From contig NZ_QPIG01000005.1 in assembly GCF_003337215.1 (NCBI RefSeq), positions 124,001 through 188,000 on the forward strand: a stretch of DNA of 64,000 nt, written 5' to 3'. The position numbers and the translations under genes were made by a program. Every line of letters starts with the position of its first letter. Position 1 is the stretch's first letter. This stretch comes from Oceanihabitans sediminis. GTDB lineage: Bacteria > Bacteroidota > Bacteroidia > Flavobacteriales > Flavobacteriaceae. Below are positions 1 to 64,000 of this stretch, piece by piece. Below the pieces are notes generated by a model. It had not been told where the DNA came from and did not search any database. It worked only from the letters and a program-made list of their open reading frames with translations.

Positions 1-800
1 AAAGCTTGTATTAATTGGTCTATTCCTTTTGCAGGAATATGTGTTCCTATATATCCAAATGTAAACACCTCTTTGGTATTCACTTTCTCCGTTTGAGTTA
101 AATAATGCGTTGGAAAACCATAGTCTAAATAGATGATTTTGGATGTAGGCACATTAAAATCGGTCACAAATCTATCCTGAAGGTATTTAGAAGGCGCTAT
201 AAATAAATCTACTTTATCAATTATTGCTTTTGTTTCTTGCATTCTTCGGTTCACCCAATTACTCCAATTATCTATATCTATTTGCTCTTCTTCTTTATTT
301 CCACTAAAATAGACTTGATAGCAGCTTGTAGCACATTTTTTATCCTCTTGACCAGAACAAAGCATTGTGTTGCACTCTTTACCAATACTTCGAGTTAAAA
401 ACTGTCCTCTTGGACACATTAACCAAAAGTCATGTAAAGTAAAAACGATGGGAATTTGTAATGTATTTAGAACATCAATTAAACCTGTTGATAAATGATT
501 TAAATGTCCAACATGCGCAACATCTGGATTTAATTGCTCTACCAGTTCTTTAAAATTATCATCCATTGGTTGATGCCTATAACCATCTTTACCGTTAGGA
601 TTATTAACAAAATATAAGTTTAAATTTTCACTTACTTGATCGTGGCGAATTTGAAAATCTGGAGCATAGGGATTCTGTTCTCTTGTAAAAACGGAAACTC
701 TATGGTCTTTTGATAATTGATTACAAATGGATTGGCTATAGACTTCTGACCCTGCATTGTAATTTGGTGGGTAGCCATGAATTATTTTTAATATGTGCAT
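1..800 (-). CDS. Glycosyltransferase family 4, N-terminal part (cut by window edge)
   Basis: The reading frame opens at an ATG at 798-800 and runs off the left edge, giving about 266 residues of the N-terminal half. It starts MHILKIIHGYPPNYNAGSE, the Rossmann-type opening of GT4 glycosyltransferases, with the glycine-rich acceptor loop near residue 17. A LHDFWLMCPRGQ motif near residue 135 is followed by a cluster of cysteines, as in many GT4 proteins with a Cys-rich insertion. The visible part ends in GYIGTHIPAKGIDQLIQA, the start of the donor-binding C-terminal domain. The likely role is transfer of a sugar from a nucleotide-sugar during surface polysaccharide synthesis in the cytoplasm; substrate unknown. 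It lies 40 bp downstream of mcrC on the same strand and probably belongs to a separate polysaccharide cluster to the left. Confidence 0.85.
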   Translation of the reverse strand, partial: MHILKIIHGYPPNYNAGSEVYSQSICNQLSKDHRVSVFTREQNPYAPDFQIRHDQVSENLNLYFVNNPNGKDGYRHQPMDDNFKELVEQLNPDVAHVGHLNHLSTGLIDVLNTLQIPIVFTLHDFWLMCPRGQFLTRSIGKECNTMLCSGQEDKKCATSCYQVYFSGNKEEEQIDIDNWSNWVNRRMQETKAIIDKVDLFIAPSKYLQDRFVTDFNVPTSKIIYLDYGFPTHYLTQTEKVNTKEVFTFGYIGTHIPAKGIDQLIQA

Positions 801-840
801 TTAAAATGTAGTCTTTTTGAAATCTAAAATTGTATTTATA

Positions 841-2085
841 TTATAATTTGATAAGATCTAATATTAACGATCCTATGTTTGTATTTAAGTTATTATTGTC
901 ACCCAAAACAGATACAAATCCCATTTTACACTGATGATCTATTTCTCTATGATTATCTTCATGGTCTTTGGAGTAATCATCCGTTAAATAAGATTTAAAT
1001 TTGTTTTCAGAATCCGTTCCAGGGTAAAGAAGCATTGCTTTTTCTGCATCCCAAAAACGGCAATAGGTGTACATTTGACGTAAATCACCAACGGAAGCAG
1101 CGGTCTTATTAGGCCTTTTCCATTTGGTGTCTATTATGTAGGTGGTCTCTCCTTCTCTCAAAACAACATCAGGTCTTAAACTATTATTACCCCAAAAAGA
1201 TTTAGATTCTTGTCCTGAAACTGTAATCCCTGTTCCAACACAAGCTTTCTGAAGCTGTTTTAATATATATTCTTCCCAAAGGACATTCATATCAAAAAGA
1301 AGAGATAACATCTTTTCTTTTCCACTAGAAATATCTGGAGAATAGTTTAAAATAATCAATCTAGCTAATTCTAAAGCAGAACTATAAGCATTTGATTTTC
1401 GATTTAATTGTATCGAGTTTAATTGTTTTGCAGTAATAGTCTTGTTTGTTACTTCCGGAAAGTTCAACAACACTCTATTAGTTAAATCCTGTAACCTAGA
1501 ACCTTTTGTAAATTGTTCAACAACAGTTAAAGCTTTATATAAAACCTGGTGAAGAAAGTGATCTTGATCATAAACTTGATGCGTGGTATAGAATCGCTCC
1601 TTATGAACACAATTCTTCCTAATATGATTTGCAAACTCTAGCTTACCTTTTAATGCTTTTGTATTACGTGTTTGCTTTCGGTATTGTTTTATTAATCCTT
1701 TCCTAACAAGGTTTTCAATCTCGAATAGATACAACTCAAAGTATACTTCTAATAAATTAAGGTGCTGTCTTTTTACATGAGCTACGCCAGAAGATTCTGC
1801 TTTAAGTTTCCCACAAGCTTGAAGCATTTTGATTAAAACACCTTTCCATTTCCTGTCCTCATCATCTTTATCTGCCTTAGGATGAATTTCTATAGTTAAA
1901 CCATCTACCTGAATAACGCCAACATATTGATTAAACTTAATACCCTTAGCAATTGGTTCAAAATAATTACCATCATGGTACTCATTCAGTTTTAATAAAG
2001 CATCTAAGTGTACTTGCTTAAAACCTTGCTCACCAACATATAAACGTTGATGTTCAAAAACAGATATGTTTCCTCTTTTTTTCAA
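841..2085 (-). CDS. mcrC: McrC, nuclease subunit of McrBC-type restriction system
   Basis: A 414-residue protein of normal McrC length. McrC supplies the endonuclease of the GTP-driven McrBC complex, which cuts DNA carrying modified cytosines. A PD-(D/E)XK core is visible as LRPDVVL (303-309) followed by YIIDTKWK (316-323). The start is unusual: there is no in-frame ATG near the N-terminus. The first possible codon is TTG at 2083-2085, directly after two in-frame stops (TAA TAA, the first being the mcrB stop). McrB and McrC are therefore in the same frame, separated only by stop codons, and translation is likely coupled to mcrB. Alternatively McrC translation may be impaired. The family assignment is firm; the recognised modification cannot be read from sequence. 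Confidence 0.9.
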   Translation of the reverse strand: MKKRGNISVFEHQRLYVGEQGFKQVHLDALLKLNEYHDGNYFEPIAKGIKFNQYVGVIQVDGLTIEIHPKADKDDEDRKWKGVLIKMLQACGKLKAESSGVAHVKRQHLNLLEVYFELYLFEIENLVRKGLIKQYRKQTRNTKALKGKLEFANHIRKNCVHKERFYTTHQVYDQDHFLHQVLYKALTVVEQFTKGSRLQDLTNRVLLNFPEVTNKTITAKQLNSIQLNRKSNAYSSALELARLIILNYSPDISSGKEKMLSLLFDMNVLWEEYILKQLQKACVGTGITVSGQESKSFWGNNSLRPDVVLREGETTYIIDTKWKRPNKTAASVGDLRQMYTYCRFWDAEKAMLLYPGTDSENKFKSYLTDDYSKDHEDNHREIDHQCKMGFVSVLGDNNNLNTNIGSLILDLIKL

Positions 2086-2088
2086 TTA

Positions 2089-4614
2089 TTATGAAATAGA
2101 TTCTTTCTTTCCTAATAATAATTCAACAGCTTCAATCACTGAATCTTCAGTAATTGGAATTAACTTATAACTAGGATTTTTATAATCCTCGGCATGGTCA
2201 TAAACAAAGTCTGCAAAGCTTATTTTGTTACTCTTTATAAGTTCTACAAAGCCTTTGCCTAACACCAGTCCTATTTTACCATAATCGCCATAAAAGTACT
2301 CCTGCAACAAAGGCACAATCTTATTATTAAAAGCCTTAGCCAATTTTTTAGGCGTGTTGACATTTACAAAATAGGAATGACCAATGGTATGATCTCTGTC
2401 TATTAATAATTCGATTCGTTGATTGATCGTTTGCAGTACTTCCGAAAGTTTTATATCACCTACTGTATCGCCTTCTATAATACTGTAATCTGGCATCATT
2501 TCTTTAAACTCAAAACGACGTCTTAAAGCGGTATCTAATGCTTCTACAGAGCGGTCGGCGGTATTCATGGTTCCATATATATCCAGGTTTGAAGGAACAC
2601 TAAATTCCTTTTTAGAATATGGTAGTTTAATTCTTAACTCGTTTTTTGCTCCTTTACGTTTATCTATTTCAATAAGCGTAATAAGTTCCCCAAAAATGGC
2701 CGAGACATTTCCACGGTTTATTTCATCAATAAAAATAGCGTATCTGTTTTGTGGGTCATTCGTAGCTCTTTTACATATATTTTTAAACACACCATCTTCA
2801 ATGGTGTATCCTAGATCTTTTGCTGCTTCAACTTCGACGTCGACTTCCGGCAGAATGGGTTTTATCCCCTCTATAAAATCTTCATAAGCAAAAGATTGGT
2901 GGAAGGTTACGAAGTCATAGTTTCTAATCTCTTTATGCGGATTTGCCTTAAAATTGTTAACATCCTCCAAAAGTTTATATAGTTCTGGAGCTTGCTCACT
3001 TAGTTCTGACTCTATAAGTTTCCATGATTTATTTTCATTTTTATCAAAAAGATAAGGCGCTTGTCTTTGGGTGTAGGCAACATTTTCTGAATCTACAACT
3101 GTATGCATTTGCAATGTACCCCATAATGTTGCGCGCACATTTTTAGATTCAGAAAGACTAGCTTTTTTTAACACCCATCTATTTTCTAAAATATCATTTA
3201 CTCTAGAAGTTCCTAACTCTATTAATGCAATCGCTATAACTTGCCACCAAGTCAAATTAGAAACTATATCTTCAAAATACTTCTCATGTGAGACGGAAGT
3301 TTCTTTAATTGTATATCTATCGAACAACTGATCTTTTAGATAATAGGTTTTTCCTGTACCTGGTGGGCCGTAAAGAATTAAATTTTTTGGATTAGACACT
3401 TTCAAAGCTTGTTGCTGTTCATGCTGTGCTATATTTTCAAAATCTTTTATTAAAAGTCCTGGGTTTTTATCTAGAAACAATAAAAAATCTTGAGTTAACC
3501 AATTTAAATCAAGTTGAGTTAGCTCGTCTTTATTTAGTTTTGAACTCAAAAAAGATAAAATTAATTCCTCTTTTTTTAACTGCTTACAAATTATTTGCAT
3601 TGGGTTTTGCATACCTACTACAAACCCCATATTGTTATTTGACAACTCAGAAGAAAACAATTTCCTTACTAAATCTGAAAAAGCAGTTTTACTAGCTGGA
3701 AAAAGAACATCTGGAACTAAAGTTGATAACCAACACGATAACACTGGAAAGCTCATGTTACGCTTAGAACACTTTAAGTTATTTAATTTAACTCCATTAT
3801 AAAACTCTCTAAAAATAACAATATCTTCTTCTCCAATAAACTTACTTAATTTCTCTCTTGCCCCTTGTTTTATGAACTGAACTCCTTTCGATTCTGTATA
3901 ATTTACGTCTTGTGAATCCAAACAAATATTAAGTATCTCTTCATTCGTTTGATTATCAAAATCAACTCTTTCAAACAACCAGTTAGCCCATTCAAATTTA
4001 TATAATTCATCATATAACCAATTATCATTAATTATTGCATGTTTATATTTCTCTATTAGACCTTTAAGCTTATTTGAACCTTGATCTTCTTTAGATTTCC
4101 GTAAAGAAATTATCCTTGAGGTTAACTTTTTAAATTTTTCGTCCGATACTAATACATCTGGTCTATCCCCTTCTATGAACACATTAACTATTTTAGAATA
4201 ATTAACATCTAAAAAATTAAAAACTGAACTAAAACCTTTTGAGGTTTCACCAATTAAGGCTGAATATTTATCGTTATCGTTTTCCTTTTTTTTAAGATTT
4301 CCTAATTCACTTTTTAAAACCTCATACAATTCTAATATTTTTGAATCCTTCTCTCCTTTATAAACTAGTTCAATTGAAAAAGACAAATAGTTTGTACTTG
4401 GTTCTGGCCAAAACACCAAACCAACACTTTTTGTTTTATTTATTCCTCCACTTCTATTAATTAAACCAACAAAAGCATAATTATCATTCCCTTGAAACCA
4501 ATAGCCATCATTAAGTTTGTTGTTATTATTCTTTTGTCTAGGAATAAATTTAAATTCCTTATTAATTTTTGAATATTCAATTAAGTTTTCAAAAATAATA
4601 TCGTGAAATGTCAT
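2089..4614 (-). CDS. mcrB: McrB-like AAA+ GTPase of McrBC-type restriction system
   Basis: An 841-residue protein. The C-terminal half is an McrB-type AAA+ motor: Walker A GPPGTGKT at 416-423, Walker B AIFIDEIN at 626-633, and the McrB hallmark MNTADRS at 683-689 followed by LDTALRRRF (arginine finger region). In McrB this module hydrolyses GTP and drives DNA translocation before cleavage by McrC. Residues 1 to about 400 should carry the DNA-recognition domain, but I do not recognise a family there. This half is lysine- and asparagine-rich and differs from the compact N-terminal domain of E. coli McrB, which is a much shorter protein. The start is an ATG at 4612-4614. It is 131 bp downstream of the small nuclease-like gene and precedes mcrC by three bases. 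Confidence 0.9.
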
Positions 4615-4745
4615 TTAATATTTTTTTTAATTTATCATTATCAATAGCCAATACCTCACTTTAGAGTTTTTTACACTCATCATAGCTGCTATCGTATAGT
4701 TCTTCTAACTAATTCCCCTTTACCTTAACTCGTGCAGGCCTTTAT

Positions 4746-5249
4746 TTAGATTAAATTGTACTTTTCAATTAGCTCCTTTGGAAAGCGTATTCCTCCTAAA
4801 GCAAACAAGCCATTCTCTTTAAACATAGATCTACTAAAATTTGGTTCTGAGCTTTGATTTCTTCTTTTTAATTCTTCATAAAACGCTTCTTTAGTAATCA
4901 ACCCAAAATTTTTAACTTTTAAGTCCGCTCCTAATTCGATACCAATTAACTCGTCCCAATTAGGTTTAATTTTAGAAGTATGTCCATATTTGTTTTCAGC
5001 GGTAATCATTTTTACTGATATTTTAGAGTTGTCGTGTTCACAAATAATATCATAACCTGGATTAGACTGGTGTGTTATAACCTTTGGCCGTCTCTCCATT
5101 TGTTCCAAGAAAGAATGTGCTATTGCTTCTCCTATTCTACCAATAATATTATCATTGCCATGTAAAACCTCATCCTCATTAGCTACATCTAAAAAAGCTT
5201 TACGAGCTTTTAAATAGTCCAAGCATAGTTTTTTTCTTTCTCTGTTCAT
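4746..5249 (-). CDS. Small PD-(D/E)XK-like protein between hsdS and mcrB, function unknown
   Basis: A 167-residue soluble protein without a signal peptide. I do not recognise a named family. Its central part resembles the minimal PD-(D/E)XK nuclease fold: IGRIGEAIAHSFL (helix with Glu41), then NPGYDIIC (Asp67), then KISVKMIT (Lys80). The usual Glu or Gln two residues before the lysine is Ser78 here, so catalysis is uncertain. It starts 17 bp after hsdS, so it probably belongs to the hsd transcript; 131 bp separate it from mcrB. Position and fold suggest an Mrr-like or accessory nuclease of the defence island, but this is inference. It could instead be an inactive DNA-binding relative. Confidence 0.6.
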   Translation of the reverse strand: MNRERKKLCLDYLKARKAFLDVANEDEVLHGNDNIIGRIGEAIAHSFLEQMERRPKVITHQSNPGYDIICEHDNSKISVKMITAENKYGHTSKIKPNWDELIGIELGADLKVKNFGLITKEAFYEELKRRNQSSEPNFSRSMFKENGLFALGGIRFPKELIEKYNLI

Positions 5250-5266
5250 GATTTGCTTATTTTTAA

Positions 5267-6706
5267 TTATTTCTTTTTAGGCTTCTTTTTAACTGTTTTC
5301 TTCTTCATACTCTCACGCAACCTCTTTATCTCCTCCAACAAGTCTTTAGCATCACCATCTGTAGGTAACTGCTCTACCAACTCGCCTTTAAAGGCTTTGG
5401 CTAAAATAGCTTGTGGTAAGCTGTCTATTTTTGTTTTTAGGCTTTGGTATTGGGCTTCTATAGCATCTGCTTTGGAAAATAAATGTTCTACGCGTTTTAC
5501 TATTTCGGTTTGTTCTTCTTTTGGTGGCAATATGAAAGGACATGGCCCAAAAGATTTATGTGTTAAATCCGGCTGTCCTGTTCTTCCTGAATTATATTTA
5601 ATAAATGCTTGGATTTGAGATTGACTTAAAAAATGTTTTAAATACTTTCCTTCTACTTTATCCTTAGGGAAGTTTATTCTGAATGTATTATTGTGAAATA
5701 CACCTTTGAATCCTGTTAGTACCCTTCCTCTACTTTCTCCTGTCCTAGTTAAAATTATATCTTCTTCTTCAGCAATCAAACTTTTTTCGTTAATCTTAAT
5801 ATATTCAACATCTTCAATAAAACCATCATGATAATTTTTTATTCTAAGAATTGGTAAAACATTATTACCTGGACTTTTTAATCTAGTTTCTTTTGCTATC
5901 TGCATTCCTTGTTGAAAAGAGAACACATTTCCAATTGGATAAATACTCCATTTTTTCGGAACACTAAATTCAAACCCTAATTCATATTTTTTGCTATCAT
6001 TTAATTTGATATCCTCCAACTCCTTCCCAACACCCCATTCCTCCGTAAGCTTACCTGTTACCGCTTGGGTTAAGACTGCTTGTCTAAAGTTTTTAAGGAT
6101 TTGTGGGATATTCTCTAAACGGGTTTTAAGGGTGTCTAGATGACCAAATAAGGCGTCTAACTTGGCAACAATGCGTTGTTGTTCTGGTAGCGGTGGAAGT
6201 GGAATTTTAATAGTCTCAAATTCCTTGTATTTTAAATTCCTCAAATTATTGCTACCTCCCTGGTATTTAAGAATTTCCCCAGATAAGTAAAAAGAATCCA
6301 AATAATGTTTGATAAACTTTTTGTTTAAAACATCGTATAGGCGAACCATTCTTAAAAAGTTGGTGCAAACCTTTTTATAGTCAGCATTTACTTCTAAAGC
6401 CTCTTCATCTATATAAATTGTTCTTCCGACTGGTTGATCAGGACCTCCTCCAGAGATTTCTAATAAAATGTCTCCTTCTACTAAAGCTCTTTTTTCTAAG
6501 CTTGAAGATTTAATTTTTCTAATTGAAGCAGTGCTTCCTTTATCTTGTCCCCAATTTTTTATTTCACTTCCTCTTATACATGAAACAATTTCTGAATCAA
6601 CATCAAATTCAAATTCTAAATCTTTTCCCCAATCACCTCCAATCACAAAAGATGTAAGATCTTTAAATTCTGCTTTAACCCAATTATTTGGTAAATGTCT
6701 TTCCAT
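5267..6706 (-). CDS. hsdS: Type I restriction-modification specificity subunit HsdS
   Basis: A 479-residue protein with the classic duplicated HsdS layout: a target-recognition domain (about 1-165), a conserved helical spacer beginning PLPPLPEQQRIVAKLDALF (about 170-225), a second target-recognition domain (about 235-390) and a second spacer beginning LPPKEEQTEIVKRVEHLF (about 395-460), ending in a lysine-rich tail. The two TRDs each bind half of a bipartite asymmetric DNA site, and the spacers set the gap and dock two HsdM subunits. Both halves look intact. It starts one base after the hsdM stop and is followed 17 bp later by the small nuclease-like gene. I saw no nearby silent hsdS copies or inverted repeats that would suggest phase variation. 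Confidence 0.93.
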   Translation of the reverse strand: MERHLPNNWVKAEFKDLTSFVIGGDWGKDLEFEFDVDSEIVSCIRGSEIKNWGQDKGSTASIRKIKSSSLEKRALVEGDILLEISGGGPDQPVGRTIYIDEEALEVNADYKKVCTNFLRMVRLYDVLNKKFIKHYLDSFYLSGEILKYQGGSNNLRNLKYKEFETIKIPLPPLPEQQRIVAKLDALFGHLDTLKTRLENIPQILKNFRQAVLTQAVTGKLTEEWGVGKELEDIKLNDSKKYELGFEFSVPKKWSIYPIGNVFSFQQGMQIAKETRLKSPGNNVLPILRIKNYHDGFIEDVEYIKINEKSLIAEEEDIILTRTGESRGRVLTGFKGVFHNNTFRINFPKDKVEGKYLKHFLSQSQIQAFIKYNSGRTGQPDLTHKSFGPCPFILPPKEEQTEIVKRVEHLFSKADAIEAQYQSLKTKIDSLPQAILAKAFKGELVEQLPTDGDAKDLLEEIKRLRESMKKKTVKKKPKKK

Positions 6707-6707
6707 A

Positions 6708-8111
6708 TTAGTTTAATGCTTTAATTATGGCATTCAACTCCTTGGTAATGCTGGTTAATTCGGTTAAGGCTTCTTTGGCAATATCTATAGGTTCGCCAAT
6801 ATCTTCGGCTTTGGTAATACTGTCATCTGCAATTAAACCTAAATCTAAAGAGTCGCTCTTTTTAGCTATGTCTTCTCTAGAAATACAGCTAAAGCGTTCG
6901 TCTTTAATTTTGGTTCTATCTTTGGCTGTGTAGGCTTTTTCAAAGTCTTCAAAATAACTTTCGGTAAACGGCGTACGTTTTCCAAAACTTGGCATATTGG
7001 TACGCATATCGTAAAACCACACACTTCGTGTGTTTTGTTTATCACTCTTGCCGCGCTCAAAGAATAACACGTTTGTTTTTACACCTGCTGCATAAAAAAT
7101 ACCTGTAGGTAAACGTAAAATGGTATGTAGATTACATTTTTCCATCAAGTCTTTACGTACGCGTTGGCCATCGCCATCTTCAAACAATACGTTATCTGGT
7201 AGTACTACAGCTGCTCTTGCTCCTCCTCTAGTGTGTAAGCTACGGTAAATAGCTTGGAGGAAGTTTAATTGCTTGTTACTGGTTGGATATACCAAATCGG
7301 TTCTGGTTGGTCTGTCGCCTCCTTTTTTGGTTCCAAATGGCGGATTTGCCAATACCAAATCCATATTCTTTATGGTTTCACCATAACTACTTAAGGAATC
7401 TCCTAAAGCAATGTTTCCACCCATACCGTGTAAGAAGGCGTTCATCATAGCTAAACGGTGTGTGTCGCCTACCAACTCGCATCCCGAATATTGATCGTTT
7501 TGTAAGTGGTTGTTTTGCGCTTCACTTAAACTGTAAATATCATTATGCTTTAAAATATGGTGGTGTGCAGCAATCATAAAGCCATAGGTTCCGCAAGCAG
7601 GATCGTTAAGGCGTTCGCCAACTTTAGGATCCATTAATCGCACCATCACGTTAATTAGTGGTCGTGGTGTAAAGTATTGTCCGGCTCCAGATTTCTTTTC
7701 GCTAGCGTTTTTTTCTAGCAAGCCTTCGTACATTTCACCTAAACCTTCGTCTTTGGCTTCAAACCAATCTAGCTCGTCTATATGTTTTATAATCTTACGC
7801 AGGTTAGCAGGTTCGCTAATACTGGTTTGTGCGTTGTTATAGATTTTCTGGATGTTGCCAGTGCTTTCTGTTCCTAAAGTTAAAAGTAGCTTGCGGTAAA
7901 AGGTTGCTAATTCTACGCCTTCCTTTTGTTTAAGATCTTCCCAACGGTAGCCTTCCGGAAGTTTATCGTTATAGTCGGTTTCTTCTGCCATTTTAAGGAA
8001 CAGAATAAAAGTCAACTCGTTTAGGTATTGGTGATAGGTAATTCCGTCGTCTCGTAATACGTTACAAAGATTCCAGAGTTTATTGACTATTTCTTGGGTT
8101 GATAGTGCCAT
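6708..8111 (-). CDS. hsdM: Type I restriction-modification DNA methylase HsdM
   Basis: A 467-residue N6-adenine methyltransferase subunit. It has the helical HsdM N-terminal domain (about 1-130), GAGQYFTPR at 142-150, the SAM-binding motif I at 170-178 and the catalytic motif IV NPPFG at 256-260. With HsdS it methylates the recognition site, and with HsdR it forms the restriction complex. One oddity: motif I reads DPACGTYGF, with tyrosine at residue 176 where related enzymes usually carry glycine or alanine (DPACGTGGF, or GTAGF in the EcoKI type). The residue lies close to the SAM pocket, so activity deserves a check. The stop is followed after one base by hsdS, and the ATG directly abuts the stop of the DUF262/DUF1524 gene. 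Confidence 0.93.
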   Translation of the reverse strand: MALSTQEIVNKLWNLCNVLRDDGITYHQYLNELTFILFLKMAEETDYNDKLPEGYRWEDLKQKEGVELATFYRKLLLTLGTESTGNIQKIYNNAQTSISEPANLRKIIKHIDELDWFEAKDEGLGEMYEGLLEKNASEKKSGAGQYFTPRPLINVMVRLMDPKVGERLNDPACGTYGFMIAAHHHILKHNDIYSLSEAQNNHLQNDQYSGCELVGDTHRLAMMNAFLHGMGGNIALGDSLSSYGETIKNMDLVLANPPFGTKKGGDRPTRTDLVYPTSNKQLNFLQAIYRSLHTRGGARAAVVLPDNVLFEDGDGQRVRKDLMEKCNLHTILRLPTGIFYAAGVKTNVLFFERGKSDKQNTRSVWFYDMRTNMPSFGKRTPFTESYFEDFEKAYTAKDRTKIKDERFSCISREDIAKKSDSLDLGLIADDSITKAEDIGEPIDIAKEALTELTSITKELNAIIKALN

Positions 8112-10190
8112 TTATATGTTTGTTGTTTCTTTATTAATCTTGACTGCTGTTGTCATTAGTAGAGTTTTCATCTTCTTATAATGATCTTCAATTTCGGTTG
8201 TATTCCAATTTTTGTAACACATCATTAAACGTTGTTTTATACTTTCGCTTTCAATATCGTTAGGAGAATAATGACTCTTTTTTCCTTCAGGCAGTAAATT
8301 ACTTAATTTTGAATTTTGACTACTGCTAATTAAGCATAAGTTTCCGAAGTTATTTAGAACAGATTTATTTTCTAGCACATCTTCCTCGTTATGAGGATTT
8401 TGAGGGTAATAATGCTCTACCGATGATCGAAAATTAAAACTAAACCCATCTATTTTTGAATTAAAAAATCGAGGATCCCTAAGCTCTTCAGGAATATTAT
8501 TTTTTTGCTCTTCCCATTGGTTATAAAGCAAATAATCTAAGCGATTAAATATAAAGTTCTCTACACCTGTACCTTTATTTAAAAAAGCTTCTATATTAAT
8601 ATTATTGTAACGACTACGTTTTCCATTATTTGTGTAAATAATATCGTAATAATCTACCCTCTCATCCTTTTCTGCTAAAAAATTATCATACAAATAAGCA
8701 TCGCTTAGCTGTTCTAAATAAAAGATATACTCATTTTCATTAACCTCATCTCTATTTAATACATAATTTAAAACTGCATTTAACCAATGTTTATAGATTA
8801 AAGTTGGAGCAGAAACATGAAACATGGATAACAATAAAATAACTTTTTGATTTTCACTTGATCCATCACTATCGTCATTGCCTGAAAACGTATTGATGTA
8901 ACTATGATTCCCTTTTGAGACTTTCAGCTGTTTTAAGCTCCACTTTTCATCTACTCCATCTCTTTTTATGACATATTTATCATATTTATTCTTGAGTTTT
9001 AATAAATGATAGCCAAAATCTTCTACAAATTCTTTTTTATCAAAACTATTGTTATCTAAATAATCATTAAATGTATCTAATAGCCTTTTGTCATCTAATG
9101 GCACATCTTCTGATTTTTTTGTTTTTGTCGTTGTCGTTGTTTCGTCTTCAGTTTCGCTAACTATGATATATTTATTTGATTGATTGACTAAAACTTTTAA
9201 TACATGTAATAAAAAGTTTGAGAAATTAATGGTTGTAGTGAAACGTTCTTGTCCTTTTTTACCTTCCTTATTTTTAGAGATATCTCCTTTTTCATTCCCT
9301 AAAATATGTAACATAGTTTCCCCGTCACTTTTATCGGAAACAGTTTTAAAACAATTTACTACTTCATCAAAGTTTCGTGGAACAAAACTTGTCCAATCCG
9401 CTCCAAAAATAAGATCCCTGACACTGTGATGCCCCCCCTTTTCTTTATAAGTTGAAAACCCATACTGCACGTACTTTTCCATATTAGCACATGCCTCCCA
9501 AATAGTATTAAAAACGTGAGTACTTTTTGCGTCTTTTTTAAACACATCTAACATGTTAGCTTTTAACACCTCATGTTTTTCTAACTGTTCACCACGACTA
9601 TTCATTATTTCAAAATAGTGGTTTAAATCTGTATCTTTAGGAACAGGAACACGTAATAGTTTAACCGATTCATTCAAATAGTCTACAAAAGAATTTAATT
9701 TTTTTGTATCGATTTTTTTAAGTTCTTTTTTAATAATTTCATAAGCCTCCAAAATTCGTTGATTAAATGTATATCCATCCTTACGAGTTTTAGGATTATA
9801 TAAATACTCTAATGTATAAGATGACTTAGGGCGGCTGTCATATCTTAGATTAATCTCAAAATTTCTAATATTAAAATGGAACTCATTTTTCAAAACTGAA
9901 AACAAAATGTTCAAAGTAGTTAATCGTTGTTGCCCATCTATAGTTTCATAATGTATGTCTCCTTCTACAGCACGTTCATAAACCACTAGACTTCCTAAAT
10001 AGTAATTTTTCGTGTTTTCCGTTCTATTAGAATAATCATAAATATCTTGAATTAATTGCTTTATATGTGGCTCTAACCATGCATAGTTTCTTTGGTACCG
10101 AGGTATAACATACTTATCTAATTGTGTGGTCTCATTATTCTTCGGATTAAAGATATCACCAATGCTCAATTCTTTGGGTTTCGTATTCAT
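8112..10190 (-). CDS. DUF262 + DUF1524 (GmrSD-like) protein inside hsd operon
   Basis: A 692-residue protein. The N-terminal DUF262 domain has PRYQRNYAWL (30-39) and the signature DGQQRLTTL (85-93), part of the ParB/sulfiredoxin-like NTP-binding fold. The C-terminus carries a DUF1524 HNH-type motif, VEHYYPQ with His593, followed by NNFGNLCL. This DUF262-DUF1524 arrangement defines GmrSD-type Type IV restriction enzymes, which cut DNA bearing hypermodified (glucosylated) cytosine in an NTP-dependent way. Related DUF262 genes also occur inside Type I operons (for example the rlo genes of Campylobacter), where their role is poorly defined. It sits two bases after the shorter DUF262 gene and immediately before hsdM, so it is surely co-transcribed. 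The target modification is unknown. Confidence 0.85.
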   Translation of the reverse strand: MNTKPKELSIGDIFNPKNNETTQLDKYVIPRYQRNYAWLEPHIKQLIQDIYDYSNRTENTKNYYLGSLVVYERAVEGDIHYETIDGQQRLTTLNILFSVLKNEFHFNIRNFEINLRYDSRPKSSYTLEYLYNPKTRKDGYTFNQRILEAYEIIKKELKKIDTKKLNSFVDYLNESVKLLRVPVPKDTDLNHYFEIMNSRGEQLEKHEVLKANMLDVFKKDAKSTHVFNTIWEACANMEKYVQYGFSTYKEKGGHHSVRDLIFGADWTSFVPRNFDEVVNCFKTVSDKSDGETMLHILGNEKGDISKNKEGKKGQERFTTTINFSNFLLHVLKVLVNQSNKYIIVSETEDETTTTTKTKKSEDVPLDDKRLLDTFNDYLDNNSFDKKEFVEDFGYHLLKLKNKYDKYVIKRDGVDEKWSLKQLKVSKGNHSYINTFSGNDDSDGSSENQKVILLLSMFHVSAPTLIYKHWLNAVLNYVLNRDEVNENEYIFYLEQLSDAYLYDNFLAEKDERVDYYDIIYTNNGKRSRYNNINIEAFLNKGTGVENFIFNRLDYLLYNQWEEQKNNIPEELRDPRFFNSKIDGFSFNFRSSVEHYYPQNPHNEEDVLENKSVLNNFGNLCLISSSQNSKLSNLLPEGKKSHYSPNDIESESIKQRLMMCYKNWNTTEIEDHYKKMKTLLMTTAVKINKETTNI

Positions 10191-10192
10191 GA

Positions 10193-11707
10193 TTATAAAT
10201 ATTTCAAATCCTTAAAAAGTGTTTCTAATTCTATTATTTTCATTTTTATTGAATTTTCTTCCACTCTATTTAAGTCAATATTATATACTTCTTTTGGTTG
10301 CGTTGCTTCACGTATAACTGTAAAAACACTATTTCGTTCAATTGCATGATTGTCTGCTGAAGCTAGTTGTACTGCTGAACTATTTAGCCTTAAAGAATAC
10401 GCCCATATAAAAAGCTTAATAACTACCTTATCTAAATCTTTATTACCAAATTTGTCTATATAATACAATAAGGCACAATCAAATAGGTTTCTTACATATT
10501 TATCTCCTGTACGCTTACAGCCATTATAAGTAGCCAAAGTTTTGAAAATTCTAAAAACAATACCATCCACTGATTTTATATTCAAAAACTGAAGCTTTTC
10601 CAGGAAATCATTTTCATCAATTATATCGTTATTATTCTCATCTTTAAGTTTCTTCCCTTTTTTACATTTTAAATAAATTACATTATTCGTGTTTTTAATA
10701 GAAGAAACCAGGTTTTGATAGAAAGATACCATTTCAAAAAAACGCTTTCCATTAATAACCACTTGGTCAATTTGAAACGGATAAGTTTTTTTATTAAAAT
10801 CTATTTTACGGTGACTATGTGCATTAAATTCTTCTATAAATACGTGATTGATTCTTAAGGGATATGCAAATGGGTAATTAAAAGAATCTTGTAATGTAAT
10901 TCCTTTAAAAATTGACGCATTATTAGTGTTTAAAAACCTGCCTTGTTTTCTCTTTGACCATCGCCTTACTCTAAATAAATAGTTTCCAAATAAATCTACT
11001 AACTCACCATCTTCTCTATCCTCCCAATCTTTTATAACAGCCGATTTTTCTGTTTCATTAATATTAAGCATTTCCCTTAGGTGAAATGCTTTTAATAAAT
11101 CGTGTGGATCTAAACCTTTACCTCTATCATTTTGAGAATCAAAAAACTGAAATGCTTCTGAAATATCATCTAATGCTATATAAACTAGCTCACATTTATT
11201 GAAGAAAAAATACACTTCTTCTTCGGCAAAATTTACAACCTCTCGTTTAATAATATCATAATTAATAGCCATATTATTCTTCGAAATATCACTCTTAAAT
11301 GTTGTTTTAAGTAAGGTTAGTTCGTCATTACTTATAAACTTCTCTGCATACTTTTTAGTAATCTCATTATTTAATAAGCCATAGGCGATTAATGTTAACG
11401 ATAAGAGTCTTTGTTGACCATCTACAATATGTAAATAATTACTGGTTACCTTTTCCGCAGACTCATCTTTAGATTTATCATAAATTACTACAGTTCCCAT
11501 TCTGTAGGCAGATTTATCCTTATGCAGAACAATATCCTCTATTAGTTGCTTTACATGTTTTGTTTTCCACTTATATGGCCTTTGATATTTTGGTATTGAT
11601 AAATTTTTAAGACCAATTAAATCCTTTACTGTTTTTATTTCCGGCTTTATTTGTCCTGTAAATTTATCTGTACTATTGTGAAGTATTAAAGTGTCACTGT
11701 TAAGCAT
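10193..11707 (-). CDS. DUF262-only protein (GmrS-like) inside hsd operon
   Basis: A 504-residue protein with a DUF262 domain: IPKYQRPYKW (38-47) and DGQQRLLSL (96-104), matching the NTP-binding signature of its downstream neighbour. Unlike that neighbour I see no C-terminal EHxxPQ-type DUF1524 nuclease motif, so by itself it may be an NTPase or sensor. The two DUF262 proteins are clearly paralogous at the N-terminus but diverge beyond it. Its ATG lies inside the end of hsdR (8-base overlap), and its stop is two bases before the next gene. This placement argues for translational coupling and coordinated dosage with HsdR. It could partner the longer DUF262/DUF1524 protein as a split GmrS/GmrD-like pair, which is inference. 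Confidence 0.82.
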   Translation of the reverse strand: MLNSDTLILHNSTDKFTGQIKPEIKTVKDLIGLKNLSIPKYQRPYKWKTKHVKQLIEDIVLHKDKSAYRMGTVVIYDKSKDESAEKVTSNYLHIVDGQQRLLSLTLIAYGLLNNEITKKYAEKFISNDELTLLKTTFKSDISKNNMAINYDIIKREVVNFAEEEVYFFFNKCELVYIALDDISEAFQFFDSQNDRGKGLDPHDLLKAFHLREMLNINETEKSAVIKDWEDREDGELVDLFGNYLFRVRRWSKRKQGRFLNTNNASIFKGITLQDSFNYPFAYPLRINHVFIEEFNAHSHRKIDFNKKTYPFQIDQVVINGKRFFEMVSFYQNLVSSIKNTNNVIYLKCKKGKKLKDENNNDIIDENDFLEKLQFLNIKSVDGIVFRIFKTLATYNGCKRTGDKYVRNLFDCALLYYIDKFGNKDLDKVVIKLFIWAYSLRLNSSAVQLASADNHAIERNSVFTVIREATQPKEVYNIDLNRVEENSIKMKIIELETLFKDLKYL

Positions 11708-14700
11708 ACAAATACTCGTTTAATTCGTTAATAATCTGAGCAGTTTCATTTTTAAAAACTTTATCTAATCGCTTTAAACCTCCCTCTACACTAAATGGTG
11801 GTTTGTTTAAATCTTCTAATGTTATAATTGATTCTTTTTGAAGCTGTGCTTCAATTTTATCTAACCAATTTAATTGAATTTGATTCCAATCATGGGATGC
11901 TTTAAGTTTAGTAACCGCATTAGCTATTCGCTCTTGATGACTTACTAGGTTTTCACCTAGTGCAGAAGTACGAATATGCGCAATAATATCGGCTACAACT
12001 TCAGTATTAGTCACTTCTTTGTAAGCGGTATTTAAGTTGTGTTTATTATAGCCTTCCGTATCCAATATTAAACGTAACTCTTTTAGATCGGTACGAGTTA
12101 ACGTACTTGGTTTGGTACATACCACATTTAAGGCTGCAATCTTATTCCTATTGTTTTTGATGTATTCGTTGAAAGATTCCAGATAATCTTTAGGCTTTAA
12201 GTTTTTCTCATAAGCTCGTGAAACCTCTTCTACCATATCTTCATGGTCACTATATAGAGTACCATAGCTTAAAGCCCTACCTTTTTCTCTATCTAAGAAC
12301 TCCCATAAGTGTCCATAATCTTCTAAAGTTTGGTTTAGATTTTCAACGTCAATGGACTTTAATTTTTTAGCAAAATCTCTTACGGTTGGCTCTCCCGTTA
12401 ATATTTCGAATTGATCTTTCTGCTGTTGACTGAACCTTGTAACCTTACGCTGAATTTTGGCTATGATTCGGTCTAATTTAGCCTCTTTAGAATAATCGTC
12501 TTCAATGATAGAAAGCTCTTCAATTAAATTAGAAAATGTTTTAGTTACTAAAGGCGCAACAGGCTTCATTACCTGCTCATCAGCCATAATTTCTGTAACT
12601 CCTACACAATCGTATATTTTAAATACTTCTTTTCCTATTTCGTCACAACGCCTGGTGGCACGACCTATCATTTGATCATATAGTATTCTAGAATTTACAC
12701 GTCTTAAAAATATTAAGTTAGAAATACTAGGAACATCTATCCCTGTTGTTAAAAGGTCTACCGTAACAACGATACTAGGATATTGATCATTTTTAAATCT
12801 GCGTAATAAGTCTTCTCTATTATAAACCTCTCCTGTAATTTTGACTATTGCATCGGCATCGGCATCTGCTCCCAACTCATCATAGATCTCATAAAGTAAC
12901 TTTACGATTGTATCGGCATGTGCGTTTGTTGCTGCAAAAATTAAAGTTTTCCCTTTATCTTCAGGAAGTATACCGTAGTTAGAAATAATTTCATGTAATA
13001 CTACTCGATTAAAATTTTCAGTAATTACTCGTTTATTAAATCCCGTAATTTCCACTTTAATTTCATCTTCTGTAACACCAATTTCTTTAATTTCATTTTC
13101 CTCTGGATCGTAAATTTTTACTTCGTCTCCTTTTTCCCAAACAATACCATCTTTCGAAAGTTTAGTTTGGAACACATAGGGTGGTTCAAAATCTATTAAA
13201 TAGCCTTCAATCACTGCTTGGCGATAAGAATAAGTATAAACCGGATCTCCAAAAATATCTTTAGTATGTAAGGCTGGTGTCGCTGTTAATCCAATACGAT
13301 AGGCATCAAAATAATCTAATACCATTCTGTATTTACTTTGAAAATCTAATTGATCACGAAGAATTACCTCTTCCTCATCCATTTCTCTATCTAAGGTATA
13401 CCCTCTATGCGCTTCATCTACCACAATACAATCGTAATCTCCCACACTTGGACTATCATCAGAATAAGCAATACGTTGCACCATTCCTTGCACCGTTGCA
13501 AAGTGAATTTTAGTATCTAATTCAGCCGCTTTATCTTCTAAATCTTGTAAGTCATATATCTGGGCAAATGTTTGTAAGCCTTCAATATGCACTTCTTTAA
13601 AGGCATCCGAAGCTTGCTGCCCTAACATGCGTCTATCTACCAAGAAAAGAATACGTCTAAACCTTCCGGACTTTATTAAACGGTAACACATACCTATCAT
13701 GGTTCTTGTCTTACCTGTACCAGTTGCCATTGCTAATAAAGCGCGTCTATCTTCTTGGTTGGTTAGAATTTTGTGTTCAACAGCTTTAATAGCTTCTATT
13801 TGATATTCACGTAAGTTCAATCCACTTGGATCAGACAGCAAGTCGTAATCCGTTTGTTTAAGTTTTTCAACACCCTTATTCTCGTCATAATTTAACTTTT
13901 CAATTAAATCTCGTGGAGAAAACCATTGAGGTAAAGGTCTAGCAATATTTTTTTGATCTCTACCATCCCAAAACCAAATACCAGAAGCCGTTTTAAATTG
14001 CTCTAAATAAGGCCTACCATTTGTTGCAAACATAAATGGCACCTTATATGTTTTGCTATTAGAGTGTTCTGGAAATGTAATATCTAAATCATTTGTTACA
14101 ATTTTACTATAGGTCTTTGCTTGACCTAAATCGCTCATTACATTTTTAATGTGTTTTTTAGCTTCAACAATTCCGATAAGCTCTAAGCCATTAAACAATG
14201 CATAATCTGCCCATTTGGTTCCGCACGGCCATTCTGCGATAGCCATTTGCCGACCTTTTTGCGGTAGTGTTTTACAAGTTTTATAATTTAAAGTCTGTGT
14301 GTCACATTCCCATCCAGCATCTCGTAGCTGTTTGTCTATTCGTTCTCTTGTTTCAGATTCCGATTCTTCAATCTTCTTTGCTTTATCTTTAGCTCTTTCT
14401 TTACGCTGAAGTTTCGCTTCTTCCGAAATTTCTGTCTGCTGCTTTATTTTTTGTTTATAGGAGTCAACTTCTTTTTTTAATTGCTTTAGTTCTTCTTCTA
14501 ACTCTAAAGTTCTTTTGTTGTCTGATACAAACCAAGACTCTTCAGGAGTTACGTAATCAACATTTACTTCTTCATTTTCGTAAACCTCAATAAACCATTT
14601 AGTCAAGTAAAAGGCTTGTCGAAGCATATATCTAGCTTCTGCTTTAGTTCCTTCTCCCAAGTGGGAAGCTTTATTTCCAGACTTTCTTATGGTATGAAAT

Positions 14701-14951
14701 ATAGATATAATTTCTTGCGGAGTATCTGATTGACTTTCTAATACTTTGAGCCTACTTAGCTGTTTATTATCATAAGGGTCTTCAAGTTGTTCAAAATCAA
14801 TTAAAGTTATAGCTAACTTTTCAGTTAGAATACGAAGTTTTGATAATGTTGTACTTGGATCTGTATAACAATTTCGCTCTGCTAACATTGCTAATTGTAA
14901 CAAATCAACATAGCTATCCTTAAGGAAACTAAAATTGGTTTTATAATTCAT
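11700..14951 (-). CDS. hsdR: Type I restriction endonuclease/translocase subunit HsdR
   Basis: About 1083 residues, normal for the EcoEI-like HsdR class. Order: a DUF4145-like helical domain (about 5-130); a long charged coiled coil (about 148-205); a PD-(D/E)XK nuclease with Asp in ADYALF (about 249) and EAKK (about 263-266); then an SF2 translocase with ATGTGKT (about 409-415), DEAH (about 512-515), GLTATPA and QMIGRATRR; and an EcoEI_R-like C-terminal domain. It translocates DNA past HsdMS bound at unmethylated sites and cuts at a distance. The open frame could begin at a TTG two codons upstream, but the ATG at 14949-14951 is the better start. It is the first gene of the island operon; 279 bp separate it from the next gene upstream. 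Confidence 0.93.
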   Translation of the reverse strand: MNYKTNFSFLKDSYVDLLQLAMLAERNCYTDPSTTLSKLRILTEKLAITLIDFEQLEDPYDNKQLSRLKVLESQSDTPQEIISIFHTIRKSGNKASHLGEGTKAEARYMLRQAFYLTKWFIEVYENEEVNVDYVTPEESWFVSDNKRTLELEEELKQLKKEVDSYKQKIKQQTEISEEAKLQRKERAKDKAKKIEESESETRERIDKQLRDAGWECDTQTLNYKTCKTLPQKGRQMAIAEWPCGTKWADYALFNGLELIGIVEAKKHIKNVMSDLGQAKTYSKIVTNDLDITFPEHSNSKTYKVPFMFATNGRPYLEQFKTASGIWFWDGRDQKNIARPLPQWFSPRDLIEKLNYDENKGVEKLKQTDYDLLSDPSGLNLREYQIEAIKAVEHKILTNQEDRRALLAMATGTGKTRTMIGMCYRLIKSGRFRRILFLVDRRMLGQQASDAFKEVHIEGLQTFAQIYDLQDLEDKAAELDTKIHFATVQGMVQRIAYSDDSPSVGDYDCIVVDEAHRGYTLDREMDEEEVILRDQLDFQSKYRMVLDYFDAYRIGLTATPALHTKDIFGDPVYTYSYRQAVIEGYLIDFEPPYVFQTKLSKDGIVWEKGDEVKIYDPEENEIKEIGVTEDEIKVEITGFNKRVITENFNRVVLHEIISNYGILPEDKGKTLIFAATNAHADTIVKLLYEIYDELGADADADAIVKITGEVYNREDLLRRFKNDQYPSIVVTVDLLTTGIDVPSISNLIFLRRVNSRILYDQMIGRATRRCDEIGKEVFKIYDCVGVTEIMADEQVMKPVAPLVTKTFSNLIEELSIIEDDYSKEAKLDRIIAKIQRKVTRFSQQQKDQFEILTGEPTVRDFAKKLKSIDVENLNQTLEDYGHLWEFLDREKGRALSYGTLYSDHEDMVEEVSRAYEKNLKPKDYLESFNEYIKNNRNKIAALNVVCTKPSTLTRTDLKELRLILDTEGYNKHNLNTAYKEVTNTEVVADIIAHIRTSALGENLVSHQERIANAVTKLKASHDWNQIQLNWLDKIEAQLQKESIITLEDLNKPPFSVEGGLKRLDKVFKNETAQIINELNEYLYA

Positions 14952-15057
14952 AATCAATAGCTAGATTCTTAGTTATAAACTAAAGCAGCTTAAAACTATA
15001 CTAATAATGGTTTATTATATAAGGGTGAAGGGGGCCCTTAATCTTTAACATAACGAA

Positions 15058-15078
15058 AGCGACTCTTTTGAAGTCGCT
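15058..15078 (-). terminator. Possible terminator hairpin downstream of the 15231 gene
   Basis: A perfect 7-bp inverted repeat, AGCGACT at 15058-15064 and AGTCGCT at 15072-15078, with a 7-base loop. On the minus strand it is followed by TTTCGTTATGTT, only moderately T-rich. It sits between a minus-strand gene ending at 15231 and the hsdR start, so it may end transcription of the former before the defence operon. The remainder of 14952-15230 shows no other feature I can support. Confidence 0.4.
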
Positions 15079-15230
15079 AAGTGCTATTTTTGTAATTGAT
15101 TGATAAATATAGGAAAAGAATACAAAATCTTCACCCAAATATTTAAATATTAGATAAACAGTTTTAAATACTCCTATTTTATTGGGATTACAAAAGCTAT
15201 AATCAGCTTATCTTATGCATGAATAAAATA

Positions 15231-15953
15231 TTATTCGGCGAAAAAGTACTCGTGAATATCAATAATATCCCTACGGCCGATTTGTACTAAGTCTTGCGTT
15301 TCTTTTAAATATATCCCCAAAGAACGCTCATTATAAAGCAGTTTTAATCTAGATGAATAATCTGTTACTACATACATATCTCCAGATAACTTAAAGAAAG
15401 GAATAGTCATTTTACCATTCATTCTTACACCCTTATTAACAATTTTTCCTTGTTTTAAAGTTTCTTTAAGGGAACTTTCATTTTTTTCATCAGAAGATAC
15501 TTTTACATAAGCAACCATCATATTCATCCATTCCTCACTATCAATCAAAAACCAATTAACTTTATTAAAATCAATTCCATAATCTGAAATCCATCCTGGA
15601 CTTGTAAATCCAAATAACACTTGTTTTTTTCCATTTAATTCAGGATTCATCTCAGGAGTAAATTCCTGAATTTTATAAGTGATAACAGTTGTACTTGACA
15701 TGTCTTTTGCTTTTTTACCATCAAAAGACAATGTTTTTAATGAAAAGCTTGTTAATTCAGGATGATTATACAAAATCCACTGAGTAGCAGTAAGCTCAGC
15801 TTGCTCCTCCATTTGATCTATAGAGGCAATCATAGCTCCTATTGCTGCTGCACCAGTAACAGCTGCAGCAATTGCAGCACCATCACTTTGCGCTTTAACA
15901 TGTTTAGGAATTAAAAATAAGGTAGTAATGAGTAATAAATAGATTTTTTTCAT
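15231..15953 (-). CDS. Secreted protein of unknown function
   Basis: I do not recognise a family. The chosen start at 15951-15953 gives about 240 residues opening MKKIYLLLITTLFLIPKHVK, a clear Sec signal peptide with probable cleavage after VKA. The frame extends 24 codons further upstream, but that would bury the signal peptide. After the signal comes an Ala/Gly-rich stretch (AAIAAAVTGAAAIGAMIA) that could be a second hydrophobic helix, then a mixed alpha/beta region with no obvious catalytic motif. It is probably periplasmic or envelope-associated. It lies alone between sbcC and the defence operon, with 183 bp upstream of the start and a possible terminator hairpin downstream. Confidence 0.6.
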   Translation of the reverse strand: MKKIYLLLITTLFLIPKHVKAQSDGAAIAAAVTGAAAIGAMIASIDQMEEQAELTATQWILYNHPELTSFSLKTLSFDGKKAKDMSSTTVITYKIQEFTPEMNPELNGKKQVLFGFTSPGWISDYGIDFNKVNWFLIDSEEWMNMMVAYVKVSSDEKNESSLKETLKQGKIVNKGVRMNGKMTIPFFKLSGDMYVVTDYSSRLKLLYNERSLGIYLKETQDLVQIGRRDIIDIHEYFFAE

Positions 15954-16136
15954 ATTGTTTTTATTGGTTATTTCGCGACTCAAACATAAAAAAATTATAA
16001 ATAATTTTACTGAAATTTCCCTCAAAAAACCACTACTCTATCCTATGCACTCCACAAAAAGTGTGTCCCGTTAAAATAGCCCTACAATATCATCCTTATT
16101 GCCACCAGTAGCATATACATTTTCATCACCCTCTTT

Positions 16137-19100
16137 TTATTTAATGATCTGTAAAGTACTATAACCAGATCCACTTTTTTCTAGTCTAATTTGTGTGGTA
16201 ATGCGTTCTTTTAAGGCTTCGACATGGGAGATAACTCCTATGGATTTATCGCCTTCATTCTGCATTTTTTCTAGAATAGTAATAGCCTGGTTTAGCGTTT
16301 CTGGGTCTAAGGTTCCAAAGCCTTCATCGATAAAAACGGATTCTATTTTCACATTCTTGGCTGCCAAGTCTGATAAGGCAAAGGCCATTGCCAAACTCAC
16401 CATAAAGGTTTCTCCTCCAGATAGCGTGTTAATGGTTCTTCTTGCGTCTCCTTGATGCATATCAAACACTTTTAAAGCATCGTTCTTATCCGCTTCTTCG
16501 GCAGTTGGAATGTCTAAAACATAGCGATCACTCAAATCTTTTAATCGTAAATTGGTGTAGCCAATTAATTGCTCTAGGGTAAGATCTTGCACAAAATTTG
16601 AAAACTTTTTACCATTTGCATCTCCAATCAAACTATTCATGGTTTTCCAAAGGGCCTCCTCTTTTTTTAAGGACTTTAGTTCTGCAAGTAGTTCTTCTTG
16701 TTTGGCTTTAATTTTTTTATCTGCTTCCAATCGGGTTAGAATCACACCTATCTGTTGGTTTGTACGCGCGGATTCTTCCTCGAGTGACGTATATTTATTT
16801 TGAAGCTCCTCTAAGCTGTCTTCCTTAGTAATTGCTTTTTTAAACCCTTCTAGTTCTTTTAATGCGGCAGTCTGCTCTGTTTTTAAACGCTCTTGTTTTA
16901 ATTGCAGAGTGTTTTGCTGACGGCGGATGTTTTCGGCTTGGCTTTCACTAAGGATATTGGTTTTTAACTCCTGAAGGCTGTTTATACCTTCCTGTTTCAG
17001 AATGTCTTTTAGCACCGTTTCAAAAGCGGATCGCTCTTTAGAGACCTCTTCAATTTTAGCGTTAAGCGTGGTTATGGTTTTTGTGGTATGACTTCGGTTT
17101 TGTGTGTTTGCCGACCATCTGTTTAGCAGTGTCTGAATGGTCTCCAGAAGTCCGTCGCCTTCATAAAGCGCCTTTCTTTTACTTTCCTTCTCTGCTTTTA
17201 ACCTGGTCTTTTCTTCCCACAGTTTGGCTGCTATTTTTAGATCTGTAATAAGATCACGCAAATGCAGTGCTTTTTTTATCTGAGTAAGTTTTTTAGAGTC
17301 CTCCAAAACCTGGGCTTCTAAGCTTTCGATAGCGGCACTGGTTTTTACTGTTGCAACCTCTAGGCTAGCACATAATTTCTCTATAGCGGTGGCTTTAGGC
17401 TGCAGCGCTTTTTCAGCTTCTAACAGCTCTTTTTGAAGTCGTTTACTGGTTGCCTGATCGCTTTTTAATAGCGCTTGAATGGATGCCTTTAACTCGCGTT
17501 TTGTATGTAACAGCTCCTTTTTAGAGCGTAACACATCGGCTTTCACATCAAAAACCGGCTGTTGAGAAGCAAAAGGATGCTCTAGGGCACCACAAAGTGG
17601 ACAAGCCTCACCGTCTACCAATTGGTTACGATGGGCTTCTAAACTTTGATGTGTTTTGCGGTGTTCCTCCTCTTTGGTGAGTTTGGTAACCTCAGCATCC
17701 AATACAGGAAGTTCCTTATCTAAGTCTTTTAAAATAGCACTGTGTTTTACCACCTGCGCCTCACTTCCTTTTAATTCTGTTTCCTTGCTTTGCTTTTGCT
17801 GGAGCTCCGATTGGTACTTGGTGAAAGCAACTTTTAGGCTACCAAGGGTTGCCAAGCTCTCATTTACTTTGTTTTCTCTTGCTTCTAATTGGTGCGTCGT
17901 ATCTACCTGAGCGGTTTTTAAAAAGCCTAGTACTTTATCTTCTACGGGAGTAACACCTGTTACAAATGTACTAGGTTGCCCATCAAAAGGAATTCTCACC
18001 GTATCTTTATTAATATCACCGAGTAACTTTTTAATAGCATCCTCATAGAGTTTTGCTTCGGCTTGCGCCAAATCCTCATCTTTTTTTAAAGCGGTATAGG
18101 TGGTATTTAATGTATTTAAAGCCTGATTAAATTCGCTAGGCTCTACCGTTTTTTTTAAAAGTGTTGTTGCTTGCTGAAGCAAATCGTTATAGTCTTTTAA
18201 CACCATTTTTTCATGTGCTGTTTGCTTGCTAAGCTCTTCGGTATGTTCTTTAAGTGCTTTATCCTTTTGTTCGTAATCGGAAATCAGCGGTGTATGCACC
18301 ACGTACTTCGCGTGTTTTTGTAATCGGGATTCCTCTTTTTTAAACGCGTCTAAGTCTTTAGCTAATTGTTTCTGAAGGTCGTTATTAGCCTTTAAAACCA
18401 ATTCATTTTTAAGGATGCCTTTTTTATTATCGATCTCGGCTTTTAAAACCTCAAGGGCTTTTTTCTGCGTTGTTTTTGCTTTTGTCAACTCCCTTTCCTG
18501 GGCAATTAGTTTGGTTTTCTCTTCTTCTGGGAGCAGTTCCACTTCCCCTAAACGTACCTCCTGCTTTTCACAAGCATCTTGTGCTTCTTTAAATTTTCTA
18601 TACACAGCAATTCCAATAGACCTATAGTCTTTGGCTCCCGTAATATCTTCTAGCAGCTTATTACGCTCATCGCGTTTGGCCTTTAGTAATTTACTGAACT
18701 GACCTTGAGATAGTACAATGGCTTTTACAAATTGGTCGTAACTCAACCCAATTAACTCTTCATTTTTTGGCGGCACCAATGACTTACCACTTTCAATAAT
18801 ATCACCAGTAGCCACATCAATTATCTCTTGTTTTCTGTCCTTTAAATTATTGTTTCTATTGCGTTCTATAGACCAATGGGAACGGTAGGTTTTACCTTCA
18901 ACAATATATTCTACCTCAGCATAGCAATCAACTGCATTTCGAGTCATTATCCCACCCTGATCTTCTATAACTGCCTTGCTAATAGCACCAATTCGAGGCA
19001 CTTTATTAAACAGCGCTAAAGTAATAACATCCAAAAGGGTAGATTTCCCAGAACCTGTAGCTCCTGTAATGGCGAAGAGTCCGCTATCAGCCAGATCTCC

Positions 19101-19172
19101 TGTTAAAAAATCTATATGATGTTCGCCACGTAGCGAATGAATATTTTTAAAACTGATTTTGCTAATTTTCAT
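16137..19172 (-). CDS. sbcC: SbcC, ATPase subunit of SbcCD (Rad50-like) nuclease
   Basis: A 1011-residue SMC-like ATPase of typical SbcC length. Walker A GATGSGKST is at 37-45; two long coiled-coil arms flank a zinc hook CPLC near residue 525; the ABC signature LSGGETF is near 917 and Walker B ESVFIDEGFG near 947. With SbcD it forms the bacterial Mre11-Rad50 complex that cuts hairpins and protein-blocked double-strand ends. The ATG is nine bases after the sbcD stop, so the two are co-transcribed. It lies next to a defence island, but SbcCD is a housekeeping repair complex and the proximity may be accidental. Confidence 0.95.
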   Translation of the reverse strand: MKISKISFKNIHSLRGEHHIDFLTGDLADSGLFAITGATGSGKSTLLDVITLALFNKVPRIGAISKAVIEDQGGIMTRNAVDCYAEVEYIVEGKTYRSHWSIERNRNNNLKDRKQEIIDVATGDIIESGKSLVPPKNEELIGLSYDQFVKAIVLSQGQFSKLLKAKRDERNKLLEDITGAKDYRSIGIAVYRKFKEAQDACEKQEVRLGEVELLPEEEKTKLIAQERELTKAKTTQKKALEVLKAEIDNKKGILKNELVLKANNDLQKQLAKDLDAFKKEESRLQKHAKYVVHTPLISDYEQKDKALKEHTEELSKQTAHEKMVLKDYNDLLQQATTLLKKTVEPSEFNQALNTLNTTYTALKKDEDLAQAEAKLYEDAIKKLLGDINKDTVRIPFDGQPSTFVTGVTPVEDKVLGFLKTAQVDTTHQLEARENKVNESLATLGSLKVAFTKYQSELQQKQSKETELKGSEAQVVKHSAILKDLDKELPVLDAEVTKLTKEEEHRKTHQSLEAHRNQLVDGEACPLCGALEHPFASQQPVFDVKADVLRSKKELLHTKRELKASIQALLKSDQATSKRLQKELLEAEKALQPKATAIEKLCASLEVATVKTSAAIESLEAQVLEDSKKLTQIKKALHLRDLITDLKIAAKLWEEKTRLKAEKESKRKALYEGDGLLETIQTLLNRWSANTQNRSHTTKTITTLNAKIEEVSKERSAFETVLKDILKQEGINSLQELKTNILSESQAENIRRQQNTLQLKQERLKTEQTAALKELEGFKKAITKEDSLEELQNKYTSLEEESARTNQQIGVILTRLEADKKIKAKQEELLAELKSLKKEEALWKTMNSLIGDANGKKFSNFVQDLTLEQLIGYTNLRLKDLSDRYVLDIPTAEEADKNDALKVFDMHQGDARRTINTLSGGETFMVSLAMAFALSDLAAKNVKIESVFIDEGFGTLDPETLNQAITILEKMQNEGDKSIGVISHVEALKERITTQIRLEKSGSGYSTLQIIK

Positions 19173-19181
19173 AATTATAAC

Positions 19182-20381
19182 TTATAGGTTAAGTTCTTCT
19201 AGAATTTGACGAAAAGCATTTTTTAGAGCTTCCGTGTCTTCCTGGCTCCCATCCATCTCCAACTTTTTCTCAAACATTTCCATGGGTGTGACATCAGCAA
19301 CACTTATCCCTGGTTGAAACCCTTCGGAAGCACCACGGACTTTATTGGTGAAAATCAATTTGGTTTTTACAATCTCTAGATGTTCCTGATTAAAATCCGC
19401 AACCAAGGCATCTAAATCTTGTCTTGTTTGAATATTTTCATCGGCTTCGACAACAATGATTTCCGCTAAGGACTTTAGGGGCGTTTTATGCTTATAGGTT
19501 TTTAATTGCGAACTAACTTCCTTGAAAGTTCCTTGAAAAGTGACTAGATTTCTAAATTTTGGAATAGGAAGGATGCTTAGTTCCATAGACCTCCCATCAG
19601 TAGTAATAATATTCACCTGCTTGGTTTCCTCCTTCTCACTAAAACTTAAAGCAACAGGAGACCCTGAATAATAAATGTGTTTAGAGGCTGATACAGGATA
19701 CGGTTTATGAATGTGCCCCAAAGCCACATAATGCGGGGCATCGCCAAAAATAGCGCTAGAAACACCTGCTTGATTCCCTATTTGAATGTCTCTCATACTT
19801 TCTGAAACATGAGCCCCCTGAACATACAAATGTCCCATAACAATGAAGAAAGTATTAGAGAAATGTTCTTTATAATAGTTATTTACCTCTGCGTAATAAG
19901 CTTCTAAACCTCCCTTAATCTGGGCAATTTTATCACTATAAGATTCTCCTGCTACCGATTTGCGAATATCGCGATCTTTTAAAAAGGGCACTGCAGCAAC
20001 CACCACAGTTTCTTCTTCTTTTGTATAACTAAAGAACAAATCGCTTATCGCTTCTGGTGCACCACCAACTACATCGACATCCAAGACACTTAATATATCT
20101 TTTGGAGCGTTTAATACCGAAGCAGAATCGTGATTCCCACCTGTGATAAGCAGTTTACAATCGGTTGCTAGCATCCGTTTTAAAAAACTGTAATATTGTT
20201 TTAATGAGGCTTGTGATGGATTGGCTTGATCAAACACATCACCAGAGACTAAAAGTAAGTCGATGTTCTGTTCTTTTATGGTGGTTAGTAGCCAATCGAA
20301 AAACAAATCGATATCTTGAGATAAATCGGTTTTGTGCAACTGCTTACCAATATGCCAATCTGAAGTATGAAGTATTTTCAT
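19182..20381 (-). CDS. sbcD: SbcD, nuclease subunit of SbcCD (Mre11-like)
   Basis: A 399-residue calcineurin-type phosphoesterase with all Mre11-like metal motifs: HTSDWHIG (5-12), SGDVFDQANPS, GGNHDS, a later GHLYVQGAH and ALGHIHKPY. The C-terminal part holds the capping domain. It provides the Mn-dependent 3'-5' exonuclease and endonuclease of the SbcCD repair complex in the cytoplasm. It is the first gene of the pair and is transcribed away from the thiamin operon. I could not identify a convincing promoter in the upstream region. Confidence 0.95.
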   Translation of the reverse strand: MKILHTSDWHIGKQLHKTDLSQDIDLFFDWLLTTIKEQNIDLLLVSGDVFDQANPSQASLKQYYSFLKRMLATDCKLLITGGNHDSASVLNAPKDILSVLDVDVVGGAPEAISDLFFSYTKEEETVVVAAVPFLKDRDIRKSVAGESYSDKIAQIKGGLEAYYAEVNNYYKEHFSNTFFIVMGHLYVQGAHVSESMRDIQIGNQAGVSSAIFGDAPHYVALGHIHKPYPVSASKHIYYSGSPVALSFSEKEETKQVNIITTDGRSMELSILPIPKFRNLVTFQGTFKEVSSQLKTYKHKTPLKSLAEIIVVEADENIQTRQDLDALVADFNQEHLEIVKTKLIFTNKVRGASEGFQPGISVADVTPMEMFEKKLEMDGSQEDTEALKNAFRQILEELNL

Positions 20382-20900
20382 ATATAAATTATAAAGTTCT
20401 TTATTTAGGTGTGTAAAACACCCTTGTAAAAAATGGAATATTAAAATGGCATTATAGTACGAGGTTCCTACAAGTAACTCGAATAAAATTAAGCTATTTA
20501 AATACTAAAGGAACTTCCAAAATACTAAGTTATATAGAATTTTATACATAAATACCATAAAAAAGTGAAAGTGGAAATTCTAATAAAAATAATTACTTCC
20601 ATTTTCATAATCCCAGCAGCATCCTACTTCCATGTATCTAATTATGGTACTGTAACATTTGCAATTGCACTTGTGTTCTAGAAATCATGACAACAAAGCT
20701 TAAGCTTTTAGGTTATCCTGATAAGAATGTCCCTTAATTTAGTCTTTTTCTTTAAAGTCTTCACTAGTAATTTAAGCCCTCTAATTGAAATATAAGTTTC
20801 TTCTATATAAAACTCTACTATAACTACCTGTCCCCCCACACACTACATCCTCTTAAAATATTTTAAACAAGCTTATTTAGTTTTAAAAAGAATTTATTAA
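20382..20900. other. Intergenic region between sbcD and the thi operon leader
   Basis: About 520 bp between divergent transcription units without a convincing gene. One short frame is worth noting: 20571-20681 (plus strand, GTG start, or GTG at 20565) would encode about 36 residues, including LIKIITSIFIIPAASYF and ending FAIALVF, i.e. a very hydrophobic peptide. No conserved family or ribosome-binding signal supports it, so I do not call it a gene. I saw no repeats, tRNA or mobile-element ends. Confidence 0.5.
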
Positions 20901-20908
20901 TAAGTTTG
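20901..20908 (+). promoter_or_regulatory. Probable -7 promoter element of the thi operon
   Basis: TAAGTTTG matches the Bacteroidota -7 consensus TAnnTTTG. It lies eight bases before the first paired base of the TPP aptamer (20916), so a start a few bases downstream would begin the transcript right at the riboswitch, as expected. The -33 TTTG element is poor; only TTTAG near 20876-20880 is present. Confidence 0.5.
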
Positions 20909-20915
20909 TGGTGTA

Positions 20916-20997
20916 AACTTTAGGGGTGTTCTAAATATGTAGAACTGAGAAAGACCCTTTGAACCTGATCTGGTTAGTACCAGCGAAGGGAAAAGTT
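20916..20997 (+). promoter_or_regulatory. TPP riboswitch (THI element)
   Basis: The conserved THI-box core is present: CTGAGA at 20945-20950, then ACCCTTTGAACCTGATCTGG and GTTAGTACCAGCGAAGGGA. Closing stem P1 pairs AACTTT (20916-20921) with AAAGTT (20992-20997). It lies 138 bp upstream of thiS, the first gene of a thiamin operon, and should lower expression when thiamin pyrophosphate is bound. Confidence 0.95.
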
Positions 20998-21000
20998 AGC

Positions 21001-21029
21001 AATACATCATCCAAATCGATAGATGTATT
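21001..21029 (+). terminator. Hairpin after the TPP aptamer, possible expression platform
   Basis: AATACATC (21001-21008) and GATGTATT (21022-21029) form an 8-bp stem with a 13-base loop, three bases after the aptamer P1 stem. A short T-run (CTTTTTAT) begins about ten bases further on. It may be the terminator arm of the riboswitch. The stem is AT-rich and the T-run offset, so control of translation or of RNA stability is equally possible. Confidence 0.4.
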
Positions 21030-21134
21030 TATACACTTTTTATAAAAGTACAGCGTCTTAACCTGTGCTTTCATTTCAAATAATTCCCTTCTCAAAAACC
21101 TTTATCGTTTACAGCATATTTAAAACGATACTGT

Positions 21135-23245
<2,111 letters not shown>

Positions 23246-23248
23246 CTT

Positions 23249-23845
23249 ATGGTAATTGTTATTTCTCCCGAAGTAGATATTTCTACGGAAACAAACACAC
23301 TAAACCAACTTTTTGAAGCTGGTTTAGCGTGTTATCACCTCCGAAAACCTAATAAGAGTTTCGAGGAACATATTGCTTATTTGAATGAAATACATCCAAA
23401 ATTTCACAATAGGATTGTAGTGCATTTATTTCATGAACTAGCAAGCGAATTTAATCTGAAAGGTCTTCATTTTCAGGAACAGAAAAGAAAGACATTACTA
23501 AGAAACAAAACGGCAAGCTATTTTGATAATCTTAAAGTTAACGGTTTCACTATAAGCTCATCTTTTCATAGTCCCGAGGATATTTCAAATTGTAATATAG
23601 ATTTCGACTACCATTTTTTAAGTCCTGTATTTACATCCATATCAAAAAAGGAATATACCGGTCGCAAGTTTGATGTAAATAGTATAGACAAAACCGTAAT
23701 TGGACTAGGTGGTATTAGTGCTGAAAACATTGCAAAAATGAAAGCACTCGGGTATAATGGCCTTGGCGTGTTAGGAGGTGTTTGGAACACTGATAATCCT
23801 GTAGAATCCTTTAAAAAAATAAAAGACCGTTTTGAACAATCATAA
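23249..23845 (+). CDS. ThiE/TenI-like protein
   Basis: A 198-residue TIM-barrel protein of the ThiE/TenI family. Recognisable remnants include the SSSFHS segment (ThiE/TenI usually has S-x-H-s here), HFLSPVFTS and VIGLGGISAENI. The substrate motifs of true ThiE, such as VQLRxK and INDxxxIA, are not conserved, while the second copy downstream (24593-25216) keeps them. It may therefore act as a TenI-type thiazole tautomerase, or be a divergent synthase; this is inference. It starts three bases after thiC, and its last 14 bases overlap thiD. Confidence 0.75.
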   Translation: MVIVISPEVDISTETNTLNQLFEAGLACYHLRKPNKSFEEHIAYLNEIHPKFHNRIVVHLFHELASEFNLKGLHFQEQKRKTLLRNKTASYFDNLKVNGFTISSSFHSPEDISNCNIDFDYHFLSPVFTSISKKEYTGRKFDVNSIDKTVIGLGGISAENIAKMKALGYNGLGVLGGVWNTDNPVESFKKIKDRFEQS

Positions 23846-24596
23846 ATACATCCTTAGCATTGCAGGTCACGACCCTACTGGAGGTGCTGGAATTACTTCA
23901 GATATAAAAACATTTGAAGCGCACGGACTTTATGGACTAAGTGTTTGCACAGCAATTACTATACAACACGATAGTGATTTTAAACATTGTATTTGGGTGG
24001 ATACGGAAATTATTTTAGAGCAAATAGCTATTCTTTTTGAACGCTTTACTATCGATACCGTAAAAATTGGATTAGTAGCATCCTGGCAGTCATTGCTTCG
24101 TATTTTAGAAAAACTTCACAGTATAAACCCTTCTATAAAAGTTGTTTTAGATCCTATTTTTAAAGCAAGTGCAGGGTTTGATTTCCATTCAGAAGAAGAT
24201 CAAAATAATTTAGATGAAATATTAAAGCACTGCTATATCATCACGCCAAACTACAATGAAATAATAAGCTTATATCCGAATTTAGATTTTAAAGAAACGC
24301 TTCAGTATATGAAGAAATTCACAAATATCTATTTAAAAGGAGGGCATAGATTGGACAAAAAAGGTTGGGATGAACTGCATCCAACAAATCAACAAACCTA
24401 TCACTTCCCTCCTATTACCGCAAGTATTTCTGAAAAACACGGAAGTGGCTGTGTGCTTTCTTCGGCTTTGGCTAGTAATATTCGTTTAGGACATAATTTA
24501 CAAACTGCCTCTGATAAGGCAAAGCGGTATACCGAACAATTTTTAAACTCACACCCTTCCTTATTGGGAGTACACAACAAAATCGAAATTATATGA
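23832..24596 (+). CDS. thiD: ThiD, hydroxymethylpyrimidine (phosphate) kinase
   Basis: A 254-residue ribokinase-fold kinase that phosphorylates hydroxymethylpyrimidine and its monophosphate. Motifs: SIAGHDPTGGAGITSDIKTF at the N-terminus, VLDPIFKASAG mid-protein, and the C-terminal EKHGSGCVLSSALAS anion-hole loop. No ATG is available; the start is a TTG at 23832-23834 inside the preceding gene, giving a 14-base overlap and probable translational coupling. The stop overlaps the thiE start as ATGA. Confidence 0.93.
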   Translation: MNNHKYILSIAGHDPTGGAGITSDIKTFEAHGLYGLSVCTAITIQHDSDFKHCIWVDTEIILEQIAILFERFTIDTVKIGLVASWQSLLRILEKLHSINPSIKVVLDPIFKASAGFDFHSEEDQNNLDEILKHCYIITPNYNEIISLYPNLDFKETLQYMKKFTNIYLKGGHRLDKKGWDELHPTNQQTYHFPPITASISEKHGSGCVLSSALASNIRLGHNLQTASDKAKRYTEQFLNSHPSLLGVHNKIEII

Positions 24597-25216
24597 TTCC
24601 TAATTTACACTATATCTCTCAAGGCGAAACTCCAGAACAACACCTAGAGAACATCCTAAAAGCTTGTACTCATGGAGCTGAATTAGTCCAACTTCGACTT
24701 AAAAACGAAGCTGAAAACACTTTGTTGAAAACAGCTGAAAGGGCAAGGGAAATCACTAAGAAATTCCATGCGAAATTAATTATAAACGACCATTATAAAA
24801 TCGCGAAAGCTGTACAAGCAGATGGCGTGCATTTAGGCAAAACAGATGCCTGCCCAAGGGTAGCGAGACAGCATTTGTACGATTGGCAAATTATTGGCGG
24901 AACAGCGAACAACCTACAAGACTGCCAAGAACTTATGCATAAAAAAGTAGACTATATAGGTTTAGGTCCCTTCCGATTTACCAGCACGAAAAAAAATCTG
25001 AGTCCGATATTGGGCTTAGAAGGCTACGTATCCCTTTTAAATGAATTGCATTCAGAAACTCCCATTATTGCCATTGGCGGCATCACGTTACATGACATTC
25101 CAGAATTATTAAAAACAGGCATCAATGGAGTTGCAGTTTCGGGAGCAATTACAAAGGATTTTGAGACCATAAAAGCCTTCCAAAAAATATTAAAAACTCC
25201 TGTTGATCAGGTGTGA
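24593..25216 (+). CDS. thiE: ThiE, thiamine-phosphate synthase
   Basis: A 207-residue TIM-barrel enzyme that joins hydroxymethylpyrimidine pyrophosphate and thiazole phosphate to form thiamin phosphate. It keeps the substrate-binding motifs VQLRLK, IINDHYKIA, ADGVHLG and DYIGLGPFRFTSTK, and the phosphate loop IAIGGI. These are missing from the other ThiE-like protein upstream, so this copy is probably the working synthase. Its ATG overlaps the thiD stop by four bases, and thiG follows 26 bp later. Confidence 0.94.
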   Translation: MIPNLHYISQGETPEQHLENILKACTHGAELVQLRLKNEAENTLLKTAERAREITKKFHAKLIINDHYKIAKAVQADGVHLGKTDACPRVARQHLYDWQIIGGTANNLQDCQELMHKKVDYIGLGPFRFTSTKKNLSPILGLEGYVSLLNELHSETPIIAIGGITLHDIPELLKTGINGVAVSGAITKDFETIKAFQKILKTPVDQV

Positions 25217-25242
25217 AATTAAAAACTTAACAGAGCACAAAA

Positions 25243-26016
25243 ATGACAGACACGTTAAAAATAGCAGATAAAACTTTCCGTTCCAGATTATTTACTGGAA
25301 CGGGAAAATTTAGCAGTTCCAAATTAATGCAAGAGGCCATTGTAGCATCAGAAAGCGAGTTGGTAACCGTGGCTTTAAAACGGGTAGATCTCCACAGTAC
25401 ATGTGACGATATATTAATGCATCTGAAGCAAGATCACATTAATCTATTACCTAACACCTCGGGAGTACGCACCGCTAAGGAAGCTGTTTTTGCTGCGCAA
25501 TTGGCTAGAGAAGCTTTACAAACCAATTGGATAAAGTTAGAGATTCATCCAGATCCAAAATATCTATTACCCGACCCCATAGAAACACTGAAGGCCACCG
25601 AAATTTTGGTGAAAGAAGGTTTCATAGTTATGCCATATATAAACGCAGATCCTGTGTTGTGTAAACGATTGGAAGATGTTGGGGCGCAATGTGTCATGCC
25701 ACTTGGAGCTCCAATAGGTAGTAATAAAGGGCTTATAACTAAAGATTTTCTGAAGATAATTATGGAACAAAGTAAGGTCCCTGTAATTGTAGATGCGGGA
25801 ATTGGCGCACCTTCACATGCAGCTTATGCAATGGAATTAGGTGCCGATGCAGTTTTGGTAAATACAGCAATTGCAGTTTCCAAGAACCCAGTGCAAATGG
25901 GAATCGCTTTCAAGATGGCAGTGCAGGCTGGAAGGTTGGCATACCAAGCAAAATTAGCCGAAGTTAATCAATATGCAGAGGCAAGTAGTCCTTTAACTTC
26001 TTTTCTAAATGAGTAA
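25243..26016 (+). CDS. thiG: ThiG, thiazole synthase
   Basis: A 257-residue TIM-barrel protein of normal length. [12 protein letters not shown] opens the barrel; VALKRVD carries the lysine expected to form the imine with deoxyxylulose phosphate; [12 protein letters not shown] and [12 protein letters not shown] form the phosphate site. It condenses deoxyxylulose phosphate, dehydroglycine and ThiS thiocarboxylate to make the thiazole. Its last eight bases overlap thiH, its usual anaerobic-type partner. Confidence 0.96.
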
Positions 26017-27127
26017 TTTTAAAGACATATTCAATCAATATGATTGGGATACTGTAAAGCAGGAGATCTATAGTTTTACTGCTACTGATGTGCAACAGGT
26101 ATTACTAAAAGACGAAATAAACTTAGCGGATTTTCAAGTATTAATTTCACCTGCTGCCAAACCTTTTATCGAAAACTTGGCGCAAAGAAGTAGAGCGCTA
26201 ACAAGAAAGAGATTTGGAAACACCATACAAATGTATGTCCCGATGTATCTCTCTAACGAGTGTCAGAACATCTGTACCTATTGCGGGTTCAGCTTAACAA
26301 ATAAAATCCCCAGGAAAACCCTTACTGACGAGGAAATCCTCAAGGAAGTAGCATATATTAAACAGTTAGGCTACGACCATATTTTACTAGTAACAGGAGA
26401 AGCTAATAGTACCGTTGGAGTGGCTTATTTAAAAAACGCCATAAAATTAATTCGAGATCACTTTTCTAATATTAGTATAGAAGTACAACCACTAAATCAG
26501 GATGAATACGAAACTTTGATTGACGAGGGACTCTACGCAGTATTGGTATATCAGGAAACTTATAATCGCGCTACCTACAAAACCCATCACCCCAAAGGCA
26601 AAAAATCTAATTTCGATTATCGATTAGATACTCCCGATAGATTGGGAAAAGCTGGTATTCACAAAATCGGTTTAGGTGCTTTGTTTGGTTTGGATGATTG
26701 GAGGGTGGATAGTTTTTACACTGCCTTACACCTAAAATATTTACAGCAAACCTATTGGAAAACCAAGTATTCTATTTCCTTTCCAAGATTACGACCACAC
26801 GAAGGAGAAGTACAACCCAAAGTGGAAATGACCGATGCGGATCTTGTTCAATTAATTTGTGCTTATAGATTATTAGATGAAGATGTGGAATTATCTATGT
26901 CTACAAGAGAGAGTGAGACTTTTAGAAACAACGTCATAAACCTAGGAATCACTTCTATGAGTGCGGAATCTAAAACAAATCCAGGTGGGTATGTTGTGGA
27001 TCGACAATCCTTAGAGCAATTTGAAATTTCGGATGAACGAGGTACGAATAAAATTAAAGCTATGATACAATCTCAAGGCTATGAAGTAGTGTGGAAAGAC
27101 TGGGATACATCCTATTCTAAAAAATAA
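26009..27127 (+). CDS. thiH: ThiH, 2-iminoacetate synthase
   Basis: A 372-residue radical SAM enzyme. The CxxxCxxC cluster motif is CQNICTYC, preceded by [10 protein letters not shown]; the C-terminus holds [11 protein letters not shown] typical of ThiH. It cleaves tyrosine to give dehydroglycine (2-iminoacetate) for ThiG. The operon uses ThiH rather than the oxygen-dependent glycine oxidase ThiO. The ATG overlaps the thiG stop by eight bases, and thiF begins three bases after the stop. Confidence 0.96.
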
Positions 27128-27130
27128 AAA

Positions 27131-28204
27131 ATGAAAATAACCGCAGAAGAATCATATCAATATAGTAGACATCTTAGTCTTGAAGAAGTTGGAGAAAGAG
27201 GTCAATTAAAGCTGAAACAAGCAAAGGTTTTAGTTATTGGTGCTGGCGGCTTAAGTTGTCCGGCGCTGCAATATTTAGTCGCGGCAGGAGTTGGCATCAT
27301 AGGAGTTGTAGATAATGATAGCGTGGATCAAACCAATCTGCAACGACAAATTCTTTATTCAATTGAAGATATAGGAAAGTATAAAGTAGAAGCAGCTGTG
27401 TCCCGATTGAAAAAATTAAACCCTTTTGTTCAACTTCACAGCTATATCACCAAATTAAGTAATGACAATGCCCTTGATTTATTTGAAAACTACGATATCA
27501 TTGTAGATGGCACTGATAATTTCCCTACTCGTTATTTAATAAATGATGCTGCCGTAATTTTGGGAAAAACGGTAGTATTTGGGTCGATAAACAAGTTTGA
27601 AGGACAGGTTTCTGTGTTCAACTATCATAACGGACCCACATATAGATGCCTATTCCCTACCCCACCTTCGCCGGAACTAGTTCCTAACTGTTCAGAGGTA
27701 GGAGTATTGGGGGTGCTACCAGGTATAATTGGTAGCTTACAAGCAAATGAAGTATTAAAGATCATTTTAGGCTTAGGCAATTTACTGTCTGGGAAGCTAT
27801 TAACTTTTAATGCGCTTAGCTTAAAACAGGAAATATTTTATTTTAAAAAGAATCCTTCCCTTGTAATAGCATCTTTAACACCAGATTATCAAATGTTTTG
27901 TAGTCTGGATGATGGGCTTGAGGAAATAACGTATCAAGATTATCTGAAACAGGCAGATACTTTTAATGTATTGGATGTCAGAAACAAAGAGGAACGAGAG
28001 GAACTTTATATCGAAAGTTTTCATATTCCTTTAGAGGAATTGAAAGATAGATATACCGAGCTAGCAGCAAACAAACCCCTATTGGTCTTTTGCAAATCTG
28101 GAGTACGCAGCAAACTTGCCATCAATATGTTTAAAAGTAAAAACTTCGAGAATAGACTAGTAAGTCTAAAAGGCGGCATTAATACTGCAGCTGTTAATTC
28201 TTAA
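27131..28204 (+). CDS. thiF: ThiF/MoeB-like adenylyltransferase fused to a rhodanese domain
   Basis: A 357-residue two-domain protein. Residues 1 to about 245 are an E1-like ThiF/MoeB enzyme: VLVIGAGGLSCPALQYLVAA nucleotide loop, DNDSVDQTNLQRQILY, and DGTDNFPTRYLIND. Residues about 262-350 are a rhodanese domain with active-site loop CKSGVRS. ThiF adenylates the ThiS C-terminus; the fused rhodanese probably delivers the sulfur as a persulfide, replacing a separate ThiI rhodanese. The zinc-ribbon cysteines of some MoeB proteins look incomplete. It could also serve MoaD. It is the last gene of the operon and is followed by a strong terminator. Confidence 0.92.
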   Translation: MKITAEESYQYSRHLSLEEVGERGQLKLKQAKVLVIGAGGLSCPALQYLVAAGVGIIGVVDNDSVDQTNLQRQILYSIEDIGKYKVEAAVSRLKKLNPFVQLHSYITKLSNDNALDLFENYDIIVDGTDNFPTRYLINDAAVILGKTVVFGSINKFEGQVSVFNYHNGPTYRCLFPTPPSPELVPNCSEVGVLGVLPGIIGSLQANEVLKIILGLGNLLSGKLLTFNALSLKQEIFYFKKNPSLVIASLTPDYQMFCSLDDGLEEITYQDYLKQADTFNVLDVRNKEEREELYIESFHIPLEELKDRYTELAANKPLLVFCKSGVRSKLAINMFKSKNFENRLVSLKGGINTAAVNS

Positions 28205-28262
28205 TGGAAGAGTTTTAGCATAAATTTGAGAGCTCCCCTCTAAAATTGAAACCATATAAACC

Positions 28263-28302
28263 AACAAGGGTTTAGCGAAAGCTAAACCCTTGTTTTTTTT
28301 TT
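28263..28302 (+). terminator. Rho-independent terminator of the thi operon
   Basis: A perfect 13-bp stem, ACAAGGGTTTAGC (28264-28276) with GCTAAACCCTTGT (28281-28293), capped by a GAAA tetraloop and followed by a run of about ten T residues. It lies 60 bp after the thiF stop. The convergent minus-strand gene ending at 28329 may also use the stem, although the T-run favours the plus strand. Confidence 0.95.
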
Positions 28303-28328
28303 ATAACTAAGAATTAAAAATATAATCG

Positions 28329-29180
28329 CTAATCCTTTTCAAACAAAGCCCTATCTACTTGCTGATTAAACTGAATGTTATTTGAAATTTCTTCCACCCA
28401 AACATCTTTAATAACAGTCGCATCCCAATCGGATTTGGTGTATTTACGATAGGCTGGGATTAATACGCCATCAATATTCTCGTAGCTAACGCGCATTAAT
28501 ATAGGATCGGTTACCTTTTTGGAAACTACAGTAAACAGGAATTGATCTATTAAATCTGTTTTCGGGTTCATGTATAATTGATAAATATCCGTTGCTTCAT
28601 CTGCTGCAGATTGAAATGTTACTTTTACCACTTCATAATTTTCACCTTCTAGCTGTTTTTGTCCTAAATACTCGTAATTAATACCTGGGTCTAATAGTTT
28701 TTGCATCATTGCAAACCAATAGAAATTAGTTTTACGTGTAAAAACAACACTTGCAACACTATTAGCATCGGTTATTTCTTCGCCATCTATTTTAAGCCAA
28801 AAGTCTTTTCCATTATATCCTTGCTCCATTTCCCCTTCCAACTCCGCTAAGGTTCTTTCGTGTTTTAAATATTTAGCATGCGATAATTCCCCATCAAAAA
28901 TGTATGATTCGATAGAAACATCTTCTTTTTGGTCTGCAGTACGATAGGTGTACTCATAAACCACATCTTTTAAATCTAATAAATCTTGATAGCTTCCTGT
29001 TTTTTGAGTCATTTTATAAACCAATTCGTGACCTTTATTTTGGAATGCTATGGTTTCGATTTGCTCTGCTTGCTCTACTACTTTCCCTTCTCCACTCACA
29101 TTACTTTTTTCTTCCTTATTTCCGCAAGCTGTGAATAGTAAGCTAAAAAGGAACACAATACCTAATTTGTTATAATACAT
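28329..29180 (-). CDS. Putative lipoprotein, possibly DUF6503-like
   Basis: A 283-residue lipoprotein: MYYNKLGIVFLFSLLFTACG is a signal peptide with lipobox LFTAC, so Cys19 is probably lipidated. The mature part resembles LolA-like or DUF6503-like beta-rich proteins of Bacteroidota (alternating hydrophobic strands such as YEVVKVTFQSA and LIDQFLFTVVS), but I cannot assign a function. It follows the DsbA-like gene by 27 bp on the same strand and probably shares its transcript, so an envelope role is plausible. It ends facing the thi terminator. Confidence 0.65.
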   Translation of the reverse strand: MYYNKLGIVFLFSLLFTACGNKEEKSNVSGEGKVVEQAEQIETIAFQNKGHELVYKMTQKTGSYQDLLDLKDVVYEYTYRTADQKEDVSIESYIFDGELSHAKYLKHERTLAELEGEMEQGYNGKDFWLKIDGEEITDANSVASVVFTRKTNFYWFAMMQKLLDPGINYEYLGQKQLEGENYEVVKVTFQSAADEATDIYQLYMNPKTDLIDQFLFTVVSKKVTDPILMRVSYENIDGVLIPAYRKYTKSDWDATVIKDVWVEEISNNIQFNQQVDRALFEKD

Positions 29181-29207
29181 CTTATTTATTTTAGTTTATA
29201 ATATTTT

Positions 29208-29855
29208 TTATTGCTCCGCCAGAACTTCGGTTAAAACCTGCTTAAACACATCTACAGGCTGCGCTCCAGTTATAGCACTTTTTCTGTTAAATACTATAGT
29301 AGGAACAGAATTAACACCTAAGTCCTTCCAGTAATTCTGCTTGTTTCTTATATTTTGAGCTGCTACAGCATCATCTAATTTTGAAAGAGCTTCAGCTGCA
29401 TCTAAACCTACCGCTAATAATGCTTCCTTTAATATTGCACGATCTGAAACGTCTTTTCTATCACTAAAAAAAGCTTTGGTTAAATACATTTTTAATGCTG
29501 TTTGCTTAGCAAAATCTTTAGCATAATCCAATAAAACATGCGCATCGAAAGTATTAACCATACGCATACCATTAAAATAATCAAAAGTAAAATCTACCTC
29601 AGCACCAGCGGCTTGCATTTGTTCTTCAGACTGCCTAAGCTGCTCCTCACTAATACCATATTTTTCCTTTAGATGCTCATGAAGATTTTGTCCTTCGGCT
29701 GGCATATTGGAATTCAGCTCAAAGGGCTGCCAGTTAATTTCTATTTGGTCTGCTACTCCCAATTCGCTAATAGCTTTTTCCAGTCGTTTAAAACCAATGG
29801 TACACCATGGACAAACCACATCGGAAACAATATCTATTTTCAATTTTTCTTTCAT
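29208..29855 (-). CDS. DsbA/FrnE-family thiol oxidoreductase
   Basis: A 215-residue thioredoxin-fold protein with redox motif CPWC at residues 15-18 near the N-terminus, a helical insertion, and the cis-proline segment VNSVPTIVFN. No signal peptide is present, so it belongs to the cytoplasmic FrnE-like branch of the DsbA family (DSBA-like thioredoxin), not the periplasmic DsbA. It probably reduces or isomerises disulfides or acts in oxidative stress. It lies 40 bp downstream of a TetR-family regulator on the same strand, suggesting co-transcription and control by it. Confidence 0.9.
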   Translation of the reverse strand: MKEKLKIDIVSDVVCPWCTIGFKRLEKAISELGVADQIEINWQPFELNSNMPAEGQNLHEHLKEKYGISEEQLRQSEEQMQAAGAEVDFTFDYFNGMRMVNTFDAHVLLDYAKDFAKQTALKMYLTKAFFSDRKDVSDRAILKEALLAVGLDAAEALSKLDDAVAAQNIRNKQNYWKDLGVNSVPTIVFNRKSAITGAQPVDVFKQVLTEVLAEQ

Positions 29856-29895
29856 AATGTTATTTATTATTTACCTCCTTTATTTAAAAAGAAAC

Positions 29896-30468
29896 TTATT
29901 TATTTAATAGGTTTTGGAAGGTGATTTCTATATAGTCTTCTATTTCTTCTCTACTATTTACTCGAGTTGCAGCTGCTAAACCATGCTTTGCTAACAATAA
30001 ATAATTAGCTTGCTTTAAGATGGTTTCTTCATCCTTTTCAGAGGATATTCGCAGCTTTTCTACAAACATTTCTTTAAGGTTTTGCATAAAACACAGCAAA
30101 TCTTGCTGCACAGCTGTGTCCTTTTTATCTGCAAATTCGTAATAGGTATTTGTTAGTAAACAGCCCTTTTCATTTCCTTCCTCAAAGCAAAGATCCACCG
30201 TATCTATAAAAAAAGCTCGTATGGATTCTATACCTGTTGTCGCTTTTTGAAACTTCTCAAAAACGGTTCTGGTCTTTGATTGGTATGCATCTAGACATGC
30301 AGAAAAAAGACCTTGCTTACTCCCAAAACTAGAATAAATAGAAAACTTATTAATGCCCATTTCTTTTTCAAGAAGTTGCATAGAGGTGCTTTCATAACCA
30401 TGACGCCAAAACAAATACATAGCCTTCTCTATAACAGCTTCTTCATCATATTGTTTTTTTCTTGCCAT
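29896..30468 (-). CDS. TetR/AcrR-family transcriptional regulator
   Basis: A 190-residue protein. The N-terminal TetR helix-turn-helix is clear: EEAVIEKAMYLFWRHGYEST, then MGINKFSIYSSFGSKQGLF (about 9-56). The remainder is the helical ligand-binding domain with an acidic Cys pair region. It precedes the DsbA-like gene on the same strand and is likely to repress itself and that gene. A partly palindromic site overlapping its own promoter (30508-30528) supports autoregulation. The inducing ligand is unknown. Confidence 0.9.
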   Translation of the reverse strand: MARKKQYDEEAVIEKAMYLFWRHGYESTSMQLLEKEMGINKFSIYSSFGSKQGLFSACLDAYQSKTRTVFEKFQKATTGIESIRAFFIDTVDLCFEEGNEKGCLLTNTYYEFADKKDTAVQQDLLCFMQNLKEMFVEKLRISSEKDEETILKQANYLLLAKHGLAAATRVNSREEIEDYIEITFQNLLNK

Positions 30469-30507
30469 AAATCAACTCCCTAAAACAGTTAGTATTATAG
30501 TGTACTG

Positions 30508-30528
30508 CAAAACTAAACAATCGGTTAG
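30508..30528 (-). promoter_or_regulatory. Promoter -7 box and possible operator of the TetR-family gene
   Basis: On the minus strand 30515-30508 reads TAGTTTTG, matching TAnnTTTG, 40 bp before the TetR start. The plus-strand segment CTAAACAATCGGTTAG (30513-30528) is an imperfect inverted repeat (6 of 8 pairs), size and position fitting a TetR operator that would block its own promoter. The -33 element is not clear. Confidence 0.4.
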
Positions 30529-30657
30529 AAACTAAGTATTTTTTAACATTATTATAAGTAATTCATGGCTAAGGATAATAAAATGGGGTATTCTCTGTGT
30601 TAAAAAAAAATCGTTACCTATTTTATTAATGCTCAAGTCAGTAGAAATTATTATTTA

Positions 30658-30672
30658 TATTTAGTCTAAATA
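30658..30672 (+). promoter_or_regulatory. Probable Fur box upstream of the siderophore receptor
   Basis: TATTTAGTCTAAATA is a perfect 7-1-7 inverted repeat immediately upstream of the -33 TTTG element of the receptor promoter. Its A/T-rich palindromic form and placement upstream of an iron-siderophore receptor fit a Fur operator. That this is the Fur motif of the organism is inference. Confidence 0.55.
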
Positions 30673-30675
30673 AAC

Positions 30676-30706
30676 TTTGAAAAACAACTAATGGGTTTTA
30701 CATTTG
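30676..30706 (+). promoter_or_regulatory. Promoter of the siderophore receptor
   Basis: TTTG at 30676-30679, a 19-base spacer and TACATTTG at 30699-30706 match the Bacteroidota consensus TTTG - TAnnTTTG very well. The predicted start near 30713 leaves a leader of roughly 24 bases before the ATG at 30737. Confidence 0.75.
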
Positions 30707-30736
30707 CGGCTTTATTTAAATTCAATCTAAATTATT

Positions 30737-33115
30737 ATGCTTAAAAATATCAGTTTATTTATGCTTTTTGCGATACAGATAACATTCGCACAAAACAAAA
30801 TCAGTGGTACCATTAGTACCGAAAAACAAGAAGCTATACCATTTGCTTCGGTAATTATTGAAGGTTCTTCCAAAGGAACATCTGCCAATGAAAACGGCTA
30901 CTACGAATTACAAGATGTGGTGCCTGGAACATACAAAATACGAGTTTCATTTGTTGGCTTTAAATCGGCTACTCAAACAATCACCATACAGGAAAATGAG
31001 GATAGCATCCTGCATTTTGAATTAAAAGAAGACTCACAATTAGACGAGGTAGAAGTATTTGGAAGTAGGTTTACCCACCCGGATAAAATTGAAGCATTAA
31101 CAAGACTACCTTTAGCTCCTTATGAGCAAATTCAGAGTATTTCAATTATTTCTGATAAATTGATAGCGCAACAAGGAAACCTAACGATCTCTGACGCTAC
31201 AAAAAACGTTCCTGGAGTCTACACTTTTGCCACCTATGGAAATAAAAGAGAAAGTATGTCTTCTCGTGGTTTTAGAGGGATTCCTATACTAAAAAACGGT
31301 GTACGTGTACATTCTGACTTTAGAGGGGTTGGTGTATTAACCGATATGCAAGGAGTTGATAATATTCAGGTGCTAAAAGGGGCTGCTTCTATCACACAAG
31401 GTGTAGCCACAGATTTAGGAAGTCCAGGTGGTGTGGTGAACCTAGTAACAAAAACACCTAAATACGTTTTTGGTGGTAATGCAGATTTACGTATTGGAAG
31501 TTACGGTCAAGCAAGAACTACTTTTGATGTGTATGGACCATTAGTAGAAAGTGGTAAAGTTGCATTTAGAGTGAATACCGCATTAGAACGTGCCGATAGC
31601 TATAGATCTATGGTCTCTTCAGATCGCTTTTATATCAATCCCTCTTTAGAATGGAAGCCAGATGATAAAACAACCTTCACTGTGGAGATGGATTATTTTG
31701 AAGATAGCCGTACGCCAGACCTAGGAACGGTAAACCTTGGTAAAAATGACGAAAACCATATTTACGATTTGCCGCATGATGTTTTTCTAGGTTTTGAAAA
31801 CGATAAGTCTTTAACTACCAATGCCACCTACTCTATCCGATTTAGTAGAGAACTTAGTGATAAATTAAGCTTAAAAGCTGCATACTACAAATCTAATTTA
31901 GACTTAGATGATAAAGGGGCAAGCTTAGGAAATGTAATAAAAGATACTTCAGGTACACCAATTTATAATCAGCGAAATCGTGGTTATTCCGCTTCTACGA
32001 GAAAAGACAATAATAGCGTAATGCAATTTGACCTTATTGGTGATGATATTAAAACCGGTAGTATTTCACACACTTTCCAAGTTGGTTTTGATTACCGTAC
32101 TACAAAATACAACACATCTTCTATGAGTGTTTCCAATATTGATACTATCGATGTATTCGCTAGCAACAACCATAAGCTACCTAGTGATATGGCATTTCCA
32201 GAGGCTACCTTATTAGGTGCTCAGTCTAAAGCTTTTGGTTTTGTAGCTCAGGATGTAATCACTTTCAACAAGTATATTAAAACCTTTTTAGGTGCTCGCT
32301 TTAGCAGAACGCAAACTATCACGGCTACGGAAACTACAGAAAGCAACGCCTTTAATCCATTAGGAGGTATTATCCTGAGCCCATTTAAAAATATAAACGT
32401 CTTTGCTTCCTACACCAATAGTTCGTACCCAAGAACGGCTACGCGATTAGATGCCAATGGTCAAGAATTAGGTAATGAGCGTTTTGATCAGCTAGAAACT
32501 GGAATTAAAACCAACTGGCTAAACAATAGATTACGCTTTAACCTTACCTTCTTTAAAATCAACAACAAAGACATCAACCTTCCTGTTTATGACGAAAACT
32601 GGGTGGCTACAGGATATTACCAAAAAGGAGGTAACGATGAGCGTAAGGGAATTGAGGTAGAACTTAGTGGCCGACTATTAGACAACTTAGAAGTTATTAC
32701 AGGATATTCTTATATAGATGCACAGTATAAAGAACATACTTCCTACGTATATGGTTCGGCCCCTTTAAACACGCCAAAACATACTTTTAATGCCTATGCT
32801 AATTATAGTTTTAAAGAAAAGCTAGACGGACTTTCTTTAGGTGCTGGAGTATACTTTACTGGCGAAAGACCAATAAACGATTGGAGTTCTGGAGCTATTA
32901 CTCACGAAGGTATCGTACCTAATCAGAAGCCTTTTAATGTAGATTCCTATACACAAGTTAATTTACAAGCGGCTTACCGTATAAACACACATTGGAACTT
33001 TAGATTTATACTAAACAATGTATTTGATGAAGTGGGATATAATGCATATAGAACAAGATATATCAACCAAACAGATCCTAGAAATTTTGCGGGAGTTTTA
33101 AGCTACTCCTTTTAA
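30737..33115 (+). CDS. TonB-dependent siderophore receptor with CarboxypepD_reg-like domain
   Basis: A 792-residue outer-membrane receptor. Signal peptide 1-18 (ends TFAQ); CarboxypepD_reg-like domain about 22-105 (ISGTISTEKQEAIPFASVII, GTYKIRVSFVGF); plug about 115-245 with DATKNVPGVYTF, SSRGFRG and VLKGAASITQG; then a 22-strand barrel ending GVLSYSF, a typical C-terminal aromatic. The plug resembles ferrichrome/ferric-siderophore receptors. Uptake is powered by TonB-ExbBD, not encoded here. The perfect Fur-like palindrome upstream and the PepSY membrane protein downstream support a role in iron uptake. Confidence 0.9.
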   Translation: MLKNISLFMLFAIQITFAQNKISGTISTEKQEAIPFASVIIEGSSKGTSANENGYYELQDVVPGTYKIRVSFVGFKSATQTITIQENEDSILHFELKEDSQLDEVEVFGSRFTHPDKIEALTRLPLAPYEQIQSISIISDKLIAQQGNLTISDATKNVPGVYTFATYGNKRESMSSRGFRGIPILKNGVRVHSDFRGVGVLTDMQGVDNIQVLKGAASITQGVATDLGSPGGVVNLVTKTPKYVFGGNADLRIGSYGQARTTFDVYGPLVESGKVAFRVNTALERADSYRSMVSSDRFYINPSLEWKPDDKTTFTVEMDYFEDSRTPDLGTVNLGKNDENHIYDLPHDVFLGFENDKSLTTNATYSIRFSRELSDKLSLKAAYYKSNLDLDDKGASLGNVIKDTSGTPIYNQRNRGYSASTRKDNNSVMQFDLIGDDIKTGSISHTFQVGFDYRTTKYNTSSMSVSNIDTIDVFASNNHKLPSDMAFPEATLLGAQSKAFGFVAQDVITFNKYIKTFLGARFSRTQTITATETTESNAFNPLGGIILSPFKNINVFASYTNSSYPRTATRLDANGQELGNERFDQLETGIKTNWLNNRLRFNLTFFKINNKDINLPVYDENWVATGYYQKGGNDERKGIEVELSGRLLDNLEVITGYSYIDAQYKEHTSYVYGSAPLNTPKHTFNAYANYSFKEKLDGLSLGAGVYFTGERPINDWSSGAITHEGIVPNQKPFNVDSYTQVNLQAAYRINTHWNFRFILNNVFDEVGYNAYRTRYINQTDPRNFAGVLSYSF

Positions 33116-33129
33116 TTCAATTAGTCCAA

Positions 33130-33160
33130 ATAAAGCGTAGTCATTAAGATTACGCTTTAT
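33130..33160 (+). other. Intergenic hairpin between receptor and PepSY gene
   Basis: ATAAAGCGTA (33130-33139) and TACGCTTTAT (33151-33160) form a 10-bp stem with an 11-base loop, 14 bp after the receptor stop. No T-run follows, so it is more likely a partial terminator or RNA-stability element than a full stop. Its position makes the first possible ATG of the next gene (33162) unlikely. Confidence 0.5.
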
Positions 33161-33176
33161 CATGTTAATGCACATT

Positions 33177-34307
33177 ATGAAAAACAAAAACACATACAGT
33201 TTTAGAAAGTTTATAAACGACCTGCACTTATGGCTAGGATTAGCAAGTGGCATCATTTTGTTTATCGTTTGTTTTACAGGAACGATTTTAGTATTTGACG
33301 CAGAAATAAAGAGTTTTTTTGCAGAGGACTTTATGGTAGAAGCAAAGGCTGAAAAACATAAGCTGACTAACTTAACACAAACTTTAAAAGAGACTAATAA
33401 GGTACATGTTACAGGAGTGAGTATCCCCTACAAGGATAACGAGCCCTATACTTTTACTGTAAAAGAAGACTTAAAAGAGCGACGTGGAACAAAAGTTCTT
33501 GTAAACCCTTATACCAAGGCTATACATAAAAGTGAAAAAACAAAAGTGGATGCTTTTATGTTTACGATGTTTAAGCTACATAGATGGTTGTTGTTAGATA
33601 TTAGTATTGGTAGACCTATTGTTGGCGTTGCCACTATTATCTTTTTATTATTATCTATTTCCGGAATTGTACTATGGTTCCCCAAAAAGTTAAAATGGAA
33701 AAATATAAAACAAGGCTTAAAAATAAAGACAAAAGCCAATTGGAAACGTGTGAACCATGATTTACATAATACTTTAGGCTTTTACGCTTCTATCTTTTTG
33801 CTTATTATGGCTATAACTGGCTTATGCTGGTCTTTTGAATCCTATAGAGATGGCTTGGGGCAAATTATAGGGACAAAGATTTTTGATAGATCTGCACCAG
33901 AATTTTCCCTAGAAAACAAAACGGATATGGAAGCTATTTCTTATGATGCAGCCGTCGCTTTAGCTAATAAAACGCTAAATTATCCTGGAGAGCTTTCAGT
34001 AAGCTTCCCTAGCCCTAAAAGCAATTACTATAGTTTTAGAAAGTATGCTGAAGAAAATTGGTCCCCTTCTATTTCAGATAAAGTTTATATAGATACTTAT
34101 GGGCAGCTATTAAAAGTAGAGCTGTTTGACGACAAACCATGGAACCAACAAATAGCATCCTTAATTAGACCTCTACATATGGGAGATGTTTTTGGAACGG
34201 TTTCTAAAATCATTTACTTTTTAGCATGCCTTATAGCCACAAGCCTACCTGTAACAGGTACCATTATATGGTTAAATAAGCTGAAAAAGAAGCGAAAAAG
34301 AAAATAA
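33177..34307 (+). CDS. PepSY-associated TM membrane protein (putative siderophore-iron reductase)
   Basis: About 376 residues. Four transmembrane helices in the PepSY_TM pattern: WLGLASGIILFIVCFTGTIL near the N-terminus, IVGVATIIFLLLSISGIVLW, FYASIFLLIMAITGLCW and IIYFLACLIATSLPVTGTII, with conserved histidines (DLHLW, LHRWL, HDLHNTLG, LHMGD) that could bind heme. Such proteins often neighbour siderophore receptors and are thought to reduce or release iron in the periplasm. Upstream in-frame ATGs at 33162 and 33168 exist, but 33162 abuts a hairpin; ATG 33177 gives the normal MKNKNTYSFRKFINDLHLWL opening. Confidence 0.87.
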   Translation: MKNKNTYSFRKFINDLHLWLGLASGIILFIVCFTGTILVFDAEIKSFFAEDFMVEAKAEKHKLTNLTQTLKETNKVHVTGVSIPYKDNEPYTFTVKEDLKERRGTKVLVNPYTKAIHKSEKTKVDAFMFTMFKLHRWLLLDISIGRPIVGVATIIFLLLSISGIVLWFPKKLKWKNIKQGLKIKTKANWKRVNHDLHNTLGFYASIFLLIMAITGLCWSFESYRDGLGQIIGTKIFDRSAPEFSLENKTDMEAISYDAAVALANKTLNYPGELSVSFPSPKSNYYSFRKYAEENWSPSISDKVYIDTYGQLLKVELFDDKPWNQQIASLIRPLHMGDVFGTVSKIIYFLACLIATSLPVTGTIIWLNKLKKKRKRK

Positions 34308-34368
34308 ATACCTATTCCTAAGAATTAGAGTTCCCAACGCTTGTACTTAAGGTCAAAACACTCAAATC

Positions 34369-34743
34369 TTAAGAACAATCTTTACAAATACCAGTTAATA
34401 CACAATTCATATGTGCAACAGAATATGCATTTGGAACTGTAAAACTAACTTCATTAGGCAAACACTCTATAGTATCACACGCTAAGCATTTAAAATGAAA
34501 ATGATTATCCGAAACCTTATTGTTATCATTCTTGTCACTTAAAGCAAAATACTGTTTTCCATCGTCGGCAACAATCCTATGTAACACACCATCTTCACAA
34601 AAGCGGTTTAAAACACGATATATAGTGGCTCTATTAATATCCATGTGTATTTCTTGTTCAATCGCATCTTGACTCATGGCTTTGCCAGCAGTTTTTAAAA
34701 CCTCTAGAACAGCTTCTTTCGTTGGTGTGTTTCTTCTTTTCAT
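34369..34743 (-). CDS. Fur-family metalloregulator, probably Zur
   Basis: A 124-residue Fur-family repressor. Winged helix: TKEAVLEVLKTAGKAMSQDA, then MDINRATIYRVLNRFCEDGVL (DNA-recognition helix). The dimerisation domain has HFHFKCLAC, and the structural zinc CxxC pairs are CLAC and a C-terminal CKDC. It is divergently transcribed from a His/Cys-containing small protein, a TonB receptor and a His-rich lipoprotein, suggesting a zinc sensor (Zur) rather than iron Fur. Three similar 19-bp inverted repeats in the shared 155-bp upstream region are probable operators. Mur, Nur or a copper-linked role cannot be excluded. Confidence 0.88.
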   Translation of the reverse strand: MKRRNTPTKEAVLEVLKTAGKAMSQDAIEQEIHMDINRATIYRVLNRFCEDGVLHRIVADDGKQYFALSDKNDNNKVSDNHFHFKCLACDTIECLPNEVSFTVPNAYSVAHMNCVLTGICKDCS

Positions 34744-34748
34744 TTCTT

Positions 34749-34767
34749 AATGCGATTAATTCGCGAT
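34749..34767. promoter_or_regulatory. Candidate Zur/Fur-family operator A
   Basis: AATGCGATTAATTCGCGAT is an imperfect 19-bp inverted repeat (6 of 9 pairs) six bases upstream of the regulator start codon. It shares the left half WTGCGA with sites B and C, and is placed for autoregulation. Confidence 0.45.
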
Positions 34768-34772
34768 AATTT

Positions 34773-34791
34773 ATTGCGACTATCTTGCAAT
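34773..34791. promoter_or_regulatory. Candidate Zur/Fur-family operator B
   Basis: ATTGCGACTATCTTGCAAT has outer arms ATTGC/GCAAT perfectly paired and 6 of 9 pairs overall, the same pattern as site C. Its right half covers the -33 TTG (34785-34787) of the plus-strand promoter, an ideal repressor position. Confidence 0.55.
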
Positions 34792-34814
34792 AGTATAAAA
34801 ATATAATATATTTG
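34785..34814 (+). promoter_or_regulatory. Promoter of the putative zinc-uptake operon
   Basis: TTG at 34785-34787, a 19-base spacer, and TATATTTG at 34807-34814 match the Bacteroidota consensus TTG - TAnnTTTG. Predicted transcription starts near 34821, within or next to operator C. A weaker oppositely directed promoter (TTTG at 34818-34815, TACTATTG at 34795-34788, spacer 19) may serve the regulator. Confidence 0.65.
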
Positions 34815-34825
34815 CAAAACTAACA

Positions 34826-34844
34826 AATGCGACACAATTGCATT
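34826..34844. promoter_or_regulatory. Candidate Zur/Fur-family operator C
   Basis: AATGCGACACAATTGCATT repeats the pattern of site B: shared WTGCGAC left arm, TTGCAWT right arm, 6 of 9 pairs. It begins twelve bases after the -7 box, so a bound repressor would cover the transcription start. Confidence 0.55.
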
Positions 34845-34898
34845 AAAGATGTATTGGTAGTCTCATAGCGTATTAATATTGTAAGTTTATATTACTTG

Positions 34899-35207
34899 AT
34901 GAAAGTTAATTGTTTTAAAAATAAGCTTGTTTATTTATTCCTTTTCCTTTTTCTCTCCATGAAAATGGTTGGACTGCATACGCTTTCCCATGAAGAGGAT
35001 AAAGACCAAGTTTCACATTGTGTTATTTGCGACTATGCGATTGCGCAGAAATTAACACCATGCTTCCATCAGGTTTCCGATGTTTTTACAGTTGAAAACA
35101 ATGTACCTGTTGTCAAGAAAGAACGCTTTAAACATTATAGTTGCGTTTTACTACATAACATTGCGGTAAACCTGCTCTTTTGCAGGCCTCCCCCTTTCTT
35201 CCTATAG
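34899..35207 (+). CDS. Small secreted or membrane His/Cys protein of the putative zinc operon
   Basis: About 102 residues, family not recognised. It opens MKVNCFKNKLVYLFLFLFLS, a membrane anchor or uncleaved signal. The next part carries HTLSHEEDKDQVSHCVICDY: three histidines and a CxxC pair, a plausible metal-binding site in the periplasm. A further Cys-His cluster and a proline-rich end RPPPFFL follow. The start chosen is ATG at 34899; an adjacent TTG is also possible. It is the first gene after the operator-flanked promoter, with the TonB receptor 200 bp downstream. It could be a metallochaperone, which is inference. The 200-bp gap contains a weak hairpin (35234-35269) but no gene. Confidence 0.65.
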   Translation: MKVNCFKNKLVYLFLFLFLSMKMVGLHTLSHEEDKDQVSHCVICDYAIAQKLTPCFHQVSDVFTVENNVPVVKKERFKHYSCVLLHNIAVNLLFCRPPPFFL

Positions 35208-35408
35208 ATTCTCTTTACATATTACTTCCATAAAACCTCAATCTGTTTCCTTACTAAGATGAGGAGGTTATATGTTTTATTGCCTTAGCTGCAAGTAAAA
35301 TATGGGAATTTTCATAATGAAATAAGTTGCTTGTTCTTGGTCTAAGAACCATTACATCCAATACGTTTCGGCAAGCCAAAAAATATTTCTTAAAAAAAAC
35401 AAGAAAGA

Positions 35409-37478
35409 ATGCATTATTATAAAATGCTACTCCTTGCTTTCTTACTACTTCCTATAGTAGTATTTGGCCAACAGGATAGCACTACTATACAATTAAATGA
35501 GGTGGTAATAAAGTCTGTTAACCTCCAAAAATCTATTTATCAAGCACAAAAAGTTAGTGACTTTATACAGCAGATTAATACCGGAAAAGATTTAGCAAAT
35601 CAGTTAAAATCTTTACCAGGAGTTCAAGTACGCAAATCTGGAGCAAATGTTTCAAAGCCAATAATAGACGGTTTATCTAGTAGCCGATTGGTGTATATGG
35701 TTAATGGAGTGAAATTAGAAAACCAAGATTGGGCAGACGCACATTCCCCTGAAATAGATGCAGATTTAGCCAAGAATCTAAACATATTACGTGGCGCAGA
35801 ATCTGTAAAACACGGCTCAAATGCCTTAGGAGGAGTTGTACATGTGGATGCTGGGAGAATTTCAAGTAACAAAAACATAAACGGTTCGGCAACATTATAC
35901 TACACCGGAAATACAAGAGGCAGGGGCGCTCACTTAAAAATACAGCAAAACTCAGGCCTAATACAAGGTTTCGCTTGGCGTTTAAGTGCTAACAACTCAA
36001 AAAACGGCGATTATCATACGGCAGACTATAATGTAGCAAACTCAGGAACAAGCGTAGCGAGCTATCGGGCTGAGCTAACTTATAAACTTCAAAACGTAGA
36101 GATAGAATCTTTTTATTCTAATTACAAGTCCAAACAAGGCAACTATTTTGGAACACTAACTGGAAATGTGGAAGAATTTGAAGAACGTATAGAACACGGA
36201 CAACCTTTGGTTACTTTTCCTTATGCATTTAAAATTGAAGCGCCTTACCAAGAAAGTACCCATCAGATTGCAAACACCACTACTACATGGAAATTTTCGC
36301 GAAAATGGTTTGTAAAATCACAATATACCTATCAAAAAAACCATAGAGAAGAATTTGATGTAAGACGAAGCGTGTCAAGTACCGTTCCCGTACAAGACAT
36401 GATCCTAAGTGCTAATCATTTTAATTTCGAATTGGGTTTTAAAAACAACACTTTACATGCTGCTCTTGGTGTTCAAATTAGAAATAAAGAAAACTATAAT
36501 CAACCTGGAACCGGTGTAACTCCTGCATTGCCTAATTATTTATACAAAGAAAAATCTGTTTACACACACCATACTTTAAACCTCAATCAATGGCTTTTAA
36601 ACGCAGGCTTACGATATGATTGGGCAATCATGAATGCTCGAGGAATTAATTTTCTAGGACAAAAATATGGTGAAAACAAAAATTTTTCGGCCCTATCAGC
36701 ACAAGTGGCAGCGAAACTAGCTACAGAGAAATGGGACTTAGAATCTTCTTTAAGTCATGGCTGGCGTATTCCTGAATCGTTTGAATTATATGCGAACGGA
36801 AAACAACACGGTATTCCTATATATTTTGTTGGTAATAAGGATATGAGTGCGGAAAAAGGAACAAAATGGATGAACACGATTACTTACAAAGCAAAACACA
36901 GCCGTTTTGAATTTCAAGGCTTTATTAATAAAGTAGAAAATTACATCTATTCTGTACCAACGCATCAGTACAAACAACTTTTTTCAGGACCCGCAGCTAT
37001 TTTTCAATTCAAGCAACAAGATGCTTTACTGTGTGGTATAGACCTGATTCATTCTTCTACCATAACTCCCAGATTAGAATTTACAAATAAATTCACATGG
37101 ATTCATGGAGAGGAGATTAGCTCTAAAAACCCGCTGCCTAATATCTCGCCCCTACGCTTGCACAACTCCATAAATTATCAGCTTCCTGTTTTGGGTGATT
37201 TTGAAGAAATCAATCTACAGATTGGTCATGAATGGGTTGGGAAGAAAAACAATTTTAATCCGGATTATGAATTATCATCCCAAACACCTTCAGCCTATCA
37301 CCTATTTAATATAGCAGCTAGTTCCCGCTATCCTATTAATCAAAAACTAACATTAAGAATAAGCGCAAGCATAGACAATCTGTTTAATACGCTTTATAAA
37401 GACTACCTAAACTTACACCGTTATTTTGTTCACGATAGCGGACGTAGTATGAATGTGAACGTTCAATGTAACTTTTAA
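35409..37478 (+). CDS. TonB-dependent receptor, candidate zinc (metal) importer
   Basis: A 689-residue outer-membrane receptor without the CarboxypepD_reg domain. Signal peptide 1-20 (ends VVFGQ); TonB-box region LNEVVIKS; plug about 40-160 with LKSLPGVQVRKSG, IIDGLSSSRLVYMVNGVKLE and ILRGAESVKHGSNALGGVVH; barrel thereafter, ending MNVNVQCNF. The plug contains several histidines (for example ADAHSPEID). Receptors of this shorter class include metal importers such as ZnuD. The context of a divergent Zur-like repressor and a downstream His-rich lipoprotein supports zinc, but copper or a metallophore is possible. The lipoprotein gene follows 18 bp later. Confidence 0.88.
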   Translation: MHYYKMLLLAFLLLPIVVFGQQDSTTIQLNEVVIKSVNLQKSIYQAQKVSDFIQQINTGKDLANQLKSLPGVQVRKSGANVSKPIIDGLSSSRLVYMVNGVKLENQDWADAHSPEIDADLAKNLNILRGAESVKHGSNALGGVVHVDAGRISSNKNINGSATLYYTGNTRGRGAHLKIQQNSGLIQGFAWRLSANNSKNGDYHTADYNVANSGTSVASYRAELTYKLQNVEIESFYSNYKSKQGNYFGTLTGNVEEFEERIEHGQPLVTFPYAFKIEAPYQESTHQIANTTTTWKFSRKWFVKSQYTYQKNHREEFDVRRSVSSTVPVQDMILSANHFNFELGFKNNTLHAALGVQIRNKENYNQPGTGVTPALPNYLYKEKSVYTHHTLNLNQWLLNAGLRYDWAIMNARGINFLGQKYGENKNFSALSAQVAAKLATEKWDLESSLSHGWRIPESFELYANGKQHGIPIYFVGNKDMSAEKGTKWMNTITYKAKHSRFEFQGFINKVENYIYSVPTHQYKQLFSGPAAIFQFKQQDALLCGIDLIHSSTITPRLEFTNKFTWIHGEEISSKNPLPNISPLRLHNSINYQLPVLGDFEEINLQIGHEWVGKKNNFNPDYELSSQTPSAYHLFNIAASSRYPINQKLTLRISASIDNLFNTLYKDYLNLHRYFVHDSGRSMNVNVQCNF

Positions 37479-37496
37479 CCCTTTATTTATTTTATT

Positions 37497-38381
37497 ATGA
37501 AAACAAAACATTTTTTTAAACCTGTATTATTTGCATTGGTAAGTATACTTATGCTTGGCCTAAACTCATGTAGTAAAGATGACGATTTGCCTGCAACTCC
37601 TAATGATGAAAATACCGAATTAGGCCATGAAGAATGGTCAAAAGTTAGCTTTAGATTTCACCGCGGACATTTACATGGATCCACTTTTCATGGAAGTCCA
37701 AGCAATGAAAATGTTAGGTATTTCAAGGCCGTTCAAGAAATTAGTTATGAGTATGATGAAGCAGGAAACTTGATACTACCGGATTCTCCTATTCGATTAA
37801 TTAAAGGCGAAATCTATGCTTTAGAAATCACATACTTTAATAAAAATGGCGAACGTATAAATGCGGAGTTTACTTCGGAAATAAATGCACCGATTCATCA
37901 GCATTTTTTTCTCACAAAAAACGCCAAGCACATAGATACAGATATGGATTTTTCTAATGCCGAGTCTATATTAGACTACGTTTATCGTGACACCAATCCA
38001 GAAGACGGCATGTATACCAATGAAGGCGTGAGCTTAAGAGGAGCCGATGATCCTATTGGTTTAAAAGGATATTTTTTTGTTAATGAAGCCTATACACAAT
38101 TTGAATTGAATGTGATTTTAGTACACTTAATTCATGGAACTAAATGGGATAGTAATGGAAACCCGTTTCCTTTTAATGCCCCTAGTAATGCGTTTTTAGG
38201 AACACAAGATTTAAATATTAAAATTCCGGTTAGAGTGTTTACGAAACGCCCAAACAATGATGATTTTGATCAATTTATTCAGGAGATTGCCGAAGAATTC
38301 CATGTTACTGCAGAAGAAGCAGAAGCAGATTGGTTAGAAGCTGTAGAAACCCCATTTGAAAGTGGGAACTATTGGATGTAA
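37497..38381 (+). CDS. His-rich surface lipoprotein of the putative zinc operon
   Basis: A 294-residue lipoprotein: lipobox LGLNSC places the lipid on Cys25, followed by SKDDD, the aspartate-rich export-type tail seen in surface lipoproteins of Bacteroidota. Near the mature N-terminus is a histidine cluster (RFHRGHLHGSTFHGS, about 53-67); more histidines lie in NAPIHQHFF (about 130-138). The protein has no catalytic motif I recognise. The C-terminal part contains an acidic helical repeat (EEFHVTAEEAEADWLEA). It is the last gene of the operon, 18 bp after the receptor. Binding metal or a metal-bound ligand and passing it to the receptor is a reasonable inference. Confidence 0.8.
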   Translation: MKTKHFFKPVLFALVSILMLGLNSCSKDDDLPATPNDENTELGHEEWSKVSFRFHRGHLHGSTFHGSPSNENVRYFKAVQEISYEYDEAGNLILPDSPIRLIKGEIYALEITYFNKNGERINAEFTSEINAPIHQHFFLTKNAKHIDTDMDFSNAESILDYVYRDTNPEDGMYTNEGVSLRGADDPIGLKGYFFVNEAYTQFELNVILVHLIHGTKWDSNGNPFPFNAPSNAFLGTQDLNIKIPVRVFTKRPNNDDFDQFIQEIAEEFHVTAEEAEADWLEAVETPFESGNYWM

Positions 38382-38425
38382 ATTCTAGTTAATCTGAAAT
38401 AAAAAATTTTTATTTAATTAGTCTT

Positions 38426-38468
38426 AAATGGTATTGGGAAGCTAGCTTTTCAATACCATTTTTTACTA
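38426..38468 (+). terminator. Terminator of the putative zinc operon
   Basis: AAATGGTATTG (38426-38436) and CAATACCATTT (38451-38461) form an 11-bp stem, followed by a T-run. Immediately after, TTTTACTATAACTA occurs twice in tandem (38461-38490). The remaining bases up to 38582 show nothing else. Confidence 0.85.
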
Positions 38469-38582
38469 TAACTATTTTTTACTATAACTACCCTAAATTC
38501 TATTTGTAAAAGTACATACAAGAAGTTCTTTAAAAACTTATTTAAACTAGTATTCGAAAATGTATATACTTACTAAAAGAAG

Positions 38583-39560
38583 TTACTCCTCCATGGAAAT
38601 CACTAATCGCTTTCCTGCACCCACTTGACGACTCCATAAGTCTTCTATATTCTTTAGAGAATCTACAACTAAGCCCATTTGTAACTTATCTGCTGCAGCT
38701 AGTTGAAACATTTCCGGCAGTATTTCCTTACGAAAAGCTTGAAGTTCTTCTTGAGAAAGACTTCCAAAACCAGAGCCTAATATTTCAATAGCAGAACTTC
38801 TTAATACCCCAGAAGATAAATTTATGTTTTCACCCGCCATAGAACCTACGGTTACTATACGCGTTTTATGTGTAAAATTATCTAATCCGCCACCTTTTAA
38901 GGCTTTAATTAATAATTCTACTGGTTTTCCCCACACGTAATCGATAACCAAATCTATTGGTGTTTCAGCATGCTGCTTTTTCAATTGTTCTACAATTTCC
39001 TCATCACTTTGCTTCAGAGAAATAATAAAATCTGCTCCAAGGGCTTTTGTTTTTTCAAGATTCTCTTGATTTCTCCCTGTGGTAATTACAGTTTTTGCTC
39101 CATAATATTTCGCTAACTGAACTGCTAAAAGCCCGGTAACTCCGGTTGCTCCGTTAATCAAAATATTTTGCCCTGGCTGAATCTTTCCTCGTACTTGTAA
39201 AGCCATTGCTGCTCCTAAAACAGCATTTGGTAATGCCGCTGCTGTAAAACTATCTAATCTATCTGGGACTATCGTATATTGGTTCTTAGTGATAATTGCC
39301 TTTTCTGCAAGCATCCCAGTAACACCCTGTGCATAGACTCTTGTTCCGTCTGCTAAAACGCCAACACCATCTATTCCAACAATGGTAGGTAGTTCTGTAT
39401 AACTTGCATAATGAGTACCACCAGCTCTTAATTTATCAAGATTTTTAACGGCTGCTGCTTGTACTTCAAGTAATAATTGATCTTCCTTTGTAACTTCAGG
39501 AGTAGGGAAATCTTTGTAAATAGGAGAACTCCCTAATTGCTCTAAAACTGCTGCTTTCAT
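38583..39560 (-). CDS. Zinc-independent MDR-family quinone oxidoreductase
   Basis: A 325-residue medium-chain dehydrogenase/reductase. N-terminal GroES-like domain (AAVKNLDKLRAGG), then the Rossmann nucleotide loop GQNILINGATGVTGLLAVQL and an NADPH-specifying basic TTGRNQENL. The structural zinc cysteines of alcohol dehydrogenases are absent, pointing to the quinone oxidoreductase branch. It probably reduces quinones or reactive carbonyls with NADPH. It lies downstream of the yceI gene, but two hairpins in the 114-bp gap suggest separate or reduced transcription. Confidence 0.88.
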   Translation of the reverse strand: MKAAVLEQLGSSPIYKDFPTPEVTKEDQLLLEVQAAAVKNLDKLRAGGTHYASYTELPTIVGIDGVGVLADGTRVYAQGVTGMLAEKAIITKNQYTIVPDRLDSFTAAALPNAVLGAAMALQVRGKIQPGQNILINGATGVTGLLAVQLAKYYGAKTVITTGRNQENLEKTKALGADFIISLKQSDEEIVEQLKKQHAETPIDLVIDYVWGKPVELLIKALKGGGLDNFTHKTRIVTVGSMAGENINLSSGVLRSSAIEILGSGFGSLSQEELQAFRKEILPEMFQLAAADKLQMGLVVDSLKNIEDLWSRQVGAGKRLVISMEE

Positions 39561-39603
39561 ATGCGGATTTTTATATATCTAAAAATAATAATATAATGAA
39601 AAA

Positions 39604-39626
39604 GAGGCAGTTTATAACACTGCCCC
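39604..39626 (-). terminator. Probable terminator after the yceI-like gene
   Basis: GAGGCAGT (39604-39611) and ACTGCCCC (39619-39626) make an 8-bp stem with one wobble pair; on the minus strand it is followed by a T-run (CTCTTTTTC). A second hairpin, TTTTCTAAA/TTTAGAAAA at 39637-39660, precedes it. Confidence 0.65.
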
Positions 39627-39674
39627 TATTCTGTATTTTTCTAAAGGAGATTTTAGAAAATATCTGTTATATAC

Positions 39675-40196
39675 TTATGCTTGTTTTGTAAACTGTACGT
39701 CAACAACCATTTTTACTTTATCTGAAACCACAATGCTTCCAGCTTCTGTTACAGCACTCCAAGTTAAGTTGAAATCTTTTCTGTTGATAGTACCTGTCAT
39801 TTCAAAACCAGCTTTTGTTTGTCCGTAAGGATCTTCAGCTATACCATTTAATTCTGCGTCTAAAACAACTTCTTTCGTGATGTCTCTTATCGTTAAATCT
39901 CCTACTAACTTTTCTCCGTCGAAAGATTTTGAAACAAATTTCATTTCAGGGAATTTTTCAGAGTTGAAGAAATCATCCGATCTTAAATGGGTATCTCTAT
40001 CTTTATTTTTTGTGTTGATAGATGCTGTTTTTGCACTAAAGCTAAAATCTGCATTCTTAAAATCATCTCCATCTGTTTTTGCACTTGCTTCAAAATCTTC
40101 GAAGTGACCTGTTACGGTAGAAATCATCATGTGTTTTACTTTGAATGCGATTTCTGAATGTGAATTGTCTAATGACCAGTTTGTGTTCTTACTCAT
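39675..40196 (-). CDS. YceI-family lipocalin-like protein
   Basis: A 173-residue YceI-family beta-barrel: WSLDNSHSEIAFKVKHMMIS opens the domain, followed by SSDDFFNS-type loops (HLRSDDFFNSEKFP) and TGTINRKDFNLTW. YceI proteins bind polyisoprenoids or amphiphilic quinone-like ligands. No signal peptide is visible, so this copy may be cytoplasmic, unlike periplasmic E. coli YceI. It lies 43 bp after a DoxX gene in the AraC-led redox group. Confidence 0.92.
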   Translation of the reverse strand: MSKNTNWSLDNSHSEIAFKVKHMMISTVTGHFEDFEASAKTDGDDFKNADFSFSAKTASINTKNKDRDTHLRSDDFFNSEKFPEMKFVSKSFDGEKLVGDLTIRDITKEVVLDAELNGIAEDPYGQTKAGFEMTGTINRKDFNLTWSAVTEAGSIVVSDKVKMVVDVQFTKQA

Positions 40197-40239
40197 TTTT
40201 ATATGTTTTATAAATTAATATTTCCTTTTAATAAATTGT

Positions 40240-40665
40240 TTACTTTTTCAATAACCAGTTGTCTAAAGAATATTTCCCTGCCCCTATTAGTGCAATAGAA
40301 ATATATACTGCTGCGTAAAGAAGTGGTAATTCTTGTCTTCCAAACCCATCGGTAGCATGTACTATAAATGCTGCAACAAACATGGTTATAGCTAATGGAA
40401 TTGCAGCTAGTCTAGTTCCTAAACCTACAATTAGAAGGACTGCACATAGCACTTCTGAAAAAACTGCTAAGGCTAAGGATGCTGTTGCTCCTACTCCTAT
40501 TGGATCTCTAAATTGAATTGGCTCTCCACTAAACAGTGCTTCAAACTTACCTAATCCATGGGTTAACATAAAAGCTCCTCCGGCAATTCTTAGTATTAAT
40601 ATTGCTACACTTATATTTGTACTATTGGATCCTGAATTCAGGGCTTTATTTAATAATGTTTGCAT
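40240..40665 (-). CDS. DoxX-family membrane protein
   Basis: A 141-residue protein with four predicted membrane helices in the DoxX pattern (ILRIAGGAFMLTHGLGKFEA, LALAVFSEVLCAVLLIVGLG, IPLAITMFVAAFIVHATDG, LPLLYAAVYISIALIGAG). DoxX proteins sit in the cytoplasmic membrane and are linked to quinone or thiol redox stress; the precise reaction here is unknown. It follows the GNAT gene by 19 bp. Confidence 0.92.
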   Translation of the reverse strand: MQTLLNKALNSGSNSTNISVAILILRIAGGAFMLTHGLGKFEALFSGEPIQFRDPIGVGATASLALAVFSEVLCAVLLIVGLGTRLAAIPLAITMFVAAFIVHATDGFGRQELPLLYAAVYISIALIGAGKYSLDNWLLKK

Positions 40666-40684
40666 CTATTTATTGAATTTTTAC

Positions 40685-40966
40685 TTATCTTAATACGTCT
40701 TGAATATCTTCTAATTTCTTGAACATTGCTGCAGCAAATGGACATAATGGAGTGATTTTGATGTTTTTCTCTCTTGCCATCTCTACGATTTTATAAAGCA
40801 ATTGCTTTCCTACGCTTTTTCCTTTGAATGCTGGATCTACCTCAGTGTGGTCAATGATAATATGATCTGATCCTGCTATAGAATACGTCATAGTTCCGGC
40901 TCTTGTATCACCTTCTGTTGCTAATGCAAAGCCTTTATTGTCTCTTTCTTTTATAATTATTTCCAT
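40685..40966 (-). CDS. Small GNAT-family N-acetyltransferase (YjdJ-like)
   Basis: A 93-residue minimal GNAT protein of the COG2388 type. The acetyl-CoA loop is seen in GKSVGKQLLYKIVEMAREKN, with HTEVDPAFKG before it and PLCPFAAAMFKK after. These short proteins carry only the core fold and may bind acetyl-CoA with a cysteine near the C-terminus. Substrate unknown. It lies between the pirin gene (28 bp upstream) and doxX in the redox group. Confidence 0.9.
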   Translation of the reverse strand: MEIIIKERDNKGFALATEGDTRAGTMTYSIAGSDHIIIDHTEVDPAFKGKSVGKQLLYKIVEMAREKNIKITPLCPFAAAMFKKLEDIQDVLR

Positions 40967-40994
40967 GGTATATATGTTTTAAAAATTCCTTGTT

Positions 40995-41873
40995 TTATAA
41001 TGACATTGGTACTTCCATTAGTAATACACGCGCATTTGCTGTAGCTTTTACATCTATGCTTTCTGTGTCCCAAATTCCCATACCGTCTCTTCTGGATAAT
41101 TTTTGTCCTTCAATCTCTACTTCACCTTCAAGAATAAAGGCATAAACGCCATTTCCTTCTTTATTGATTTTGTAAGTATCTGACTTTCCTTTTTCAAACT
41201 TCCCTAAATGAAACCAAGCATCTTGATTAATCCATACTCCTTGGTCATCTTTATTCGGAGAAAGAACTTGGTAAAAAGCATTATCCTTCGCGATATCTCT
41301 AATAGATACTTGATCGTATCTCGGATCTAGATTTCTTTCTTTTGGAAAAACCCAAATTTGAAGAAATTTCACTTCCTTGTCTTTATTTTTATTGTACTCA
41401 GAATGTGTGATTCCTGTCCCGGCACTTAATACCTGCACATCACCTTCTTTGATAACAGCCACATTCCCCATACTATCTTTATGTTCTAAATCGCCTTCTA
41501 AAGGGATGGAAATAATTTCCATATTGTCGTGTGGGTGGGTTCCAAATCCCATTCCTGCTGCTACGGTATCGTCGTTTAGTACGCGTAACACACCAAAGTG
41601 CATTCTTTCTGGATTGTGATAGTTCGCAAAGCTAAAGGTGTGGTGTGAGTTTAACCAACCGTGATTTGCGTGTCCTCTTGTTTCTGCTTTGTGAATTATT
41701 GTGTTCATAGTCTTTATACTTTTATTTGGTAAATGATTAAATCCTACTTGCTGCATCAATCTGTCGTAAGTAGATTTTGGAGATTTACTTTCTTCTGCTT
41801 TAAGTGCTTGAGGGGCAATTGCTCCTACAACACCAGTTAAAAAAACATTTTTAATAAATTTCTTACGATTCAT
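40995..41873 (-). CDS. Pirin-family cupin with an N-terminal signal-like extension
   Basis: A 292-residue pirin-like protein. The bicupin starts near residue 55 (MNTIIHKAETRGHANHGWLN) with metal ligands GTHPHDNMEI and the HSEYN region; YhhW-type members are quercetin 2,3-dioxygenase-like. Unusually, about 54 residues precede it: MNRKKFIKNVFLTGVVGAIA, resembling a Tat or Sec signal (basic n-region, hydrophobic core, then ALKAEES). Pirins are normally cytoplasmic. Translation could instead start at the internal ATG, giving a normal-length protein. It is 90 bp downstream of the AraC regulator. Confidence 0.88.
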   Translation of the reverse strand: MNRKKFIKNVFLTGVVGAIAPQALKAEESKSPKSTYDRLMQQVGFNHLPNKSIKTMNTIIHKAETRGHANHGWLNSHHTFSFANYHNPERMHFGVLRVLNDDTVAAGMGFGTHPHDNMEIISIPLEGDLEHKDSMGNVAVIKEGDVQVLSAGTGITHSEYNKNKDKEVKFLQIWVFPKERNLDPRYDQVSIRDIAKDNAFYQVLSPNKDDQGVWINQDAWFHLGKFEKGKSDTYKINKEGNGVYAFILEGEVEIEGQKLSRRDGMGIWDTESIDVKATANARVLLMEVPMSL

Positions 41874-41963
41874 AGTATTTGCTTTAAGTATAGTACAAAG
41901 ATACAGTAGAACAGAGGGTTAGGGAATATAAAAAAAAGGGATAGACTTATGAAAATCCGACAT

Positions 41964-42839
41964 CTAAGACTTTTGCTCCTTTTTCTTAAAACTGGATGGG
42001 GATAATTGGGTGTGTTTTTTAAAAAAAGCACTAAAGTTGCCTGGTTCATTAAAACCTAATGCATAAGCTATTTCCTTGTTGGTAGCGTCTGTAAAAAACA
42101 ATAACCTTTTAGCTTCGGTAATAATTCTTGCTTGTATATAGTCTTTGGCTGTTTTTCCTATTTTCGCCTTTACTGTTCTATTTAAATGGTCTGGGGTAAT
42201 ATGCAAGGCATTGGCATAAAAGCTAGAGGAATGTTCTTCCTTATAATGTGCTTCTACAGCTTTTTTAAATTTCCTGATTAAGTTATCTCCTGTGGTATCT
42301 ACATCGGATTCTATAGGGTTGATAGAACAAATATTATTACATTCTATTAGCAAAAGCTTTAAATAAGCGCCTATAGATAATAGCTTCATGTTTGCATCAC
42401 TGCGGAATAGTTTGAAAATTTGATTGGAATAATGTGCTATGGTATCAAATTTTTCTTTGGTTGGTGTTAGTGGCGGACTCTGCCCATAGTTATTGAATAG
42501 GTTTAAACTATCTATAAAAGAAAGTCGGATGGAATTTTCAATTAAAAACTGATTAGAAAAAGTCATGGCATAACCGAAAGATTTTTCAGCCTCCATTACC
42601 TGATGTACCTGACCAGGAGCAACAAAAAACACCTGATGATTGGTAAGTTCGTAGGTGTTGAAATCTATATTATGCTGACCTTTTCCTTGATTTACGATTA
42701 AAACCGTGTAGTAGTTATGCCGGTGAGGTTCATCTACTTCTCCATTTCGTTTCGTATAAATATCCTCCATTTTAGAGATGCTAAAATTGCTACTTTCTTC
42801 AGCTTTATTTACCTTTTGATATGTTTTAACGCTTTCCAT
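41964..42839 (-). CDS. AraC-family transcriptional regulator
   Basis: A 291-residue regulator. The N-terminal cupin-like sensor includes VDEPHRHNYYTVLIVNQGKG and a GQVHQV strand; two C-terminal helix-turn-helix units are DHLNRTVKAKIGKTAKDYIQ and NKEIAYALGFNEPGNFSAFF. It heads the same-strand series pirin, GNAT, DoxX and YceI, and probably activates it in response to redox or xenobiotic stress. On the minus strand TAAATTTG (42888-42881) is a fair -7 element. Confidence 0.9.
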   Translation of the reverse strand: MESVKTYQKVNKAEESSNFSISKMEDIYTKRNGEVDEPHRHNYYTVLIVNQGKGQHNIDFNTYELTNHQVFFVAPGQVHQVMEAEKSFGYAMTFSNQFLIENSIRLSFIDSLNLFNNYGQSPPLTPTKEKFDTIAHYSNQIFKLFRSDANMKLLSIGAYLKLLLIECNNICSINPIESDVDTTGDNLIRKFKKAVEAHYKEEHSSSFYANALHITPDHLNRTVKAKIGKTAKDYIQARIITEAKRLLFFTDATNKEIAYALGFNEPGNFSAFFKKHTQLSPSSFKKKEQKS

Positions 42840-43002
42840 TCGAGTAATTACTTCATGAGTTAAATTATAAGAAACTTCTTCAAATTTACACTTTTGATTT
42901 AAGTCTGTAACATTAATTAATGATTTTGGTATTCAAAGAAAAACCTAATAATCCCGATAGGACTTATTGTGCCTCTAGAATCTGATTCCATTATAAAAAG
43001 AA

Positions 43003-43052
43003 AAACACCTAAAACAATTTGGATCTCCCCATCCAAACCATTCTAAGTGTTT
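43003..43052 (-). terminator. Terminator of the phytase operon
   Basis: An outer pair AAACACCTA (43003-43011) / TAAGTGTTT (43044-43052) with one mismatch and a perfect inner stem TTTGGAT (43018-43024) / ATCCAAA (43031-43037) form an extended hairpin. On the minus strand it is followed by TTTTTCTTTTT, so it ends transcripts coming from the phytase gene. Nothing else is seen between here and the AraC promoter. Confidence 0.8.
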
Positions 43053-43087
43053 AAAATAAATACTAAATTTAGTATTACAATTTACGC

Positions 43088-44155
43088 CTATAGCGCATTA
43101 TCAATTTCCTTTTGAATTTGTCTCCAATCGTAAAAATGAAAAGATTTTCCGTTTGTCATCGCTACGAGCATGCCCTTAGGAAAGTGTTCTCCTAAATTCA
43201 CATTAGTTGCCTCTGCCCCATCACATTCATCTGTAGAAACAGAAACGGAAGTAATAAGGTTATGAGTGTGTTTATCATGTGAAGCTCCTTCACGTGAATA
43301 TACTAAAAACTTGTTTGCTTGCTGATCTGAAACCAATATATATCCTGTTCCTTTTCCGGTAGTGTAAATTGCAATTCCCTCGTGATCTCGTTTTGCATCT
43401 TCTTGACCAAAAAATGACAATTGAGTATTATCATTTAATTCTGGATCGGCGTAATATTTACGAATTCCCGCGGTTTCATCAGAGTAATACACAAATCCCA
43501 ATGCATTATCTACGGCTATAGCTTCAATTTCTTTCCTTCCGCTATATTCACCAAATGCTCTTACTTTCATACCTTTTACCACCTTATTTTCATCGGTAGA
43601 AAGTTCGTACTGCCATAGATAACTCCCTGATGGCCCTGACTTTCTTCCCACTATAGCATACACTTGAGAGGTAGAATCGGTAGTTTTTGTGTATAGTGAA
43701 ATTCCCATAGGCTCATTGTGTCCTTCTCCTTTTTCATTTTCAAAAACTTTAATCCCTCCATCATCAATTGGCGTTAGATCAGGTAATCGAAAAACTCGAA
43801 TACTATTTGCCTTACGTTCGGTAAGTACAGCAATATCAATTTTTTCTCCTCCCCAATTGTAACCATAGGCGATATCAACGTTGTTCGGACGTTTTAAATT
43901 AAGAACTTTATTGATGATTTTTCCATCTAAATCATAAGCATACAATCCTCCATTCATATCCTTATCGGTTCCTAAAACAATACTTTTCTTAGGATTTGTA
44001 GGATGTATCCAAATAGCAGGGTCATCCGTATCATTTGGTGTTTGCTCGGTTATAACAATAGGGTTTAATGAATTTAATTCTATTGTATTCTTACAAGAAA
44101 CTAAACAGGAAAATCCAAAACCTAATAGTATACATCTATAGACTGTTTTAATCAT
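43088..44155 (-). CDS. Beta-propeller phytase (3-phytase), lipoprotein
   Basis: A 355-residue beta-propeller phytase. MIKTVYRCILLGFGFSCLVSC is a lipoprotein signal with Cys21 lipidated. The propeller blade hallmarks DTDDPAIWIHP (about 42-52), GTDKDMNGGLYAYDLDGK, NVDIAYGY and EGIAIY are present; the aspartate/glutamate-rich sites bind calcium. The enzyme releases phosphate from phytate at the cell surface or in the periplasm. It follows a calcineurin-like phosphatase by one base and is followed by a strong terminator; with the upstream TonB receptor this forms a phytate or organophosphate scavenging operon. Confidence 0.93.
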   Translation of the reverse strand: MIKTVYRCILLGFGFSCLVSCKNTIELNSLNPIVITEQTPNDTDDPAIWIHPTNPKKSIVLGTDKDMNGGLYAYDLDGKIINKVLNLKRPNNVDIAYGYNWGGEKIDIAVLTERKANSIRVFRLPDLTPIDDGGIKVFENEKGEGHNEPMGISLYTKTTDSTSQVYAIVGRKSGPSGSYLWQYELSTDENKVVKGMKVRAFGEYSGRKEIEAIAVDNALGFVYYSDETAGIRKYYADPELNDNTQLSFFGQEDAKRDHEGIAIYTTGKGTGYILVSDQQANKFLVYSREGASHDKHTHNLITSVSVSTDECDGAEATNVNLGEHFPKGMLVAMTNGKSFHFYDWRQIQKEIDNAL

Positions 44156-44156
44156 C

Positions 44157-45155
44157 TTACTTCTTTTTTAAATGCATTGTGTGTAATATTTCCGCACTGT
44201 TTTTAAGTGCTTTTATGGTCTGAATTTCCATGAAATCTCCATTAACTGTAAAGCTCATAAAACCTGGTTCTGCTTTAGAAAAGATAGTTCCTTCCCGATT
44301 TCCTGCTGGGCGCGTTTCACTTCCTCCACCAGACAAAAATTGAGTCGTAAACCTACCCTTTGGTTTTATAATTTGTAAGTCGTGCTCATGACCACAGATA
44401 TAAGCATCTACTTTTAAAGAATCGAATAAATCTGCAAACTGACTTTCAAAATCTTTAGTATCCTTAGCCTCTTTACGCTTTCCACCACTATACAACGGAT
44501 GATGACCTACAACGACTTTCCAAGCAATGCTTTCATCTTTTGTACTCAACGTTTCAATAAGCCATTTTTTTTGCTCCTCAGCGTTTTGTGATTCAAGATG
44601 TGGGTATTTTTCGTTTTTACCTTGATAGCTTTGAATAAACGGGCTCGTATCCATAACCACTAAAAGCAACTTTTTTCCATCGTTTAATTCAAAAGTTTTA
44701 CTGTAATAAGGAGCCGGCATATTCCAACGACGGCTGATATCTGAATAGGCAATTTGCGCATCAATATTTCCTCTATGATCGTGGTTTCCTAAAGCAGCAT
44801 ACCAATCAATATAAAGTGATGGATGGGTATAAATATTATTAAATGAAGCATGCCAATGTTCGTCATAAATACTTGCTACACCATTTGGATAAAAATTATC
44901 GCCAACCGTAACAATAAACTCTGAATCTAACATTAAAGCGGCGTTCCCCAATTGTTTAGCAACTTCTTTTTGATAGTATTCGCCTACGCGACCAAAATCT
45001 CCAAGAACTAAAAAGTTTAAATCTTCATTTTCATTTTTAAGCTCCGGAATAAAGTCGCCTTTATATCCAGCTGTTAGTTTTGATTCTATAAATGACTCTT
45101 GCCCAAACAAGGTTTGCAGCAAAAGAAAGAAAATAATAAAGTGTAATTTTTTCAT
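44157..45155 (-). CDS. Secreted calcineurin-like (purple acid type) phosphatase
   Basis: A 332-residue metallophosphoesterase with a signal peptide (MKKLHFIIFFLLLQTLFGQ). Metal motifs: LGDFGRVGEYY, VGDNFYPNG, LGNHDHRG, VVGHHPLYSG and CGHEHDLQ, matching tartrate-resistant purple acid phosphatases with a Tyr-containing GDNFY loop. It probably hydrolyses phosphomonoesters, including lower inositol phosphates, in the periplasm. It lies 24 bp after the TonB receptor stop and one base before the phytase. Confidence 0.93.
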   Translation of the reverse strand: MKKLHFIIFFLLLQTLFGQESFIESKLTAGYKGDFIPELKNENEDLNFLVLGDFGRVGEYYQKEVAKQLGNAALMLDSEFIVTVGDNFYPNGVASIYDEHWHASFNNIYTHPSLYIDWYAALGNHDHRGNIDAQIAYSDISRRWNMPAPYYSKTFELNDGKKLLLVVMDTSPFIQSYQGKNEKYPHLESQNAEEQKKWLIETLSTKDESIAWKVVVGHHPLYSGGKRKEAKDTKDFESQFADLFDSLKVDAYICGHEHDLQIIKPKGRFTTQFLSGGGSETRPAGNREGTIFSKAEPGFMSFTVNGDFMEIQTIKALKNSAEILHTMHLKKK

Positions 45156-45179
45156 GATAATTTTAATAATAAAAGGTTT

Positions 45180-48002
45180 TTACAAATCGAATTTTAATCC
45201 TAAATTAAATTTAGGAAGGTAGTATTCCGCTTGCATGGTACGCTCTGAAACTCCTTGGTAATAGCGTAATGGTTGATTTGTCAAGTTATTTGCTTCAGCA
45301 AAAACACGTAGATTTTCTGATAGTTTATACGAAGCATTGGCATCTAAGAAAAATTGTTTGTCGTAGTATCTGTCTTCAAATTCATTCCCTCCTAATTCAT
45401 CTATATAATCAGAGCTGTAATTTGAAGAAACGCGAATTGAAAACTTATCGTTATCCCACGAAAGTGAAGCATTAAGCATATGCGGAGCAGTACCAGGTAA
45501 ATCTATTCCTTTTCTTTCTTCACCATCTTCGTTTGTAATTCCCTTCGTTTTAGACTTCGTTAATGTATAGTTTACGTAAACCCCTAAAGATTTAAAGAAG
45601 TCTACTGGTATGAAATCTAATTGTCTTTGAAGTGCCACTTCAAACCCATATACACCTACATTATCACCATTTCTTGACTGAACAAAATCCCAAGTTTCAC
45701 CATTTGAAATAGGATTTGATTGGTTTGGAAAATCTGATGCGAATTTTTCTTGGGTGTATTGTGAATCACTTGCAGTATAAATGAAGTTTTTCATATTCTT
45801 ATAAAATACCCCTCCAGATAAAATTCCTACAGACTTGAAGTATTTATCCACCATTAAATCAAAATTAATAGCATTTGTAGCAACTAGTTCTGGATTTCCT
45901 GCAGAAATTTCATTGTCTTCAGTATTCACATTAACATAAGGTGCCAATGAATAGTAGTTAGGACGAGCCAATGCTGTTGAAACGGCTGCTCTTAAAATTA
46001 AATCATTTTGGATGTCATATTTAATAGCTAAACTTGGCAAGATATCTGTGTAGGAGTTTGTATTAGAAATTTGCCCAACTAGCTCCTCTTCTTCCTTAAC
46101 ATAGTTCCCCGTATAGTCAATATTAGTATGTTCAACTCTTACACCAGTAATAATCGAAAACTTATCAGATAAATCTTGATCCCAACGAAGGTAAGCTGCT
46201 GAAATACGCTCTTTAGCTTTGTAGTTTTCAGACAAATATTCTGAAGGATCTAATTCGCCTTCAAATAAACTAGTATTGGTTAGATTTAAATTTCCTAGAA
46301 AAGATTTATCTACAAAAAATCCAGGAAAATCGTTCGGTCCTGCTTCCCAATTACCACCTCCGTAGTAACTAATTGGAAGATCTGCTAATGTCCCGAAAGA
46401 TGTTATTGGTTCGTACTCGTAAAAGATATTATCTCTTTTCTTCTCTTTGATTCGCAAACGAAGTCCTGTTCTTAAACGTCCTTTTTGTCCATCAATTACA
46501 GAAAATGGAATACGAATGTTCACCTTAGCACCAATTTCTTTTTCTTTAGTAAAATTATGATTTTCTGACAATTGATTCACCTTAAAAGTATCAAGACCAT
46601 CACCAGAAGCATTTACTAACGGAAAATTTAAGTCACTTAAATCTTGACTTAAATCTAAGCCTTTCGACTGAAAACTTAAATAACGCTCATTAGGTCTATC
46701 CTCACTAGCTGTCGCATAATTTACTTGCCAGTCTAAATCTAACTTAGCGTTAATTAAGTGTTGCCCACCAATCGAATAATTTTGAACACGTTGATCTTCT
46801 AAACGCGTGTTTTTATTACGATTATTATCAATTCCACCCTTGGTTTCTCTTCGAATATCTCCTGTAAATCCAGTTATATTATCTTGGTCGTCATATAGAG
46901 GTTTAATTTTTCTATAACGAACTCTGTATCTATTTTCTCTATCATCTCTCCAATTGTACATGGAATTAAGAAAAAGCGTATTGTTTGAATCGAGATTATA
47001 ATCTAGTGCTAAAGCAAAACTTCTTCTTACACGTTGCACATCGTACTTTCGGATATCTTTTTCACCTATATATACCTGTCCTTTCTCACCTTCTTTCCAT
47101 TCAGCTTCAATATTATCAGAACCGAAATTATTGTTATTATAGGAAGCACTAAAAACTGCTCCTAATTTATTGTCGAAAAAACGATTCCCGTAAACCAATC
47201 CTGCGGTGTAATTTCCTTTTTCACGAATTGGAGCATAGCCACCTGCTAATGTTGCTGAAATTCTTTGCCCATTTGGAGAAGCTCGAGTAATTAAGTTTAC
47301 CGAACCTCCAATAGCATCGGCATCCATATCTGGAGTAAGTGTTTTGTTTACTTCAATAGTAGAAATCATATCGGAAGGAATTAAATCCATCTGAACGTTT
47401 CTATTATCGCCTTCAGCAGAAGGAATTCTATCACCATTTAATGTCACCGAATTCAACTCTGGCGCCAATCCTCTAATAATTAAATTTCGAGCTTCCCCTT
47501 GATCGTTTTGAACGGTAATACCAGGAACACGCTTTAAAGCATCCCCAACATTTGCATCTGCAAACCTTCCTACTTGGTCTGAAGAGATGACATTAGTAAT
47601 GTTTTGATTATTTTTTTGTTGATTTAAAGCTTTCGCTTGACCTTTAAGTCTTTCGCCGGTGATTACAACTTCATCTAAACTTAATAAATCGGAAGACATG
47701 ATAAAGTCTAACTTGGTATTCTTCCCTATTTCAACTTTAGCTTCCAAAGTATGAGATACAAAACCTATATATTGAACCGTAACACGATAAGTTCCTTCTG
47801 GAACATTTAAAAACTCATAATGTCCTATTTGGTTTGAAATAGTATATCGTTCTCCACTATCAAGAATTACAGTAGCTCCTGGTAATGATAAGTTTCCTTG
47901 TTCATCAATAATTTTACCAGAAATAACTCCACTGCTTTTTTGTGAAAATGCACTAAATGCAACGAAGAGTAAAAAGAATAAAATTGTAATTTTTTTGATC
48001 AT
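45180..48002 (-). CDS. TonB-dependent receptor of the phytase operon
   Basis: About 940 residues. The start is set at ATG 48000-48002 (MIKKITILFFLLFVAFSAFS, signal peptide) because an upstream ATG at 48035 lies at a promoter-like sequence. Order: CarboxypepD_reg-like domain (about 25-110), TonB box LDEVVITGE, plug with DALKRVPGITVQNDQGEARN and VTLNGDRIPS, then the barrel ending LGLKFDL. No SusD partner is present, so it imports a ligand alone. Co-transcription with phosphatase and phytase suggests uptake of phytate or an organophosphate. Substrate assignment is inference. Confidence 0.9.
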   Translation of the reverse strand: MIKKITILFFLLFVAFSAFSQKSSGVISGKIIDEQGNLSLPGATVILDSGERYTISNQIGHYEFLNVPEGTYRVTVQYIGFVSHTLEAKVEIGKNTKLDFIMSSDLLSLDEVVITGERLKGQAKALNQQKNNQNITNVISSDQVGRFADANVGDALKRVPGITVQNDQGEARNLIIRGLAPELNSVTLNGDRIPSAEGDNRNVQMDLIPSDMISTIEVNKTLTPDMDADAIGGSVNLITRASPNGQRISATLAGGYAPIREKGNYTAGLVYGNRFFDNKLGAVFSASYNNNNFGSDNIEAEWKEGEKGQVYIGEKDIRKYDVQRVRRSFALALDYNLDSNNTLFLNSMYNWRDDRENRYRVRYRKIKPLYDDQDNITGFTGDIRRETKGGIDNNRNKNTRLEDQRVQNYSIGGQHLINAKLDLDWQVNYATASEDRPNERYLSFQSKGLDLSQDLSDLNFPLVNASGDGLDTFKVNQLSENHNFTKEKEIGAKVNIRIPFSVIDGQKGRLRTGLRLRIKEKKRDNIFYEYEPITSFGTLADLPISYYGGGNWEAGPNDFPGFFVDKSFLGNLNLTNTSLFEGELDPSEYLSENYKAKERISAAYLRWDQDLSDKFSIITGVRVEHTNIDYTGNYVKEEEELVGQISNTNSYTDILPSLAIKYDIQNDLILRAAVSTALARPNYYSLAPYVNVNTEDNEISAGNPELVATNAINFDLMVDKYFKSVGILSGGVFYKNMKNFIYTASDSQYTQEKFASDFPNQSNPISNGETWDFVQSRNGDNVGVYGFEVALQRQLDFIPVDFFKSLGVYVNYTLTKSKTKGITNEDGEERKGIDLPGTAPHMLNASLSWDNDKFSIRVSSNYSSDYIDELGGNEFEDRYYDKQFFLDANASYKLSENLRVFAEANNLTNQPLRYYQGVSERTMQAEYYLPKFNLGLKFDL

Positions 48003-48032
48003 TTGATTTATAGTTTTATTTATTATTTCGGA

Positions 48033-48040
48033 CAAAACTA
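48033..48040 (-). promoter_or_regulatory. Possible -7 promoter element of the phytase operon
   Basis: On the minus strand 48040-48033 reads TAGTTTTG, matching TAnnTTTG; transcription would start a few bases later and exclude the ATG at 48035. The -33 element is not clear. Nearby, ATGTTTT (48071-48077) and AAAACAT (48085-48091) form an inverted repeat that could be an operator. Confidence 0.4.
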
Positions 48041-48201
48041 CCCATCACATGTTACCTCTAGGTTATTCAAATGTTTTCAAATTAAAAACATATTTTCATT
48101 TAAAAAACTGCTGTATTATTACCACTAATGAATACTATATTCTTTATTAAATTATATATTTAGCCCTTTAAAATCCAGTTTTATTTCAACAAAAAAATAC
48201 T

Positions 48202-48585
48202 ATGGACAAATCCGAAAGAATAAAAAACGCAACAACTACAATCTTTAAAGCTGTTTTCCCTAACACTACAAATCATTACGACACACTTTTTGGTGGAACA
48301 GCAATGCAAATGATGGATGAGACTGCATTTATTGCAGCTACCCGATTTAGCAGACAACAAATGGTAACGGTAAGCAGTGATAAAATAGATTTTAAAAAGG
48401 CAATTCCTGCAGGGACTATTGTAGAATTAGTGGGATATATTACCCATGTAGGAAACACTAGCCTAAAGGTTAGAGTTGATATTTATGTGGAAGAGATGTA
48501 TTCCGATTATAGAGAAAAGGCTGTTTCTGGAGAATTTACTTTTGTGGCAATAGATGAAAACAAAAAGCCAGTAAAGGTTATTTAA
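48202..48585 (+). CDS. Acyl-CoA thioesterase (hotdog fold, YciA-like)
   Basis: A 127-residue hotdog-fold thioesterase. Motifs: NHYDTLFGGTAMQMMDETAF (substrate helix with catalytic Asp), TVSSDKIDFKKAIPAG and VELVGYITHVGNTSLKVRVD. These enzymes hydrolyse acyl-CoA in the cytoplasm. It is transcribed alone, divergent from the phytase operon and convergent with the broken TMEM175-like gene. Confidence 0.9.
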   Translation: MDKSERIKNATTTIFKAVFPNTTNHYDTLFGGTAMQMMDETAFIAATRFSRQQMVTVSSDKIDFKKAIPAGTIVELVGYITHVGNTSLKVRVDIYVEEMYSDYREKAVSGEFTFVAIDENKKPVKVI

Positions 48586-48746
48586 AAATACTGAATTACA
48601 CCAACAACTAGCTACATTGTTATAATATAACTTGAAAGGAATATTAATAAACGACAAAGGAATAGGAGGTTTTTAAGAGATATTCAGGTTTCAACCAGAT
48701 AGCAGCTTCATCCTTTGCCTGTTATTTCGTTGTCATAAAATTACCA

Positions 48747-49299
48747 CTAAACACTCTCTTCTATACGTCTGTCAGGAATTAACCATAAAACAGCAATCAT
48801 AGCATACAAAGCAATTGCTATCCAGGTATTTACAAACGAAAAAACTACTCCTAAGGAATAACAAACAATAGATATCTTTCCTTTTCTATCGGAGCCTACC
48901 ACCTTTCTTAAAGGAAACTCTTCTCCATGCGATTGGATTATTTGTGCTTGTAATATAAAATAGGCTATAGCACAAAATAATAAAACAGCACCATAGGCTA
49001 TTACAGGAAGTTTTTCGTCGTAATCTGTTCCTATCCATGCAGTTGTAAACGGAATCAAGGATAGCCAAAAAAGTAAGTGCAGATTTGCCCATAGGATTTT
49101 TCCGTTCACCCTCTGAGTGATTTGAAATAAGTGATGGTGATTGTTCCAATAAATCCCTAAATAAATAAAACTAAAAATATAACTTAAGAGTATAGGTGTT
49201 TTTGCCAGGAGTGCATTTAAAGTGGTTTCCTCAGGTGCTTTGAGTTCTAATAATTGCTAAAACGCCATCACTAAATGCTTCTAATCGGCTTGTTTTCAT
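48747..49299 (-). pseudogene. Frameshifted TMEM175/DUF1211-family K+ channel gene
   Basis: Minus-strand reading from ATG 49299 gives MKTSRLEAFSDGVLAII, the TMEM175 signature, but the frame then hits a stop at 49233-49231. A second frame, one base off, continues from LELKAPEETTLNALLAKTPI through several membrane helices to 48747. Family proteins read AIIITIMVLELK across this point, so a 17-base loss near 49245-49256 would explain both frame and missing residues. The lost piece is part of the pore-lining first helix (FSDG motif onward). A GTG at 49109 could start a 120-residue remnant, but it would lack the channel-defining part. A sequencing error is the alternative. Confidence 0.8.
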
Positions 49300-49337
49300 A
49301 AGTGTCTAATATATCGGATTTAAAAAGTTGTTTTCTA

Positions 49338-50216
49338 TTAAAATCTTGGTGTTGGATATGGAATATATTCGTTATCCCCTTTAATTTTCGGAAATTCTTG
49401 GGCTTTCCACTTTTGTTTTGCTTCTTCAATACGCTCTTTAGAAGAAGAAACAAAATTCCAATCGATAAAACGTTCTTCTTCAAAAGGCTCACCACCAAAA
49501 ATATAAATAGAACTATTTTCTTGTATAGTAAACTCACACAAAGTACTGTCTTTTGCAACTAGTAATTGTTTTGCTTCATAAACGTTTCCGTCACTTTCTA
49601 TACCTCCTTCTAAAATATACAAGCCAGACTCGCCATACAAATGCTCCCCAATATTTACTTTTTGTTTTGTTTTGCTCTTTATTTCTATCATAAACAGTTT
49701 ACTAAATACAGGAACTGGTGATTTTTTCCCGAAAGCTTCCCCAGCAACCAAAGTAAATTCTAGATCCCCTTCTTTCCAACTCGGTATATCTTTCGCTTCA
49801 ATATGAGAGAATGTCGGATCCATTTCTTCTAGTGCTTTTGGCAATGCCACCCAAATTTGCAATCCGTGCATAAACAACTCCGAATCTCTTAAGTGTTCTG
49901 GAGTTCTTTCAGAATGCACAATTCCTTTTCCTGCTGTCATCCAATTCACGGCTCCAGGTTTAATTTCTATTGCATTACCAAGAGTGTCGCGGTGCATGAT
50001 ACTACCTTCAAATAAAAAAGTAAGGGTAGAAAGACCTATATGCGGGTGCGGCAATACATCAAAATTTTCTCGTTCACAAAGCTTCACCGGCCCCATATGA
50101 TCGATATATATAAATGGGCCAACCATACGCTTTTGTCGGAATGGCAATAAGCGACCAACCATAAAGTTACCTATATCTGCTGCTCTTTCTTCTATGATTA
50201 ATTGGACATTTGACAT
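49338..50216 (-). CDS. Pirin-family protein (second copy)
   Basis: A 292-residue bicupin. N-terminal cupin motifs: RMVGPFIYIDHMGPV, LPHPHIGLSTLTFLFEGSIM (metal-binding His pair) and GIVHSERTP; the C-terminal pirin domain includes PVPVFSKLFMIEI and IFGGEPFEEERFIDW. No signal sequence, as is normal. Pirins are iron-dependent redox sensors or quercetinase-like dioxygenases; the substrate is unknown. Unlike the copy at 40995 it stands alone, with TATATTTG on the minus strand (50255-50248) as a possible -7 element. Confidence 0.92.
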   Translation of the reverse strand: MSNVQLIIEERAADIGNFMVGRLLPFRQKRMVGPFIYIDHMGPVKLCERENFDVLPHPHIGLSTLTFLFEGSIMHRDTLGNAIEIKPGAVNWMTAGKGIVHSERTPEHLRDSELFMHGLQIWVALPKALEEMDPTFSHIEAKDIPSWKEGDLEFTLVAGEAFGKKSPVPVFSKLFMIEIKSKTKQKVNIGEHLYGESGLYILEGGIESDGNVYEAKQLLVAKDSTLCEFTIQENSSIYIFGGEPFEEERFIDWNFVSSSKERIEEAKQKWKAQEFPKIKGDNEYIPYPTPRF

Positions 50217-50529
50217 AATTGTATATATGGTATTAGTTTTCTTAATTCAAATATATGATTTTGATTTTTATTATAGGAATACAAAGGAAACTATATAGGA
50301 TGTATTGAGTTTTCTTTGAAGTGGTCAACCTATATCAGGGACATACAAATCCCTAATCTCTAATTACTAACGACTAAACACTCCCCCCTAATCCCTAATC
50401 CCTAATCCCTAATCCCTAAATACTAACTACTACCCCAAATGTTAAGGAAAAAGATAAAAAATTGTCTTTGTCAATAATTTTATAAACCTTGCGACTTACG
50501 TATAATTATAAAAAAACGAAACCTTTAGA
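50217..50529. other. Intergenic region with heptamer repeats between pirin and TPR genes
   Basis: A 313-bp region between divergent genes. It holds no ORF I can support; its main feature is a CCCTAAT repeat tract (50386-50420, with degenerate units from 50349). A possible pirin -7 box lies at 50248-50255. The final 60 bases are AT-rich and may contain the TPR-gene promoter, where TAAACCTTG near 50483 is a one-mismatch -7 element. Confidence 0.6.
50386..50420. repeat. CCCTAAT heptamer tandem repeat
   Basis: Four exact CCCTAAT units followed by CCCTAAA. Related, less regular units (AATCCCTAATCTCTAATTA) begin at 50349. The tract is non-coding and could vary in copy number by slippage. Confidence 0.9.
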
Positions 50530-51372
50530 ATGTCGAAATTATTTTTAGCAATCCTATTTTTTACTTTACCAATTACTTTATTTTCACAAAACAACATCCA
50601 AGTCGATTCTTTAGAGGAGCCACTATACAGACCCTTAATAGAAAGATATATTCTAGATGAAATAAAAACCTTAAGACAAGAAAACCAAAGTTTGCGTGCA
50701 GAAGTCACTAAAAAAATTGCAGAGGCTAAATTAGAATCCTCAGACAGAGCCGTAAACTACACCACAAGCACCATCAATAATATTTTTTATATTATAACTG
50801 CTGCTGCATCCTTATTGGTTCTTTTAGGTTGGCGTTCACTAAATGATATAAAAAAGAGTTTGAAGATTGATATGGCGAAGAAGATACAAACACTTACTTC
50901 CGACTACGAAGATCGTTTACAACAAGTGGAGGTAAAAATGACAGAACGCTCTAAAGTCATTATTGAGACACAAAAAAATATAACGGACACCAATTCCATT
51001 CACTCCCTGTGGATGCGCGCTGGACTAGAGAAAAGTGACGAGGATAAGATTTCGGTTTACGATGAGATTTTAAGCATAAAACCAGATGATATTGAAGCAA
51101 TGACCTATAAAGCGGATGCCCTATTAGAAATAGGAGAAATTCGTTGGGCTTTAGATCTGTCTAATAACGCTATCGAACTTGATAACGAATATGCGCTTGC
51201 TTACTGGCAACGTGCTTGTGCTTATTCTAAAATGGACAAACAAGCTGAAGCGTTAAAAGACATAAAAAAAGCAATTGATTTATCAGATACCCTAGAAGAA
51301 GAACTTCTAAATGAAAAGCATTTTGAAAACTTACACGATAATAAGTTGTTTAAATCCCTACTACCAAAATAG
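50530..51372 (+). CDS. TPR-repeat protein with signal, coiled coil and membrane helix
   Basis: A 280-residue protein. MSKLFLAILFFTLPITLFSQ is a signal peptide; a coiled coil follows (ILDEIKTLRQENQSLRAEV, about 45-75), then a membrane helix IFYIITAAASLLVLLGW (about 85-101), a second charged coiled coil, and two to three tetratricopeptide repeats (about 165-260) such as ALLEIGEIRWALDLSNNAIE. The topology suggests an inner-membrane protein with a cytoplasmic TPR domain for protein contacts. No enzymatic motif. It precedes a DoxX gene by 15 bp, so the two are likely co-transcribed. Confidence 0.8.
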   Translation: MSKLFLAILFFTLPITLFSQNNIQVDSLEEPLYRPLIERYILDEIKTLRQENQSLRAEVTKKIAEAKLESSDRAVNYTTSTINNIFYIITAAASLLVLLGWRSLNDIKKSLKIDMAKKIQTLTSDYEDRLQQVEVKMTERSKVIIETQKNITDTNSIHSLWMRAGLEKSDEDKISVYDEILSIKPDDIEAMTYKADALLEIGEIRWALDLSNNAIELDNEYALAYWQRACAYSKMDKQAEALKDIKKAIDLSDTLEEELLNEKHFENLHDNKLFKSLLPK

Positions 51373-51387
51373 GCAAAAAAAAAATAT

Positions 51388-51822
51388 ATGAAACATATAA
51401 ACTTAAACAGAATAGTTAGTGCATTTACGGTAAGAACCATTTTAGGTTTTATCTTTTTTATGCAAGGATTCGGAAAAGTCTTTACCTGGGGAATGGAAGA
51501 ACTATATAACAAAAACTTCTTTCACGGAACATTCAAAGACATACTACCAGAATATCTAATTTATGCCACTGCCTACTACACCTCTTATGTAGAGCTCATT
51601 GCAGGCTTTTTGTTAGTAATCGGACTAAAAGTAGATTATGCTTTATATGCACTAGCTTCGGTACTAATTATTGTGACTTTTGGTCACGGATTAGCAGCTC
51701 CTATTTGGGATTTATCGCATGTGATGTATCGCACAATGCTGCTAGTTACATTGCTAATTTTACCTAAAGAATGGGATAAGTTTTCTTTAGATAGCATCCT
51801 CCAAAAACGCTCAAAAAAATAA
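51388..51822 (+). CDS. DoxX-family membrane protein (second copy)
   Basis: A 144-residue DoxX-like protein with four membrane helices (TILGFIFFMQGFGKVFTWG, LIYATAYYTSYVELIAGFLL, YALYALASVLIIVTFGHGLA, VMYRTMLLVTLLILPKEWD). It is distant in sequence from the DoxX at 40240, for example in a longer loop after the first helix. It lies between the TPR gene and an Old Yellow Enzyme gene, which suggests a redox context. Confidence 0.85.
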   Translation: MKHINLNRIVSAFTVRTILGFIFFMQGFGKVFTWGMEELYNKNFFHGTFKDILPEYLIYATAYYTSYVELIAGFLLVIGLKVDYALYALASVLIIVTFGHGLAAPIWDLSHVMYRTMLLVTLLILPKEWDKFSLDSILQKRSKK

Positions 51823-51861
51823 ATAGTTGTACTAAAACGCACAAGAAACAAGCAAGTCGCA

Positions 51862-52944
51862 ATGAAAAAAATATTAGAAACTCCTATCCATTTTCCATGC
51901 GGTGCAACCATGAAAAATAAGTTCATGTTAGCCCCATTAACCAATACACAAAGTAACGACGACGGAACCCTCTCGGAAGAAGAATACCAATGGCTTACTA
52001 GGAGAGCCAAAGGAAATTTCGGCTTAGTAATGACCTGCGCTTCGCATGTTCAAAAAATAGGCCAGGGTTTTCCTGGGCAATTAGGAATATTTTCTGATAA
52101 ACATATAGAAGGACATACCAGATTGGCTTCAAAAATAAAATCCTACGGAAGCCTTGCCGTAATACAACTACACCATGCAGGAATGCGTTCTCCTAAAGAA
52201 CTAATCAAAGAATCACCTGTCTGCCCTTCAGATAATGAAAAACAAGGAGCAAGAGCACTAACTATTTCTGAAATAGAACAACTAAAAACAGATTTTGTTT
52301 CAGCGGCAATACGTGCTAAAAAATGTGGTTATGATGGTGTCGAAGTACATGGCGCTCATGGTTATATACTTACACAGTTTTTAAGTGCCGAAATAAACAA
52401 AAGAACAGATAGATATGGCGGAAGCCTGGAAAATCGTTCCCGCCTACTTTTTGAAATTACAAAGGAAATACGAGAAGTTTGTGGTAAAGAGTTTCTACTA
52501 GGAGTTAGACTTTCCCCAGAGCGTTTTGGTATGGACTTACTTGAAGTGAAAGAGGTTTGTAAGCGATTCATTAAAGAAAATAAAATAGACTTTCTAGACA
52601 TATCCCTTTGGGATGTTTTTAAAGATCCGGAAGTAGAAGCTTATAGAGACCAATCCCTTTTAAATCATTTTACCGAAATAGATCGTAAAAACATTCGTTT
52701 AACAGTGGCTGGAAAAATAAATAATGGCACAGATGTAAAAAAAGTATTAGAAGCTGGTGTCGATTTCCTTACCATCGGACGATCTGCTATTCTTCATCAT
52801 GATTTTCCTAATAAAGTGATAGAAAATCCGTTTTTTGAACCAGCCAAAACTCCTGTTTCTTCAGCATACCTAAAAAAGGAAGGCCTAAGTGTGAATTTTA
52901 TAAAATACATGGAGCGTTGGCCTGATTTTGTAGAAAGTAAATAA
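51862..52944 (+). CDS. NADH:flavin oxidoreductase, Old Yellow Enzyme family
   Basis: A 360-residue FMN-dependent TIM-barrel enzyme. Motifs: FMLAPLTNTQS, QLHHAGMRSP, GYDGVEVHGAHGYILTQFLS, NKRTDRYGGSLENRSRL and TIGRSAILHHDFP. The family reduces activated double bonds of enals, enones or nitro compounds with NAD(P)H. The physiological substrate is unknown. It starts 39 bp after the DoxX stop and is probably the last gene of a three-gene unit. Confidence 0.94.
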   Translation: MKKILETPIHFPCGATMKNKFMLAPLTNTQSNDDGTLSEEEYQWLTRRAKGNFGLVMTCASHVQKIGQGFPGQLGIFSDKHIEGHTRLASKIKSYGSLAVIQLHHAGMRSPKELIKESPVCPSDNEKQGARALTISEIEQLKTDFVSAAIRAKKCGYDGVEVHGAHGYILTQFLSAEINKRTDRYGGSLENRSRLLFEITKEIREVCGKEFLLGVRLSPERFGMDLLEVKEVCKRFIKENKIDFLDISLWDVFKDPEVEAYRDQSLLNHFTEIDRKNIRLTVAGKINNGTDVKKVLEAGVDFLTIGRSAILHHDFPNKVIENPFFEPAKTPVSSAYLKKEGLSVNFIKYMERWPDFVESK

Positions 52945-53000
52945 TATAAAATACTAAAAGAAATATTTCAGCTTAAAATTTATTAGTCATAATGTTGCTA

Positions 53001-53378
53001 TCACATTACTTTAGAAGCCAAATACTTTTGAACCTCGTAAACGTTGATACTTTTATTAAACTTTTTACTTACCGAAGGGCTGTCTTCACTAGAAATCCAA
53101 ATTTTTAATTCTGCATCCAAATCGAAGGTACCAGAGGTTTCTAATGAAAATCTAGAAATACTTTTATAAGGCATTGAATTGTATTCTATCTTACTTCCTG
53201 TTATCCCCTGAACATCCACAAGAATCAATCGCTTATTAGTAAACATAAACACATCTCTAAATAGCTTAAAACCTAGTTCAATCTGCTCATCATCTAATAA
53301 TAACCTAGCGTACTTTTCGCTTAGTTTCTCTATAGAAACCTCACTTGCATTGCCTAAAATTTTATTTAATATTCCCAT
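53001..53378 (-). CDS. Bacterial PH-domain protein
   Basis: A 125-residue protein filling a single bacterial pleckstrin-homology domain: LLLDDEQIELGFKLFRDVFM, FTNKRLILVDVQGITGSKIE, SISRFSLETSGTFDLDAELK and a C-terminal helix YEVQKYLASKVM. The fold matches YvbH-like PH proteins; ligand and partner are unknown. It has no signal or membrane helix. It lies alone between the OYE gene and the T9SS pair. Confidence 0.88.
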   Translation of the reverse strand: MGILNKILGNASEVSIEKLSEKYARLLLDDEQIELGFKLFRDVFMFTNKRLILVDVQGITGSKIEYNSMPYKSISRFSLETSGTFDLDAELKIWISSEDSPSVSKKFNKSINVYEVQKYLASKVM

Positions 53379-53519
53379 ATATAGTTCTTGATAAAATATG
53401 TTTATGTATTAACATCTATAAAGTTAAGGATTTGAAATTTCCTACAAAAGAAATAGTAAAACTGTTTAGATAGTCAACTAGAATTTTAGCTCACATTATA
53501 AGTTATAACCTATGAATTT

Positions 53520-54521
53520 TTAACGCTTTCTACTTCTATCTAAGTTACAGCTACGGCATCTAGACAAATAAGTTAATGAAAACTCATAAACCCCATTAGT
53601 ATTACCTATTCTTGAAGTATTCATATCATAAGATAAACCGAATCGGAACTCTTCATATTCTAGCCCAATAAAAGCATTTACAGAGGTTAACAAATGACTA
53701 TTAGCATCATTTCGTGCAGGATTTGTTGCTGCTGTAACTCCAATAAGAAACTGGCTTAATTGAAACATCGACCCCACATCTAGCCTATTATATTCTGCTT
53801 GTTGCATATAATTTACGGTCATCATGATGCTATTGTCTCTTAGAAAAGGAAAACGGTAATTACCGTGAATGGAATAGAAAATATCTAAAGGCTCTTTTTC
53901 TCCTTCTACAAACGAAATATTAGGCCTGTTAAGATGCTTTACGGAAACCCCAAACCAATACGTGGTACCATAAACTTCTTCTTTTTCAAAAACAAGTCCG
54001 GTAGAAAAATCCATAAAAAAAGGATTATGAATATTATAGCTATAGGGATCTACAGAAACAGGATTGATTACTCCGGTATTAATATTTATCTGATCTCCTA
54101 AAGTCAAGTTTCTAAAATTATTGCTTTTATTTCCTAGCCCAACTTCAACACCTGGTCTAAAAAACCATCCACCATTTAAGTTTATGCGCTGTGCATAATT
54201 AAAGTTTATTTGATAATAATTATAATTATTAAAGGATTCGTATTGCCATACTGCGTTAACACCAATACCATAACCTAATCTTGGACCGTAGTCAAAAGAT
54301 TTATTTACAAAAGCATATTGTGTATTTAATTTTAAATCTAGATTAGGCCATTGTAACCTACTTAAAAATCCTGCATACACCCTTCCATTATCTTCAAACC
54401 CCGAGAATCCAGGATTTAAAGTTTCTTGCACATAATTAGATTGTGAAAAAATAGGATCTTGTGCTCTTACTGTAAATATAGAGACAACGAATATTACCGA
54501 AAATATAATTTTAAATTTCAT
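53520..54521 (-). CDS. PorP/SprF-family type IX secretion outer-membrane protein
   Basis: A 333-residue outer-membrane protein of the PorP/SprF family. Signal peptide MKFKIIFSVIFVVSIFTVRA; family features QDPIFSQSNYVQETLNPGFS at the mature N-terminus, then alternating beta-strands, ending FSLTYLSRC. PorP/SprF proteins are needed to secrete and attach type-B T9SS cargo encoded next to them. It follows the 1928-residue adhesin by eight bases, so it is almost certainly the dedicated partner. Confidence 0.94.
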   Translation of the reverse strand: MKFKIIFSVIFVVSIFTVRAQDPIFSQSNYVQETLNPGFSGFEDNGRVYAGFLSRLQWPNLDLKLNTQYAFVNKSFDYGPRLGYGIGVNAVWQYESFNNYNYYQINFNYAQRINLNGGWFFRPGVEVGLGNKSNNFRNLTLGDQININTGVINPVSVDPYSYNIHNPFFMDFSTGLVFEKEEVYGTTYWFGVSVKHLNRPNISFVEGEKEPLDIFYSIHGNYRFPFLRDNSIMMTVNYMQQAEYNRLDVGSMFQLSQFLIGVTAATNPARNDANSHLLTSVNAFIGLEYEEFRFGLSYDMNTSRIGNTNGVYEFSLTYLSRCRSCNLDRSRKR

Positions 54522-54529
54522 GCTATCTT

Positions 54530-57500
54530 TTATTTTATAAGTACGAATGTCCCATTTACTTCAATTACCTCATCATAAAATGTACTTGCTAAAAAGGTGA
54601 AATAATAATTCCCGTTTTCAGCTTCTTCATCTTTTATCTTACCATCCCAACCTCGAATATCCTCTCCAACTTCGGAATAAATAAGACTCCCCCAAGTATC
54701 GTAAATACGCAACTCCATGTTTTTAAGTCCAACATATTTAGGTCCAAAAAAGTCATTAACACCATCTTCATTTGCTGTAAAAGCATTAGGCATAAGCAAC
54801 TTATAGCCTTTTTCTACAACAAGTGTAACAATTTTAGTATAAGAACATCCAAATGGATAAGTAACGGTTTGTGTTACCACATAATTCCCTACTTGTAAGT
54901 AGGTATGCACTGGGTTTTCTTCCCCAGAGAAGCTTCCATCTCCAAAATCCCATAAAACACTTTCATAATCTCCTGTAGCGGTATTGGTGAACTGTATTGG
55001 ATCCTGAATGGAATAAACGCCATAATTACTATAACTAAACGAATCAACATCAAAGTCCGGATCTCCTATCATAGGAGTTTCCACATTAAAACTATAATCG
55101 ATACTACAGCCTAAACTATCTGTTACTTCTAAAACTACAAGTCCATTAACATCTGTAGTCATAAACTCATTATTCATACCACTAATAGTTCCGCTAGACC
55201 AATTATATTGAAATGGCGGTACGCCACCACTAGCTACAGCTACAAAAGTTTGACTTACTGTATGAGTATCACAATCTACTTCTGTTTGTGTATCTACACT
55301 TAAAGCCAATGGTTCAAACCTATTTACCGTCCAACTACCATCAATTTCACATCCATTTGCATCGGTTACATGAGCTACATAGGTGTTTGGAGGTACGTTA
55401 TCTAAATCTTCGGTAGTTGCACCATTTGACCACACAACACTAAACGGTGGTGTTCCTCCTTGTATTAGTAAGTTTATAGAACCACTATTAGGGTCATCAC
55501 AATCAAAGGCATGAGAAACATTAGCGGATAACTGTAAAGGTAAAATATTATATATAGTAAAACTCTCTTGAATAACACAAGGGGTTCCATCGGTAATGGT
55601 TACAGTGTAGGTTCCTGGCGCCAAATTGTTTCGCTCTACTCCTGCTGTTGGATCATCATCCCATACAACGGTAATAGGATCCATTCCTCCTTGAAAGTTC
55701 AGAACTATTCTTGCATCATTTTCACCTGCACAGGACATTTGGGTTAGCTCTGGTTCAATTAAAAACAGAGGAGCTTCTTCTATTTCAATAGGAAACTCTT
55801 GAACACAATCCACTGCATCGGTTACGGTAAGAGTATATATTCCGGCAGACAAATCAGTTAATTCCATTCCTGTAGCAAAATTACTCCAAGAAATACTATA
55901 TGGTGGTATCCCTCCCGAAATATCATTTATTGTAATTGTTGCATCATTATCTCCGTAACAAGCAATTTCTGTAGTAACATAATCAATAACAATTGCATCA
56001 TTTTGACTTATAATAAACTCCTCTGTATCAACACATCCTGAACTATCCATTACCTGAACAGTGTAGGTGCCAGCCATTAAATTATCTATATTCTGACTAG
56101 TACTTGTAAAACCATCAGGACCTGTCCATAAAAAAGTATAATCAGGTCTACCTCCTACTACATCAATATCTATAGCACCTGTAGCATCACCATAACATAA
56201 TACATTAGTAGAAGAGTTTAGCGTGGCTTCTAACAATGGTGGTTCTACAACAGTAAAACTCTCCACAATGGGGCCGCAATTATTTGCATCTGTTACTGTT
56301 ACCTCATATACCCCTGGACCTATATTCACAAGATCTTCATCTGTAGAAAATGGCATTCCATCTAGAGTCCAAGTATAAGAATATGGTAAAGTTCCTCCTA
56401 CTATATTTATATCTATAGAGCCGTCATTAGCCTCAAAACAACTTATTGTTTCTGGATCAAAATTAATACTACTAAAAGCTAATTCGTCTGGTTCTGCTAT
56501 AGTAAATGTTTCTGAATAAGGACAACCTCCATCATCTAAAATAGTAAGTGTGTAAGTACCCGCTTCCAAATTAAATATATCCTCATCCGTACTACTAAAT
56601 CCGTTTGGTCCTTCCCAAGTAATACTATATGGCGAAGCTCCTGTAAATGGCACTCCCCCGGTTACTGTGATTTCAATAGAGGCATTATTGGACGCAAAAC
56701 ATGTGTTGTTACTAATAACGGATGCAACACTAATAGACGGATTAACAGTAACTACTACTTCAAAGGAATCACCTACGCAATTTCCAGAAATAGGTGTGAC
56801 GCTATAAGTAACAGTAGCTGGATTGGTAGTTGTATTTTCTAAAAATTGAGAAATAGTCGAAACAGGTGTTGCTTGTTCGGATGTTCCCGAAATACTTCCT
56901 ACCGGATTAATCACAGGTGCTGTCCATGTATATTCAGTAGATACTGGCACAGAATCTCCATTGCTAGTATCAGGTAAATATTCGAAGGTGTTACCACTAC
57001 AAATTAGGATGGAAGTATCGCTTACACTTGGTGTTTCATTTACAACAATTTCTGCTGTATCGGATATAATCTCAGAACATCCACCCGAATCAAACGATAT
57101 AATCACATAATAATAAAATGTTTCTACCGTGGATACATCAGGGGTGTAACTATCTGAAGTTGCACCTGTAATTACTGTACCTGAAGTAGTCTCATTTACT
57201 GTATTTTGATACCATTGATAGGTTGGAGTTCCTGCTCCATTACTGTATGAAACCGTTAAATCTGAAGTTGTTTCCCCTAAGCATAGTACATCTGAAACCG
57301 GTTGCGAAACAAATTGAGCTCCTGCACTCACTGCAACCTCACTTATTACACTAATTGCTTCACAGCCTGAAACATCTTGTGAAACTACACAGTAATAATA
57401 CATAGTACCTACATCGGATGTTGGTGGAGTAAAACTTGCTGAAGTAGCCCCTGTAATAGGAGTTCCTGAGTTAGTATTGTTTACTGTATTCTCATACCAT

Positions 57501-60316
57501 TGATAGGATAAGGTACCTATTCCGCCTGAAGCAGCAACCTCTAAATCTTGAGCTGCAGTATTCTGACATAAACTTTGAAAATCAATTGGTTCTGAAGTTA
57601 TAATAGGATCATTTACTACCTCAACTTCAGCCACAGCACTGCTAAGGTTTCCACAGCCACTAGAAGCATAACTAACCACAACATAATAAAAAAACGTACC
57701 AACACTAGTAAAAGCCGGAGGCGTATAGGTAGAAGCTGTAGCTCCAGAAATTAATGTTCCACCGGTATTACTGTTGCTTGTATTAGTATACCATTGGTAA
57801 CTAGCTACTCCGGCACCTCCTGATACCTCCACTGAAAGTACTTCTGACTGACCTCCAACACAAATATTTTGCATACTTAATAGCTGTGTTTCAATTTGAG
57901 GGGCATTAGCGACTATAATTTCAGCCGTATCAGATATAATTTCACTACAGCCACCAGTTGAAAATGTAATTACTACATAATAATAAGTGGTACCTACCGT
58001 ATCTGTAGTTGGTGTAAAAGTGGAAGAAGTAGCACCTGTGATAGCTGTCCCAGAGTTGGTATTATCTACACTATTTTCATACCATTGATAATTTGGTGTC
58101 CCAGTACCATCTATATCTACAAATAAATCATCGGCCACACCGTTTTCACAAACGGAATTTGACTGAGGTTGACTAATAATTAGTGGAGCAGGCTCCACAA
58201 TAATCTCAAAATCTACAGGAGTTCCATCACACTCTCCAATTGCTGCAGTTACCGTATAAGTAAGTGTTACCGAAGTAGTAGATGTATTGATTATAGTTTG
58301 AGCGGGAATAGTACTAGAAGTTCCATTAGGGATATAACCTGTAAGACCTGATGGGTTATTAGACGACCAGTTAAATGTAGCATTCGAATCATCTGCTAAA
58401 ATAGCAATTTCAGTTGTTGTTGCTCCAGAACAGATGGTTTGCGTCAAATCTGTATTGGTTATAGTTGGAACAGATGATATTAGAAACTCTTCTGTATCTA
58501 TACTAGTTCCACAGCTATTAGAAACTTCAAGACTTAATACATAAGTATTAGAGGTATAAAAACTAATTTCTGGAAATTCAGAATTGGCATTTGTACCATT
58601 AACAAACTCCCAATCTGTAGGGGAGGCTCCCGTATTAATACTCCAAGTGTAAGTTCCACTACTCGGTCCACAACTAGCAACATCAGCAGTAGGCATAATA
58701 ACAGAGGAAGCATCACATAAGTCTGCAATATTATTTATACTAACTTGGGGTGGTGCTGTTACAATTATTTCTTGCGGTACACTAGATGTAGTTCCACAAG
58801 AGTTAGTTCCTTTAAGGCTAACTATATAAGTACCTGGATTTATAAATTCTATTTCCGGAGATTCAGAATTAGCATCCGTACCATTTATATAATTATATCC
58901 GCTTGTTGTACCACAATAACTAGGAGTATAATCAATATCCCATTCAAAAACAGGAACGCCACATTGGTCAGTTACAACTGTGGTATTATTTAAAACAGTT
59001 GTAAAAGGAGCACAAGACTCGTTAGTAGTAGATGTGAATTCTGGGTTTAAAGGAGCTTCAATACATATTTCTTGGGTATATACAGACTCATCACAGGAAA
59101 AGTTATCTCCTGTAAGGGTTACGGTATATGTTCCTGGACTTGAGTAAACATGACTTACACTCTGAAAATCACTAGTTAAAATGGTATCAGTTCCATCCCC
59201 AAAATCCCAAATAAAATTCACATCTGAAGAACAATTAAAACCATAACCTGGCTCTGTAGTGTTATTAAATAAAATTGTAGTATCAACACAACCTGTGTCA
59301 GGTGCATTAAAACTTACATCGGGACTTATTATGATTAATATATTTGGAAGCGTTGCTGGGTTTGGATTAGGAGAACAGGCATTTCTTATCCATAATTTAG
59401 CTACATATTCACCTGGACAACTAGATTCTGTATATGAATGTGGCTGTATTGGGAAGGGTAAAGAACTTGATGGGTCTGTTGCATTATAATAAGCGGAACT
59501 AACCAACTCATCTTGAGTATAATTAACAGTAACTCCATCACCGTAGTCGACTTCATAAGTGGTATCAGAAGTGTTTGTTCCCCAATTTGTAATTTCAAAT
59601 TGTATAGGAGTAGAAGGTGCACATAGATTCTGTGTGTCACCTGGACCAGAAATTCCTCCTGAAGGGTTAGTTGCATTTTTAACAACATACGTTTTAGTAC
59701 TTGTACAACCATTATCACCAATTGCAGTGATTGTCATATTGTACGTTCCAAACCCTACATAATTATGTGTTATAGGAAAGCTTACATTATTATCAATTTG
59801 ATTATCACCCCATGAAATATTATATGTACTAATACAGCTAGAGGAAGAATTATTACCTACTTCAACTAAAAATTCAGAACTTGTACCTGTATTTCCACAA
59901 TTATTAAATGGACCTGCGATTCCCGGATTAAGATCTATGAAATTAATATCAGGTTCTTCATTAACTGTAACAGTCTCTGTTAAAGTTGTTGTTTCCCCAT
60001 TATCATCTGTAACTTCAAGGGTCACATCAAAAGTCTGAGTCCCGCAACCAAAGGCTTCATAAATATACTCAGGATCTTCTTCTGTAGAAGTTGCACCATC
60101 CCCAAAATCCCATAAATATTCAAAAGGTCCATCTCCTGTGACAGTAGAGTTAAAAGACACCGTTTCCCCAGAACAAACATTGTTATTATATGAAAAACTA
60201 ACGGTCGGTGGTGCTATTAAATTTTCAGCAACTACATGTATCCTATTAAAAGCAATAGCCGAAGAAACTACAATAAAAAATATAACACCTGTATAAATAT
60301 AACTTCTATACCTCAT
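54530..60316 (-). CDS. Giant secreted adhesin with PKD, Ig-like and SprB repeats, type-B T9SS sorting domain
   Basis: A 1928-residue protein. Signal peptide at the N-terminus; several PKD-like domains (about 35-640, with WDFGDGATSTEEDPEYIYEA and later WDFGDGT copies); four Ig-like repeats of about 90 residues, each with YQWY and a ...SGATxxTYTP... core; seven SprB-type repeats with AGTYTVTITDG-like endings; a last PKD (WDFGDGSFSGEENPVHTY); and a C-terminal type-B gliding-motility/T9SS domain (PNAFTANEDGVNDFFGPKYV, LRIYDTWGSLIY, GWDGKIKDEEAENGNYYF). It is probably exported by T9SS and displayed as a gliding or surface adhesin; ligand unknown. It pairs with the PorP/SprF gene eight bases downstream. 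Confidence 0.93.
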   Translation of the reverse strand: MRYRSYIYTGVIFFIVVSSAIAFNRIHVVAENLIAPPTVSFSYNNNVCSGETVSFNSTVTGDGPFEYLWDFGDGATSTEEDPEYIYEAFGCGTQTFDVTLEVTDDNGETTTLTETVTVNEEPDINFIDLNPGIAGPFNNCGNTGTSSEFLVEVGNNSSSSCISTYNISWGDNQIDNNVSFPITHNYVGFGTYNMTITAIGDNGCTSTKTYVVKNATNPSGGISGPGDTQNLCAPSTPIQFEITNWGTNTSDTTYEVDYGDGVTVNYTQDELVSSAYYNATDPSSSLPFPIQPHSYTESSCPGEYVAKLWIRNACSPNPNPATLPNILIIISPDVSFNAPDTGCVDTTILFNNTTEPGYGFNCSSDVNFIWDFGDGTDTILTSDFQSVSHVYSSPGTYTVTLTGDNFSCDESVYTQEICIEAPLNPEFTSTTNESCAPFTTVLNNTTVVTDQCGVPVFEWDIDYTPSYCGTTSGYNYINGTDANSESPEIEFINPGTYIVSLKGTNSCGTTSSVPQEIIVTAPPQVSINNIADLCDASSVIMPTADVASCGPSSGTYTWSINTGASPTDWEFVNGTNANSEFPEISFYTSNTYVLSLEVSNSCGTSIDTEEFLISSVPTITNTDLTQTICSGATTTEIAILADDSNATFNWSSNNPSGLTGYIPNGTSSTIPAQTIINTSTTSVTLTYTVTAAIGECDGTPVDFEIIVEPAPLIISQPQSNSVCENGVADDLFVDIDGTGTPNYQWYENSVDNTNSGTAITGATSSTFTPTTDTVGTTYYYVVITFSTGGCSEIISDTAEIIVANAPQIETQLLSMQNICVGGQSEVLSVEVSGGAGVASYQWYTNTSNSNTGGTLISGATASTYTPPAFTSVGTFFYYVVVSYASSGCGNLSSAVAEVEVVNDPIITSEPIDFQSLCQNTAAQDLEVAASGGIGTLSYQWYENTVNNTNSGTPITGATSASFTPPTSDVGTMYYYCVVSQDVSGCEAISVISEVAVSAGAQFVSQPVSDVLCLGETTSDLTVSYSNGAGTPTYQWYQNTVNETTSGTVITGATSDSYTPDVSTVETFYYYVIISFDSGGCSEIISDTAEIVVNETPSVSDTSILICSGNTFEYLPDTSNGDSVPVSTEYTWTAPVINPVGSISGTSEQATPVSTISQFLENTTTNPATVTYSVTPISGNCVGDSFEVVVTVNPSISVASVISNNTCFASNNASIEITVTGGVPFTGASPYSITWEGPNGFSSTDEDIFNLEAGTYTLTILDDGGCPYSETFTIAEPDELAFSSINFDPETISCFEANDGSIDINIVGGTLPYSYTWTLDGMPFSTDEDLVNIGPGVYEVTVTDANNCGPIVESFTVVEPPLLEATLNSSTNVLCYGDATGAIDIDVVGGRPDYTFLWTGPDGFTSTSQNIDNLMAGTYTVQVMDSSGCVDTEEFIISQNDAIVIDYVTTEIACYGDNDATITINDISGGIPPYSISWSNFATGMELTDLSAGIYTLTVTDAVDCVQEFPIEIEEAPLFLIEPELTQMSCAGENDARIVLNFQGGMDPITVVWDDDPTAGVERNNLAPGTYTVTITDGTPCVIQESFTIYNILPLQLSANVSHAFDCDDPNSGSINLLIQGGTPPFSVVWSNGATTEDLDNVPPNTYVAHVTDANGCEIDGSWTVNRFEPLALSVDTQTEVDCDTHTVSQTFVAVASGGVPPFQYNWSSGTISGMNNEFMTTDVNGLVVLEVTDSLGCSIDYSFNVETPMIGDPDFDVDSFSYSNYGVYSIQDPIQFTNTATGDYESVLWDFGDGSFSGEENPVHTYLQVGNYVVTQTVTYPFGCSYTKIVTLVVEKGYKLLMPNAFTANEDGVNDFFGPKYVGLKNMELRIYDTWGSLIYSEVGEDIRGWDGKIKDEEAENGNYYFTFLASTFYDEVIEVNGTFVLIK

Positions 60317-60436
60317 AATTTAAACTTGTTTGTTAAAATGATCACACTAAAAACCCAATAAAGTTTACATCAAAAGCCATAGCGTTTTAAATGATTCTTT
60401 AAAGAATTAGTTGGTATGAGTTTCATGTTTGTTTTA

Positions 60437-60814
60437 CTAATAACAATGACACTTATAATTTATAATATACTTATGGAATCGTTCTCCATAAGACTTAGAG
60501 TCTCCATAACTTCCATATTGAAAATTAGACCAATTTGTCGAAGGGATTCCGCAAAAGATATAAGTATTGGTCTGGTAACTATATTCGTTTTTTTTGATTT
60601 TAGCTATTACATAAGTTTTGTAATCGTAACTATAGGCTTTTACCTCTTGCAACCAGTCTGAGTCTAAGGTATAACTACTTAATGTCCCTTTACTATAAGC
60701 TTTAGTTGTTATAAAAGACAATAAGTCATCGCAAGAAACGTCTTGAGAAAAGCTAAAAAAAGAGTGTAATAAAATATAAGCGCTTAGGCTATATTTTACA
60801 AAATTGGAGCGCAT
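60437..60814 (-). CDS. Small secreted KTSC-like protein
   Basis: About 125 residues, start chosen at ATG 60812-60814 because it opens MRSNFVKYSLSAYILLHSFF, a signal peptide ending SFSQ. The mature part (SSYTLDSDWLQEVKAYSYDY ... YIFCGIPSTNWSNFQYGS ... SYGERFHKYIINYKC) resembles a KTSC domain, in which a beta-hairpin is followed by a FGVP-like loop and a final GxxFNxxI helix. KTSC domains have no established activity. It has four cysteines, unusual for the family. It lies upstream of the adhesin gene on the same strand, 120 bp away. Confidence 0.6.
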   Translation of the reverse strand: MRSNFVKYSLSAYILLHSFFSFSQDVSCDDLLSFITTKAYSKGTLSSYTLDSDWLQEVKAYSYDYKTYVIAKIKKNEYSYQTNTYIFCGIPSTNWSNFQYGSYGDSKSYGERFHKYIINYKCHCY

Positions 60815-61118
60815 AAGTAGGATTATCAATTAATTAGCCTTCAAACTTATAAAACTCAATGATAAAATCCATTGTTTTTTTATAAAACCTTTAACATTTG
60901 CTTCATTAAGCCCTAATAAAGACACTATATGTAAGAATAATACTATTTTGAAATACATGTATAACGAAGCCTAAAGGAATAGAATTTCCCATATATAGGA
61001 AAGATATAAATCAAGTTAATTTATAATAGGATACGAAAAAACAAGCAATAGATTTTCAGTCTCGTTAGGCAAAGCAACAATTCCGAAAGATTTTTTATCA
61101 TGCAGCTATTAAGAAACC

Positions 61119-62591
61119 CTACCTCCTACGACTATAAACCTTCCCTTCCTCCAATTCTTTTCCTGCAAACAGGTTCTCAATGGTTACTAAATGATAGCCT
61201 TTTGCTTTTAAATTACTAATTACTTGAGGCATAGCTGCAACGGTAGACGGATGAATGTCATGCGCTAAGACAATGCCATTAATAGAGGCTTCACTAATCC
61301 TTTCTGCTACAATGTCGGTCTTGCGATCTTTCCAATCTAAAGGATCTAGATTCCATAAAATAATAGGCATATTCGCATGCGCTTTTACCATATCATTTAA
61401 AGATCCGTATGGTGGTCTTAAAACCTGAACATCTTCACCAATAATATTAGAAATCACCTCGTTGGTTTCATTAATCTGTTGGATAACAGCTTCCTCTGAC
61501 AGTCTTTTTAAATCTTTGTGATCCCAACTATGATTACCAATTTGATGTCCTTCTTTATAAGCTCTTAAAAGTGTGTTTTTCTGCACTTTGGCCGACTTCC
61601 CTAAAACAAAAAAGGTAGCCTTAACCTCATGCTTTTTTAAAATATCTAAAAGTTGGGTGGTGTATTTTGCCGGACCATCATCAAAAGTGATAGCAACACA
61701 TGGTTCCTTACTACAATCTACTTCAAAAGAAGTTTCTGCAGTTTTAGGTTCTTTTTCCGTAGGAAGTATCTCCTCCCCTTTTTCTGCTGGAATTAAAAAA
61801 ACTTCTAGGTACTTTTCAGCTACTAAATGGCGATAGCTATCTGGAGATAATTTTACTTCAATAGCACCAAAATTTCCGGAGGCTACTTGATACTTATCAA
61901 AATAAATAGTCAGCTTTCCTGAGGCATCCCAAGAAAAACCATCGTAATTTTCATCACTAGGCATGGTTCCCTCTATAAGCATCTCCTCTGCATTATTCCA
62001 AAGAGCTTCTTTATCTGAAGCACTTACCCCTTCCATAGCTGCAATTTTTTCCTTTAAAATGGCTTTTGTTTCGGACTGTACGATTGTCGCTAGTTTTTCA
62101 AAATTTTCTTTAGGAGAAAATAGCCTTGAAAAAGGAAGTCTTTTTTGGTCTTTTACATCATATACATAGGTAAAAAACTGTGTGTCATAATTGTTTCCGT
62201 AAGAAGTATAACGCTCTATTAAAAATGTAAGAACAGTCGGACTACTAGCAACCAACTCAAAGTGCTGACCAAAATCTAAACCTGCAATAGCTTCTTCGTT
62301 TTTTCCTTTAGCTGCAGCTTCAAATTCCTTTAAATATGATTGAGCAAATGCTTCTTGATCGTTATTAATAAAGTTATACACCGTACTTGGGTAAGAAATA
62401 TGAAGTTTATTTTTATCGTTAGAAGTATCCGACCCTACTTGAATGTTTTTTATCTGAATACTATCCGATAATGCTTCTACACTTTCATCAAGCTCTATGC
62501 GGAATGGTGCGTCTATCGCTTCTTCCTTTTTAGCTTCTTTACAGTTAAAATTAATGACAACTAAAATCAGTACGTAGACTATATTTTTCAT
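61119..62591 (-). CDS. Polysaccharide deacetylase (NodB-type) lipoprotein with RsiV-like domain
   Basis: A 490-residue protein. N-terminal lipobox INFNC (Cys17 lipidated). Residues about 60-270 form a DUF4163/DUF3298-like domain as in RsiV; residues about 290-480 are a NodB homology domain with CVAITFDDGPAKYT (catalytic Asp and metal Asp), QIGNHSWDHKDL (metal histidines) and LRPPYGSLND. It probably deacetylates peptidoglycan or another envelope polysaccharide; the first domain may bind muropeptides. The gap 60815-61118 contains nothing I can identify. Confidence 0.92.
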   Translation of the reverse strand: MKNIVYVLILVVINFNCKEAKKEEAIDAPFRIELDESVEALSDSIQIKNIQVGSDTSNDKNKLHISYPSTVYNFINNDQEAFAQSYLKEFEAAAKGKNEEAIAGLDFGQHFELVASSPTVLTFLIERYTSYGNNYDTQFFTYVYDVKDQKRLPFSRLFSPKENFEKLATIVQSETKAILKEKIAAMEGVSASDKEALWNNAEEMLIEGTMPSDENYDGFSWDASGKLTIYFDKYQVASGNFGAIEVKLSPDSYRHLVAEKYLEVFLIPAEKGEEILPTEKEPKTAETSFEVDCSKEPCVAITFDDGPAKYTTQLLDILKKHEVKATFFVLGKSAKVQKNTLLRAYKEGHQIGNHSWDHKDLKRLSEEAVIQQINETNEVISNIIGEDVQVLRPPYGSLNDMVKAHANMPIILWNLDPLDWKDRKTDIVAERISEASINGIVLAHDIHPSTVAAMPQVISNLKAKGYHLVTIENLFAGKELEEGKVYSRRR

Positions 62592-62639
62592 TATATTTTT
62601 CTAGTTTTTTTTGTAGTCCTTTAATCAGTTCCCTATTAG

Positions 62640-63617
62640 TTATTGCAACTTATCAGCATACTTAAAAATAGCAGGCAATCCACCGGTATGCCAAAACAAT
62701 ACATTGGAATTCGATGGGATTTTCTTTTCATTTAAAAAATCTAACATGCCATAAAAGGCCCTTCCGGTATAAACAGGGTCTACCAAAATACCTTCCGAAG
62801 TAGCTAGCTCCTTAATAGCTTTTATTTCGTCTAGAGTAACCTTACCATATCCTTTCTTATCATAGTCTCTATATAAAGAAATATCTGAAAGGGAAAAAGC
62901 TTCTGAAAGACCTAATTTTTCAACTCCTTCTTGAACGATTTTAAAAACCACTTCCTCTAAAGAACCTCCCTGTATACCATCTTTATCTATATTAATTGGC
63001 ATGAGTGTAGCATCTAGCGAAAAGAGTTCTTTTCCTAGCGTCAAGCCAGCTTGCATCCCTCCAGAACTAGAAGCAAAAAAGATATAGTCTATCTCTAAGT
63101 TTTGCGCAGTAAGCTGCGCTTTCAGCTCCTTTACAGCATGCACAAAACCTAATGCCCCTGTAAAGTTAGACCCCCCGTAAGGAATAACAAAACACTTAGC
63201 GCCTTCCTGCTGAAGCTTACTTTTTAACGCCTCTATGTCCTCCCCTTTTCTATTCGCACCTGTAAAATGAATTGCTGCACCCAAAATAGAAGATAATAAC
63301 AGGTTTCCTTCATATACTTTTGGGGCTGTTCCTCCTAAAAGTAAATGACATTTTAAACCCGCTTTAGAACAAGCTGCTGCAGTTTGCCTACAATGATTAG
63401 ATTGCTGTGCCCCTGCAGTAATAATAGTATCACAACCTGCATCAAGGGCTTCTTGTATAAGATATTCTAGCTTTCTAGTTTTATTTCCACCGGAAGCTAA
63501 GCCGGTAGTATCATCTCGCTTCATATAAATTTGATATCCCGGATATTTTTTTGATACGTTTTTTAAGGCATGTAAAGGGGTTGGAAAAAAGCCTAAATCA
63601 AATTTATTATCTATCAT
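62640..63617 (-). CDS. D-cysteine desulfhydrase / ACC deaminase-like PLP enzyme
   Basis: A 325-residue fold-type II PLP enzyme. Lys46 in SGGNKTRKLEYL is the expected Schiff-base lysine; AGAQQSNHCRQTAAA and SSSGGMQAGLTLG form the substrate and phosphate loops; LPAIFKY ends the protein. It may convert D-cysteine to pyruvate, sulfide and ammonia, or deaminate a related amino acid; the exact substrate cannot be read from sequence. It lies 48 bp upstream of the deacetylase gene. Confidence 0.9.
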   Translation of the reverse strand: MIDNKFDLGFFPTPLHALKNVSKKYPGYQIYMKRDDTTGLASGGNKTRKLEYLIQEALDAGCDTIITAGAQQSNHCRQTAAACSKAGLKCHLLLGGTAPKVYEGNLLLSSILGAAIHFTGANRKGEDIEALKSKLQQEGAKCFVIPYGGSNFTGALGFVHAVKELKAQLTAQNLEIDYIFFASSSGGMQAGLTLGKELFSLDATLMPINIDKDGIQGGSLEEVVFKIVQEGVEKLGLSEAFSLSDISLYRDYDKKGYGKVTLDEIKAIKELATSEGILVDPVYTGRAFYGMLDFLNEKKIPSNSNVLFWHTGGLPAIFKYADKLQ

Positions 63618-63661
63618 ATTGTATTATTTATACTATTAGTAATTAGCTGCTGTATAACGCT

Positions 63662-64000
63662 TTAAAACTTCGATGTATCTAACCATGAAAACATCTTTTT
63701 AAAAGCTTCTTCTCTTACTGCTTTAGGAGATAAAAAGATATCATGTACTGCGTCATCTATCTGTATGAGAGTAACCTTGTTTCCTAGTTTTTCCCCAACA
63801 CGTTGTATATCTTCAATATTTAAAACAATATCATGGTACATAGCTTCTTTAGTAAATTTGGATATTTTAATAGATCTGGAGGAATGCATGACCAAAACTG
63901 GGACTTGTATATCGGATTTCTCTAATCTTTTTTGCGCCCTTGCTATTGCCACTACCCATTTAAAATAAGTAGAAAATCCTTTTATAGGCTTCCATGCCAA
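63662..64000 (-). CDS. Alpha/beta hydrolase, C-terminal part (cut by window edge)
   Basis: The frame enters from the right edge; 112 residues are visible. The strand VPVLVMHSSRSIKISK and the segment QIDDAVHDIFLSPKAVREEA, with the catalytic-type His, match the C-terminal half of an alpha/beta hydrolase (serine lipase/esterase type). The nucleophile serine lies beyond the window. The substrate is unknown. It ends 44 bp before the D-cysteine desulfhydrase-like gene. Confidence 0.75.
   Translation of the reverse strand: MAWKPIKGFSTYFKWVVAIARAQKRLEKSDIQVPVLVMHSSRSIKISKFTKEAMYHDIVLNIEDIQRVGEKLGNKVTLIQIDDAVHDIFLSPKAVREEAFKKMFSWLDTSKF

Follow-up and report, generated by a model that had tools for sequence, protein, structure and literature searches.

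A run of eight minus-strand genes in the marine bacterium Oceanihabitans sediminis is probably a modular defence operon on one Type I restriction-modification (R-M) chassis, in which the arms work side by side and cassettes are swapped by recombination. Its first five genes resemble an already-described combination, and the McrBC pair at its end looks like a swappable add-on absent from the closest relatives. The run lies at 841–14951 of the window (the whole 64,000-nucleotide stretch of DNA analysed) in the order hsdR–tgvA–tgvB–hsdM–hsdS–orf167–mcrB–mcrC, as originally predicted, with all ORFs present and internal stops absent. The features are, from the upstream end:

11700..14951, minus strand: hsdR, 1083 aa counted from ATG, Type I restriction motor/nuclease subunit with an EcoEI/EcoAI-like C-terminus
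10193..11707, minus strand: tgvA-like, 504 aa, GmrSD_N (DUF262) + DUF7834
8112..10190, minus strand: tgvB-like, 692 aa, GmrSD_N + GmrSD_C (DUF262 + DUF1524 His-Me nuclease)
6708..8111, minus strand: hsdM, 467 aa, Type I N6-adenine methyltransferase subunit by family
5267..6706, minus strand: hsdS, 479 aa, specificity subunit with two target-recognition stretches
4746..5249, minus strand: orf167, putative small PD-(D/E)XK-like protein with E41, D67, S78 and K80
4703..4735, minus strand: probable decayed remnant of o99 (a 99-aa ORF), from a base match to the relative G002
2089..4614, minus strand: mcrB homologue, 841 aa, GTPase-type AAA+ motor
841..2085, minus strand: mcrC homologue, 414 aa, PD-(D/E)XK nuclease subunit

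The hsdR start was placed at the ATG at 14951 rather than the TTG at 14957, with similar starts in two relatives. Near-zero junctions, predicted for the whole run, hold from hsdR through orf167 (an 8-nt hsdR/tgvA overlap, then 2 nt for tgvA/tgvB, 0 nt for tgvB/hsdM, 1 nt for hsdM/hsdS and 17 nt for hsdS/orf167) and between mcrB and mcrC (3 nt), but not before mcrB, which follows orf167 after 131 nt. The minus-strand run also extends past both borders: a 264-aa ORF and two further minus-strand genes lie upstream of hsdR, and a 765-aa gene on the same strand begins 40 bp below mcrC. Reading names from these sequences alone, we take two of the upstream genes to be SbcC-like and SbcD-like and the 765-aa gene to be glycosyltransferase-like. 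Because the run continues beyond the eight genes, direction and spacing alone do not delimit a unit, and defence genes that are tightly packed do not necessarily form one system. The SbcC-like gene, used as a marker of an empty site, was matched in 1 of 7 genomes of the genus, its own.

Gene names for seven of the eight ORFs, all but the small one, are backed by Pfam domains, and the domains and motifs expected of Type I R-M and of a GmrSD-like pair nested within it were found as predicted. HsdR carries ResIII and EcoEI_R_C (Pfam), matches PRK11448 at 1296 bits against a cut-off of 729 (NCBIfam), and has helicase and nuclease motifs (GTGKT 413, DEAH 514, D251..E265-A-K). HsdM carries N6_Mtase and HsdM_N (Pfam), matches MTase_I at 680 bits (PADLOC), has the methylase motifs DPACG 170 and NPPF 256, and is by family an N6-adenine methylase. 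HsdS matches Methylase_S in two stretches (Pfam), consistent with two recognition domains, and Specificity_I (PADLOC).

The nested genes encode two adjacent DUF262 proteins with DGQQR, the second with DUF1524 and H..N..N, inside a Type I operon with hsdR upstream and hsdM downstream. TgvA (GmrSD_N and DUF7834 by Pfam) has the motifs YQR, DGQQR (96) and FDSQN and was aligned in a set of 10 sequences; its structure model (pLDDT 70, pTM 0.55) has SspE and DndI as top matches, with a TM of 0.28 to SspE, and BrxU weakly. TgvB (GmrSD_N and GmrSD_C by Pfam) has DGQQR at 85, and this motif, H593, N617 and N626 are invariant in 14/14 aligned homologues, drawn from 14 of the 17 tgvAB loci compared. By common Pfam domains and motifs, the pair is assigned as a TgvAB-type two-protein GmrSD. 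TgvAB was described in 2024 in Vibrio cholerae, where this GmrSD consists of two proteins and is encoded within a Type I R-M operon; made in E. coli, it is reported to guard against Tevenvirinae, phages with hypermodified cytosine, both Tgv proteins being required for restriction (PMC11411939). The VPI-2 locus (VC1765-69) is described with the same DUF262 pair, the second protein with DUF1524, DGQQR and H..N..N, in a Type I operon; there the pair (VC1767-66) lies between VC1768 and VC1765, a position likened to that of RloF between hsdR and hsdS (PMC11411939), whereas the Oceanihabitans pair occupies the hsdR|hsdM slot. The locus further differs in its Type I family and in having orf167 and McrBC downstream. 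RloF of Campylobacter jejuni is likewise a DUF262 gene within a Type I locus, given as an ORF between hsdS and hsdR (PMC4619093) rather than in the hsdR|hsdM slot.

That these are independent systems adjacent by chance in a defence island, with nesting under no selection, is improbable. At 12 of the 17 loci tgvAB is nested among Type I hsd genes or directly adjoins them, at one more it lies beside an HsdR-like gene only, Type I genes are reported as enriched around GmrSD (PMC4619093), and the same order recurs in three loci of two genera. In favour of chance adjacency, TgvAB is also found away from Type I loci, 4/17 loci having no neighbour recognised as Type I (G691, G490, G227 and, at the edge of a contig, G057), and 3 of 4 plasmid contexts, incompletely annotated, list no hsd gene next to tgvAB. 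Two genomes with a DUF262 protein and no tgvB-like partner (G502 and G217) were excluded from the 17 loci, as were weaker DUF262 matches.

Among Bacteroidota genome samples of up to 397 genomes, the hsdR–tgvA–tgvB–hsdM–hsdS (R-A-B-M-S) order and orf167 are common to the window, G002 (same genus) and G731 (another genus of the same family); with only these three R-A-B-M-S loci found, the shared block rests on few genomes. The window HsdM is 94% and HsdR 83-86% identical to those of G002 and G731. Both relatives encode an AAA_21 ATPase and a PtuB-like protein between hsdS and orf167 (best PADLOC match PDC-M62A/B), and these pairs differ from each other, being ~35% identical where aligned. After orf167 both have the 99-aa ORF o99 and a KAP ATPase, the latter directly after o99 in G002 and beyond three more ORFs in G731.

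Comparison of these loci indicates that tgvAB moves as a cassette between the two genera, recombining independently of hsdR and hsdM. DNA identity between G002 and G731 is 98.4% for tgvA and 99.1% for tgvB, versus 83.8% for hsdR and 90.9% for hsdM, and their best near-identity tract (3,984 bp, 68 differences) ends inside hsdR and hsdM. The window tgvAB is much further removed from both copies: in 200-base blocks it matches them mostly at 60-75%, against ~69-86% in hsdR and 80-93% in hsdM, and the G+C content is 28-29% in tgvA and tgvB and 39.5% in hsdM. The same R-M family also occurs with no tgvAB at the locus, with hsdR-hsdM gaps of 16 bp (G682), 121 bp (G045) and 20 bp (G723), or with an OGG-like glycosylase gene between hsdR and hsdM (G687). 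At the level of sequence, the locus thus displays a nested Type IV pair exchanged across genera within a Type I operon, and the tract ending inside hsdR and hsdM makes such embedding testable as a cassette swap by homologous recombination.

McrBC homologues are present with intact motifs, as predicted: McrB has the GTPase signature MNTADRS 683 and McrC has PD..DTK 305. McrB carries AAA_5 (Pfam) and matches McrB structures in the PDB (down to 9e-53), with its best-scoring PDB stretches all within residues 396-778, whereas its N-terminal ~380 aa (residues 1-380) had no Pfam match; residues 3-148 gave one weak PADLOC PtuA match (E 1.5e-6). McrC matches Pfam PF10117 at 230.7 bits. The pair resembles McrBC Type IV restriction in its Walker A, MNxxDRS GTPase signature and PD-(D/E)XK McrC and differs in that both proteins fall below the NCBIfam equivalog cut-offs (McrB, 119 against 637 bits; McrC, 77 against 338 bits) and in the unmatched N-terminus.

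McrBC was not seen to recur with the R-A-B-M-S block. No McrC match was found in the genomes of G002 or G731 (0/2 other R-A-B-M-S genomes), and among the 17 tgvAB genomes McrC is present in four and adjacent to the tgvAB locus on the same strand in one. A divergent mcrB-mcrC pair does lie behind the same R-M family in G045, so the outcome set to refute the original prediction, homologues that always lack the combination, is seen only in part. The window and G045 pairs match over part of their length only, at 23-32% identity, and are therefore hardly one inherited pair; the pairing of McrBC with this R-M family probably recurs by repeated capture. Within the 131-bp gap before mcrB, the minus-strand stretch 4703..4735 matches o99 of G002 at 26/33 bases, with an almost equal distance from the orf167 stop, and 2 of 2000 shuffles were as good; against the G731 copy, 183/2000 shuffles were as good, which is not significant. 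The gap probably holds a scrap of o99, so that McrBC seems to have taken the place of a different cargo gene at this locus.

The original prediction read the full combination as the best candidate for an undescribed composite system. A dedicated composite, in which selection acts jointly on the eight products and they cooperate, with HsdMS, for instance, marking self and the Type IV arms tuned around that mark, was rejected as the main reading on the missing McrC match in both sister-block genomes, and we consider it very unlikely. The single same-strand adjacency, the probable replaced gene, the low partial identity of the two McrBC pairs, the recombination of tgvAB apart from hsdR and hsdM, and the continuation of the run into unrelated genes on both sides also argue against it. 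For it speak the tight junctions up to orf167, the lack of a terminator-like site ahead of mcrB and the McrBC pair in G045, which a cooperative model would predict as well and which counts to that extent against the modular reading. So do McrBC homologues whose sensor is reported to read N6-methyladenine (PMC12707154), leaving room for interplay with HsdM. HsdM is by family an adenine methylase, and GmrSD systems are known for acting on modified cytosine. The E. coli immigration control region, with hsdRMS alongside mrr, mcrBC and gmrSD homologues, similarly brings Type I systems together with Type IV ones in a single variable island, some E. coli having a GmrSD homologue in place of McrBC; it is described as a hotspot of separate systems (PMC12707154), whereas here the run is close-packed, with the GmrSD pair inside the hsd genes.

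Between hsdS and mcrB the minus strand showed no terminator-like site, so a single transcript through mcrBC is possible. There is a weak promoter-like match at 4644-4617, but such matches number 53 in the region, below the mean of 70.5 in shuffles. A Bacteroidota-type promoter pattern matched at 3 places in the window, where chance would give 5.5, and none of them lies ahead of hsdR or mcrB. RptR-type regulation through TAGCTA (PMC12255303) was considered and dropped. The motif lies 6 bases ahead of the window hsdR ORF and again 41 bases into it (counted from TTG), is absent at G002 and G731, is seen in 1 of 4 further relatives, there only inside hsdR, and totals 24 in the whole window.

The modular reading draws on gene content, motifs, the block shared by three genomes, cassette exchange and the absence of a McrC match in the two sister genomes; the biochemical activities, co-transcription and complementarity of the arms are inferences. 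The chassis (hsdR, hsdM and hsdS) would have two cargo-accepting places, one between hsdR and hsdM, holding the TgvAB-type GmrSD, and one after hsdS, holding a varying gene string, here orf167 and McrBC. By family knowledge, HsdMS would mark host adenines at one sequence and HsdRMS would cut DNA without the mark. By analogy with the V. cholerae homologues, from which activity against modified cytosine is extrapolated, TgvA and TgvB may jointly sense hypermodified-cytosine phage DNA through their DUF262 domains, and the TgvB His-Me nuclease may cut it, while McrBC would cut DNA with some other base modification. The arms are predicted to work in parallel, not as a single machine, with parts swapped as cassettes when conserved hsd sequences recombine; given such exchange, the exact gene combination would be a snapshot.

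The locus also draws attention to orf167, a small nuclease-like protein confined, among the genomes searched, to the three genomes with the R-A-B-M-S order and 76-77% identical to the G002 and G731 copies. This rare small protein is classed, with low confidence, as PD-(D/E)XK-like, and its fold weakly resembles BisI/PvuII; the label comes from the order of its motifs and from a fold model of low confidence. Searches of Pfam, PADLOC and NCBIfam, at the limits used, matched it to no family. Its best Foldseek matches are NhoI, Eco15I and PvuII (E 1.4e-3 to 4.5e-3, none <1e-3; probability 1.00); the model has a pLDDT of 55 and superposes with TM 0.43 and an rmsd of 10 A. The BisI-family enzymes NhoI and Eco15I are of similar size, and the order helix Glu, Asp, xxK is that of Eco15I E49, D69 and K81 (PMC11347163). 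The full BisI catalytic set E, D, Q, K is not present: E41, D67 and K80 are kept, and Ser78 stands at the position of Eco15I Gln79, with a Glu-Asp distance of 26 vs 20 (PMC11347163). E41, D67, S78 and K80 are invariant in 3/3 copies, and sequence similarity to the BisI family was not detected. In a search for further relatives, a genome-contig scan with two short peptide patterns gave one locus, that on the G002 contig; no copy was found in plasmids, phages or viral contigs, and PHROGs gave nothing better than E 0.34. A single-sequence PDB search gave no match, and one profile PDB match (E 0.27) was taken as chance. Nine weak matches in the phylum, scoring 14.6-16.9 bits, seem to reflect chance or a general similarity of fold, and kinship to DUF6998 proteins (n=2) was discarded as a shared motif only (hhalign probability 1.2%).

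A tentative and rather doubtful extension is that the two places are functionally sorted, the hsdR|hsdM slot taking anti-modified-DNA agents and the post-hsdS slot taking effectors with orf167 or a DUF6998 small nuclease-like partner. If so, a cell could renew its anti-modification arm by one cassette swap through flanking hsd homology while retaining the methylase that guards its own genome. Examples of such occupancy are TgvAB here and the OGG-like DNA glycosylase of G687 between hsdR and hsdM, and a DUF6998 protein after hsdS in G723.

The window carries the eight minus-strand ORFs of the original prediction, in the order and on the strand claimed, as judged by ORF reading:

841-14951, minus strand: hsdR, tgvA, tgvB, hsdM, hsdS, orf167 (a small PD-(D/E)XK-like ORF), mcrB and mcrC.

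Seven of the eight ORFs have a Pfam match, and the expected motifs were found in HsdR, HsdM, TgvA, TgvB, McrB and McrC. Junctions from hsdR to orf167 lie between an 8-nt overlap and a 17-bp gap, followed by gaps of 131 bp (orf167-mcrB) and 3 bp (mcrB-mcrC). The minus-strand gene run extends beyond the eight genes on both sides, and the eight genes would be read as one transcript or two. G+C content is lowest in tgvA (28.3%) and tgvB (29.4%) and highest in hsdM (39.5%). Directly below mcrC, window positions 1-800 and ~4.8 kb to the left (L006) hold a same-strand run of, by eye, carbamoyltransferase-, methyltransferase-, phosphatase- and glycosyltransferase-like genes, perhaps a biosynthetic cluster.

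The eight genes had been proposed as one undescribed composite system; the order hsdR-tgvA-tgvB-hsdM-hsdS, then orf167, does recur in G002 (same genus) and G731 (another genus of the family), but McrC has no match in either genome. Protein identities to the window in G002 and G731 are 86% and 83% (HsdR), 94% in both (HsdM), 58% in both (TgvA), 52% in both (TgvB), 62% and 34% (HsdS), and 77% and 76% (orf167), respectively. PtuB is an HNH nuclease. Between hsdS and orf167 both relatives carry cargo unlike the window's: an AAA_21 ATPase is paired with a protein that scores best in PADLOC against the candidate PDC-M62B and less well against Septu PtuB models. Pfam found no HNH domain in these PtuB-like proteins, and the two ATPase/PtuB-like pairs are only ~35% identical where aligned. 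A 99-aa ORF and a KAP ATPase lie 3' of orf167, directly in G002 and after three further ORFs in G731. Outside the block the window and G002 are unlike: the G002 block has SelO upstream of it, and DNA matches of the whole window to 36 kb of G002 are confined to the shared block. The G002 genes beyond the KAP ATPase (L005:3-6829) may make up another defence system; they are a superfamily 1 type helicase, a 356-aa ORF, a PLD-family protein and a sigma-54-activator/RtcR-like ATPase.

McrC was matched in four of the 17 genomes with a tgvA-tgvB pair and is adjacent to the tgvAB locus on the same strand only in the window; in G084 it lies ~9-11 kb away on the opposite strand, and in two further genomes elsewhere. 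The closest McrBC seen is that of G084 (57% over McrB 411-803, 49% for McrC). An HsdM search at E 1e-100 matched seven of 299 family genomes, namely the window, G731 and five others, and no tgvAB was found in 20 kb around hsdM in those five. One of these loci, G045, has an ATPase/PtuB-like pair after hsdS, then a divergent mcrB-mcrC (Pfam McrBC, 98.9 bits). McrBC thus stands behind the window's R-M family at two of eight loci seen (the seven plus G002, absent from that draw); because the two pairs align only partially, with 23-32% identity, their sequences argue for capture more than once, not for a single inherited set. McrBC can stop phages, e.g. in Campylobacter jejuni (PMC8713573), and its homologues include N6-methyladenine readers (PMC12707154).

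The orf167-mcrB gap contains a putative scar. Just after the orf167 stop in the window, 26 of 33 bases match the start of the G002 99-aa ORF, at nearly equal distances (10 and 12 nt) from the orf167 stop codon and with an in-frame stop within the window's match. A score at least as high was reached by 2 of 2000 shuffles and by 1 of 507 background stretches from G002, and the whole-region window-G002 alignment also runs through this stretch. The match to the G731 copy is weaker (183 of 2000 shuffles as high). The stretch is likely, though not certainly, a remnant of the gene that occupied this site before McrBC did.

G002 and G731 come from different genera. Between them, DNA identity is 83.8% in hsdR, 98.4% in tgvA, 99.1% in tgvB and 90.9% in hsdM, and their best shared tract (3,984 bp, 68 differences) ends inside hsdR and inside hsdM. 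In 200-base blocks against both relatives, the window's tgvAB is mostly 60-75% identical, its hsdR ~69-86% and its hsdM 80-93%. On these comparisons, the simplest reading is that the tgvAB pair is exchanged whole by way of the hsd homology on either side. Other members of the R-M family have 16 bp (G682), 121 bp (G045) or 20 bp (G723) between hsdR and hsdM, and G687 (L102:9625-10254) has an OGG-like 8-oxoguanine glycosylase homologue (PF21790, 86.8 bits) in the slot that tgvAB fills in the window. Brig-type glycosylases defend against phages by acting on modified bases (PMC13160076). The 20 kb around the G649 hsdM showed no hsdR, and this locus is therefore uninformative on the slot. Among the 17 tgvAB loci, the pair stands directly between hsdR and hsdM only in the window's family.

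Arrangement at the 17 tgvAB loci (R, A, B, M, S: hsdR, tgvA, tgvB, hsdM, hsdS), named by Pfam on 10 neighbouring proteins; several HsdM, HsdS and HsdR names are weak BLAST matches
R-A-B-M-S: window (G000), G002, G731
M-S-A-B-R: G084, G796, G074, G710, G296
M-S-A-B-[ORF]-R: G180
M-S-[three ORFs]-A-B-R: G287
M(broken)-S-R-A-B: G618
R-[DUF262-like]-M-S-A-B: G785
HsdR-like neighbour only: G627
No recognised Type I neighbour: G057 (contig edge, genes broken), G691, G490, G227 (HsdR-like helicase ~7.5 kb from tgvAB)

G785 (L070, L071; G785_10 to G785_16) has GmrSD-type genes in both slots of one Type I operon: the hsdR-hsdM slot holds a DUF262-like gene, and the one after hsdS a separate tgvAB pair.

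In overlapping genome draws, orf167 was found in 2 of 149 relatives (window, G002), 2 of 329 family genomes (window, G731) and, convincingly, one of 247 phylum genomes (the window; ten pass E 0.1). Its model is poor (pLDDT 55, pTM 0.54). The first eight Foldseek matches are NhoI, Eco15I and PvuII (E 1.4e-3 to 4.5e-3, none below 1e-3; probability 0.99-1.00; TM 0.42-0.45), followed by RecU, and lower matches include DpnI but also other nucleases and unrelated folds. E41 (in a helix), D67 and K80 are arranged in the same order as E49, D69 and K81 of Eco15I (PMC11347163), and S78 takes the place of its Q79; the Glu-Asp distance is 26 versus 20 and that from Asp to Ser/Gln 11 versus 10. All four orf167 residues are unvarying in 3/3 copies. 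The protein may represent a nuclease whose site is unusual or a DNA-binding relic, but it may also be neither of these. Separately, a DUF6998 protein of similar size (G723 L104:3554-4024; 107 bits), encoded after the ATPase/PtuB-like pair behind hsdS, looks by its GxIGE..YD..QIK pattern like a small restriction-fold nuclease; profile comparison gives no link to orf167.

Most likely, the run would restrict unmarked, hypermodified-cytosine and otherwise modified DNA side by side, by its predicted activities and targets. Among the open-licence papers listed, none was seen to describe hsdR-tgvA-tgvB-hsdM-hsdS followed by mcrBC, and of three that mention both Oceanihabitans and restriction, none has restriction systems in its title. 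Described precedents include the E. coli immigration control region, which already joins hsdRMS with mcrBC or gmrSD (PMC12707154), CoCoNuT-type McrBC systems near Type I RM and GmrSD (PMC11090510), and a Type I system with a toxin-antitoxin pair embedded in it (PMC12255303).

The nested pair is already known in kind, since TgvAB (PMC11411939), Campylobacter RloF and an enrichment of GmrSD around Type I genes (both PMC4619093) were described earlier. Vibrio cholerae TgvAB produced in E. coli requires both proteins to stop Tevenvirinae (PMC11411939), and the window pair is likened to it by shared Pfam domains and motifs. Both window proteins match GmrSD_N (DUF262) and contain a DGQQR motif; TgvA also matches DUF7834, and TgvB GmrSD_C (DUF1524). 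TgvB H593, N617 and N626 are invariant across 14 aligned homologues (17 loci less G057, G074 and G710). The TgvA AlphaFold model, of modest quality, matched SspE and DndI at E < 2e-6 and, weakly, BrxU (E 0.027). On Aliarcobacter cibarius plasmid pACIB (L080:9645-18314), a tgvAB-like DUF262 pair without listed hsd genes is flanked by PD-(D/E)XK family and UvrD-type helicase genes; these flanking genes may be a different set of partners for TgvAB. Many Klebsiella plasmids also carry TgvA homologues (matches in 854 of 924 plasmid records), with ~37% identity among the matches listed.
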